Positions 1 through 40,969 of a DNA stretch of 40,969 nucleotides are shown here, one piece after another. A program made the translations under genes and the position numbers. Source of the DNA: Bacillota bacterium (GTDB lineage Bacteria > Bacillota > Clostridia > Lachnospirales > Lachnospiraceae); the NCBI GenBank assembly GCA_029226935.1, contig JAQXYZ010000067.1, forward strand, positions 1 to 40,969. The letters run 5' to 3'. The notes beneath the pieces were generated by a model. That model saw nothing but the letters and a program-made list of their open reading frames with translations. It had not been told where the DNA came from and ran no database searches. Positions within the stretch are counted from its first letter, which is position 1; each line of letters starts with the position of its first letter.

Positions 1-108
1 GCGATCTACAATGTATATGACCAAGATCACAACCTGATACTGGAAAAAGTGACTCTGCAAGGGTTATACATTGGTGTTGAAGAAGAGTACAACAACCCCG
101 ATTATTGA
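1..108 (+). CDS. 3' end of an unknown gene, truncated by the window edge
   Basis: A reading frame is open from base 1 to a TGA at 106-108 and encodes 35 residues ending in EEEYNNPDY. The tail is acidic and tyrosine-rich and I do not recognise a family. It lies just before the integrase gene on the same strand, the place where integrated elements often carry an excisionase or control gene. That position is the only hint of function; the sequence itself gives none. The start lies outside the window. Confidence 0.45.
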   Translation, partial: AIYNVYDQDHNLILEKVTLQGLYIGVEEEYNNPDY

Positions 109-216
109 TCTGGAACCACAACCCAGCAACAACAAGAGTAACAACAAGTATAAACATGAAAGAAAGGTAACGAAAATTGTCCTTTCAAAAAGAAGTCTAA
201 CGAATAAGAAGTTTCG

Positions 217-235
217 GACACTTTTTAAAGGTGTC
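217..235 (+). promoter_or_regulatory. Small hairpin over the integrase ribosome binding site
   Basis: GACAC at 217-221 can pair with GTGTC at 231-235, enclosing an A/T-rich loop that holds the AAAGG ribosome binding site (227-231) of the ATG at 239. The stem is only five pairs, extended by A-T pairs, so any effect on integrase translation is speculative. Confidence 0.25.
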
Positions 236-238
236 AAC

Positions 239-1462
239 ATGAATAACAACAATATCTCTATCGAATCACTATATAGTGACTACTGGACGGAATTAAATCT
301 CGATGATACAATAAACCCGAAAGAGGTCGCAGGATTGTATAATGACTTTATGGATAAATTACAAGTTTTGACACAATTTTGTGACGTTAAGAAAATTAAA
401 TATAGGGAGGACAATAATCAATATTATGTCTACGTGAACCGGAAACAATTCACTGCTAATTCCAAACGCCTGTTAATTGACAAGTTGTATGATGCTTACT
501 GTCAGGAAGCCTATACTCTTGAACAGGCATACACCGACTGGATGCTTTGGAGGCGTGATATCGGAACCGCACCGAAAACCTTGCAGGAAAATGCAAACGA
601 GTGGAAAAGGTATATACAAAATTCCAAACTGTCTTGCATGATGCTGATAAATATTGATAACACTGTATTGGAAGATTTCTATTACAGTATTACAAAGAAT
701 TTTGCCATTGATAATAAGCGGCTTACCAATATAAACAGTGTCCTGAACGGTATCTTCAAGCGGTGTATTTCCCAGAAGCACATTTCCCATAATCCATTAA
801 GGGATTTGGATATGTCTGTATTCCGTAAGCGTTGCAAGCCAAGAAATACAAACAAGGACAACTACACACTAGAGGAAAGAAAATCCATACTGGATTACCT
901 CGCGCCAAAGGATGATATCTATTCACTGGCTATCAGCTTATCTATGTACTTATGTCTGCGTATCGGGGAACTGCTCGCAATACGTCCAGAGGATATCTAT
1001 GACGGTGTCCTGCATCTTAACAGATCAATGCGCATGGTGCAGTACATGAATGATGATCTATCATTTGCACATACCGTAGTGACAAATGATGAGCGTATCA
1101 AGGGTAATAAGGATTCAGGTTTTCGGGAAATTCCTCTTACTCCTAAAGCATTGGAGATTATCGCACGTATCAGAACGCTTTACCCTGATAATGAATATTT
1201 GCTCATGAACAATGGAAAGCAGTTGATTGGCGATACCTTCAATGAGCATTTACGCAAAGCGTGTAATGACCTGCATATAAAATATCGCTCAAGCCACCAG
1301 ATACGTTTTACTGTGGCAACGATGCTTTATGAAAATGGTGTTCCGATTACCCAGCTCAGCCACTTATTAGGTCACAGTGATACAAATACCACTTGGCACT
1401 ATATAAGGCAGTCAAAGCCCGATAATGCAACCATGGAAACCATGCAGGCAGTCCTTGACTAG
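239..1462 (+). CDS. Tyrosine recombinase (phage/ICE-type integrase)
   Basis: A site-specific recombinase of about 407 residues, the usual size for integrases of conjugative elements and prophages. The C-terminal catalytic domain shows the first active-site arginine in CLRIGEL, the H-x-x-R box in SSHQIRFT, and the final LGHSDTNTTWHYI box with His and the nucleophilic Tyr. The middle third is the SAM-like core-binding domain, and an N-terminal arm-binding region precedes it. I chose the ATG at 239 because AAAGGTG lies 8 bases upstream. The frame continues back to a TTG at 71, but that would overlap the preceding gene. The gene ends 60 bp before the 3' end of tRNA-Leu, which points to integration into that tRNA gene. 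The element body lies to the left, outside the window. Codon use is more A/T-rich than in the genes to the right. Confidence 0.9.
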   Translation: MNNNNISIESLYSDYWTELNLDDTINPKEVAGLYNDFMDKLQVLTQFCDVKKIKYREDNNQYYVYVNRKQFTANSKRLLIDKLYDAYCQEAYTLEQAYTDWMLWRRDIGTAPKTLQENANEWKRYIQNSKLSCMMLINIDNTVLEDFYYSITKNFAIDNKRLTNINSVLNGIFKRCISQKHISHNPLRDLDMSVFRKRCKPRNTNKDNYTLEERKSILDYLAPKDDIYSLAISLSMYLCLRIGELLAIRPEDIYDGVLHLNRSMRMVQYMNDDLSFAHTVVTNDERIKGNKDSGFREIPLTPKALEIIARIRTLYPDNEYLLMNNGKQLIGDTFNEHLRKACNDLHIKYRSSHQIRFTVATMLYENGVPITQLSHLLGHSDTNTTWHYIRQSKPDNATMETMQAVLD

Positions 1463-1465
1463 CTT

Positions 1466-1486
1466 TACATACAAATACATACAAAT
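1466..1486. repeat. Short tandem repeat between integrase and tRNA-Leu
   Basis: A 10-base unit, TACATACAAA, occurs twice in a row directly after the integrase stop codon. Integrases of this type often bind short direct repeats (arm sites) near the attachment core, so an arm-type site is possible. This rests on position only. Confidence 0.35.
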
Positions 1487-1490
1487 AAAA

Positions 1491-1521
1491 AAGAGAAACG
1501 CTGAATTTATGCGCTTCTCTT
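1491..1521 (-). terminator. Rho-independent terminator of the tRNA transcript
   Basis: AAGAGAA/TTCTCTT plus CGC/GCG form an 11-position stem with one mismatch and a 9-base loop. Read on the minus strand, a T-rich tract follows (1484-1490). It lies immediately after the 3' end of tRNA-Leu, as expected for the end of a Tyr-Leu tRNA transcript. Confidence 0.8.
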
Positions 1522-1523
1522 AG

Positions 1524-1609
1524 TGCCGGCGACCGGAATCGAACCGGTACGGGAGGTTAGTCCCGCAGGATTTTAAGTCCTGTGCGTCTGCCAGTTCCGC
1601 CACGCCGGC
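1524..1609 (-). tRNA. tRNA-Leu (anticodon TAA)
   Basis: Read on the minus strand this folds as an 86-nt class II tRNA. The acceptor stem GCCGGCG pairs with CGCCGGC, followed by discriminator A. The anticodon loop is CTTAAAA, giving TAA. There is a long variable arm and a GGTTCGATTCC T-arm. No CCA is encoded, in keeping with the cca gene in this window. The integrase gene abuts its 3' end, so the 3' half of this tRNA probably forms the attachment core of the element on the left. Confidence 0.95.
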
Positions 1610-1636
1610 ATTTCAATTTGCTGTAAGCAAATCAAA

Positions 1637-1718
1637 TGGATGGAGGTGGATTCGAACCACCGAAGCAATTTGCAGCAGATTTACAGTCTGTCCCCTTTGG
1701 CCACTCGGGAATCCATCC
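1637..1718 (-). tRNA. tRNA-Tyr (anticodon GTA)
   Basis: An 82-nt class II tRNA on the minus strand. The acceptor stem GGATGGA pairs with TCCATCC, with discriminator A. The anticodon loop CTGTAAA gives GTA. A long variable arm and a GGTTCGAATCC T-arm are present. It lies 27 bp upstream of tRNA-Leu and both probably share one transcript. Confidence 0.95.
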
Positions 1719-1773
1719 ATATATCGGGTCAGAATTCTTTCCGACCCCAATAATAATATGTTATATCATAACC

Positions 1774-3903
1774 CTATTTAAAAAGCAAGAAATTTTTAGG
1801 GGTACGTTTCTCATACTTCAGCACAATGGCAGATGTTTTAGGAAGCGTAATCGTAATCTTTCCTGAAATCACAGGATACTCATGTGCCTCTGTGGAATAG
1901 CCATCTGCTGTGGTAAGCATCAGGCTCTTTAAGACACTCTCTTTAGGAATGCCCAAATGCCAGATGGACACCTCTCTGATTATTTCATAATCATTGTTGT
2001 TCACCAGTACCACAGTTGCTTCTTTTCTGTTAAATCTGCCATATGCAAGAAAATTATAGTCATTGTCCACATATTTCAGGGAGCCGGTCAGAAGTTCTTC
2101 ATTTTCTTTATGAATTCGAATCATTTCTCTATGAAATTGTATCAATTCCTGATCTTCATGTCCCCATGGATATGTTCTTCTGTTGTCCGGATCTGTAAAT
2201 CCACAGACACCCGCCTCATCTCCATAATAGATGGTAGGAGCACCCGGCCAAGTCATCTGTATCACTACCGCCTCACGCATAACCGCCTTATCAACACACT
2301 CGTCTGCTGCCTGTGCCCCCAGTGTATTGGTTCTGCCCACCTTCTTATTCGTTCTGGTAAGAAATCTGGAGTGATCATGGTTAGAAAGCTCATTCATGGC
2401 AATCTGTAAGGACGGAGTCGTAAAATTTGCCATATGATGATTCATTGCTCCGATAAAGCTGTCTGAATTGCCGTAAAGGTCTCCCCTGTAATCATCGCTA
2501 TGCTTCTGCATACCGGTCAAAAACCATGTCACCGGTTCCATAAAGGCATCATAGTTCATAACCGTATCCCATTCTTTACCGTTTAACCAGTCTCTTGGGC
2601 TTCCATAATGCTCTGCCAAAACAATAGCATCAGGATTGGCATTTCGCACAGCTTTTCGAAACTCTTTCCAAAAATAATGGTTAAATTCAGGGCTATGTCC
2701 CAAATCTGCTGCAACATCCAGACGCCATCCATCCACATTGTATGGAGGCGATACCCATTTTGCAGCAATACGCAACACATAATCAAAAAGTTCCTTTGAC
2801 TTTTCAAAATTTAACTTTGGTAAGGTATCATGTCCCCACCAGCCGTCATAGCTTGTATTATAAGGCCATGCATCTTCATTATGAAAATCAAAATAGTCAT
2901 GGTAGGGACTTTCCTTACAGATATATGCACCCTTCTCATAGCCTTGTGCGTTTTCGTAAATTCTTTCCCTGTCCATCCACTTATTGAAGGAACCACAGTG
3001 GTTGAACACACCGTCCAGAATGACCTTCATCCCTCTCCTGTGTGCTTCTTCTACCACCTTCGCAAACAGCTCATTACTGGCATCCAGATTTTCCTTATTG
3101 GCGACTCTGTTAATGTATCTGGAAGCAAGCCGATTCTCTCTCTGATCATGAGAAAGCAGTTCACCCTCATCATTTACAATCTTACCAAAGTGAGGATCAA
3201 TATTGTCATAATCCTGAATGTCATACTTATGATTGGAGGGCGAAACAAACAAAGGATTAAAATAAATGACATCAACCCCTAGTTCCTGCAGGTAATCCAT
3301 TTTGTCCAATACACCCTGAAGGTCGCCTCCATAAAACTCACGCACACCCATGACTGCAGGATATTTACTCCAGTCATCCACATGCACTGTTTTATCACCA
3401 ATATACTCATACTCAGATGTCAGCACATCATTTGAAGGATCTCCATTATAAAACCGATCCACATAAATCTGGTACATCACTGCACCCTTAGCCCATTTAG
3501 GAGTCTTGAAACCGGGAATGATACGGAAAGCATATTCAGGCAATGCTTCCTTAACTACTCCTCTGGTATCATAAATACAAGTGATTTTTCCCACCTGCAC
3601 CTCAAAATAATAGGAAAACTCTTCCTCTTCAACTTCTGTCTCACAAGCAAAGTAATCGAAGTACTCATCATTACTTTCCTTAATCATCAGATGACGAGTC
3701 CCGCGATTTACCACGAAAACTCTATCCACATTGTTAATTGCTGAGCGGAATCTGATGGTAACCTCCGAATAAGGAGCCGGCTCACTGGGAGATAAATAAT
3801 CCTCTGTAGTATCACTAAATAAAGCCTTTCGGTTAAAGACAGGACGCATGTCCGATATATACTGTCTGTTTTGTTCTGCTTTTAATAACCTTTCGAAATC
3901 CAT
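1774..3903 (-). CDS. Glycoside hydrolase family 13 (neopullulanase/maltogenic-amylase-like)
   Basis: A predicted cytoplasmic alpha-glucan hydrolase of 709 residues with no signal peptide. Residues about 1-130 resemble the N-terminal beta-sandwich (CBM34-like) of neopullulanases and cyclomaltodextrinases. The TIM-barrel follows, with the family motifs in order: DGVFNH (297-302), GWRLDVA (392-398, nucleophile D396), LAEHYG (acid/base E431) and ELSNHDHSR with the conserved His-Asp. A long insertion (about 240-275) lies in domain B. Expected substrates are maltodextrins, pullulan or cyclodextrins; the exact specificity cannot be read from sequence. The start ATG has GGAGAT 8 bases upstream. It stands alone on the minus strand and ends 55 bp before tRNA-Tyr with no clear terminator. 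Confidence 0.85.
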   Translation of the reverse strand: MDFERLLKAEQNRQYISDMRPVFNRKALFSDTTEDYLSPSEPAPYSEVTIRFRSAINNVDRVFVVNRGTRHLMIKESNDEYFDYFACETEVEEEEFSYYFEVQVGKITCIYDTRGVVKEALPEYAFRIIPGFKTPKWAKGAVMYQIYVDRFYNGDPSNDVLTSEYEYIGDKTVHVDDWSKYPAVMGVREFYGGDLQGVLDKMDYLQELGVDVIYFNPLFVSPSNHKYDIQDYDNIDPHFGKIVNDEGELLSHDQRENRLASRYINRVANKENLDASNELFAKVVEEAHRRGMKVILDGVFNHCGSFNKWMDRERIYENAQGYEKGAYICKESPYHDYFDFHNEDAWPYNTSYDGWWGHDTLPKLNFEKSKELFDYVLRIAAKWVSPPYNVDGWRLDVAADLGHSPEFNHYFWKEFRKAVRNANPDAIVLAEHYGSPRDWLNGKEWDTVMNYDAFMEPVTWFLTGMQKHSDDYRGDLYGNSDSFIGAMNHHMANFTTPSLQIAMNELSNHDHSRFLTRTNKKVGRTNTLGAQAADECVDKAVMREAVVIQMTWPGAPTIYYGDEAGVCGFTDPDNRRTYPWGHEDQELIQFHREMIRIHKENEELLTGSLKYVDNDYNFLAYGRFNRKEATVVLVNNNDYEIIREVSIWHLGIPKESVLKSLMLTTADGYSTEAHEYPVISGKITITLPKTSAIVLKYEKRTPKNFLLFK

Positions 3904-3944
3904 ATATCGCTATCTCCGTTTCATCATAATACAAGCACATGTAT

Positions 3945-3973
3945 ATATTATACTATACTAAGCAGTTTATCAA
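3945..3973 (-). promoter_or_regulatory. Likely sigma-A promoter of the GH13 gene
   Basis: On the minus strand TTGATA (3968-3973) is followed after 17 bases by TAATAT (3945-3950). An overlapping TATAAT gives a 15-base spacer. It lies about 40 bp upstream of the gene. Confidence 0.5.
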
Positions 3974-4059
3974 TATACATCCTGCCCTAACATGCAAAGG
4001 ATATTGCCGCCATTTTGACTATTACCATATCTTCATAGTCGCAAATTCCCATACAAAGT

Positions 4060-4093
4060 AAAAAAGACAGTAAACAAATTACTGTCCTTTTTA
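4060..4093 (-). terminator. Rho-independent terminator after ftsH (symmetrical, could work both ways)
   Basis: GACAGTAA (4066-4073) pairs with TTACTGTC (4079-4086) around a 5-base loop, with A-tract on one side and T-tract on the other. It lies about 155 bp downstream of ftsH. Confidence 0.75.
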
Positions 4094-4114
4094 GAGAAGG
4101 TATTTCTTTCTTAT

Positions 4115-4181
4115 GGGGTATAGCAAAAAACTATATAATGTATTGGGGGGGTTACAAGTAGTATAATAGCATACCCCCAAT
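4115..4181. other. Structured intergenic segment with G- and C-tracts
   Basis: The 346-bp gap 3904-4249 holds the GH13 promoter, the ftsH terminator and this segment, and no gene that I can see. ATTGGGGG (4142-4149) can pair with CCCCCAAT (4174-4181). Alternatively GGGGTAT (4115-4121) can pair with ATACCCC (4171-4177), so the two pairings compete for the same C-tract. A run of seven G (4145-4151) is included. No function is assigned. Confidence 0.4.
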
Positions 4182-4249
4182 TTTGCGTAAATACCCACGA
4201 TTCACAAATATTACAATTTCATTACCTCATTTTTGTGCATTTTTAACAA

Positions 4250-6088
4250 TTATCCTTCTGAAACTACTTCTGTCAAAGCATCCTTCTGATTAAACAAACC
4301 TTCAAATTCTTCTCTTCCAATCTTTTCTTTCTCAAGAAGTAAAGCGGCACATTTGTGAAGAACCTCCATATTTTGAAGAATAATGTCCTTTGCCTTTGCA
4401 TAGCAGTCATCTATAATGCTCTTAACTTCCCTGTCGATTTCACCGGAAACCAGTTCACTATGGCTTTTGGTATGTGCCAGATCTCTGCCGATAAATACCT
4501 CATCATCGTCACTGTTATAATTGATTACACCAATATTCTCTGACATCCCATATCTGGTTACCATATCCCTTGCTGCCTTTGTTGCTTTCTTGATATCACT
4601 GGACGCTCCGGTGGTGATATCACTGAAAATAATTTCCTCTGCAATTCTTCCACCCAGAGATACCATAATATCCTGCAACATCCTGCCTTTGGTAATAAAC
4701 ATATCATCATTTTCAGGAAGAGGCATGGTATAACCTGCTGCGCCAAGCCCTGTTGGGATAATAGAAACTGTATAAACCGGTCCTACATCAGGCAGTACAT
4801 GGAATAAAATTGCATGACCTGCCTCATGGTAAGCAGTAATTTTCTTTTCCTTATCTGTGATAATACGGCTCTTTTTCTCCGAACCAATTCCCACCTTGAT
4901 AAATGCCTTTTTAATATCCTCCTGCATGACAAAGGCTCTGTCATCCTTTGCTGCCACAATAGATGCCTCATTCAAAAGATTTTCAAGATCCGCTCCTGTA
5001 AATCCTGCTGTAGTCTGGGCAATCTGCTTTAAATCAACATCCTCCGCCAACGGCTTATTTTTTGCATGCACCTTGAGAATATCTTCTCTTCCACCTACAT
5101 CCGGGCGATTCACACTGATCTTTCGGTCAAAACGTCCCGGACGCATGATTGCAGGGTCAAGAATGTCTACACGGTTGGTAGCAGCCAGCACTATAATACC
5201 CTCATTTACTCCAAAGCCATCCATCTCAACCAAAAGCTGGTTCAAAGTCTGCTCTCTCTCATCGTGTCCGCCACCCATACCTGTACCACGTCGCCTTGCC
5301 ACTGCGTCAATTTCATCAATAAACACAATACAGGGCGAATGTTTTTTTGCTTCTTCAAACAGATCTCGTACTCTGGAGGCACCTACACCTACAAACATTT
5401 CAACAAAATCCGAACCGGAAATGCTGAAGAACGGAACACCTGCTTCCCCGGCAATCGCTTTGGCAAGCAGGGTCTTACCGGTACCGGGAGCACCCTCCAA
5501 AAGCACACCCTTAGGAATTCTGGCTCCCACTCTGGTAAACTTGGCGGGATCTTTTAAGAATTCAACAATTTCTTCCAGCTCTTCCTTTTCCTCTTTCAGA
5601 CCTGCTACATCTTTTAATGTAATCTTTCCATCTCCCATGGAAAGCTTTGCGCGGCTCTTTCCAAAATTCATCATCTTACTGCTGCCGCCGGCATTCTGGC
5701 TGTTGATGATCACAAAGAAAAATACCATTGCAATGATAGCAAGCAGAACCGGGAATACACTGGTAAGGAACCAGCTTTCCTCCTCTACTTTCTTTACATC
5801 CGGGTCCAGACCGTATGAGATGAGGAGCTGCTCCATCTCAGACACATCCGTCACATAAAGGGTCTTGCCGGAGCCCTCTTTAAAGACAAAATCCACTTCT
5901 CCGGTTGGGGTCTCTCTGCTCGGAGAGATACTTGCATATACAATATTTCCCTCTTCCAAATCCTGTATTAGCTTTCCTCTGGAATATTCCACCTGATTAT
6001 TATCCAGAAGACTTGGAATTATCAGTAGCGCTAAAAACAGGAATATGATCACAAAATACGCACTATTTCCACGATTTTTCTTGTTCAA
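4250..6088 (-). CDS. ftsH: ATP-dependent zinc metalloprotease FtsH
   Basis: A membrane-anchored AAA+ protease of 612 residues that degrades misfolded membrane proteins and short-lived regulators. There are two membrane segments (about 9-27 and 107-127) flanking a small extracytoplasmic domain. The AAA module has Walker A GAPGTGKT (199-206), Walker B VFIDEID (255-261) and the second region of homology ending RPGRFDR. The zinc site is HEAGH (421-425). The start is a TTG with GAGG 8 bases upstream; no ATG fits better. It is the last gene of tilS-hpt-ftsH, 39 bp after hpt, an order conserved across Bacillota. Length and motifs are normal. Confidence 0.97.
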
Positions 6089-6127
6089 TCCAATTACCTC
6101 ACTTGCTAAAATTCTTCAGCTTTCTCT

Positions 6128-6655
6128 TTATTCGCCTAATTCCACTACACCGATATAGGGAAGATTTCTATATTTCTGATCATAGTCCAATCCGTATCCT
6201 ACAACAAATTCATCAGGAATCTGAAAACCGGTGTAATCTACATGTACATCTACCACTCTTCTGTCAGGTTTGTCTAACAGAGTGCAAAGTCTTAAGCTTG
6301 CAGGTCCTCTGTCCTTAAGCATTTCCATAAGGTAGCTTAAGGTACGCCCCGAATCTACAATATCTTCAATCACAATGACATCCTTGCCCTTTAAGGGTTC
6401 ATCCAAATCCTTTACTATTTTGACTACACCGCTTGATTTTGTTTCGCTCCCATAGCTGGAAACCGACATAAAATCCAAAGAAACAGGTACTGTAATTCTC
6501 TTGGCAAGCTCACACATGAAGAAGCTTCCTCCCTTGAGGACACAGACAAGGTGAACCTGCCTTCCTGCATAATCCTTGCTAATTTGCTCTCCTATTTCTT
6601 TAATCTTTGCATCCACCTCTTCTTCAGAAAGCATTACTCTAATCTTTTCAGCCAT
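6128..6655 (-). CDS. hpt: Hypoxanthine phosphoribosyltransferase
   Basis: A 175-residue purine-salvage enzyme that transfers phosphoribosyl from PRPP to hypoxanthine (and usually guanine). The PRPP-binding loop is VIEDIVDSGRTL, and the flexible loop region includes SVSSYGSETKSSG. I start it at the ATG at 6655, giving MAEKIRVML, because AAAGGAG lies just upstream. The open frame extends 17 codons further back, but that extension has no ribosome site and would run into tilS. It sits between tilS and ftsH in the conserved cluster. Confidence 0.95.
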   Translation of the reverse strand: MAEKIRVMLSEEEVDAKIKEIGEQISKDYAGRQVHLVCVLKGGSFFMCELAKRITVPVSLDFMSVSSYGSETKSSGVVKIVKDLDEPLKGKDVIVIEDIVDSGRTLSYLMEMLKDRGPASLRLCTLLDKPDRRVVDVHVDYTGFQIPDEFVVGYGLDYDQKYRNLPYIGVVELGE

Positions 6656-6683
6656 TTTGATGACTCCTTTCTTCTGCTCGTAT

Positions 6684-8084
6684 CTATTCCGGATTGTCCA
6701 ACACACATACTTGTAAAATGTTGCGGGTGCTCTCCTGTATCTTATAATATTCGCTGATCCGGCAGCCGGGCAGCCATATTACATGAGACCCTTCTGCCAG
6801 CAGATAAATTCTGCTACGCTCTTCCTTCAGGATTTTTTCATTCACAAAATAATCCTGCAAAGACTGGTGCCCCATCCTATGATTGATGGTCAGATAATCT
6901 CCTGCTCTTTTTGTCCTGAACATAACAGACGAGGTTATTTTATCATAATCAAACCATTTCGTATATGTCTTTTGTGGAATATTTTGAGAATATTCCCATT
7001 GAAACACTGTAAATTCAACTCTCCCAAGCCCCGGAACGTTAAGAATTGAGGGAACCGTTACTTCATACACATCTGACAAAGTTTCCTCATCCTGAATCGA
7101 TTTCGCACACAGTTCCTTCTTTTGTATCATACCCAGATCATATTTTTTGTAAACAACAAGACCATAGGGCAAATGAATCTCTTTGCTTCCCGATGCCTGA
7201 AAAAGAGCTAAAATACTTTTTATATGTGCCGCAGTAATGTCTTTTCTCTTTCCAGAAGCCTTCTCCACACAAGAAAGCAGAATACGTCCCTGAATGTATC
7301 TGTCTTCTTTGAAGAAATCGCTAAGCCTAATCCTGATTGTTCCGTCAGGTTCTGCCTGTACACAGTCCTTCATGGCAGTTTCTGTCTGGCGTACTATATA
7401 TTCCTCGGCTTCCATAAACTGGTCTGCCGCCCGGTTCATATTTGCAACAGCTCCCTGGCAGATCTCACTTTCAGCATATGTAAGAATATGATGCCTGATG
7501 CGGTTTCTGGTGTAAATATCCTGTTCATTAGTGCTGTCCACACAATAAGAAAGATTCTTTTCCGCTAACCATCTTTCTATTTCAGTTCTCCTAATACAGA
7601 GAAGAGGACGGATAACCTTACCGTTTACAGGTCTGATCCCACCGGCTCCGGCAAGACCTGTTCCTCTGAAAAGATGAAACAACATCGTCTCTGCCCGGTC
7701 ATTGCTGTTATGAGCAACTGCAATTCTGCCTTTCCTGCCGCCCAGTGCCTTTTCAAATGCCTCATACCTGATGTGCCTTCCCTCTTCCTCCTCAGAGACT
7801 CCATGTTCTCTCGCACTCTCCTTAATGTTTGCTTCCGTCAAAGAAAAGGGAACCTTCCATTCTTCACACAAAGCCCTCACAAATTCAGCGTCCTGCACGG
7901 CATCTTCCCGAATACCGTGATTAATATGCACTACCTCAAGCGTAAAAGGAATCTGCTTTCTAATTTCAAGCAGCACAAAAAGGAGGCAGACAGAATCTGC
8001 TCCTCCTGAAATTCCGGCAATCACTGTATCCTCCGGCTCAATCATCTGATATTTTTTTATATATCCAAGCACTTTTTTAATCAT
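6684..8084 (-). CDS. tilS: tRNA(Ile)-lysidine synthetase
   Basis: A 466-residue enzyme that converts C34 of the CAT-anticodon isoleucine tRNA to lysidine, using ATP and lysine, so that AUA is read correctly. The N-type ATP pyrophosphatase P-loop SGGADS is at 26-31, followed by VVHINHGIR and the catalytic-core segment HNSNDRAETMLFHLFRG. The C-terminal substrate-binding domains are present, giving normal full length. The start context is odd: upstream of the ATG there is an A/T-rich stretch and no clear Shine-Dalgarno sequence, so expression may depend on an unusual or leader-poor start. The gene lies 39 bp after spoIIE and 28 bp before the hpt start. Confidence 0.95.
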   Translation of the reverse strand: MIKKVLGYIKKYQMIEPEDTVIAGISGGADSVCLLFVLLEIRKQIPFTLEVVHINHGIREDAVQDAEFVRALCEEWKVPFSLTEANIKESAREHGVSEEEEGRHIRYEAFEKALGGRKGRIAVAHNSNDRAETMLFHLFRGTGLAGAGGIRPVNGKVIRPLLCIRRTEIERWLAEKNLSYCVDSTNEQDIYTRNRIRHHILTYAESEICQGAVANMNRAADQFMEAEEYIVRQTETAMKDCVQAEPDGTIRIRLSDFFKEDRYIQGRILLSCVEKASGKRKDITAAHIKSILALFQASGSKEIHLPYGLVVYKKYDLGMIQKKELCAKSIQDEETLSDVYEVTVPSILNVPGLGRVEFTVFQWEYSQNIPQKTYTKWFDYDKITSSVMFRTKRAGDYLTINHRMGHQSLQDYFVNEKILKEERSRIYLLAEGSHVIWLPGCRISEYYKIQESTRNILQVCVLDNPE

Positions 8085-8123
8085 ACTTTATAATATAACG
8101 GTATTTTAAGAAAAAATAAAGTA

Positions 8124-9329
8124 TCAGTCCTCTTTTTTCCATATTCCGGTGACCAGAACCGTCATATCATCCCTGATGCGCCCTCTACACTGGTGAATGC
8201 AAAAATTTAATATAGCATTTGCCATTTCTCCCGGATTTTCCAGATCGGTGCTGCCAATCAATTCAGGAAGCATATCCTCCCCAATTCCCTGAGAAAGCGC
8301 ATCCAGAACTCCATCCGAAACCATGATGATATAATCCCCATCCATAAGAGTTCTGCCCACTGCTTCCATGTCAGGCTTCTGGAAAACTCCAAGCGGAAGA
8401 TTGCCGGAAGAAATACGGTCTACCAGATGCTGCCTTTTAATATAGGTACTTGCGCTTCCCACTTTTACAAAACGACATTCCCCACTGTACAGATCCATGC
8501 TGCATAAATCCAGAGTAGACATATTGGAATTCTCTTCTCCCGTAAGCAAGGCACTGTTAATCATCTGGATTGCCATTTCTGTCTGGAAGCCTGCCTCCAA
8601 AAATTTTTGCATCAGCTCTACCACCATTGTACTGTCACTGCAGGCTTTATCTCCTGATCCCATACCATCAGAAAGCACCACCGTAAGATTGCCTGTCCCT
8701 GTTTCAAAAAAGGCATAGTTATCTCCGGAGATCTTTTCAGTCTCCTTTACTGCTTTTGCAACACCTGTAAGTACATGAAATCTTGCTTCCTCCACATAGA
8801 AATAGGTCTTCCATTCCCCTCCTATAAAAAAGGGATTGTCCTTGGCACCTACAAGGCGCATATTCAAAAGAACCGAGAGCAGATCTCCAATCTCTTCCGT
8901 GGAAAGATTATTTTTTTTGACCGCTCTCATGGTCAGTGAAACCTCCATCCGCCCTACTTCATTTTCTATCAAATACAGATTTTTTATCTGAATATCCACT
9001 TCCCGGAGTGCATGAGCAATCTGTTTAAATCTTCTCTCCCCCATGGGAACACATCTTCTCGATTCATCTGCAAGCTGTGTCATGATCTGTGCCATTTCCT
9101 GTAAATGTGCTATCATCAGATCCTTATTCTCATTTAATCGTTTTTGCCATATGTAATTTCTTCTGTCAGTCTCAGCCGCCCCTGAATTGATTTCCCTGTA
9201 ATTTTCTGTTTCTCTGAAGCTTTCTGCCAATTCCCTGATAGAATCTGCATAAGTAAGCAGTTTTCTTCTCCCATATTCCGGCAGTATACTGTTAAACTCT
9301 TCTCTTTCGCCTGACATCTGCTTCTTCAT
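8124..9329 (-). CDS. spoIIE: SpoIIE-type PP2C phosphatase lacking the membrane domain
   Basis: SpoIIE dephosphorylates the anti-anti-sigma factor SpoIIAA and so activates sigma-F in the forespore. This protein has 401 residues, whereas Bacillus subtilis SpoIIE has 827, with ten N-terminal membrane helices. Here residues 1-165 look like part of the helical regulatory domain and 166-401 are the PP2C domain. Metal-site motifs are present: VVLSDGMGSGDKA (D221), MVSDGV (D339) and RDDMTVLV (D387-D388). There is no membrane segment. The start is firm (AGGAGGAAG before the ATG, then no open frame upstream), so this is not a broken end. Its neighbours (divIC upstream, tilS-hpt-ftsH downstream) are those of genuine spoIIE, and the promoter is spoIIE-like. 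A general PP2C phosphatase is a less likely reading. Confidence 0.85.
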   Translation of the reverse strand: MKKQMSGEREEFNSILPEYGRRKLLTYADSIRELAESFRETENYREINSGAAETDRRNYIWQKRLNENKDLMIAHLQEMAQIMTQLADESRRCVPMGERRFKQIAHALREVDIQIKNLYLIENEVGRMEVSLTMRAVKKNNLSTEEIGDLLSVLLNMRLVGAKDNPFFIGGEWKTYFYVEEARFHVLTGVAKAVKETEKISGDNYAFFETGTGNLTVVLSDGMGSGDKACSDSTMVVELMQKFLEAGFQTEMAIQMINSALLTGEENSNMSTLDLCSMDLYSGECRFVKVGSASTYIKRQHLVDRISSGNLPLGVFQKPDMEAVGRTLMDGDYIIMVSDGVLDALSQGIGEDMLPELIGSTDLENPGEMANAILNFCIHQCRGRIRDDMTVLVTGIWKKED

Positions 9330-9383
9330 ATGCCCACTTCCTCCTGCAATATAAATAACATGACTGAACTACGCATGGAAAAT

Positions 9384-9417
9384 ATTATACAAAATCCTCC
9401 TCAGACAATTTGTCAAA
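9384..9417 (-). promoter_or_regulatory. spoIIE promoter: sigma-A boxes 21 bp apart with overlapping 0A-like box
   Basis: On the minus strand TTGACA (9411-9416) and TATAAT (9384-9389) are both perfect consensus hexamers, but the spacer is 21 bases (9390-9410) instead of 17. On the plus strand TGTCAAA (9411-9417) differs from the Spo0A box TGTCGAA at one position and overlaps the -35. In B. subtilis spoIIE and spoIIG use sigma-A with Spo0A and have 21-22 bp spacers. The predicted start lies about 50 bases before the spoIIE ATG. Confidence 0.75.
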
Positions 9418-9463
9418 AACGAGAAGCAGAATCAAGAAATTTTCTGACAAAAAACGCAAAAAT

Positions 9464-9492
9464 CCCGAAGGCTTTATTCCAAAACCTTCGGG
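9464..9492 (-). terminator. Rho-independent terminator after divIC
   Basis: CCCGAAGG pairs perfectly with CCTTCGGG around a 13-base loop. On the minus strand TTTTT and then TTTTTT follow. It separates the divIC transcript from spoIIE, which has its own promoter. Confidence 0.85.
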
Positions 9493-9509
9493 GCACATTT
9501 TTTATCCTG

Positions 9510-9815
9510 CTAATTTTCATCCTTAAATAATATTTCACCGTCATACACCAATCCAAGCTTATCTCTTGCCACTTCTTCCACATACTTCTTGGTGTGCGTG
9601 TATTTTTCAAATTCTTCTATCTCTTCAGCGCGTTCCTCCTCTGCCGCGATCTGCTCCCTTAATGCATTTTCCTTCTGCTGGTAAGCCTCCTTCTTCGCCG
9701 TCAGTTCTATACTGTTAAAGGCAACCACCACCAAAAGCATTACCACGACAATTGATACCAGAAACATGCCAAAACGATTCTGCCGTTTTTTTCTATATGC
9801 TGCTTTTCTTGCCAT
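9510..9815 (-). CDS. divIC: Septum formation initiator DivIC (FtsB/DivIC family)
   Basis: A small bitopic division protein of 101 residues that works with FtsL and DivIB at the septum. There is a basic N-terminus (RKAAYRKKRQNR), one membrane segment (about 18-35), then a charged coiled coil (about 40-75) and the typical C-terminal motif YVEEVARDKLGLV. I use the second in-frame ATG (9815) because AAGGA lies 6 bases upstream of it; the first ATG, at 9821, touches the ribosome site. It follows yabQ, as in other Bacillota. Confidence 0.9.
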   Translation of the reverse strand: MARKAAYRKKRQNRFGMFLVSIVVVMLLVVVAFNSIELTAKKEAYQQKENALREQIAAEEERAEEIEEFEKYTHTKKYVEEVARDKLGLVYDGEILFKDEN

Positions 9816-9844
9816 ATACATTCCTTCATTTCTATATGCTGCTT
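9790..9844. repeat. 16-bp direct repeat around the divIC start
   Basis: TTTCTATATGCTGCTT occurs exactly at 9790-9805, inside the divIC N-terminal codons, and at 9829-9844, in the yabQ-divIC gap. The 39-bp offset suggests a small local duplication or slippage event. No function is evident. Confidence 0.7.
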
Positions 9845-9861
9845 GCAGTACAACCTAAATC

Positions 9862-10350
9862 TTATCGTTTACATAATGTTATTTTAAGTAATTTGAGCCT
9901 GCCCGTCAACTTGTTTTTTAGATGTTTTCCAACTTTCCTTCCTTTTTTTGAAGAAACACAAAGTGTATAACGAACTTTTCTCCAAATCGCTCTAACCGGC
10001 TTAAGTAAAAAGTCAATGATTTTCTTAAAGATATGAAAAACCCCTCTGAGCAAAAATGACACCCCATGGATAAACAAAGGACTTATTGTCTTTTTATATG
10101 CAATCATTCCTATGGTTGCCCCAAACACCGCAAACCACCTGAGAATTCCATTATTTTCTTCATATAGCATATAAAAAACACCTATGGCACAGGCAATCCA
10201 GAAAATCATATCCTCCATAGAAATCATAAGCAGGTTATGCCGTATCAGCCTGCGCGAAATCAAGAAAACATCATATACCAGACTGATTGCCATTCCCATC
10301 AAAAGAGAATGTAGAAAGAATGTTATCTCATTTACAATATTCTGACTCAT
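9862..10350 (-). CDS. yabQ: Spore cortex biosynthesis protein YabQ
   Basis: A membrane protein of 162 residues needed for spore cortex formation in B. subtilis, where it is made in the mother cell. The N-terminal two thirds have hydrophobic helices (about 8-25, 45-65, 70-90), with FFLHSLLMGMAISLVYD as the typical opening. The C-terminal third is strongly basic. I start at the ATG at 10350, preceded by AGTAGGTG and 6 bp after the yabP stop; a GTG two codons earlier overlaps that ribosome site. It is probably translated together with yabP. Confidence 0.9.
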   Translation of the reverse strand: MSQNIVNEITFFLHSLLMGMAISLVYDVFLISRRLIRHNLLMISMEDMIFWIACAIGVFYMLYEENNGILRWFAVFGATIGMIAYKKTISPLFIHGVSFLLRGVFHIFKKIIDFLLKPVRAIWRKVRYTLCVSSKKGRKVGKHLKNKLTGRLKLLKITLCKR

Positions 10351-10356
10351 AGACAC

Positions 10357-10647
10357 CTACTTAAAAAGTCTTGCCAGCAAAGATTCTCCTTTAGCTCCCA
10401 TGTTTGCCTGTTCCGAATAGGTAAAGCTGTCAATTCTTCCATCAACATCCACCTCTCCTTTGTCCAGCATTAATCGGTTTACATGAAGCTCATTTCCTTT
10501 AATCATCAACATGCCCTGTTCCGTTTCCAGAATAATCTCATTTTCATCAAAAGACAGAACATCACTCACTCCCGTCAGATTACATGTCCTTCTATTATTC
10601 AGTATCAGCTTATGCGCACGTTTATTTACATTTGTTAAATCTTCCAT
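10357..10647 (-). CDS. yabP: Sporulation protein YabP
   Basis: A 96-residue protein of the YabP/YqfC family, required for spore cortex or coat assembly. Family landmarks are LILNNRRTCNLTGVSDVLSF, then ILETEQGMLMIKGNELHVNRL and the closing GRIDSFTYSE. I chose the ATG at 10647 because AGGAG lies 9 bases upstream; an in-frame TTG at 10668 has no better site and the family normally starts near here. That ribosome site lies inside a long hairpin described separately. yabQ follows immediately. Confidence 0.92.
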   Translation of the reverse strand: MEDLTNVNKRAHKLILNNRRTCNLTGVSDVLSFDENEIILETEQGMLMIKGNELHVNRLMLDKGEVDVDGRIDSFTYSEQANMGAKGESLLARLFK

Positions 10648-10655
10648 AAAAATAA

Positions 10656-10697
10656 TCTCCTGATACAATCTTTCCTATAAAAGATTATATTAGGAGA
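10656..10697 (-). promoter_or_regulatory. 42-nt hairpin in the yabP leader covering its ribosome binding site
   Basis: 10656-10673 pairs with 10680-10697 around a 6-base loop: TCTCCT/AGGAGA at the base and AATCTTT/AAAGATT at the tip, with one mismatch and one G-U pair. On the minus-strand RNA the 3' arm holds the AGGAG of yabP, and TTATTTTT follows just before the ATG. It could therefore be the terminator of the hup-rqcP transcript, a translational lock on yabP, or both. Confidence 0.65.
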
Positions 10698-10731
10698 TTC
10701 CCATTTATAGACTAATATTTTTATTTTCGTT

Positions 10732-10971
10732 TCAAAGATAGCGGAATAGTTCTTTTGCTTCTTCCTTTTTTACTGTTTCCTGTACACTTAAAACCTCTAC
10801 CTTTACATCCTTATTTCCAAAGGCGATGGTAATAATATCCCCTTCCTTTACATTGGCGGATGCCTTAGCAGGCTTATCGTTGATCAGTACCCTTCCTGCA
10901 TCACATGCATCATTTGCAACCGTTCTTCTCTTAATCAGCCGGGACACTTTCAAATATTTATCCAGTCTCAT
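10732..10971 (-). CDS. rqcP: S4-domain RNA-binding protein RqcP (YabO/HslR family)
   Basis: A 79-residue S4-fold protein. In B. subtilis RqcP (YabO) works with RqcH on stalled 50S subunits in alanine tailing of nascent chains. The S4 signature MRLDKYLKVSRLIKRRTVAND opens the protein and AGRVLINDKPAKAS completes the RNA-binding loop. AAAGGAG precedes the ATG. It sits between hup and yabP, the usual place. A terminator-like hairpin between hup and this gene suggests lower expression than hup. Confidence 0.9.
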   Translation of the reverse strand: MRLDKYLKVSRLIKRRTVANDACDAGRVLINDKPAKASANVKEGDIITIAFGNKDVKVEVLSVQETVKKEEAKELFRYL

Positions 10972-11002
10972 ATTTCTACTCCTTTACATCATAGAAAAAT
11001 GC

Positions 11003-11032
11003 ATTCAAAAAGGACCCGCGCGATGCAGGTCC
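11003..11032 (-). terminator. Terminator/attenuator between hup and rqcP
   Basis: GGACC (11012-11016) pairs with GGTCC (11028-11032), extended by a GC-rich loop, with TTTTT following on the minus strand. It lies 14 bp after the hup stop codon. rqcP has no obvious promoter of its own, so read-through is likely. Confidence 0.7.
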
Positions 11033-11046
11033 CTAAGAATTCAATC

Positions 11047-11322
11047 TTAAGCGTTGATCATGTCCTTTAAAGCCTTACCAGCTTTGAACTTAGGAGCTTT
11101 GGAAGCTGCGATAGGCATTGCTGCACCTGTCTGAGGGTTTCTGCCTTCTCTTGCTGCTCTCTTAGATACTTCAAAAGTACCAAAACCAACTAACTGAACC
11201 TTTCCATCTTTCTTTAATTCTTCTGATACAACATCAGTAAAAGCCTTTAATGCTTTTTCTGCATCCTTCTTGGATAAACCAGCCTGATCTGCCATAGCTG
11301 CTACTAATTCTGTTTTGTTCAT
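11047..11322 (-). CDS. hup: HU-family DNA-binding protein
   Basis: A 91-residue nucleoid protein that bends DNA without sequence preference and acts as a homodimer. The sequence is typical throughout: MNKTELVAAMADQAGLSKKD at the start, VGFGTFEVSKRAAREGRNPQ leading into the DNA-embracing arm, and KAPKFKAGKALKDMIN at the end. A strong AGGAGGAG ribosome site and a near-consensus promoter upstream fit high expression. Confidence 0.96.
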   Translation of the reverse strand: MNKTELVAAMADQAGLSKKDAEKALKAFTDVVSEELKKDGKVQLVGFGTFEVSKRAAREGRNPQTGAAMPIAASKAPKFKAGKALKDMINA

Positions 11323-11389
11323 TTCGAACTCCTCCTCTTTATATGAGTGTTTTTATCAATAGATGTCTCTTTTGAAACGCCTATATTTA

Positions 11390-11418
11390 TATATATCTTC
11401 TTTACCTGTATTTGTCAA
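11390..11418 (-). promoter_or_regulatory. Sigma-A promoter of hup
   Basis: TTGACA (11413-11418) and TATATA (11390-11395) with a 17-base spacer on the minus strand, about 70 bases before the hup ATG. Confidence 0.8.
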
Positions 11419-11490
11419 GGAAATTTTGCCTTTTTATGGGCTTTTGCAGGGATTTTCATTTCATCTGTCCCATTTCGCTCTATTGTTCTA

Positions 11491-12897
11491 CTACGGAGCA
11501 TTGTTACCGCTTACCGTATTACCACTTACGGTATTACCGCTTACCGTATTACCACTCACGGTATTGCCACTTACCGTATTACCGTTTACCATACCTTCAG
11601 TCGATGTACCCCCTTCAGCTTCAAGATCCGGGAAAGCATAGGTCACATCCTGTTTATCATCCTCCACATTGATTGTATAGCTTCTGGTAATATATCCTGT
11701 CTTGCGCAGGGTAATGGTGTGCTCTCCCGCTGTCTTTCCATAGGTAACCGGAGCAATTCCCATATACAGGTTATCCTGATATACCTCTACATTCAATGGA
11801 GCTGCAACCGTAATGGTACCGTTGTTTTCTTTTGCCTCTTCGGTAGGAGAAATACTGTTTCCGGAAACGGTTGCCTCCTCCTCCATAGAAATCTTAACAG
11901 TAGTTTTCTCTCCCTCTACCTGAAAATATTTTGAAAGCGGCTCATAGCCACCAGCTTTTACCGTTATACGATGAAGTCCCATCGCCAGCCTGACAGGATA
12001 AACGGTCTCTATCTGCACATCATCTACATAAACCTGCGCATTGGATGGAGAAATCTGAAAGACCACAATTCCCTTTTCAGGCATCCTGACCTCAATATCT
12101 CCCAGATCCAACACGGTCTCTTTATTTCTCTCAATTGTAATTTCTCTCGTTTCATCCACTCCCTGCGCAATCAGTCTGACCGTGTAGCTTCCCTCCGGCA
12201 CAGTAAGCAGCATATCCGGTGCAATCTGGGAAATGACGGTCTGTCCCACTTCGATCCATCCTCCCAGCACAGCATCTTCATTTTTAAGATTCAGATAGCC
12301 ATGACCCTTGTCCACGGAAATGCTCATGATGCTATGACCTTTTCCCTGAAAGGAGAGCACATCCTGACGAATAATCTCAGAAATCTCGATAGGTTTTCCG
12401 TCTGAAAATACCAGTACATTACTTCCAATGCTATAGCTTTCTTCCCCAATGGTAGCATTCCCGTTTCCTGCACTCAGATTGTACTTTTCCACATCCTCAT
12501 AACGCCATGCCTCGTCAGAGAGCATAACGCTGCCCAGTCTCTCCAGTTCGCTGTTATAGGTAATATCCGCAATATCACCTGAGCATAACTGCACTGCCGT
12601 CATTGCACTGCCATACTTATCCTGTATCCTTGTAGTTCCGTCAAAGCTCAATGCTTTGCTTTCATTTCGATCCACCAGATACATATTGATTACATGGGCA
12701 GCTTCATCCACGGACTGAATAATCACGGATGCGGCGGAAGTATAAATATCCACCTGCTCCTCGTTTGCGCCATTCTCATATGCGCTTTCAAAACCGGATT
12801 CCTGTGCCATGCTGGCTGCACTGCAGCCCGTAAGTATCAAACACATACAGCAAATGATCCATTTTATCATCTTTTGTATCTTATTATTTTCTGTCAT
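11491..12897 (-). CDS. PEGA-domain lipoprotein with C-terminal NTVSG repeats
   Basis: A predicted surface lipoprotein of 468 residues. A hydrophobic signal segment ends in the lipobox LTGC within the first 30 residues. The centre and C-terminal half contain at least two clear PEGA domains: one near SNAQVYVDDVQIETVYPVRL, one near LNVEVYQDNLYMGIAPVTYG. A third, weaker one precedes them (PEGSYTVRLIAQG). PEGA domains are beta-sandwich modules common on surface proteins of Gram-positive bacteria, and their role is unknown. The last 30 residues are NTVSG repeated five times, encoded by a 15-bp minisatellite. I start at the ATG at 12897 (AAAGG 10 bases upstream, directly before the signal peptide); the open frame runs 16 codons further back without support. 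It stands alone. Confidence 0.85.
   Translation of the reverse strand: MTENNKIQKMIKWIICCMCLILTGCSAASMAQESGFESAYENGANEEQVDIYTSAASVIIQSVDEAAHVINMYLVDRNESKALSFDGTTRIQDKYGSAMTAVQLCSGDIADITYNSELERLGSVMLSDEAWRYEDVEKYNLSAGNGNATIGEESYSIGSNVLVFSDGKPIEISEIIRQDVLSFQGKGHSIMSISVDKGHGYLNLKNEDAVLGGWIEVGQTVISQIAPDMLLTVPEGSYTVRLIAQGVDETREITIERNKETVLDLGDIEVRMPEKGIVVFQISPSNAQVYVDDVQIETVYPVRLAMGLHRITVKAGGYEPLSKYFQVEGEKTTVKISMEEEATVSGNSISPTEEAKENNGTITVAAPLNVEVYQDNLYMGIAPVTYGKTAGEHTITLRKTGYITRSYTINVEDDKQDVTYAFPDLEAEGGTSTEGMVNGNTVSGNTVSGNTVSGNTVSGNTVSGNNAP
11504..11593. repeat. 15-bp coding minisatellite (six units)
   Basis: Six tandem 15-bp units encode NTVSG at the end of the PEGA lipoprotein. Units 1 and 3 are identical (TACCGCTTACCGTAT) and units 2 and 4 differ from each other at one base, giving a 30-bp higher-order period. 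TACCG and CGGTA blocks alternate, so neighbouring units can form hairpins. Such arrays change copy number by slippage. Confidence 0.9.
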
Positions 12898-13008
12898 AGT
12901 CTTTAACCTTTGATTTCCGTATCTGCAGCAGAAAAACCGCTGCAATGCTTGAATATGTTTCCCGCTTCTTTTAAAAAGTATAACACGAAGTAATTAAGAA
13001 TAAAAGAA

Positions 13009-13986
13009 CTAACACACCCCATACTTCGACTTAAATTTTTCCAAAAAGATCTTTTTGTCTTTTTCCTGACCAACTACCTTATTCAGTTTCTCAAGGTTCT
13101 TGCCCGGAATCCATGCCTTGCCGGAATTAAAATAAAAATTCACAATTTTCCAAAACTTTTCCGGATAAGAAAGCCTGTAATATAATTGCTGATACTCTTC
13201 TTTTTCAAGCGGTCTTTCTCTATTATATGCATCGATCAGTTCAAACCCGACATTTTGCACCCAGTTACTCTTTTCCAGCAATTTTCTCATAAAAAGGCAT
13301 AAGTCTCTGACCGGACTGTCACATATATATTTTTCAAAATTGATCAAATTCATCTCTCCACCGGAACAAATGATATTGTGATACTGATAATCGCCATGAC
13401 AGACAAAATGTGCTGCTTCTTCGCCCTGAAAGTCCTGCAATTCCTCTGTGGTCTGCAACGCCAGATAAAAGAAATAATCATAATATTTCATCAAGGAAAT
13501 TTCAAAATCTGTTTTCTGACTTCTTTCCTTTAAAAATTTTCTGACCCTGCGCAGCTCCTTATTATGCTTTTCAAATTCTGTCTGTGCATTTCTCATAACC
13601 GGTGCACCCGGCATGGGTTCTTCCATTTGGGATACCCGGTGCAGCTTTGCCAGTGTACCTGCCGCCTGTCTGCATTCCTCCATATCCCTCACATCACATT
13701 CTCGTCCTTCAAAATAAGTTTTAAGAACATAGAATTTTCCATCCTGATCCCGGGTTAAAAGCTCCTGCTCCTTATTCTTCAGAATCCTTTCCGAGTTTTG
13801 AAATCCCTTTTCCTGTATCATGGTAAGCAGCGCATCCTGAAAAAGTACTCTCTCATGATGTCCCTCATATTCCTTTAATATCAGGAGTCCCTGATTGGTC
13901 TCACAAAGAATAGCGCCCCGCCCTTTAAAGGTGCGAAGCACTTCTATATTATAATTGTCCAGTAAACTGACGCTTCTGTCATTCAC
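13009..13986 (-). CDS. CotS-family spore coat protein (kinase-like fold)
   Basis: A 325-residue protein of the CotS/YutH/YsxE family, related in fold to aminoglycoside phosphotransferases and linked to the spore coat. The N-lobe has KGRGAILCETNQGLLILKEY. The C-lobe has the catalytic-loop motif HGDYQYHN (197-204), with Asp and Asn kept. The metal-binding Asp expected in the next motif is Asn (LINFEKY, N216), so phosphotransfer activity is doubtful. I prefer the GTG at 13986, preceded by GGGGGT 8 bases upstream and giving the family-like VNDRSVSLL start. A TTG at 14001 is the alternative. It is the third gene of proS-cca-cotS, 56 bp after cca. Confidence 0.8.
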   Translation of the reverse strand: MNDRSVSLLDNYNIEVLRTFKGRGAILCETNQGLLILKEYEGHHERVLFQDALLTMIQEKGFQNSERILKNKEQELLTRDQDGKFYVLKTYFEGRECDVRDMEECRQAAGTLAKLHRVSQMEEPMPGAPVMRNAQTEFEKHNKELRRVRKFLKERSQKTDFEISLMKYYDYFFYLALQTTEELQDFQGEEAAHFVCHGDYQYHNIICSGGEMNLINFEKYICDSPVRDLCLFMRKLLEKSNWVQNVGFELIDAYNRERPLEKEEYQQLYYRLSYPEKFWKIVNFYFNSGKAWIPGKNLEKLNKVVGQEKDKKIFLEKFKSKYGVC

Positions 13987-14042
13987 AGCGATTACCCCCA
14001 ATTCGTGTCATATCCTATCTTATGAGTAACCGCCATAAAGTA

Positions 14043-15386
14043 TTACTTAAATTCCCTGGCCAATTTAATCAGTATTTCCTTTTCATTTTTAGAAGGATCT
14101 TCTATCACAATATCCAATAATTTTTTCAGAGTCTCTCCCAGTTCAGGTCCCGGTTTCATGTCTGCCCCATCTATCAGATCCTTCCCCGTAACTGCAAGAC
14201 TCTTCAAGGAAACGCACTGCTGCTTTGTCAAAATCTCCTGATAGACTTCAAAGACCTTCTTAAGCTTTTCTTCTTTTTCTTCCTTAAAGTAATTGCTCTG
14301 TGCCTGAATATCGGCTTCCTTCACAGGAAATAACAGCGGGAAAATATCTTCCCCTATCCTCATGACTGCTCGTCTGACACATTTTGGTTCAGGCTCCACA
14401 TCATAATCATGGTATTTAACCAGACGAGTTACCATGTTAATGGTATAGTTATCAAATTTCAGCCTTTGCAGAATTTTCTTTGTCATCTGCTCCGAAACCG
14501 CGGGGTGTCCATGGAAGTGATGAATACCTTTCTCATCAACGGTCACTGTTTTGGGCTTCCCTATGTCATGGAACAACATAGCAAGACGCAATATTTTGTC
14601 CGGTTTAATCTTTTGCATAGATTGGATGGTATGCTCTCCCACACTATACAAATGATGAGGATTGTTCTGGGGAGTTTCCATACATGCATCAAATTCAGGC
14701 AGAATGACTCTGGTAATACCAAGCTCATAGGCAATCTGCAGCTTTTCGGGGCAGGGCGCACAGACCAGCTTTATCAGTTCTGTCTGAATTCTTTCCGCAC
14801 TGATATGAACCAGATTTGTGTTAAGCTCCCTGATTGCCTCACCGGTTTCCTCATCAATTTCATATCCTAGCTGTGCAGAAAACCTCACTGCCCGCATCAT
14901 CCTGAGCGCATCTTCCGTAAAACGCTCCTTGGGATTCCCCACACAGCGGATTTTTCTTCTCTGAATGTCCTCCATTCCTTCGAACACGTCCACAAGACCG
15001 CTTTTATCATTATACGCCATAGCATTAATCGTAAAGTCCCTTCGCTTCAAATCCTCAATCAGATTTGCGGTAAAGGTTACCTCTTTTGGATGCCTGCTGT
15101 CTTCATATTCCCCGTCAATCCGATAAGTAGTTACTTCAAAGCCTTCCTTATCCAGCATTACCGTGACTGTTCCATGCTTGATTCCTGTATCAACGGTTCG
15201 CTTGAAAAGCTCTTTTATCTGATAAGGAGTTGCCGATGTGGTAATGTCCCAGTCATCCGGTATCCTTCCTAAAATGGAATCACGAATACAGCCGCCTACT
15301 GCATATGCTTCGTAGCCGGCTTCCATGATGGTATTTATAATGTATTTTACTTTTTCGGGCAGCTGTATCATGGTTGTATTCTGCAT
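14043..15386 (-). CDS. cca: CCA tRNA nucleotidyltransferase
   Basis: A 447-residue class II nucleotidyltransferase that adds or repairs the CCA end of tRNAs. The catalytic head shows GGCIRD and DDWDITTSA with the paired Asp, followed by RRDFTINAMAY, and the neck RFTEDALRMMRAVRFSAQLG. An HD-type domain follows (LAMLFHDIGKP), which in this clade may carry phosphohydrolase activity. The start ATG has AAGGA 9 bases upstream. It lies 16 bp after proS, so the proline T-box also controls it. The tRNA genes in this window do not encode CCA. Confidence 0.93.
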   Translation of the reverse strand: MQNTTMIQLPEKVKYIINTIMEAGYEAYAVGGCIRDSILGRIPDDWDITTSATPYQIKELFKRTVDTGIKHGTVTVMLDKEGFEVTTYRIDGEYEDSRHPKEVTFTANLIEDLKRRDFTINAMAYNDKSGLVDVFEGMEDIQRRKIRCVGNPKERFTEDALRMMRAVRFSAQLGYEIDEETGEAIRELNTNLVHISAERIQTELIKLVCAPCPEKLQIAYELGITRVILPEFDACMETPQNNPHHLYSVGEHTIQSMQKIKPDKILRLAMLFHDIGKPKTVTVDEKGIHHFHGHPAVSEQMTKKILQRLKFDNYTINMVTRLVKYHDYDVEPEPKCVRRAVMRIGEDIFPLLFPVKEADIQAQSNYFKEEKEEKLKKVFEVYQEILTKQQCVSLKSLAVTGKDLIDGADMKPGPELGETLKKLLDIVIEDPSKNEKEILIKLAREFK

Positions 15387-15402
15387 TTACTCATTCCTTA
15401 TA

Positions 15403-16833
15403 TTAATATGCTCTTCCCCAATAAACCATTTTCTTTGCAGGTTTACCGCAATAAACACAGGTATCTGACAGACATTCCTGCTTAAAAGGCATGCATCGGC
15501 TGGTAACTGCCATGTTTTCCTTAATTGCCTCTTCACAGGCGGTCTCACCACACCACATTGCTTTTACAAAGCCTGTCTTTTCTGCAAAGATTTTTTCAAA
15601 TTCTTCTCTGTTGGTTGCTGTATAGGTATGGGACTCCAGATGCTTCTTTGCCCTCTCCAGCATATCTGCCTGAATCTGAACCAAAAGCTCTGCAACAGTC
15701 TCCTCCAGCTTATCTATCTCTACTTCAATCTTTTCTCTGGTATCACGGCGGCAGATCACACACTTGCCTGCTTCAATATCCTTAGGGCCGATTTCCACAC
15801 GCATGGGAATACCGCGCATCTCCTGCTCAGAAAATTTCCATCCGGGGCTCTTGTCACTGTCATCTACCTTTACGCGGAAGTTGCTGAGTCTGTCGCGCAG
15901 CTCATATGCCTTATCCAATACCCCTTCCTTTTTCTGCTGAATCGGAATAATCATTACCTGAGTAGGTGCAATCTTAGGCGGAAGCACCAGACCTGAATCA
16001 TCTCCATGTACCATGATGATTGCACCAATAATTCTGGTGGACATTCCCCATGAAGTCTGGTGAACATATTTCAGCTGATTGTCTTTATCCGTAAACTGAA
16101 TACCGAAGGCTCTTGCAAATCCATCTCCAAAGTTATGGCTGGTTCCGGACTGAAGCGCTTTTCCGTCATGCATCAGTGCCTCAATTGTATAAGTAGCTTC
16201 TGCTCCCGCAAATTTTTCCTTGTCTGTTTTGCGTCCCTTTACAACAGGAATTGCAAGCACTTCCTCACAGAAATCAGCATATACATTCAGCATCTGCTCT
16301 GTTCTCTCCTCTGCCTGTTCCGCTGTTGCATGAGCGGTATGACCCTCCTGCCATAAAAACTCTCTGGAGCGAAGGAATGGTCTTGTCTCCTTTTCCCAAC
16401 GTACAACGCTGCACCACTGATTATAAACCTTGGGCAGATCGCGGTAAGAGTGAATGTCTCCTTTATAAAAATCACAGAACAGGGTCTCTGAGGTAGGTCT
16501 TACACACATCCGCTCCTGAAGAGGGTTCAGTCCTCCGTGCGTTACCCATGCAACCTCCGGTGCAAAACCTTCCACGTGATCCTTTTCCTTTTGCAGAAGA
16601 CTTTCGGGAATGAACATAGGCATATACACATTTTCTACACCTGTTGCCTTAAATCTCTCATCAAGCTGCTTTTGAATATTTTCCCAGATAGCATATCCCG
16701 CAGGTTTAATTACCATACATCCTTTTACGTTGGAATAATCAATCAATTCTGCTTTTTTTACTACATCCGTATACCATTGTGCAAAATCTTCACTCATGGA
16801 TGTGATTGCTTCCACCAATTTCTTTTCAGCCAT
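15403..16833 (-). CDS. proS: Prolyl-tRNA synthetase (short, eukaryote/archaeal-like type)
   Basis: A class II synthetase of 476 residues that charges tRNA-Pro. It is the short form without the bacterial editing insertion. Class II motifs are visible: motif 2 around [13 protein letters not shown] and [20 protein letters not shown], and motif 3 near the ATP site. The anticodon-binding domain and a C-terminal Cys-rich zinc-type region ([15 protein letters not shown]) follow. I start at the ATG at 16833 (MAEKKLVEA), with AAGGT upstream; the in-frame TTG at 16863 has no ribosome site. A proline-specific T-box leader precedes it. Confidence 0.95.
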
Positions 16834-16894
16834 TTTCTTTACCTTACCTTTCTTATTGTTCAATATCTATTTGACACAGGAAATTTCAAAAGTT

Positions 16895-17226
16895 TCCCTG
16901 CCATATGAAAAGGGCGGCACGCTTCTCCGACCCTGTAAAGGGACCGGAATCCGGCGGTACCACCCTAATTAATGCACGAAACATCCTCTTATCTTACCGT
17001 TATCGCCGGTGCTACGCTGTACTTTCATACAGAACTCCAAGGTAGGTTCCACATATTCCGCCCGGGAATCTTTCAGCTCTTTCCAGACTTGTCTAATCAT
17101 ACAAGGTTCTGAAAAGGATTCCCTCTCTGATGACTTCTATATATGTACTATTCCTCTTCTGCGCCATGTCACTTCTTCTTACTTATAGGAAGAATTATTC
17201 AATTCAGCGATACTTGGAAGTATCGT
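16895..17226 (-). promoter_or_regulatory. T-box riboswitch, proline-specific, upstream of proS
   Basis: On the minus strand the leader carries the T-box core GGGTGGTACCGCC (16953-16965), with competing CCGGTCCCT/AGGGTCGG pairings after it and T-rich sequence beyond. The probable specifier is CCT (17044-17046), a proline codon, in the usual GAA-NNN-A context. An AGAGAGG segment of stem I lies near 17125. Uncharged tRNA-Pro should stabilise the antiterminator and allow proS-cca-cotS transcription. The exact terminator fold was not resolved by eye. Confidence 0.9.
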
Positions 17227-17232
17227 ACCATG

Positions 17233-17261
17233 ATTGTAGGTAATTCTTAAGCATTTGTCAA
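17233..17261 (-). promoter_or_regulatory. Sigma-A promoter of the proS T-box operon
   Basis: TTGACA (17256-17261), 17-base spacer, TACAAT (17233-17238) on the minus strand. The -35 lies only 9 bp beyond the stop codon of the chemoreceptor gene, with no terminator between them. Confidence 0.85.
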
Positions 17262-17270
17262 GAATGTTTC

Positions 17271-18740
17271 CTAAAGAACTGCCTTTAAGTCCTCCACCTC
17301 TTTCATCGCATCATCGAGCAGACTGCTTACCTTTCTGGTTCCATCAATCGTCTCGTCTGTAAGACTTCTTGTATTTTCTGTATTGGCAAGTAATTCCTCG
17401 CTGAATGCGCTTAAGCCCTCTACGTATTGAATGATCTCATGGTTACTGTCTTTAATCTGACTCATATTGGAAAACTGTTTTTCCACGTTGTTTGCCACAT
17501 CATCAATGTCTGATTTAATCCTGTCAAAGGCAATCCGCGTTCTTTCTACTAATTCTGCCTGTCTCTGGTTTGATTCGAGCAGACTGTTTACACTGACCTC
17601 TGCCACATCCGTCTGCTTAACCAGCTCATCTAAAATTCCCTTAATCTGATGGGTTGCTTCTTCTGTTTCCGTAGCAAGTTTTTTGATTTCATCTGCCACT
17701 ACCGCAAACCCCTTACCTGCTTCTCCTGCATGTGCTGCTTCAATACTGGCATTCAATGCCAACAGGGTGGTCTGGGATGTGATTTCCTGGATCATCTGTA
17801 GGATTTCTCCCACCTCATTTGTCTGCTGCAGCAGACTGTTCATAGTCTCATGTACATCATTTCCGGCTTTGCTGTTTTGCTCTGATACATTGCCAAGTTC
17901 CAAAATATCCCTGTTTCCGGCTTCCGTAATTTCTTTTGTTGCCTTGAACTTTTTCTGCATCTCATCGACGATTTCGCTGCTCTCATCAGTCAGTTTCCCA
18001 ATATTTTCTGTCATCTCAAGCTGATTTTGAACATTATTTGCAAGATCATTCGTACCCTCTACAATTCCTTCTATTGCTGTCTTGCTGCTCTCCCCATGTT
18101 CTGCCATTTTCTTGGATTCAGAAGCAATCTCTGAAATTTCAGTTACCAGACTTCCGCTGACCTTCACAATCTGATTGAGAACCTTCTCGCTGTGTTCCTT
18201 TTCCTGACGAATCGAATCAAGTCTCTGTTCGCTGATCTTCTCCAATACTCTGGAAGATAAAAAGCACAGCCCTACCACTAATATTACTACTGCCATTTCA
18301 ATTTCAAAATTGACAATGTCCGCACTCTGTACACCTCCCTGTACAAAACGCATTACAATGTAGGCTATATTAATCAGAATGGATGCTCCTCCTACCTTTA
18401 GCGAAAATTTACCATCCTGATAGAGAACTACCACAACAATAATTGGCAGAATATACACAAACGACAATATACTTACGGATGTAAGCAAAACAAATGCATA
18501 CAAAATCTCATATCCAAACACGCCGACATATCTGACTAACGAACTCGTTTTATTTTTTGAATATGCCAATACCGATAAGATAAAGGGCACTAACAAAATT
18601 AATGTAAACACCCCAATATATCCGATTGTTCTGTTTCCCTTAACCAGTTCCATGATATATGCAATGAATAAAACACCAATGACAATACCATAGCCCAGCA
18701 GAAATCTTTTGTTCATATACTCTTTTTCATTAAATGCCAT
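17271..18740 (-). CDS. Methyl-accepting chemotaxis protein with a multi-helix membrane N-terminus
   Basis: A 489-residue chemoreceptor. Residues about 12-165 form roughly six hydrophobic helices with very short loops and no large extracellular sensor or HAMP domain, so the stimulus is probably sensed in or at the membrane. The cytoplasmic coiled coil follows from about 185, with the hairpin tip [20 protein letters not shown] and [12 protein letters not shown], which docks CheA and CheW. AGGGGG precedes the ATG. No other chemotaxis or flagellar gene is in the window. Confidence 0.9.
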
Positions 18741-18814
18741 GTGTTCCCCCTGTTCTGTCTCTTAAGTGACTTTCTTTATTTTATATAGTTATAGAATATT
18801 CTGCCTTCCTCATA

Positions 18815-18843
18815 ATTTTAAAAAAATTGCGTTTTCCTGTCAA
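18815..18843 (-). promoter_or_regulatory. Sigma-A promoter of the chemoreceptor gene
   Basis: TTGACA (18838-18843), 17-base spacer, TAAAAT (18815-18820) on the minus strand, between the Wzy-like gene and the chemoreceptor. Confidence 0.7.
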
Positions 18844-18856
18844 TATTTATCTTATT

Positions 18857-20410
18857 TTATTGCAAACTTGAAAATTTCAGTTCCCTTTCCCCCATTGCAA
18901 TCAACAGGAAGGCAAAGGGCAGATTGAGTACCTGTGCAAAGCTTACCATATTATGTACCAGATAGCAGATCAGGCAGACCGCGTACATATAGAGTACCGG
19001 ATATTCTTTTGCCTTTTTCATACATCTTCTGATGAAGGACAGAAAAATGCCAAGATAAAAGCAAATTCCCAAAATTCCGGTATTTACAAGCCCTGTCAGT
19101 AATTCATTATGTGCATTTGTCAGCCTGCTGCCTCCAAAGTTTTCCCTCAGCATTACAGCCATATCAGGTAAGGAATACGCATACTTCGAAAAACAGTCCG
19201 GCCCTGCTCCCAAAAGCTTATGCAATAAAGGCATTTTCTCAAAAATACAAATTCCTGCCTGCCATGTGGCACCTCTTCCATTCCCCCATGAAGAATTCAA
19301 TAACAATCCACTAGATTCTTCAAGCCCCGGAATTCCTATCCATGTATTTATTCCTGCCAAAAATATCCATACAAGGAATAGACCCGCCAGAAGCCCTGTC
19401 ATAAATTTATGAACCAATTTCTGGTTTTTCCGGCTAATATCATCCTCTTCGTCTTTAGGCCATTTATATTTCAACAAAAAATGAATGCCAAGTGCCATAA
19501 CTCCCGCCAAAAGCGTTGCATTCGAATCCACAATCTGTACGCACAGGCAATGGGAATCATAATTGAATCCTCCCGGAACTAAAATACGCATCACCCTTAC
19601 CAGTTGTGCCGAAAATCCCCACAGGAAGACCAGCAGGAAGAAATTCACAAGCCGGTTCTTTTTGGCAATTGCTATCCACAACAATACAAAGAACAATGCT
19701 CCCCAGAAAAGAATTACACTGCTGCTTCCCTGACAAAATCCTGCCATAAATGCAATTATCGTATAAATCCCATAGATCCATTTTTTCACATTTGAAGCAG
19801 AACAGAATAAAAACAGGCACACTCCTATAGGAGATAAGACTGACAGATACCCGCAAAACCAGTTAATATTTCCCAAGGTAGAGATAAATGCGGGATCTCT
19901 GATTTCAAGGGGAAGCAGATAAAGTGAAAATCTGTCCAGAATTCCAAGAAGAAATACTACTCCCGATGCTCCCATAGCTATGTACCATATATACGAATCC
20001 CCATCCCAGAATACGGATATGAAAAAAAACAGTCCACACAGTGCAAGCAGCAGTACCAGACCTATGTACCATCCCTCTGTTCCCCACAACGCTTCCTGCC
20101 GGTAATCCGAGAAAGCAGTAGACATAAAGATCTCTGTGACGTATAGGAGTACAAAGATGCCCGTGACCGACAGGTTATTCCAATCTATTAGATATGCTTC
20201 CCTGTGCCTATGCTTTAAATAAAGCCTTTGTGCTCCATATGCAATCCCTGTCAAAGCAAGAATTGCCAGCGCTCCCAAAGAACAATAAATTAGAAAACGG
20301 TTCTTGGCATCCCCTATGTTTACATACCCCTGGTCCATAAAAAAGGGATACACTCCAAATATCATTAGTAGATATGCAGTTACAAATAAATTTCCTGCTT
20401 TTTTCAACAT
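18857..20410 (-). CDS. O-antigen ligase / Wzy-like polysaccharide polymerase family membrane protein
   Basis: A polytopic membrane protein of 517 residues with about 11-12 hydrophobic helices and one larger loop (about 370-420). The loop region contains WGNGRGATWQAG and, just after it, LTNAHNELLTGLVNTGILG, which matches the conserved His-containing segment of the O-antigen ligase/Wzy superfamily. In Gram-positive bacteria such proteins polymerise or transfer cell-surface polysaccharide or teichoic-acid-like chains. The substrate cannot be told, and no glycosyltransferase neighbours are present. The start ATG lacks a good ribosome site; no better start is visible. Confidence 0.75.
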   Translation of the reverse strand: MLKKAGNLFVTAYLLMIFGVYPFFMDQGYVNIGDAKNRFLIYCSLGALAILALTGIAYGAQRLYLKHRHREAYLIDWNNLSVTGIFVLLYVTEIFMSTAFSDYRQEALWGTEGWYIGLVLLLALCGLFFFISVFWDGDSYIWYIAMGASGVVFLLGILDRFSLYLLPLEIRDPAFISTLGNINWFCGYLSVLSPIGVCLFLFCSASNVKKWIYGIYTIIAFMAGFCQGSSSVILFWGALFFVLLWIAIAKKNRLVNFFLLVFLWGFSAQLVRVMRILVPGGFNYDSHCLCVQIVDSNATLLAGVMALGIHFLLKYKWPKDEEDDISRKNQKLVHKFMTGLLAGLFLVWIFLAGINTWIGIPGLEESSGLLLNSSWGNGRGATWQAGICIFEKMPLLHKLLGAGPDCFSKYAYSLPDMAVMLRENFGGSRLTNAHNELLTGLVNTGILGICFYLGIFLSFIRRCMKKAKEYPVLYMYAVCLICYLVHNMVSFAQVLNLPFAFLLIAMGERELKFSSLQ

Positions 20411-20494
20411 TGCTTACTATGCTCTTTTCCCTTCTCTTACATAATCAAAATAAGTATAACAGGGAAAATATTTTCCTGCAAATTACTCTGTACT

Positions 20495-21583
20495 TTACCT
20501 CGCATCTTCCTTTTTTGTCTGCTGAACAAATTCCCCGCTGTCACAGTTCCACAAATATTTGCAGATCTCACAAGTAATCACTAAAGACAGCGGTCCCTTG
20601 ATAATCCCCCACACACCAAACAGACGCAGTCCTGCAAAGACTGCAAACAAAATTCCCACAGGCCATACTCCGGTCTGTTCCCCAATCAGTTTAGGTTCCA
20701 AAAACTCCCGAATAACAGCACATACTGCATATAACAAGAGACAGCAGAGAGCCTTCCAAAGTTCTCCACTGATAAAATTAAAAAGAGCGAGCGGTATCAG
20801 CATAATTCCCGTTCCTATAAAAGGCAGCATATCCATGATGCCGGTCAAAATGCCGTAAAGAATGCCACCCTGCATCCCGATTATCCCTAAAACAGCTGCA
20901 CAAATCGTACTGATAATACATAGGATGATAACCTGTGCTTTTATAAAGGTTTTTATATAAATAAATACCTTATGTCCCACCTCTCTTACACCCTTAAGAC
21001 CGTCTTCCTCTTTAAATTTCCTCATCAGCCTTTCATAATCCTTCATGATCAAAAGCACTGCTATTACCATTACTACCAGAAAACCCACAAAGCTTGCTAT
21101 ATTTTTCATATAACCTACAGACTTACCCATAACTGCCGGAAGGACCTTTACCTCTATATTTTCAATCAGTATATTGACCTGTTCCATTACGAAGGTTTCC
21201 ACCTTACCGTCTTTTATTCCAAAGCGCTCCTCTATATGGTCACAACAACCCTCAAGGAACAGTGTCCACTCCTGTTGGTAATCCGGCATCTGACAGGCAA
21301 TTCTGCTGCCTCCCAGAATCAGTGATGAGCCCATGAACCATAACAGCGCTCCAACAAATATTCCTCCCAGAAGTAGAAGAATGCCTGCTAGAATAGATTT
21401 CCGTATTTTAAGCCTTTTATGAAGCGCCATGACCAATGGATTTAAAATACCTGCCAGCAAAAAAGCAAAAATAAAGGGGGATACAATCGGACATAAATAT
21501 TTCATGGCTAAATAAACCAATAAAATGATAACTGCTGCCTCCAAATATTTTTTTCCTGTCACAGACAAAACTTTTTTCTCCAT
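20495..21583 (-). CDS. AI-2E family transporter (YtvI/PerM-type permease)
   Basis: A 362-residue integral membrane protein with about 8 helices, including the paired N-terminal helices typical of the family (AAVIILLVYLAMKYLCPIV). The C-terminal half carries GIMDMLPFIGTGIMLIPLAL, GEQTGVWPVG and LFGVWGIIKGPLSL, all family landmarks. Members of this family export small molecules or exchange ions; the substrate here is unknown. I use the ATG at 21583, with GGG 7 bases upstream; a GTG at 21595 is an alternative. Confidence 0.85.
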   Translation of the reverse strand: MEKKVLSVTGKKYLEAAVIILLVYLAMKYLCPIVSPFIFAFLLAGILNPLVMALHKRLKIRKSILAGILLLLGGIFVGALLWFMGSSLILGGSRIACQMPDYQQEWTLFLEGCCDHIEERFGIKDGKVETFVMEQVNILIENIEVKVLPAVMGKSVGYMKNIASFVGFLVVMVIAVLLIMKDYERLMRKFKEEDGLKGVREVGHKVFIYIKTFIKAQVIILCIISTICAAVLGIIGMQGGILYGILTGIMDMLPFIGTGIMLIPLALFNFISGELWKALCCLLLYAVCAVIREFLEPKLIGEQTGVWPVGILFAVFAGLRLFGVWGIIKGPLSLVITCEICKYLWNCDSGEFVQQTKKEDAR

Positions 21584-21663
21584 AAAAGTACCCACACTCC
21601 AATAAGTTCAAAATCACTACTGGTAGTATGGGTAATTTCAAATGAAATATGACCTTGATTTTC

Positions 21664-22395
21664 TTAAATCCCTCTGGTAAAAAAGGGAAGAAAAATTTCC
21701 TCCTCCGGCTGCTTTTCAAAGACAATTTTTTCTTTTGATACCGGATGATAAAACTCTAATTTATACGCATAAAGCGCTACATTTCTGCATCCCGTTTCCT
21801 GACTGAGATTTCTGGATTTCTGATTTCCATATTTACTATCTCCAAGGAGCGGCATGCCCGCATGAGCCATTTGCGCTCTGATCTGATGATGCCTTCCGGT
21901 AACCAGCTTTATTTCCATAAGAGAAATTTCATGCGATGCAGACAGGCTCTCCCCAAAAGCCATCAGTGTCCCGACCAGCCTATAATCTAAAATCGCTTTT
22001 TTGGCACCCGGAAAATCTGCTTTCACAATCACAGACTGATTGGTTTTACCATCCTTATAAAGATAATCCTCCAGCCGGTCCTGCTCCTTTACCGGAAGTC
22101 CATAAATCACAGCATAATAGTATTTCTGCATCCTGCCATCAGTAATCTGCCGGCTAAGCTCTGTTGCTGCCTGTTTGGTCTTCGCAAATACCAGAATTCC
22201 ACAGACCGGTTGATCCAGACGATGTATAATCCCCAGATATGGTTCTCCTTTTCCCTTGTATTCAGGCTTTTTGACCAGGTAATTTTTCAGTTCACTGACC
22301 ATATCCTGCTGCCCTAATCGAGCTGTCTGAGTAGCAATCCCTGCAGGCTTATACGCCACTATGATGTTTTCATCTTCAAAAATTACATTTTTCAA
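21664..22395 (-). CDS. RluA-family pseudouridine synthase
   Basis: A 243-residue RNA pseudouridine synthase with the RluA signature IIHRLDQPVCGILVF (catalytic Asp) and the later TGRHHQIRAQMAHAGMPLLG segment. There is no S4 domain, so it is the short single-domain form. The target RNA is not evident. I propose the TTG at 22395 (KNVIFEDENIIVAYKPAG follows) because AGGGG lies 10 bases upstream and homologues begin there; in-frame TTG codons at 22413 and 22419 are alternatives. Transcription probably arrives from the two-component genes through the structured region 22450-22588. Confidence 0.88.
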   Translation of the reverse strand: MKNVIFEDENIIVAYKPAGIATQTARLGQQDMVSELKNYLVKKPEYKGKGEPYLGIIHRLDQPVCGILVFAKTKQAATELSRQITDGRMQKYYYAVIYGLPVKEQDRLEDYLYKDGKTNQSVIVKADFPGAKKAILDYRLVGTLMAFGESLSASHEISLMEIKLVTGRHHQIRAQMAHAGMPLLGDSKYGNQKSRNLSQETGCRNVALYAYKLEFYHPVSKEKIVFEKQPEEEIFLPFFTRGI

Positions 22396-22432
22396 TGGTA
22401 ATGTTCCCCTCAATGGCAAAACAATTATTCGA

Positions 22433-22456
22433 CTTACACTTTATTTCTTACACTTT
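22433..22456. repeat. Tandem CTTACACTTT repeat before the pseudouridine synthase gene
   Basis: CTTACACTTT occurs at 22433-22442 and again at 22447-22456. The second copy is the outer edge of the duplicated response-regulator tail. Confidence 0.6.
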
Positions 22457-22588
22457 AAAGCGGTATCCCACACCCCAGATGACATATCAGCTTGTCTGAT
22501 ATGGGCGCGACGCAGTCTGCGCATCCTTCAAACCATCTGGGGCACTTTTTCTACACCTTAAAGCGGTATCCCACACCCCAGATGGTTT
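22450..22588 (-). repeat. Duplicated response-regulator 3' end with alternative hairpins
   Basis: A 32-bp segment (22553-22584) that spans the end of the response-regulator gene is repeated 103 bp away at 22450-22481 with one silent difference; the copy still spells IWGVGYRFKV and a stop. Between them CATCTGGGG reappears inverted (22530-22542). On the minus RNA the middle CCCCAGATGGTTT can pair with the gene end (13 bp) or with the downstream copy (9 bp), but not both. Two small perfect hairpins, CATATCAG/CTGATATG and CGCAG/CTGCG, lie within the second pairing. Confidence 0.85.
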
Positions 22589-23240
22589 CGATGTACTGGG
22601 GTTTTGCTGAATCATATTCTATCTTCTCACGAATTTTTTTGATATGCACGGTTACGGTTGCAATATCCCCGATAGAGTCCATATCCCAGATTTCCCTGAA
22701 CAATTCTTCCTTTGTATATACATGGTTCGGGTGCTCTGCCAAAAAAGTAAGCAAATCAAATTCCTTGCCTGTAAAAGCCTTTTCCACACCATCCACCATG
22801 ACTCTCCTTGCAGTCTTATCGATACGGATTCCGCGGATTTCGATAATATCATTGTTCTTCTGGCTGGAGCCTACCAGTCTGTCATATCTTGCCATATGTG
22901 CTTTTACCCTTGCAACCAGCTCACTGGGACTGAAAGGCTTGGTCATATAATCATCCGCTCCCAGACCGAGTCCTCTGATTTTATCAATGTCATCCTTCTT
23001 GGCTGATACCATAATAATAGGAATATTCTTTTCTTCTCTTATGTGTTTGCAGATTTCGAAGCCATCCATTCCGGGCAGCATCAGATCAAGCACAATCAGG
23101 TCGAAATTTTCTGACATAGCTGTCTGTAATCCTTCCCCGCCATCGTTTCTGATTTCCACCTCGAATCCACTGAGTTCCAGATAATCCTTCTCGAGATCTG
23201 CAATTGCCTCTTCATCCTCAATAATTAAAATTCTGCTCAT
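22551..23240 (-). CDS. OmpR/PhoB-family response regulator
   Basis: A 229-residue two-component regulator. The receiver domain (1-115) has the acidic pocket IIEDEE, the phospho-acceptor D52 in LDLMLPG, and the conserved Lys in TKPFSP. A winged-helix DNA-binding domain (about 130-229) ends in IETIWGVGYRF. The ATG at 23240 is chosen for its GGAGG site; the open frame extends seven codons upstream without one. It is the second gene after its kinase, 41 bp apart. The signal and targets are unknown. Confidence 0.93.
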   Translation of the reverse strand: MSRILIIEDEEAIADLEKDYLELSGFEVEIRNDGGEGLQTAMSENFDLIVLDLMLPGMDGFEICKHIREEKNIPIIMVSAKKDDIDKIRGLGLGADDYMTKPFSPSELVARVKAHMARYDRLVGSSQKNNDIIEIRGIRIDKTARRVMVDGVEKAFTGKEFDLLTFLAEHPNHVYTKEELFREIWDMDSIGDIATVTVHIKKIREKIEYDSAKPQYIETIWGVGYRFKV

Positions 23241-23281
23241 ATCTATTTCCTCCGATTTCATTTAATTTGTCACAGGTACTT

Positions 23282-24760
23282 CTATTCTGCTTCCTGATAC
23301 TTACGGATCACAAAATGCATACAGGTTCCTTCTCCTTCCTTACTGGTTGCCCAAATATATCCACCATGATCCTCTATAATCTTTTTTACAATGGAAAGTC
23401 CTATTCCGCTTCCTCCCTGAGAGGAATTTCTGGAAGCATCTGTTCTGTAAAAGCGTTCAAATATCTTCGGCAGATCTTTGGCTGCAATTCCCTTTCCGTT
23501 GTCCTCTATTTCTACCCGGATGGAATCAATTTCATCCAAAATCCGAATATCAATTTCTCCGTTAGCTTTGTCCAGATACTTAATACTGTTTCCGATAATA
23601 TTGTTAATTACCCTCTTAAGCTGTTCCGGGTCCGCAATGATTACTGTATCCGGCGCGGCAAGATTCGAATAATTAAGCTCTATATTCTTTGATTCCAAAT
23701 CCAGACCGACTTCCTCAATGCAGTCACCAAAGTATTCAGAGACATTAATTTTGTGAAAATGATAAGGAATTCTGTTAGAATCAATTCCCGAATAAACAGT
23801 AAGCTCATTAATCAGCCGGTCCATATCATTTGCCTTATTATATATCGTCCGAATATATTTATCCATCTTTTCCGGTGTATCAGCTACACCATCCATGATG
23901 CCTTCCACATAACCTTTAATAGCGGTAATTGGTGTCTTTAAATCATGGGATATATTGCTGACCAGCTCTTTATTCTGTTTTTCTGCCAGAATTTTTTCAT
24001 CTGTGGACTCCTTGAGCCGCAGCCGCATATCCTCATAATTCCGATAGAGTTCCCCAATCTCCCCGTCATCATTGTCCGGCAGCATATATTCCAAATTTCC
24101 CTCTGCTATATTCTGCATCGCTATATTAAGCTGATTAATGGGTGCAAACACACCTCTGCTAATCCAGTTGGTGAGGAAGAAGCTTGTGATAATCAAAATA
24201 ATCATAATTGCAATTGCCATATCCACAAACAACTTCCGGGACAGCATGGAGTTTACTCTTGTAATTACAAAAAAGCTCCCTTCACTGCCATCCGGAAAGT
24301 AGAAGTCCATCTGACTTACCAGCTTTTTCATATCATCATAATAAAAGCTCTGATCCATTTCCCGGCTGACCATTTCCTCCTGAAAATCCGGTAATTTTTC
24401 AAAAATCTGATTTGCCGCCAGTTCATTGCCTGTATAGTAAAGCTCATTTTGTCTTCGCACAATAATGTAGGATGACCTGTTTGCAACCTCATCATTAATT
24501 CCGGCAAGAACCTTTTCATTCTCCAGTTCAGAAGGACTTTTTTCCAAAATATTCTTTACTTCAAGAAAAACTTCATCAGAAATCATCTGGGAAGCCTGAG
24601 TAGGATCAATCAACACATTGTAATCATTAATGCGAAGTCCATATTCCTCCTGTTCATTGGTAAGATAACCCCCTATCACCAGAAATGCCGTACAGGCAAG
24701 CACCAGCGGAAGCAGAATGATTGTCAGAAATGTGATGATCAGTTTCGTTTTAAATTTCAT
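23282..24760 (-). CDS. Sensor histidine kinase
   Basis: A membrane kinase of 492 residues, partner of the following response regulator. There is a membrane helix at 8-30, an extracellular sensor region (about 31-178), a second helix (180-200), then HAMP (200-255). HisKA has the phospho-acceptor H272 in SNISHDLKTPITA. The ATPase domain shows NNIIGNSIKY (N box), VEIEDNGKGI (G1) and GGSGIGLSIVKKI (G2). GAGG precedes the ATG. No resistance or transporter gene next door tells what it senses. Confidence 0.93.
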   Translation of the reverse strand: MKFKTKLIITFLTIILLPLVLACTAFLVIGGYLTNEQEEYGLRINDYNVLIDPTQASQMISDEVFLEVKNILEKSPSELENEKVLAGINDEVANRSSYIIVRRQNELYYTGNELAANQIFEKLPDFQEEMVSREMDQSFYYDDMKKLVSQMDFYFPDGSEGSFFVITRVNSMLSRKLFVDMAIAIMIILIITSFFLTNWISRGVFAPINQLNIAMQNIAEGNLEYMLPDNDDGEIGELYRNYEDMRLRLKESTDEKILAEKQNKELVSNISHDLKTPITAIKGYVEGIMDGVADTPEKMDKYIRTIYNKANDMDRLINELTVYSGIDSNRIPYHFHKINVSEYFGDCIEEVGLDLESKNIELNYSNLAAPDTVIIADPEQLKRVINNIIGNSIKYLDKANGEIDIRILDEIDSIRVEIEDNGKGIAAKDLPKIFERFYRTDASRNSSQGGSGIGLSIVKKIIEDHGGYIWATSKEGEGTCMHFVIRKYQEAE

Positions 24761-24871
24761 ATTTATCCTCGTATATATTGCAGACTGTACTTACAATATC
24801 GATTATAACATATGATACAAAAACTGGTTATTAAAGAATAGCAGAAACTATAAAAATTTTATAAAGTGCTA

Positions 24872-24899
24872 TTGACTTTCTGCTAATAATTATTATAAT
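24872..24899 (+). promoter_or_regulatory. perR promoter with overlapping Per box
   Basis: TTGACT (24872-24877), 16-base spacer, TATAAT (24894-24899). TAATAATTATTATAA (24884-24898) matches the Per box TTATAATNATTATAA at all but one position and overlaps the -10 hexamer. PerR bound here would shut off perR-rbr-rd until peroxide inactivates it. Confidence 0.8.
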
Positions 24900-24943
24900 A
24901 AAAATAGTAACAATTACTGTTTTTACACCAGAAAGGAATATGT

Positions 24944-25330
24944 ATGAATCTGAAGCACAGCAGACAGCGAGATTCTATTATTGAATTTCTGGCCACTAGA
25001 AAGGATCACCCTACTGCAGATGTTGTCTACGTAAATGTTCGTCAGACCTTTCCCAATATCAGTCTGGGGACTGTATACCGGAATTTAACTTTACTTGCTG
25101 ATATCGGTGAGATTGCAAGACTCCGGGTCGGTGATGGCGTTGATCATTTTGACTATGATACTTCACCCCATTACCATTTTGTCTGCTCAGAATGCGGATG
25201 CGTGTCTGACTTGAATATACCTGTAGCAGAACAGATAACTAACGCAGCCAGGAAAGATTTTGACGGTGAAATCGTAGGACATGTGACCTATTTTTATGGC
25301 CGCTGTAATAATTGTACTAAAAAACATTAA
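24944..25330 (+). CDS. perR: Peroxide-responsive Fur-family repressor PerR
   Basis: A 128-residue metalloregulator. The winged helix occupies 1-75 and the dimerisation domain the rest. Two CxxC pairs (C81/C84 and C121/C124) form the structural zinc site. The regulatory site residues match PerR rather than Fur: D70 in DHFDYD and H76/H78 in PHYHF, with D89 further on, at the places of B. subtilis PerR D85, H91, H93 and D104. Oxidation of one of those histidines by peroxide would release DNA. It is the first gene of an operon with rubrerythrin and rubredoxin and sits behind its own Per box. Confidence 0.92.
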
Positions 25331-25362
25331 AACTATATTTAAAAAGAAAAGGAGATTTAGTT

Positions 25363-25902
25363 ATGAAATTTGTATGTCAAGTATGTGGTTATGTTCATGA
25401 AGGAGATGCTGCACCTGAAAAGTGCCCCGTTTGCAATGCTCCTGCAGAGAAATTTACTGCTCAGGGCGCTGAAAAAGTTTGGGCTGCTGAACATGTAGTA
25501 GGTGTTGCTCAGGGTGTCAGTGAAGATATTATGGCAGATTTAAGAGCAAACTTTAATGGTGAATGTACCGAAGTTGGTATGTACCTTGCTATGGCAAGAG
25601 TTGCTCACAGAGAAGGTTATCCTGAAATTGGTTTATACTGGGAAAAGGCTGCTTACGAAGAAGCAGAACATGCAGCTAAATTTGCTGAATTATTAGGCGA
25701 AGTAGTAACAGATTCTACCAAGAAGAACCTTGAAATGAGAGTGGAAGCTGAAAACGGTGCTACTGCCGGCAAATTTGACCTTGCGAAAAGAGCTAAGGCA
25801 GCAAATCTTGATGCAATCCATGACACTGTTCACGAAATGGCTCGTGACGAAGCTAGACATGGTAAAGCATTTGAAGGTCTGCTTAAGAGATACTTTGGCT
25901 AA
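25363..25902 (+). CDS. Reverse rubrerythrin (NADH peroxidase component)
   Basis: A 179-residue cytoplasmic peroxidase of anaerobes. The order of domains is reversed relative to classical rubrerythrin: the rubredoxin-like Fe(Cys)4 site comes first (C5, C8, C21, C24), followed by the ferritin-like diiron domain. The diiron ligands are visible in [20 protein letters not shown] and DEARHGKAF (ExxH motifs). In clostridia such proteins reduce hydrogen peroxide, and sometimes oxygen, with electrons from NADH through rubredoxin. A strong AAAGGAG site precedes the ATG. perR lies upstream and rubredoxin 37 bp downstream. Confidence 0.95.
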
Positions 25903-25939
25903 GAACTATCATTAACTTACGAAAGGAGATTAGACGATT

Positions 25940-26113
25940 ATGCAGAAGTATTTTTGTAATCCCTGTGGCTACACTTATGATCCCGAGGTAGGAGATCCCG
26001 AACACGGCATTAAGCCCGGCACCCCTTTTGAGGAGCTTCCCGATAATTGGGTCTGCCCCGTATGTGGAATCGACAAGAGTATGTTCCAGCCTTGTATTAA
26101 CAACTATAACTAA
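25940..26113 (+). CDS. Rubredoxin
   Basis: A 57-residue electron carrier with one Fe(Cys)4 centre: CNPCG at 6-10 and CPVCG at 39-43, separated by the usual aromatic-rich core ([20 protein letters not shown]). GAAAGGAG stands 10 bases upstream of the ATG. It is the last gene of the Per-box operon and the probable electron donor to the reverse rubrerythrin. It is complete at normal length. Confidence 0.95.
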
Positions 26114-26164
26114 TTTCTTGCATGAATCCTAATCGGAAATATACAAAAGATAATTAGTCAAATT

Positions 26165-26197
26165 AAGGGTATGCCTATTTTGTGGCATACCCTTTTT
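26165..26197 (+). terminator. Rho-independent terminator of perR-rbr-rd
   Basis: AAGGGTATGCC (26165-26175) pairs with GGCATACCCTT (26184-26194) around an 8-base loop, followed by a T-tract. Confidence 0.93.
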
Positions 26198-26366
26198 CAA
26201 TGTCACATTGCTTTAATGCTTCTTCTTATTTTATGACTCGCACTTTCTCACGAAACATTTCAATTCAACTATAATTGACAAATATAACATATTGTTCTAC
26301 CTAATTGCATCTTTAGCAGGTTTTATGTTATTATATTATGGGGTATTGGAAAGCGAGGGTTTACAC

Positions 26367-26972
26367 TTGGGTTTTAAACTATCAGAAATAGAAATTGGCG
26401 GAAAGATCACTCTTCATATCAGTAATGACCTAAATCATATGGATATGGATGCAATTGTCAAAAGGGGTATTGATGACCATCTCTGTATTATAGATATTTG
26501 TTTTGAATCGAACCGCCCTCTTAACTTTAATAATGTAAAAATTGAAATGGAATATACAACCCCGGACGGAATTCCTTATCTATGGAGAACCGTCCAGGTT
26601 TCGTATTGCCGTTCTCAGTATGTTCTTCAAACTAAAAATGACGGAATCCGCCACAATCGCCGTGAATGCTTCCGTGTCGGTGTCTCTGTTACCGGCAGAC
26701 TGCGTATGATAGGAAACGGCGAAAAGAAGGTTATGGTTCGGGATGTCAGCTTATCCGGATTTGCCATTACAGACCGCAAGAAGGAATTGGAACTCAAGGT
26801 AGGCGATGAAGTCAGGCTGCTCTTTGAAGACATCGGCCATATTCTTGATCTTGCAGGTCAGGTGGTTCGAATCGAGGAACATGAGGATATGGTCATTTAT
26901 GGTTTTCAAATCCAGAACATGTGCAAGGATCTTTCCTCTTATATCAACACCAAACAGCGACGCAAGTCATAA
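26367..26972 (+). CDS. PilZ-domain protein (YcgR-like)
   Basis: A probable cyclic di-GMP receptor of 201 residues. The N-terminal half resembles the YcgR-N (PilZN) domain. The PilZ domain has RRECFR (98-103, the RxxxR motif) and DVSLSG (126-131, the D/NxSxxG motif), both intact. Such proteins often slow flagellar rotation or control surface polysaccharide. I favour the TTG at 26367, with GAGGG 7 bases upstream. The frame is open back to a TTG at 26292, which would add a hydrophobic stretch like a membrane helix but has no ribosome site. It is convergent with ahcY and no other c-di-GMP gene is near. Confidence 0.82.
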   Translation: MGFKLSEIEIGGKITLHISNDLNHMDMDAIVKRGIDDHLCIIDICFESNRPLNFNNVKIEMEYTTPDGIPYLWRTVQVSYCRSQYVLQTKNDGIRHNRRECFRVGVSVTGRLRMIGNGEKKVMVRDVSLSGFAITDRKKELELKVGDEVRLLFEDIGHILDLAGQVVRIEEHEDMVIYGFQIQNMCKDLSSYINTKQRRKS

Positions 26973-27033
26973 ACTAACTCCTTGGCAATTTCCTTATTCA
27001 TTATATCATACAGGGGTCACAAAAGAGACACAG

Positions 27034-28284
27034 TTATTCCAACGTATAGCTGTTTAAATATTTTTCCTGCTCAGGGGTAAGCACATCAATTTCTTTCCCT
27101 AAGAATGCCAGCTTTCTCCTTGCAACGTCCTGATCAACTTCCTTAGGAACATCAATCAGCTTTTCTTTCAGTTCACTGCCATGTTCCACCAGATATTTTG
27201 CGGAAAGTGCCTGAATAGCAAAGCTCATATCCATGATTTCAGCAGGATGTCCATCCCCGGCTGCAAGATTCACGAGCCTTCCCTCTGCCAGCACGAAAAT
27301 CCACTGACCTGTAGGCAGCTTGTATCCCATAATATTTTTTCTCTGCTCTCTGGTTTCCACTGCAATTTCGCGCAGTCTTGCCATATCAATTTCGCAGTCA
27401 AAGTGTCCCGCATTACAGAGAATTGCGCCGTCCTTCATTACCTTGAAGTCTTCTTCATCAATTACCTTATCACAGCCTGTAACAGTCACAAAGAAATCAC
27501 CAACCTTGGCTGCTTCATTCATGGGCATAACCTCAAAACCATCCATCACAGCTTCAATCGCCTTGATAGGATCAATTTCCGTTACGATGACCCTCGCGCC
27601 AAGACCCTTCGCTCTCATGGCAGTTCCCTTACCGCACCATCCGTATCCTGCTACCACAACTCTCTTTCCTGCCACAATCAGATTCGTGGTACGGTTAATT
27701 CCATCCCATACGGACTGACCTGTTCCGTAACGATTATCAAATAAGTGCTTGCAGTCCGCATTGTTTACGCGAACCATAGGAAATTTCAATTCCCCTGCCC
27801 TGTTCATTGCTTCCAGACGGATAATACCGGTAGTGGTTTCCTCGCATCCGCCGATAATATTAGGAATCAATTCCGGCATCTTGGTGTGAACCATATTTAC
27901 CAGATCTCCCCCATCATCAATAATAATGTTAGGACCGGCTTCAAGGACATGGCGGATATGGGTATCATACTCTTCCGGTGTACAGTCATACCAAGCATGA
28001 ACTTCAAGCCCTGCCTTTACCAATGCTGCTGCCACATCATCCTGTGTGGAAAGGGGATTGGAACCGGTTACATACATTTCTGCACCGCCTGCCTTCAACA
28101 CCAGGCAAAGGTATGCGGTCTTAGCCTCCAGATGCACCGACAATGCAATCTTCTTTCCGGCAAAGGGTTTGGTCTTGGCAAATTCCTCCTCCAAGGTGCG
28201 GAGCAGATCGCAATTCCTCTTTACCCACTCAATTTTGCGCTCGCCGGATTCGGCTAAATTAATGTCTCTGATTTCACTGTTCAT
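27034..28284 (-). CDS. ahcY: Adenosylhomocysteinase, archaeal-type clade (S-adenosyl- or S-inosyl-homocysteine hydrolase)
   Basis: A 416-residue NAD-dependent hydrolase that splits S-adenosylhomocysteine (or its deaminated form) to homocysteine and nucleoside. Seen: HLEAKTA (51-57), GSNPLSTQDD, EETTTG (E149), K179 and D183/N184 in ADCKHLFDNRYG, and the NAD site GYGWCGKGTA (213-222). It carries YGTGQSVWDG where classical enzymes have YGCRES, and lacks the C-terminal K/Y extension. Both features are typical of archaeal and Thermotoga enzymes. One member of that group, from Methanocaldococcus jannaschii, prefers S-inosylhomocysteine. The ATG at 28284 (GGAGGG upstream) overlaps the mtaD stop by 11 bp, so translation is coupled to the deaminase. 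An open frame continues 57 codons upstream but lies inside mtaD. Confidence 0.92.
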   Translation of the reverse strand: MNSEIRDINLAESGERKIEWVKRNCDLLRTLEEEFAKTKPFAGKKIALSVHLEAKTAYLCLVLKAGGAEMYVTGSNPLSTQDDVAAALVKAGLEVHAWYDCTPEEYDTHIRHVLEAGPNIIIDDGGDLVNMVHTKMPELIPNIIGGCEETTTGIIRLEAMNRAGELKFPMVRVNNADCKHLFDNRYGTGQSVWDGINRTTNLIVAGKRVVVAGYGWCGKGTAMRAKGLGARVIVTEIDPIKAIEAVMDGFEVMPMNEAAKVGDFFVTVTGCDKVIDEEDFKVMKDGAILCNAGHFDCEIDMARLREIAVETREQRKNIMGYKLPTGQWIFVLAEGRLVNLAAGDGHPAEIMDMSFAIQALSAKYLVEHGSELKEKLIDVPKEVDQDVARRKLAFLGKEIDVLTPEQEKYLNSYTLE

Positions 28285-29590
28285 TTTCTTCCCTCCACTT
28301 TTTATCCAGACCCATACGGGTTGTAATCTCATTAATCTTACTGTATACCAGCTCCTCGTCCAGTGTAAGCACCCTGCGGTTTTCCATAGTAATTTTACCA
28401 TCAATGATAACGGTCTCCACCTCTGAGCCATTGGCAGAATAGGAAAGTCCCGCAATCAGATTATTTCTGGGAGTCAGGGAAGGGGTATTTAAATTAAGGA
28501 TTGCAATATCTGCCTTCTTTCCTGCTTCCAGAGATCCTGTTTCTTTCTCAAGTCCAAGCGCTCTTGCACCGTTGATGGTTGCAATCCGAAATCCCTCTCT
28601 TGCACTGACACATTGAGGTGTCTTCTGAACCCCTTTATGGATCAAGGTTAAAAGACTTAGTTCATGAAACATATTCAGACTGTTATTGCTGGCAGCCCCA
28701 TCGGTCCCCAGACACACATTGATTCCCTTCTTTAGCATTGCCGGAACCGGAGCAAAACCGTTTCCCAGCTTCATATTGCTGGCAGGATTGGTCACTACAC
28801 TGACATTTTTATTTTTGAGAATTTCCATATCGCTTTCGGTAATCTGTACACAGTGTGCCGCAATTGCCGGAACATCAAAAAGTCCGTTCCTGTCTGCCAT
28901 CTCAATGGGAGAACAGCCGTATTTTTCCCTAATCTGCTGTATCTCACTTTCGCTTTCCGAAAGATGCACATGAATTCCCATATGGTTTTTCTTAGCTTCT
29001 TCCGACACAATGCGCATAAAACCATCATCACAAGTATATGGCGCATGAGGTCCTAACAGGAAGGTAAGCCTGTCACAGTCAGCAGCCGCATCCCGCTCCT
29101 CATAAGCCTGTCTTAATCTCATCTGCCCTGCTTCATCATTTCCGCTGCCCACCAGCCCACGGCAGATGACGGCACGCATGCCGGATTCCTTCACTGCTCT
29201 TGTTGTCTGATGGATGTTCATCTGCATATCATTAAAGCAGGTAGTGCCGCTTTTCATCATCTCAATAATGGCAAGGCATGCTCCCCAGTAGGTATCCTCA
29301 TCTGTCATCTGCTGCTCAATCGGATCAATGGTTCCAAACAGCCAGTCCATAAAGCTTAAATCGTCTGCCACATTTCTCATAAAGGACATATAAGAGTGAG
29401 TGTGGCAGTTAATCAGACCGGGGATTGCCAGCCTGTCCTTTCCATCAATCACCTTATCTGCCACAAATCCTTCCGGCATCCTTCCAACTGAAGCGATTCT
29501 GCTGCCTTCAATATAAATATCTGTTTCCTTAACGACATCCTTTTCACCTTCCGGCAGGATTGCCAGAATGTTTTTTAGTAAAATTCCCAT
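28274..29590 (-). CDS. mtaD: 5'-methylthioadenosine / S-adenosylhomocysteine deaminase
   Basis: A 438-residue amidohydrolase that deaminates the adenine ring of MTA and SAH to the inosyl compounds. Metal-site motifs are complete: NCHTHSY early, HVHLSES in the middle, AAHCVQ and then LGTDGAASNN with the final Asp. The active-site fold is the metal-dependent TIM barrel with flanking beta-sandwich strands. I start at the ATG at 29590 (GGAG 6-7 bases upstream); a GTG two codons earlier is the alternative. It overlaps ahcY by 11 bp and follows the dehydrogenase gene closely. Confidence 0.93.
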   Translation of the reverse strand: MGILLKNILAILPEGEKDVVKETDIYIEGSRIASVGRMPEGFVADKVIDGKDRLAIPGLINCHTHSYMSFMRNVADDLSFMDWLFGTIDPIEQQMTDEDTYWGACLAIIEMMKSGTTCFNDMQMNIHQTTRAVKESGMRAVICRGLVGSGNDEAGQMRLRQAYEERDAAADCDRLTFLLGPHAPYTCDDGFMRIVSEEAKKNHMGIHVHLSESESEIQQIREKYGCSPIEMADRNGLFDVPAIAAHCVQITESDMEILKNKNVSVVTNPASNMKLGNGFAPVPAMLKKGINVCLGTDGAASNNSLNMFHELSLLTLIHKGVQKTPQCVSAREGFRIATINGARALGLEKETGSLEAGKKADIAILNLNTPSLTPRNNLIAGLSYSANGSEVETVIIDGKITMENRRVLTLDEELVYSKINEITTRMGLDKKWREENEQ

Positions 29591-29611
29591 AAACACTCCA
29601 TTTCTATAACA

Positions 29612-30571
29612 CTACAAATTGACAATATTTCTGTTCTCGCCTTTCAGAAAGGCTTCAATATTTTTGCAGGTTTCGGAAACGCACCTGTTTCTGGCTTCCG
29701 TACTTGCCCACGCAAGATGGGGTGTAATGATCAGCTTTCCACTGTCCATAATCTCGCTTAAAGGATTGCTTGCCTTCATTGGCTCCGTACCGGTAACATC
29801 CAGTCCTGCGCCTGCAATCAGATTTTCTGTTAAAGCAGTGTATAAGTCCGCATCATTTACCACCGGTCCTCTTGCTACATTGATCAGGATTGCACTTTTC
29901 TTCATTTTCTTCAGTGCATCCAGATTAATTAAACCTCTGGTCTTTTCACTTAACGGGCAGTGCAGGGATAAGAAATCCGATTCCTGAAGGAGCGTATCAA
30001 AATCTACCCTGTCATATTCTGTGCAGGTGCTGTTCCCTGATGCGGAGTAGAAAATTACCCTGCATCCAAATGCTTTGGCAATTTCTGCCACCCTTTTTCC
30101 AATATTGCCCATACCCACGATTCCCCAGGTTTTGCCTGCAAGCTCAGTAAAAGGAAGATCAAAATTTGAAAAACGTTCCTGAGCGGCATAAGTGCCGGAT
30201 TTTACATAATCATCATAGTGGCGAAGCTTTTCAAGTACATAAAAGCACAATGCAAAGGTATGCTGTGCCACTGCATCGGTAGAATAACCTACGATATTTG
30301 CAACCTTGATTCCTCTGTTCTTGCAATAGTTAAGATCAACATTGTCGTAACCTGTAGCAAATTCACAAATCAGCTTCACATCAGGCGCATCCTTTAAGGT
30401 TTCTTCGTTCAAAGGAACCTTGTTTGCAACAATAATTTCTGCATCTTTTATCTTTTCTTTCACATCCAAAGCGGTAGTGTTGGGATAAACAACTGTCTCT
30501 CCCAGCTTTTCGATCCCATCCAGCGGAATATCCCGCCCTACACTGTTTCTCTCCAAAATCACAATCTTCAT
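29612..30571 (-). CDS. D-2-hydroxyacid dehydrogenase (glycerate dehydrogenase/hydroxypyruvate reductase-like)
   Basis: A 319-residue NAD-dependent dehydrogenase. The substrate domain flanks a Rossmann domain with GIVGMGNIGKRVAEIAKAFG. The catalytic triad is visible: Arg in NVARGPVV, Glu in GLDVTGTEP and His in TPHLAWAS. Likely substrates are 2-keto acids such as hydroxypyruvate or glyoxylate; sequence alone does not decide. AAGGAG lies 11 bases before the ATG. It sits 55 bp after the ECF gene and 21 bp before mtaD on the same strand, with no terminator, so it belongs to the same run. Its link to SAH recycling is unclear. Confidence 0.85.
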   Translation of the reverse strand: MKIVILERNSVGRDIPLDGIEKLGETVVYPNTTALDVKEKIKDAEIIVANKVPLNEETLKDAPDVKLICEFATGYDNVDLNYCKNRGIKVANIVGYSTDAVAQHTFALCFYVLEKLRHYDDYVKSGTYAAQERFSNFDLPFTELAGKTWGIVGMGNIGKRVAEIAKAFGCRVIFYSASGNSTCTEYDRVDFDTLLQESDFLSLHCPLSEKTRGLINLDALKKMKKSAILINVARGPVVNDADLYTALTENLIAGAGLDVTGTEPMKASNPLSEIMDSGKLIITPHLAWASTEARNRCVSETCKNIEAFLKGENRNIVNL

Positions 30572-30626
30572 TTGTTTTTGATCTCCTTATTTTCGCTCTT
30601 TCCGGTTAAAATTCAATCAAAATATA

Positions 30627-31148
30627 TTATACATAATCCATATGATTTTGAACAGCCTTTTTCATTCGGACAAGCAACAGATACAGGGGCTTTCCAAGCA
30701 CTAGCATCAGAATAAAATTGCATATTCCATGCCATACGTCCCATGGAAGTCCGCTGATCCAATAAGTAAGTGCATAGGAAAGATTAATTGGAATATAGAC
30801 AACTGCAAACAGGGAACCAAAAATAAGCCCGAATCCTCCCGACACTATTGCCCAAACTATGAATTCTTCTTTTATCAGTTTCTTCAAAAGCAGCGTAACC
30901 AGACATAGAAGCGGCCACACATATAAATAGCTGATCCACCAGGTTCCAAATCCCCATTGAATCAGTTCAAACAGATTAAAAACTGTAACTGTCAGAAAGG
31001 TTTCCTTTCCAAACACCAGGGTATAAAGAATTACCAAAAGAGAAACCAGTTCCACATTTGGCAAAAATTCAAGAGCCACCTTAGACACATAAAGGATAGC
31101 ACTTAAAAGCGCTATCCTTGTAAGTTTATATATCGACATTCTTTTCAT
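30627..31148 (-). CDS. ECF transporter S component (probably B12-related)
   Basis: A small, very hydrophobic protein of 173 residues with about five membrane helices, in keeping with substrate-binding S components of energy-coupling-factor transporters. The N-terminal RIALLSAILYVSKVALEF opening and the short basic tail fit that family. The energising EcfA/EcfT parts are not in the window and would be shared. The gene begins 9 bp after a DUF4430 gene and lies behind a cobalamin riboswitch. A substrate such as cobalamin, a precursor or a lower-ligand base is therefore probable. GGTAGG precedes the ATG. Confidence 0.8.
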   Translation of the reverse strand: MKRMSIYKLTRIALLSAILYVSKVALEFLPNVELVSLLVILYTLVFGKETFLTVTVFNLFELIQWGFGTWWISYLYVWPLLCLVTLLLKKLIKEEFIVWAIVSGGFGLIFGSLFAVVYIPINLSYALTYWISGLPWDVWHGICNFILMLVLGKPLYLLLVRMKKAVQNHMDYV

Positions 31149-31157
31149 TTTGCAGAC

Positions 31158-31556
31158 CTACCATCCCTGCTTCAAAGTAAAGGTATACACATCACCATCC
31201 TGTAAGGGAACTTCATCCGCACCTACAGTACTGGATTCACCATTTACAATGACGCACCACCAATACTGGTTGTCCATGTCTTCCTGCATACCGTTAAAGC
31301 CTGTAATATAGATTCCGTAATCGGATTCCTGCCACTCACAGCCCTCAAAGGTTCTTAAAAATTCTCCCAGATACTCTGCATCTGACTTACAATCTGTTGT
31401 TTCAGAGTAATTGTCTCTTTCAGAAATGACTTCTACCTGAAACGTTTTCATTCCGTCCATTGTAGCACGGTGGTTCAGTACGCCTGCAACAACACCAATC
31501 ACAATTATAATTGCTGCAAAGACGGACACAAGGGTAATCTTTTGTTTTTTGGTCAT
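31158..31556 (-). CDS. Membrane-anchored DUF4430 (transcobalamin-C-like) protein
   Basis: A 132-residue protein with an N-terminal membrane anchor (about 8-26) and an external domain that matches DUF4430, the small beta domain also found at the C-terminus of transcobalamin and intrinsic factor. Key features are GIYITGFNGM, YWWCVIVNGE and the closing DGDVYTFTL, typical of that fold. GAAAGGAG precedes the ATG. It is the first gene after a cobalamin riboswitch and is followed directly by an ECF S component, so it may capture a corrinoid at the cell surface and pass it to the transporter. The binding role is inference. Confidence 0.82.
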   Translation of the reverse strand: MTKKQKITLVSVFAAIIIVIGVVAGVLNHRATMDGMKTFQVEVISERDNYSETTDCKSDAEYLGEFLRTFEGCEWQESDYGIYITGFNGMQEDMDNQYWWCVIVNGESSTVGADEVPLQDGDVYTFTLKQGW

Positions 31557-31564
31557 AATTTTCT

Positions 31565-31590
31565 CCTTTCTTTCCTACCAAAGAAACAGG
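31565..31590 (-). promoter_or_regulatory. Hairpin at the ribosome site after the cobalamin riboswitch
   Basis: TTTCTTT (31567-31573) pairs with AAAGAAA (31580-31586), extended by CC/GG. On the minus RNA its 3' arm reaches into the AAAGGAG of the DUF4430 gene. It is a good candidate for the translational expression platform of the riboswitch. Confidence 0.55.
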
Positions 31591-31603
31591 TTTAAACGCT
31601 TAT

Positions 31604-31775
31604 GGCAAGTCTTAGGACTTCGCTTCATCTGATTCATCTGCCTTCTCACAGTTTTAATCCTGCAATGGCTGATCTTTACGATCATAGATGGATCATCCAC
31701 ATTACCTCAGAGTAAGCTGTCAATGATTCTCACATTGTTCCTTATTAAACCGATGAAAACCGGTACCATAACCGC
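31604..31775 (-). promoter_or_regulatory. Cobalamin riboswitch
   Basis: On the minus strand the leader holds the conserved parts in order: TAATAAGGAA followed by GTGAGAATC and ACAGC; the B12 box GCCATTG (31663-31669; consensus GCCACTG); then GTGAGAAGGC; and finally GATGAAGCGAAGTCC with AAGACTTGCC. These match the cobalamin aptamer core. Binding of a cobalamin should reduce expression of the genes downstream (DUF4430, ECF S component and probably the dehydrogenase-mtaD-ahcY genes). Confidence 0.87.
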
Positions 31776-31804
31776 GGCGGTCATCCGCCTGTTACCAGTT
31801 TTCT

Positions 31805-31832
31805 ATTCTACCATATAAATTCGTAATTGCAA
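31805..31832 (-). promoter_or_regulatory. Sigma-A promoter upstream of the cobalamin riboswitch
   Basis: TTGCAA (31827-31832), 16-base spacer, TAGAAT (31805-31810) on the minus strand, about 30 bases before the aptamer. It lies back to back with the manC promoter. Confidence 0.7.
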
Positions 31833-31853
31833 GTACGTAAATACCGAATTTTA

Positions 31854-31882
31854 TTGAAATAGCCCCCTATTTGCCCTATAAT
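31854..31882 (+). promoter_or_regulatory. Sigma-A promoter of manC-manA
   Basis: TTGAAA (31854-31859), 17-base spacer, TATAAT (31877-31882). The manC ATG follows 65 bases later. Confidence 0.8.
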
Positions 31883-31946
31883 AAACCCAAGCGGGCAACA
31901 TTAGAGTTATCATAAAATCTTACTTTGAAAACAGAGAGGTAATGAA

Positions 31947-33260
31947 ATGAATATTGTTTTACTTTCCGGCGGTTCCGGCAAACGTCTGTGGCCGCTCTCA
32001 AACGACATTCGTTCTAAGCAGTTTATTAAAATTTTTAAAACAGAAGACGGTACCTATGAATCGATGGTACAGCGCGTATACCGCCAGATTCGCAAGGTGG
32101 ATGCAGATGCAACCGTAACCATTGCCACCTCCAAGACGCAGGTTTCCGCTATCAATAACCAGCTCGGAGAAGGGGTAGGAATTTCCGTGGAACCCTGCAG
32201 AAGAGATACCTTCCCTGCCATTGCACTTGCAACTGCTTATCTCCATGATGTACAGGGTGTTTCCGAAGATGAATCCGTTGTCGTCTGTCCTGTAGACCCT
32301 TATGTGGAGGATGATTATTTTGAAAAGCTGAAAGAGCTCAGTGAGCAGGCCGATAAGGGAGAAGCCAATCTGGTTCTGATGGGGATTGAACCCACCTATC
32401 CCAGTGAAAAGTACGGCTATATCATTCCTGAAAGCCACGATGAAATCAGTAAGGTTTCCACCTTCAAGGAAAAACCTGATGTGGAAACAGCCAAAAGCTA
32501 CCTGGCCCAGGGAGCCCTCTGGAACGGCGGTGTTTTTGCCTACAAACTAAAATATGTACTAAAGAAAGCGCATGAGCTCATCGATTTTACAGATTATCAG
32601 GATTTATTTGCGAAATATGATACCCTTACCAAGATCAGTTTTGACTATGCTGTGGTTGAAAAGGAAGACAAAATCCAGGTTATGCGCTTTGCTGGTCAGT
32701 GGAAGGATCTGGGCACCTGGAATACGCTTACGGAAGCCATGGAAGAAGCAAATGTAGGCGAAGCCATGATGAATGAGAAATGTGAAAATGTCCATATTAT
32801 CAATGAGCTTGGTGTTCCAATCCTGGCAATGGGTCTGAATGACGTAGTGATTTCTGCCAGTCCTGACGGAATTCTGGTTTCCGATAAGGAACAGTCCAGC
32901 TACATTAAACCCTTTGTAGACAAGCTGGACCAGCAGATTATGTTTGCCGAAAAGTCTTGGGGAAGTTTCCGGGTATTAGATGTAGAAGAAGAAAGCATGA
33001 CCATTAAAGTTGTTTTAAATCCCGGTCACAGGATGAATTATCACAGTCACAAGAACAGGGATGAAGTATGGGTGGTCACTGCGGGAAGCGGTCACACGAT
33101 TGTAGACGGAATGGAGCAGGAGGTTTCTCCGGGTGATGTGATTACCATGGAGGCAGGATGCCGCCATACCGTAATTGCCGATACAGAATTAAAATTGATT
33201 GAAGTTCAGCTGGGCAAGGAGATCAGTGTCCATGACAAACAAAAATATGCACTTGAATAA
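31947..33260 (+). CDS. manC: Mannose-1-phosphate guanylyltransferase with C-terminal cupin (ManC type)
   Basis: A 437-residue enzyme that makes GDP-mannose from mannose-1-phosphate and GTP for surface glycans. The nucleotidyltransferase domain starts with VLLSGGSGKRLWPLS and has the sugar-binding FKEKP motif near 170. Residues about 325-437 form a cupin with NYHSHKNRDEVW and PGDV, the type II phosphomannose isomerase domain, which may add isomerase activity. GAGAGG precedes the ATG. A separate type I phosphomannose isomerase gene overlaps its end, so the cupin may be redundant or regulatory. Confidence 0.9.
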   Translation: MNIVLLSGGSGKRLWPLSNDIRSKQFIKIFKTEDGTYESMVQRVYRQIRKVDADATVTIATSKTQVSAINNQLGEGVGISVEPCRRDTFPAIALATAYLHDVQGVSEDESVVVCPVDPYVEDDYFEKLKELSEQADKGEANLVLMGIEPTYPSEKYGYIIPESHDEISKVSTFKEKPDVETAKSYLAQGALWNGGVFAYKLKYVLKKAHELIDFTDYQDLFAKYDTLTKISFDYAVVEKEDKIQVMRFAGQWKDLGTWNTLTEAMEEANVGEAMMNEKCENVHIINELGVPILAMGLNDVVISASPDGILVSDKEQSSYIKPFVDKLDQQIMFAEKSWGSFRVLDVEEESMTIKVVLNPGHRMNYHSHKNRDEVWVVTAGSGHTIVDGMEQEVSPGDVITMEAGCRHTVIADTELKLIEVQLGKEISVHDKQKYALE

Positions 33261-34236
33261 ACCTTTCTTATTAAAGCCTGCCAGTAAGGACTATTTATGG
33301 GGTGGGAGACGCTTAAAGGATGATTTTGCCAAGGAAACAGATTTATCGCCACTGGCAGAGACCTGGGAGTGTTCCACTCATCCTGATGGCCCAAGCATCA
33401 TTGCAAGCGGGAAGCACACAGGAAAAACACTTACAGACGTTTTGAAAAAGCATCCCGAATATATAGGAACGCATCCTGAAAACAAAAATGAACTGCCAAT
33501 CCTGATTAAATTTATTGATGCCAAAAATGACTTGTCCGTTCAGGTTCATCCTGATGATGCTTATGCCAAAGTACATGAGAACGGCTCTCTTGGGAAGACC
33601 GAAATGTGGTATGTGCTGGATGCCGCTGAAGACGCAAAACTTGTTTATGGTCTGCAACATGACATGGATAAGGAAAGTATGAAAAAAAGCATTGAGCAGG
33701 GGACCATCGAAAAATATCTGCAAAAAGTTCCTATCAGAAAAGATGATGTTTTCTATATTGAAGCCGGAACCATTCACGCAATCGGAGCAGGCGCACTTGT
33801 GGCAGAAGTACAGGAAAATTCCAATTTGACTTACCGCATGTACGATTATGACCGTGTGGATAAAAACGGAATGAAGCGGGCGCTCCATGTGGATAAAGCG
33901 CTTGATGTTGCCAATCTGAAAAGAAGCGCTGCTCCCAGACAGGCACTTCGTGTCCTGAAATACCGCCCGGGCTGCGCAACAGAATTTTTGTGCCGCTGTA
34001 AATATTTTCAGGTGGAAAGAATGCTGGTAAACACAGAAAGAATTCGTGAAATGGTCAGTTTCCAGACAACGGGGCTTTCCTTTCAGGTATTATTATGTTT
34101 AAATGGCTGCGGTACAATTTCCTATGAAGAGGACGAAATGCTCCGCTTCTTTAAGGGAGACTGTATTTTCGTCCCTGCCAATTCAATTTCCATGAAAATA
34201 CACGGTACTGCCCAGTTTTTAAAGGTAAGCTGTTAA
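33232..34236 (+). CDS. manA: Mannose-6-phosphate isomerase, class I
   Basis: A zinc-dependent isomerase of 334 residues that interconverts fructose-6-phosphate and mannose-6-phosphate and so feeds GDP-mannose synthesis. The metal site is visible in LSVQVHPDD and KTEMWYVL, with the later His in AGTIHAIG; the YRMYDYDR segment is typical. I start at the ATG at 33232, with AAGGAG about 10 bases upstream inside manC. The two genes overlap by 29 bp, which points to translational coupling. The upstream extension of the frame lies fully within manC. Confidence 0.92.
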   Translation: MTNKNMHLNKPFLLKPASKDYLWGGRRLKDDFAKETDLSPLAETWECSTHPDGPSIIASGKHTGKTLTDVLKKHPEYIGTHPENKNELPILIKFIDAKNDLSVQVHPDDAYAKVHENGSLGKTEMWYVLDAAEDAKLVYGLQHDMDKESMKKSIEQGTIEKYLQKVPIRKDDVFYIEAGTIHAIGAGALVAEVQENSNLTYRMYDYDRVDKNGMKRALHVDKALDVANLKRSAAPRQALRVLKYRPGCATEFLCRCKYFQVERMLVNTERIREMVSFQTTGLSFQVLLCLNGCGTISYEEDEMLRFFKGDCIFVPANSISMKIHGTAQFLKVSC

Positions 34237-34242
34237 AAAATA

Positions 34243-34271
34243 TTGGCAACACTTTAACACTGCGTTATGAT
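34243..34271 (+). promoter_or_regulatory. Sigma-A promoter of the Trp T-box transcript
   Basis: TTGGCA (34243-34248), 17-base spacer, TATGAT (34266-34271). It begins 6 bp after the manA stop codon. Confidence 0.8.
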
Positions 34272-34277
34272 AAAGAA

Positions 34278-34574
34278 AATTTAAAACACCTAAACTGTTG
34301 ACGCGGAGATAAAGGTGATGATGCTCCTACAGAGAGCCCGGAGTGCTGAGATCGGGTGGAAAACAAGTCATCAAATGGACCGCTGAGGGTGCAGTGAAAA
34401 ACAGAGCGTAGTATTTTATCTGTCCAGTATTCTGCAACGTAAGGCATACGTCAGTTGCCGGAGATATGATGGTATCTCATTAAGCGTACAGCATTTGCTG
34501 TAAATCAAGGTGGCACCGCGGATAGTTTATATTCGTCCTTGACAGAAATAATTTCTGTTGAGGGCGTTTTTTTA
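34278..34574 (+). promoter_or_regulatory. T-box riboswitch, tryptophan-specific
   Basis: The leader carries the T-box core AAGGTGGCACCGCGG (34507-34521) and a clear terminator: CGTCCT..ACAGAA pairs with TTCTGT..AGGGCG (34534-34566), then seven T. The probable specifier is TGG (34376-34378), the tryptophan codon, in A-rich context before ACC. It has an AGAGAG segment of stem I near 34332. Uncharged tRNA-Trp should permit transcription of the chimeric trpE'-'trpA gene. The leader looks complete although most of the trp operon it would serve is gone. Confidence 0.93.
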
Positions 34575-34624
34575 TACTCTGCTCATAGAAATGTATCATA
34601 GCCGTACAGGCAGAAAGGAACACC

Positions 34625-35977
34625 ATGATCCAACCTGAACTTAACTTACTTAAAGAGCTTAAAAAACAAGATGAATACAAGACGGCTCCTGTCAGTATGG
34701 AAATTTTTTCGGACATTAGAACTCCCATTGAGGTTCTTAAAATTCTGAAAAATGTTTCCAGCCACTGCTATCTTTTAGAGTCCGTTTCCGACCATGAAAA
34801 ATGGGGGCGCTACACCTTTTTAGGATATGAACCCAGCTTGGAGATTACATGCCAGAATGGACATATGAAGGTAGGCTCACTTTCCTTTGAGACCAATGAC
34901 CCCGGCAAATATATACGTCAGGTCATCGATGAGCATAAAAGTCCTCGTTTTTCCTATCTTCCTCCTTTTACCGGCGGTCTGGTTGGATACTTTTCTTACG
35001 ACTATCTGAAGTATGCAGAGCCTTCCTTAAACCTGAACGCTGCCGATACCGAAGGGTTTAAGGATGTAGATTTGATGCTTTTTGACAGGGTAATTGCTTT
35101 TGATAACTTTAAGCAGAAAATCATCCTGATTGTCAATATTCATCTGGACAATCTGGATACGGAATACAACAGGGCTGTTCTTGAGCTTAAGCAAATGGCG
35201 GAGCTGTTGAGAAACGGTAAAGAAGCCTTTGCAAATGGCAAAGCATTTATTCCTTTTATTACCTGTGGTGACCCTGATCTTGACACTACCAAAAAAATTG
35301 TCCATAGTGCCGTCCGGAACGGTGCAGACTTAATTGAACTTGGTATTCCCTTTTCCGATCCCACCGCAGAAGGTCCCGTTATTCAGGGAGCTAATCTGCG
35401 AGCATTGTCAGGCGGAGTAACCACCGATAAAATTTTTGATATGGTAAGAGAGCTCCGTAAAGATATTACTATTCCCATGGTATTCATGACTTACGCCAAT
35501 GTAGTATTTTCTTACGATGCGGAAAAATTTATCAGCACCTGTGCAGAGATTGGTATTGACGGACTGATTCTTCCCGATCTCCCTTTTGAGGAAAAGGGTG
35601 AATTTGATGAGACCTGTAAGAAGTATGGTGTGGATCTGATTTCCCTGATTGCTCCCACCTCTGCAAACCGTGTTGCCATGATTGCAAAGGAAGCGCGAGG
35701 CTTTATTTACATTGTATCCAGCCTTGGCGTGACCGGTGTAAGAAGTGAAATTAATACTGACATTTCATCTCTCGTTAAACTGGTTCGTGAAAATTCTTCT
35801 GTTCCCTGCGCTGTAGGGTTTGGCATTTCTACCCCGGAGCAGGCGGCTAAGATGGCAGGAATTTCCGATGGTGCCATTGTAGGCTCTGCAATTATCAAGC
35901 TGATTGCACAGTATGGCAGGGATGCCGCAGAACCGGTTGGGAAATATATACAAAGTATGAAGGCTGTGTTACTATAG
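34625..35977 (+). CDS. Chimeric TrpE(N-terminal domain)-TrpA protein
   Basis: A 450-residue in-frame fusion. Residues 1-197 are the N-terminal domain of anthranilate synthase component I, including the Trp-feedback motif LLES (50-53) and GRYTFLGYEP. The catalytic chorismate-binding domain of TrpE is absent. From about residue 199 the sequence is the tryptophan synthase alpha subunit, nearly entire: EAFANGKAFIPFITCGDPD, then LIELGIPFSDPTAEGP (E238 matches catalytic E49, E249 the D60 position), and VGFGIS and GSAII at the phosphate site. The joint (about 35210-35237) contains an imperfect NGK-x-AF repeat, hinting at recombination between short similar sequences. trpG, trpD, trpC, trpF and trpB are missing from the locus. 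Expression is under the tryptophan T-box. Anthranilate synthase activity is excluded here; indole-releasing TrpA activity is possible but lacks a local TrpB. Confidence 0.93.
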   Translation: MIQPELNLLKELKKQDEYKTAPVSMEIFSDIRTPIEVLKILKNVSSHCYLLESVSDHEKWGRYTFLGYEPSLEITCQNGHMKVGSLSFETNDPGKYIRQVIDEHKSPRFSYLPPFTGGLVGYFSYDYLKYAEPSLNLNAADTEGFKDVDLMLFDRVIAFDNFKQKIILIVNIHLDNLDTEYNRAVLELKQMAELLRNGKEAFANGKAFIPFITCGDPDLDTTKKIVHSAVRNGADLIELGIPFSDPTAEGPVIQGANLRALSGGVTTDKIFDMVRELRKDITIPMVFMTYANVVFSYDAEKFISTCAEIGIDGLILPDLPFEEKGEFDETCKKYGVDLISLIAPTSANRVAMIAKEARGFIYIVSSLGVTGVRSEINTDISSLVKLVRENSSVPCAVGFGISTPEQAAKMAGISDGAIVGSAIIKLIAQYGRDAAEPVGKYIQSMKAVLL

Positions 35978-36006
35978 AACAAAAAATAAGGACGGAAACG
36001 AATGAT

Positions 36007-36858
36007 ATGGAACTTACATCTACTACTAGTCAGTCTGTACTTAAAAATTTATGGAATAAGGACACCCACACTTTTTCATCCGATATGCTGAAGCTGACCG
36101 CCATCATTACTATGATGATTGATCATATCGGTGCAGGAATACTGGAATATTTACTATATACAGATATTTCTGCTTCTATTCCATATAATACCTTATTAAT
36201 TATTTATTATATTAATATGGTCTTACGCCTTATCGGGCGTATTGCCTTTCCGATTTTCTGCTTTTTGCTTGTGCAGGGCTTTCTTCATACCAGAAGCAGA
36301 ATAAAATATGCAAGAAATTTTCTAATTTTCGCTTTAATATCGGAGCTCCCTTTTGATTTTTGTTTTTTTGGAGGCATTGATTGGTCCCATCAAAATGTAT
36401 TTTTGACGCTTTGTATTGGACTGCTTACTCTTTGGGCACTGGAAGTTATCCAAAATAAGGAAATGCATATTGCTCTAAAGACTATGGTCTCTTTGCTGGC
36501 TATAGCTATAAGCCTGACAGTTGCTGCGTTTCTCAAAACAAACTATACATGGACGGGCGTTCTGCTGATTTTAGGACTGTATTTCTTTCGTGAAAAACTT
36601 GCCCTGCAATGCAGTATTCCGTTTATTGTATTTTTGATTTCCTCGATAATTTCCAATCTTGCCTATGGTACTTTGCAGGAATCCGTCTTACTTTGCCTGT
36701 CATCTAAGTGGACACTCTTTATACCTGCTCTCATGATTTATCATTGTAATGGGAAGCGGTATATGCAAAAGGGCAAGTATTTCTTCTATACTTTTTATCC
36801 AGTTCATTTAGCTGTTCTTTATGTTATTCAAATCATACTGACTAACATCCTGCAATAA
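36007..36858 (+). CDS. TraX-family membrane protein
   Basis: A 283-residue protein with about eight hydrophobic helices. Family landmarks are DMLKLTAIITMMIDHIG at the start, RLIGRIAFPIFCFLLVQGF, HQNVFLTL, and YFFYTFYPVHLAVLY at the end. TraX of the F plasmid acetylates pilin. Chromosomal members in Bacillota are thought to be membrane acyltransferases acting on surface molecules, but the substrate is unknown. The ribosome site is weak (GGACGGAAACG). It lies 29 bp after the trp fusion and could share its transcript, and it ends at a strong two-way terminator. Confidence 0.88.
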   Translation: MELTSTTSQSVLKNLWNKDTHTFSSDMLKLTAIITMMIDHIGAGILEYLLYTDISASIPYNTLLIIYYINMVLRLIGRIAFPIFCFLLVQGFLHTRSRIKYARNFLIFALISELPFDFCFFGGIDWSHQNVFLTLCIGLLTLWALEVIQNKEMHIALKTMVSLLAIAISLTVAAFLKTNYTWTGVLLILGLYFFREKLALQCSIPFIVFLISSIISNLAYGTLQESVLLCLSSKWTLFIPALMIYHCNGKRYMQKGKYFFYTFYPVHLAVLYVIQIILTNILQ

Positions 36859-36867
36859 TTTTAAACT

Positions 36868-36915
36868 AAAAAAAGCTCTCAAATACCAGCTTAAGGTATT
36901 TGAGAGCTTTTTCTT
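36868..36915. terminator. Bidirectional terminator between traX-like gene and pgi
   Basis: AAAGCTCTCAAATACC (36872-36887) and GGTATTTGAGAGCTTT (36895-36910) form a perfect 16-bp stem with a 7-base loop. There is an A-tract on the left and a T-tract on the right, so it serves both convergent genes. Confidence 0.95.
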
Positions 36916-38260
36916 ACAGTCTCTTAAGAAGTTCTTCTCTCTGTGCTTCATAACCGGGCTTGCCAAGAAGGGCAAACATATTCTTCTTGTAGCTTTCAAC
37001 ACCGGGCTGGTTGAAAGGATTTACACCCAGCAGGTATCCGCTGACACCACATGCAAACTCAAAGAAATAGAACAGCTGTCCTAAATAATATTCATTGACT
37101 TCAGGTACATTTACCATGAAGTTGGGAACCTGTCCGTCTGTATGAGCTAAGATAGTTCCGTTCATAGCACTCTTATTTACGAAATCAACGCTCTTACCTG
37201 CAAGATAGTTTAATCCGTCAAGGTCAACTGCTTCTTCCTGAAGAATGATTTCTTCTCTGCTTGTCTCAATATTAATTACGGTTTCAAACATATTTCTTGC
37301 ACCGTCCTGAATGAACTGACCCATGGAGTGCAAGTCTGTTGTAAGATCAACGCTTGCAGGGAAGATACCCTTCTGATCCTTGCCTTCACTTTCTCCGTAA
37401 AGCTGTTTCCACCATTCAGAAACATAATGAACGCTGGGTTCATAGTTTGCAAGGATTTCAATTGCCTTGCCCTTTCTGAGAAGAATGTTACGAAGTGCTG
37501 CATACTTGACAGCATCATTTTCTTCAAAAGGAGCTTCCATGGCAGCCTTGCGTCCTGCCTGAGCACCTTCCATCAGTTTGTCAATGTCGGCACCGCTTAC
37601 TGCAATGGGAAGTAATCCAACAGCGGTAAGAACGGAGAAACGTCCTCCTACATCATCGGGAACTACGAAGCTTTCGTATCCTTCTTCTGTAGCCAGATTC
37701 TTTAATGAACCTCTTGCCTTATCTGTGGTAGCATAAATTCTCTTTGCTGCTTCTGCTTTACCGTATTTCTTTTCCATCATTTCCTTAAATACACGGAATG
37801 CAATTGCAGGTTCTGTAGTTGTACCGGACTTACTGATCATATTGATAGAGAAATCTCTGTCACCAATCACATCCATTAAGTGTTTAATATAAGTAGAGCT
37901 GATAGAATTACCTACAAAATAAATTTCAGGTGTCTTTCTGATTTCTTTGCTTACTGTGTTGTAGAAGCTATGTCTTAAAAATTCAATAGCTGCTCTTGCT
38001 CCCAGATAGGAACCGCCAATACCAATTACCAGAAGCACTTCTGAATCGCTCTGGATCTTAGCTGCTGCCTTTTTAATTCTGGCAAACTCTTCCTTGTCAT
38101 AGTTTACAGGAAGATCAATCCATCCAAGAAAATCATTTCCCGCACCTGTCTTGGAAACCAATAAATCTTTTGCATCCATAGCAAGCTTCTTCATGGATTC
38201 TACTTCATGATCCTTGATGAAGGGAGCTGCTTTGGAATAATCAAATGTTACTTTGCTCAT
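36914..38260 (-). CDS. pgi: Glucose-6-phosphate isomerase
   Basis: A 448-residue glycolytic enzyme that interconverts glucose-6-phosphate and fructose-6-phosphate. It is of the short bacterial type. Signatures are clear: [32 protein letters not shown] and [16 protein letters not shown], with the catalytic Glu and His regions downstream and a C-terminal Lys-containing segment ([16 protein letters not shown]). AAAGGAG precedes the ATG. It is monocistronic, with its own promoter and the two-way terminator. Confidence 0.96.
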
Positions 38261-38314
38261 AATATTCGCTCCTTTGTCTTAATTTATTGCTGCTAACCAT
38301 ATCAACCAAAATTC

Positions 38315-38343
38315 AGTGTAGCAAATGAGCTTGGGTTTTTCAA
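38315..38343 (-). promoter_or_regulatory. Sigma-A promoter of pgi
   Basis: TTGAAA (38338-38343), 17-base spacer, TACACT (38315-38320) on the minus strand, about 55 bases before the pgi ATG. Confidence 0.65.
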
Positions 38344-38358
38344 GGATTTTACTAAAAC

Positions 38359-38922
38359 TTACAACATTTCCTTGTCATAAACAGCCCGCTCCCCGCCGAT
38401 AAACTTACCTCTGGTTCTGGCACAGACCAGATGCGCTTCCCCAATCTGTTTTGTTTTTGTGCGGACGGGAACCGCTACATCCGCAAGATGCATACCGATT
38501 AAGGTATCTCCGATATCCATTCCAGCCTGAGCTTTTAAGTGCTCCACTGCCACAGGCTGCTTAAACCTGTGGTACGCAGTGGTTCCGAAGGAGCCGCCTG
38601 CCTTGGGCTGGGGCACTACGTTGACAATGGGAAGCCTTTCTCTTTTGGCAAGTTCTTTCTCAATAATCAGCGCACGGTTCAAATGTTCGCAGCACTGTGC
38701 TGCCAGATATAGATCGTTTTCTAAAGCCACTTCGTAAATTCCTTCAAAAACAGCCTCTGCTGTCTCTAAACTTGAAGAGGTTCCAATCCTCTTTCCGGTA
38801 ACTTCGCTGGAAGAACAGCCCACTACCAGAATATCTCCTTTGGACAGATGCGCCTGTTCCAGCAATTCTTCTGTTGCCTTGCGGGCATCCCGCCTGATTT
38901 CTTCCAAAAATTCTACTGCCAT
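38359..38922 (-). CDS. TIGR01440 / YwlG family protein (DUF436)
   Basis: A 187-residue conserved protein of unknown biochemical role, related to YwlG of B. subtilis. Family landmarks include VVGCSSSEVTGKRIGT, AAQCCEHLNRALI, PQPKAGGSFGTTAY and GDTLIGMHL. There is no membrane segment. I start it at the ATG at 38922 (GAGG 8 bases upstream); the open frame begins 11 codons earlier without a ribosome site. The histidine phosphatase gene ends 42 bp upstream on the same strand, so the two are probably co-transcribed. Confidence 0.9.
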   Translation of the reverse strand: MAVEFLEEIRRDARKATEELLEQAHLSKGDILVVGCSSSEVTGKRIGTSSSLETAEAVFEGIYEVALENDLYLAAQCCEHLNRALIIEKELAKRERLPIVNVVPQPKAGGSFGTTAYHRFKQPVAVEHLKAQAGMDIGDTLIGMHLADVAVPVRTKTKQIGEAHLVCARTRGKFIGGERAVYDKEML

Positions 38923-38964
38923 TTCCACAACCTCTTTTCCAAATATCCTTTTCATAGAATCTAT

Positions 38965-39579
38965 TTACAAATAATATGTTTTTCCTTCTTCCAAAATTTT
39001 GATCTCTCCATTTTTTACTTCTATTCTGGTTACTGCACAATTTTTGTGTACGCCTTCCCCCCAAAACTGTGAAACAGGGGTCTGATTGATATTTGCCAAC
39101 ATAGCTTTCAGTGCACATCCATGAGTGGAAATCAAAATCGTTTTATCTGTGTATTCATCTTTTTTCACAAGTTCCCGGAGAAATTTCCCGGTTCGCTCTA
39201 TAACCTGCTCAAAGCTTTCCCCTTCAGGCGGTACATGATAATTGGGGGTATCTGTAAAGAAGTTCAGAAACTCTTTATCCGGAATGTTATAATTTGATTC
39301 CTCACAGCACAGGCCCTCATACGCTCCAAAGCTGATCTCCTGTATCCGAGCATCCTCAATCATTGGAATCTGTCTGCTTCCAATGATAATCTCAGCCGTT
39401 TCTCTGGCTCTTTTTAAGGGCGATGTAAATGCCATATCAAAAGGAACATCCTTAAGTCCCTGTGCAGTTATCCGGGCAAGCTCTCTTCCATAATCATTCA
39501 GTTCAATGTCACATTGTCCCTGTATCCGTCTGCTCTTATTATAGTCCGTTTCTCCATGTCTGATTAAATATAGCTGCAT
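38965..39579 (-). CDS. Histidine phosphatase family protein (phosphoglycerate-mutase-like)
   Basis: A 204-residue phosphatase of the RHG superfamily. The catalytic motif is LIRHGETDYN (phospho-accepting H8), with SPLKRARETAE, the acidic EISFGAYEG and the second His in STHGCALKAM. The family includes cofactor-dependent mutases and many small-molecule phosphatases; the substrate cannot be told. GGAG precedes the ATG. It is probably the first gene of a pair with the YwlG-like gene. Confidence 0.9.
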   Translation of the reverse strand: MQLYLIRHGETDYNKSRRIQGQCDIELNDYGRELARITAQGLKDVPFDMAFTSPLKRARETAEIIIGSRQIPMIEDARIQEISFGAYEGLCCEESNYNIPDKEFLNFFTDTPNYHVPPEGESFEQVIERTGKFLRELVKKDEYTDKTILISTHGCALKAMLANINQTPVSQFWGEGVHKNCAVTRIEVKNGEIKILEEGKTYYL

Positions 39580-39795
39580 ATTTTTCTCCGATGCTTGATT
39601 TTTTCATTTTTATCTGTTTTCCAATATTCATAATACATCAGTATTATATCATCTTTTTCCCATTATTCTACTTCAAAAATTTCCCCAGCTATGTCATGCA
39701 ACTTTTTACTGCCAGACTCAAATTTTCTTATGTAATGCAATTATTTTCATAAATGGTTCATACTAAGAATATTTAAGAGAAACGAGGTATCCGGC

Positions 39796-40969
39796 ATGGA
39801 ATCATTGTGGAGAATACAAACCGAAACTATTTTACCCAAAGAAAATGCTACCGATATGCCATCGGATGAATGTAATTATGACGTCATCGTAATTGGAGCC
39901 GGTATGGCAGGAATTCTGATTGCTTTCTTTTTGCAGGAAGAAGGAAAGACGTGCTTGTTCTTGAAGCAGACCGTATAGCCTCCGGGCAAACGGAGCGGAC
40001 AACTGCCAAAATTACCAGCCAGCACGCTCTCAAATATAGCAAACTAATCAGACAAACAGGCATTGACAAGGCAAGACAATATGCCCAGGCAAACCAACTG
40101 GCAATCAGGGAATATGAGCAACTGATTGAACGACTTGGAATCGACTGCCAGTTTGAGAGACTTCCTGCTTATTTATATACGCTGAAAGAAAAATGGCTTC
40201 TTGAAAAAGAGGCGCGGGCCGCTTCTTCTTTGGGAATTGATGCCTATTTTACGCAGGAAACAGACCTACCCTTCCCCGTAGAAGGAGCGGTATGCTTCCG
40301 AAATCAGGCACAGTTTTCCCCTCTAAAATTTATTCAGCATATCTCCTCAAAGCTTAATATCTTAGAACATACCAAAGTAACTAATATTAAAGGAAACAGA
40401 ATTACAACGGAAAACAGGGAACTGACAGCGGACAAAATTATCGTTGCCACCCATTATCCCCTCCTTAACCTGCCCGGATTTTACTTCCTGCGCCAGCATC
40501 AGGAAAGAAGCTACTGTCTTGCGCTTTCCGGGTGTGGGAAGATCAACGGAATGTATTACGGCATTGATCAGGATGGACTTTCCTTCAGACAGGCGGGAGA
40601 TTATCTTCTGTTAGGAGGCGGCTCACATCGTACCGGAGAAAACATAACAGGTGGGAAGTATGATTTTCTTTCACAGGAAGCAAGACGCTGTTTCCCAAAT
40701 TGTAAAGAAGAAGCACGCTGGTCGGCACAGGACTGCATACCCCATGATGGCATTCCGTTTATCGGAAAATATTCCCTTTTCACACCTAACCTTTATGTTG
40801 CAACAGGGTTTCAAAAATGGGGAATGACCTCCTCAATGCTCTCTGCATTAATCTTAAGGGATGAACTATGCGGCATTTCCAATCCATATGCCTCTTTGTT
40901 TTCGCCTCAAAGGCTGAATATACGTGCCGGATTCAAAAATTTACTTCTGGACGTGGGTGTGAGCATCAA
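39796..40969 (+). pseudogene. FAD-dependent oxidoreductase (YhfW-like), frameshifted and cut by the window end
   Basis: The start (ATG at 39796, GAGG 8 bases upstream) encodes SLWRIQT and the FAD site DVIVIGAGMAGILIAFFLQ, then the frame hits TAG at 39976-39978. Shifting by -1 at about 39944-39946 restores a long homologous frame: KDVLVLEADRIASGQTERTT, then KITSQHALKYSKLI and onward to the window edge without a stop. One A appears to be missing in GGAAAG. Intact relatives are DAO-type oxidoreductases with a C-terminal Rieske [2Fe-2S] domain, which would lie beyond the edge. Either the gene is a recent pseudogene or the base is a sequencing error. Confidence 0.85.

Follow-up and report, generated by a model that had tools for sequence, protein, structure and literature searches.

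An in-frame trpE'-'trpA chimera behind an intact tryptophan T-box, a probable young deletion relic of the native trp operon in a Lachnospiraceae genome

Tryptophan is the commonest predicted auxotrophy of human gut bacteria, at 63.9% of HRGM genomes in the account given in PMC10689445, and the incomplete trp pathways of gut bacteria have been sorted into variants A1-A3 (PMC9026213). Naturally occurring fusions between trp genes have also been described, among them trpE-trpG and trpC-trpF (PMC2395257). The locus described here resembles the fusions in holding two trp genes in a single frame, and the gut variants in the partial or full loss of tryptophan synthesis. It lies in a contig of 40,969 nucleotides (JAQXYZ010000067.1, hereafter the window) from a genome of the family Lachnospiraceae, in which an earlier note, made from the letters alone, had recognized the N-terminal part of TrpE joined to most of TrpA.

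An open trpE'-'trpA reading frame at the native trp locus

The chimeric ORF (34625..35977, plus strand) is open from the ATG at 34625 to the stop at 35977 and encodes 450 amino acids. Its TrpE part (residues 1-198, 34625..35218, plus strand), the end of which was set by breakpoint fit, contains the Pfam domain Anth_synt_I_N (PF04715) at residues 30-167 (1.8e-28) and, as the earlier note had claimed, the LLES motif, which was found at residues 50-53. The TrpA part (35219..35977, plus strand) runs from native residue 5 to the stop, as delimited by profile matches, the alignment of relatives and the AlphaFold model. Residues 204-438 match Trp_syntA (PF00290) at 2.5e-88 and 295.8 bits against a cut-off of 27, covering profile positions 8-244 of 259. 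Under the NCBIfam models the chimera scored 285.5 bits with TIGR00262 (TrpA), above the cut-off of 102.35, and only 96.6 bits with TIGR00564 (TrpE), for which the cut-off is 517.7; neither Pfam nor NCBIfam searches detected the chorismate-binding catalytic domain PF00425 in the ORF. Among the relatives compared, the TrpE part had its highest identity to L007 (91%) and the TrpA part to G022 (92% over the matched stretch).

The catalytic glutamate of TrpA (Glu49 of Salmonella), also reported as kept in the note, is residue 238 of the chimera and is the same in 18 of 18 aligned rows. All 18 rows likewise have Glu at residue 249 (window 35369-35371), where Salmonella TrpA has the catalytic Asp60; judging by this alignment, the TrpA of the window's group is apparently a natural D60E enzyme. 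AlphaFold, run with an alignment of TrpA rows only, gave a pLDDT of at least 80 in 22 of the 25 ten-residue blocks of the TrpA half; the TrpE half was modelled without aligned rows, and its values (below 55 in 20 of 20 blocks) are uninformative.

The surroundings of the gene are those of a trp operon. When 13 genus loci were read gene by gene, eight proved to have the complete set of trp genes, seven in number and arranged EGDCFBA (G024, G003, G033, G016, G030, G011, G015, G019), preceded in every case by the same T-box; the other five comprise four decayed loci (G022, G001, G006, G021) and one on a cut contig (G017). In the window, the 2-hydroxyacid dehydrogenase gene identified by Pfam (29612..30571, minus strand) lies upstream of the chimera, and a TraX-family gene (36007..36858, plus strand) and a phosphoglucose isomerase (PGI) gene (36914..38260, minus strand) lie downstream; the dehydrogenase and PGI genes are neighbours of the trp locus in several relatives. 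L038 shows the same order with an operon in place: homologues of the four upstream window genes at 28274-31556, the seven trp genes (trpE from 3262, trpA to 9753), TraX and PGI. Among the 14 loci compared, L003, L009, L111 and L112 have both neighbours, the dehydrogenase on one flank and PGI on the opposite one; L002 and L004 conserve the PGI flank alone, and neither flank was matched in L005, L007, L113, L106, L114, L107 and L108, several of which are short stretches; L106 retains 81 bases of the PGI gene at its contig end. Two additional genes, encoding nucleotidyl-transferase and phosphomannose-isomerase domains, precede the T-box in the window (31947-34236). On gene order, the chimera is assigned to the native trp locus.

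Other regulatory RNAs were found elsewhere in the window. A cobalamin riboswitch (31587-31785, minus strand, 70.3 bits) lies ahead of small genes at 30627-31556, one of them with DUF4430, and a second T-box (16936-17170, minus strand; 83.6 bits, below the gathering score) lies ahead of a prolyl-tRNA synthetase gene (15403-16863).

Upstream of the chimera, the tryptophan T-box leader (RF00230; 34289..34543, plus strand) scored 93.5 bits in cmscan against a gathering score of 93. Its specifier, read by position in the Rfam alignment, is TGG at 34376-34378 (UGG, Trp), and a terminator hairpin at 34534-34566 (RNA fold, z -2.92) is followed by seven T, the whole element spanning 34534..34573 on the plus strand. 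The window leader was aligned with 16 others, 14 from genus members and two from the named relatives L005 and L007; of the alignment columns in which those 16 do not vary, it matches 116 of 116. Rows truncated at 360 bases, together with a gap in the L007 row, keep the number of such columns down. Score, specifier, invariant columns and terminator all agree with the description of this T-box as intact in the note. The T-box should still answer uncharged tRNA-Trp, so that tryptophan shortage probably switches on synthesis of the 450-residue protein.

Compared with nine intact operons (seven from genus members, two from named relatives), the stretch missing from the window amounts to 5067-5366 bp, about 5.1 kb. 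The open ORF, its two Pfam halves and the intact operons of relatives bear out the reading of the gene as an in-frame chimera left by loss of the operon's interior. The joint (TrpE ...RNG / KEAFANGKAF... TrpA) lies at 35217..35221 on the plus strand, between parental ends with 0-3 bases in common. The best breakpoint fit was at fusion nucleotides 593-595 against G024, G003, G033, G016, G030 and G011, and extended to nucleotide 596 or 597 against n7, n5 and G019. In eight relatives the parental ends had 0, 0, 0, 1, 1, 2, 2 and 3 bases in common, a count made without G033, whose letters there are those of G024.

Recombination between an imperfect repeat, NGKEAF and ANGKAF, had been proposed as the cause of the deletion. 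We rejected this mechanism because a crossover between repeats would not leave both copies, and both remain. In relatives, TrpA natively carries ANGKAF or AKGKAF. Another repeat, containing GCAAATGGC and with a copy flanking the joint on either side, likewise keeps both copies, and its position differs from that of the breakpoint. A mosaic origin, in which the TrpE and TrpA parts would come from different lineages, was suggested by their best identities (n7/L007 versus G022) and was unsupported by trees. Of five trees in which the parts were held together, four could not be rejected (TrpE set, p-AU 0.098 and 0.288; TrpA set, p-AU 0.248 and 0.116), and the fifth, with TrpA held together with G029 and G028, was borderline (p-AU 0.049).

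A match across both halves was found in none of the 36 other genus members, at none of 80 loci (the best 80 of 570 confirmed relatives), and not among the matches listed for 396 other family genomes, 309 of which had some match; these matches were ranked by score, so that a well-conserved one across the joint should have come high in the list. A candidate second fusion in L016 or L036, with a match over query 2-449, was dismissed, as trpE merely comes after trpA there. Searches of the literature, covering little of the subscription journals, found no trpE-trpA fusion. The chimera is unusual to see, yet it is a known kind of event.

Tryptophan synthesis in the host genome and constraint on the two halves

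The genome that contains the window (2.59 Mb in 161 contigs, 98.14% complete) gave a single TrpA match, which was the window itself. Profile searches of its contigs found no TrpE catalytic domain (Chorismate_bind, PF00425), no match to IGPS (TrpC), no match to Glycos_transf_3/TrpD and no true match to TrpB. The sole TrpB candidate, on contig C37, scored 23.6 bits against a cut-off of 392 and proved on reading its sequence to be a threonine-dehydratase-like ORF. In control genomes, TrpA, Chorismate_bind, IGPS, TrpD and TrpB were matched in 14 of 14, with TrpB above its cut-off in 13. Chorismate synthase is present in the window genome. The earlier note had made its forecast of tryptophan auxotrophy depend on these genes not lying elsewhere; with trpB, trpC, trpD and the TrpE catalytic domain all missing from so complete an assembly, and the control searches positive, the forecast holds and tryptophan auxotrophy is well predicted from gene content.

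Ten T-boxes were found in this genome. One of them, on contig C136, also reads UGG where the window leader has its specifier in the alignment; the gene behind it encodes an ABC binding protein with TrpX as its sole NCBIfam match (265 bits, under the cut-off of 390). Because a UGG T-box precedes a TrpX-like binding protein, the host cell probably imports tryptophan. The TrpP transporter was not found in the genome; with matches in only 2 of the 14 controls, this family is not one that every genome should have.

Two functional readings of the chimera had been put forward in the note, a free TrpA releasing indole and a TrpA attached to a Trp-sensing module, and both now appear unlikely. Indole-glycerol phosphate, the substrate for the former, cannot be made because TrpD and TrpC are missing, and there is no TrpB to activate TrpA; the efficiency of isolated maize TrpA is described as ~144,000-fold below that of the stand-alone enzyme BX1 (PMC12930369). 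As to the latter, the Trp pocket of Serratia TrpE is described as consisting of Ser40, Pro291, Met293, Val453 and Tyr455, and domain I as residues 1-57, 178-308 and 468-520 (PMC10464499). Serratia residues 170-512 align with 146-482 of a full-length relative, so that, by these alignment ranges alone, 291-455 falls beyond residue 198. Four of the five contacts map to the deleted part, and the LLES serine is the only one in the retained TrpE part. The TrpE half may still bind tryptophan weakly, by analogy with M. tuberculosis TrpE, because the N-terminal LLES-X10-S stretch is itself called a Trp-binding motif there (PMC6437058). As predicted from sequence, the TrpA half is without substrate or partner and the TrpE half has no active site and only part of the Trp pocket, and the chimera would have no function in tryptophan synthesis.

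Selection on the two parts was examined with a purpose-written two-ratio codon model, using 19 taxa for the TrpE part and 22 for the TrpA part; distant or gapped rows were left out, namely G010 from both sets and G002, G013 and G020 from the TrpE codon set. On the window branch omega was 0.049 versus 0.060 elsewhere for the TrpE part and 0.048 versus 0.057 for the TrpA part. An omega of 1 on this branch was rejected (2dlnL 43.4 for the TrpE part, 94.2 for the TrpA part); the two parts jointly support values of about 0.03-0.08, and omega 1 can have prevailed over at most about 2% of the branch (dlnL -1.81 at 2%, -2.96 at 3%). The TrpE part has 106 sites, and the TrpA part 137, that are invariant in the other rows; the window has changed at two sites in each part, and the other rows have 0-8 such changes in the TrpE part and 0-5 in the TrpA part. 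No relaxation of selection was seen on the window branch, part or most of which may predate the deletion. Since the neutral share is at most ~2%, an old inert relic is excluded under the codon model, which leaves a very recent deletion or halves still under constraint. We favour youth, because open chimeras are noticed only while young and because the protein has no evident work. Inert debris, which the note had listed as one option, is thus the favoured reading, with the qualifier that the debris must be very young or its halves still constrained.

Decay of the trp locus across the genus

Across 37 genus genomes, separate TrpE and TrpA were found in 21, the chimera in one, TrpA only in three (G022, G001, G006), a divergent TrpE only in G017, a TrpA tail only in G021, and no match to either in ten, of which seven are at least 90% complete. 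G022 has kept the T-box and trpGDCFBA, with trpE gutted and out of frame. In G001 and G006, trpD comes directly after the T-box and trpE and trpG are missing there. In G021 the T-box is internally shortened and stands ahead of a 68-aa trpD'-'trpA' ORF (L113, G021:C31, 4362-4568, minus strand), with a TrpD-like start and the last ~55 residues of TrpA as its end; we take this to be a second trp chimera in the genus, its TrpD part being assigned from reading the sequence. By gene content, then, at least 4 of the 36 other genus members show different forms of decay at the trp locus, and the window is one of several outcomes at one locus.

Further variants of trp genes were observed in relatives. 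L134 (G010:C28, 1012-2304) has a 430-aa trpE ORF in which ~60 residues are missing from the stretch linking the two domains; the frame is kept, and trpG and trpD follow. Trp-type T-boxes with AAATGGACC kept were also found before stand-alone trpB-like ORFs in L168 (G005:C30, reverse strand, 4121-4378 and on) and L169 (G017:C56, reverse strand, 2499-2794 and on). The trpB-like ORF of L168 scored 514.7 bits with TIGR00263, and the genome that carries it, G005, has no trpE or trpA match. Between the terminator and the trpB-like gene, both loci have a tiny ORF starting MLLTKRWRC, which might be a leader peptide.

Origin of the chimera and comparison with known systems

The chimera is very probably a remnant of the native trp operon, a young in-frame deletion relic and not a new enzyme. 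The ancestor would have had, at the same place, trpE-G-D-C-F-B-A controlled by a Trp T-box. One illegitimate deletion of ~5.1 kb, with near-zero homology at its ends, would have taken TrpE codon 199 through TrpA codon 4, the frame being kept by chance; that this was a single event is inferred. The cell would have lost tryptophan synthesis and would live on imported tryptophan, with the T-box still responsive and the chimera made under tryptophan scarcity. The chimera would be expected to erode, like the same locus elsewhere in the genus.

The reading frame, start, T-box and terminator are all undamaged, as one would also expect of a functioning gene, and this counts against reading the chimera as debris. 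If the chimera were selected, its TrpA half, possibly modulated by the TrpE half, might cleave indole-glycerol phosphate or bind a ligand, with the T-box causing it to be made when tryptophan is scarce. This would agree with the normal constraint on both halves along the window branch, the kept catalytic Glu and few changed invariant sites (2/137 in TrpA, 2/106 in TrpE), the T-box unchanged at all 116 invariant columns and the confident TrpA barrel of the AlphaFold model. We nevertheless consider it improbable: the genome has no TrpC or TrpD to provide the substrate and no TrpB, the isolated maize enzyme falls far below BX1, most of the Serratia Trp-pocket residues map to the deleted part, and no further joined match occurred in the genomes searched (for the family genomes, among the matches listed). 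The constraint, moreover, may be inherited from the intact operon, the branch being partly or mostly older than the deletion. That selection has retained the chimera as a T-box-controlled, TrpB-independent TrpA protein in a cell no longer able to make tryptophan, its TrpE half having acquired a new role such as binding a partner or an indole compound under tryptophan depletion, seems to us very improbable.

It is also very doubtful that the joint is an assembly artefact, produced by collapse of the operon or by mis-joining of two sequences in the 161-contig draft. The assembly is fragmented and a false joint would give just such pristine halves, but the 0-3 bases shared in eight relatives are too short for a k-mer assembler, the assembly has no copy elsewhere of the skipped trpB, trpC, trpD or TrpE catalytic domain, both flanks are the flanks of the trp locus in relatives, and the frame is exactly preserved. 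A narrower form of the deletion-relic explanation, not exclusive of it, is that the deletion is a strain-level polymorphism in an otherwise prototrophic species, the sequenced lineage being a transient auxotroph. A neutral branch share of at most ~2% fits a very recent event, and the species is represented by one genome; however, trpE/trpA loss is common in the genus (10 of 37 genomes without a match), so fixation is plausible too, and we hold to this narrower form only tentatively.

Taken as a young relic, the locus together with its relatives shows the loss of tryptophan synthesis in progress, with different deletions behind one T-box and two open chimeras. This decay series is a more useful result than the chimera alone, and sampling of strains could show how the operon dies, how long the T-box survives and whether in-frame debris is ever kept.

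Set against TrpE (TIGR00564, PF04715 plus PF00425), residues 1-198 of the chimera are an ordinary N-terminal part, with up to 91% identity to relatives and the LLES motif, but the whole PF00425 catalytic domain is gone. Set against TrpA (TIGR00262, PF00290), the chimera is alike over profile positions 8-244 of 259 and in its catalytic Glu, but the first four residues are replaced by half of TrpE and the genome is without TrpB. In the natural trp fusions described in PMC2395257 each partner keeps its catalytic domain, whereas here one partner is halved and the intervening steps are lost. G001 and G006 resemble variant A3 as described in PMC9026213, in which TrpEG is missing and the remainder is kept. 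The gut trp variants, as presented in PMC9026213 and PMC10689445, are scored by the presence or absence of enzymes, whereas at this locus the deletion joint and the surviving T-box are themselves visible.
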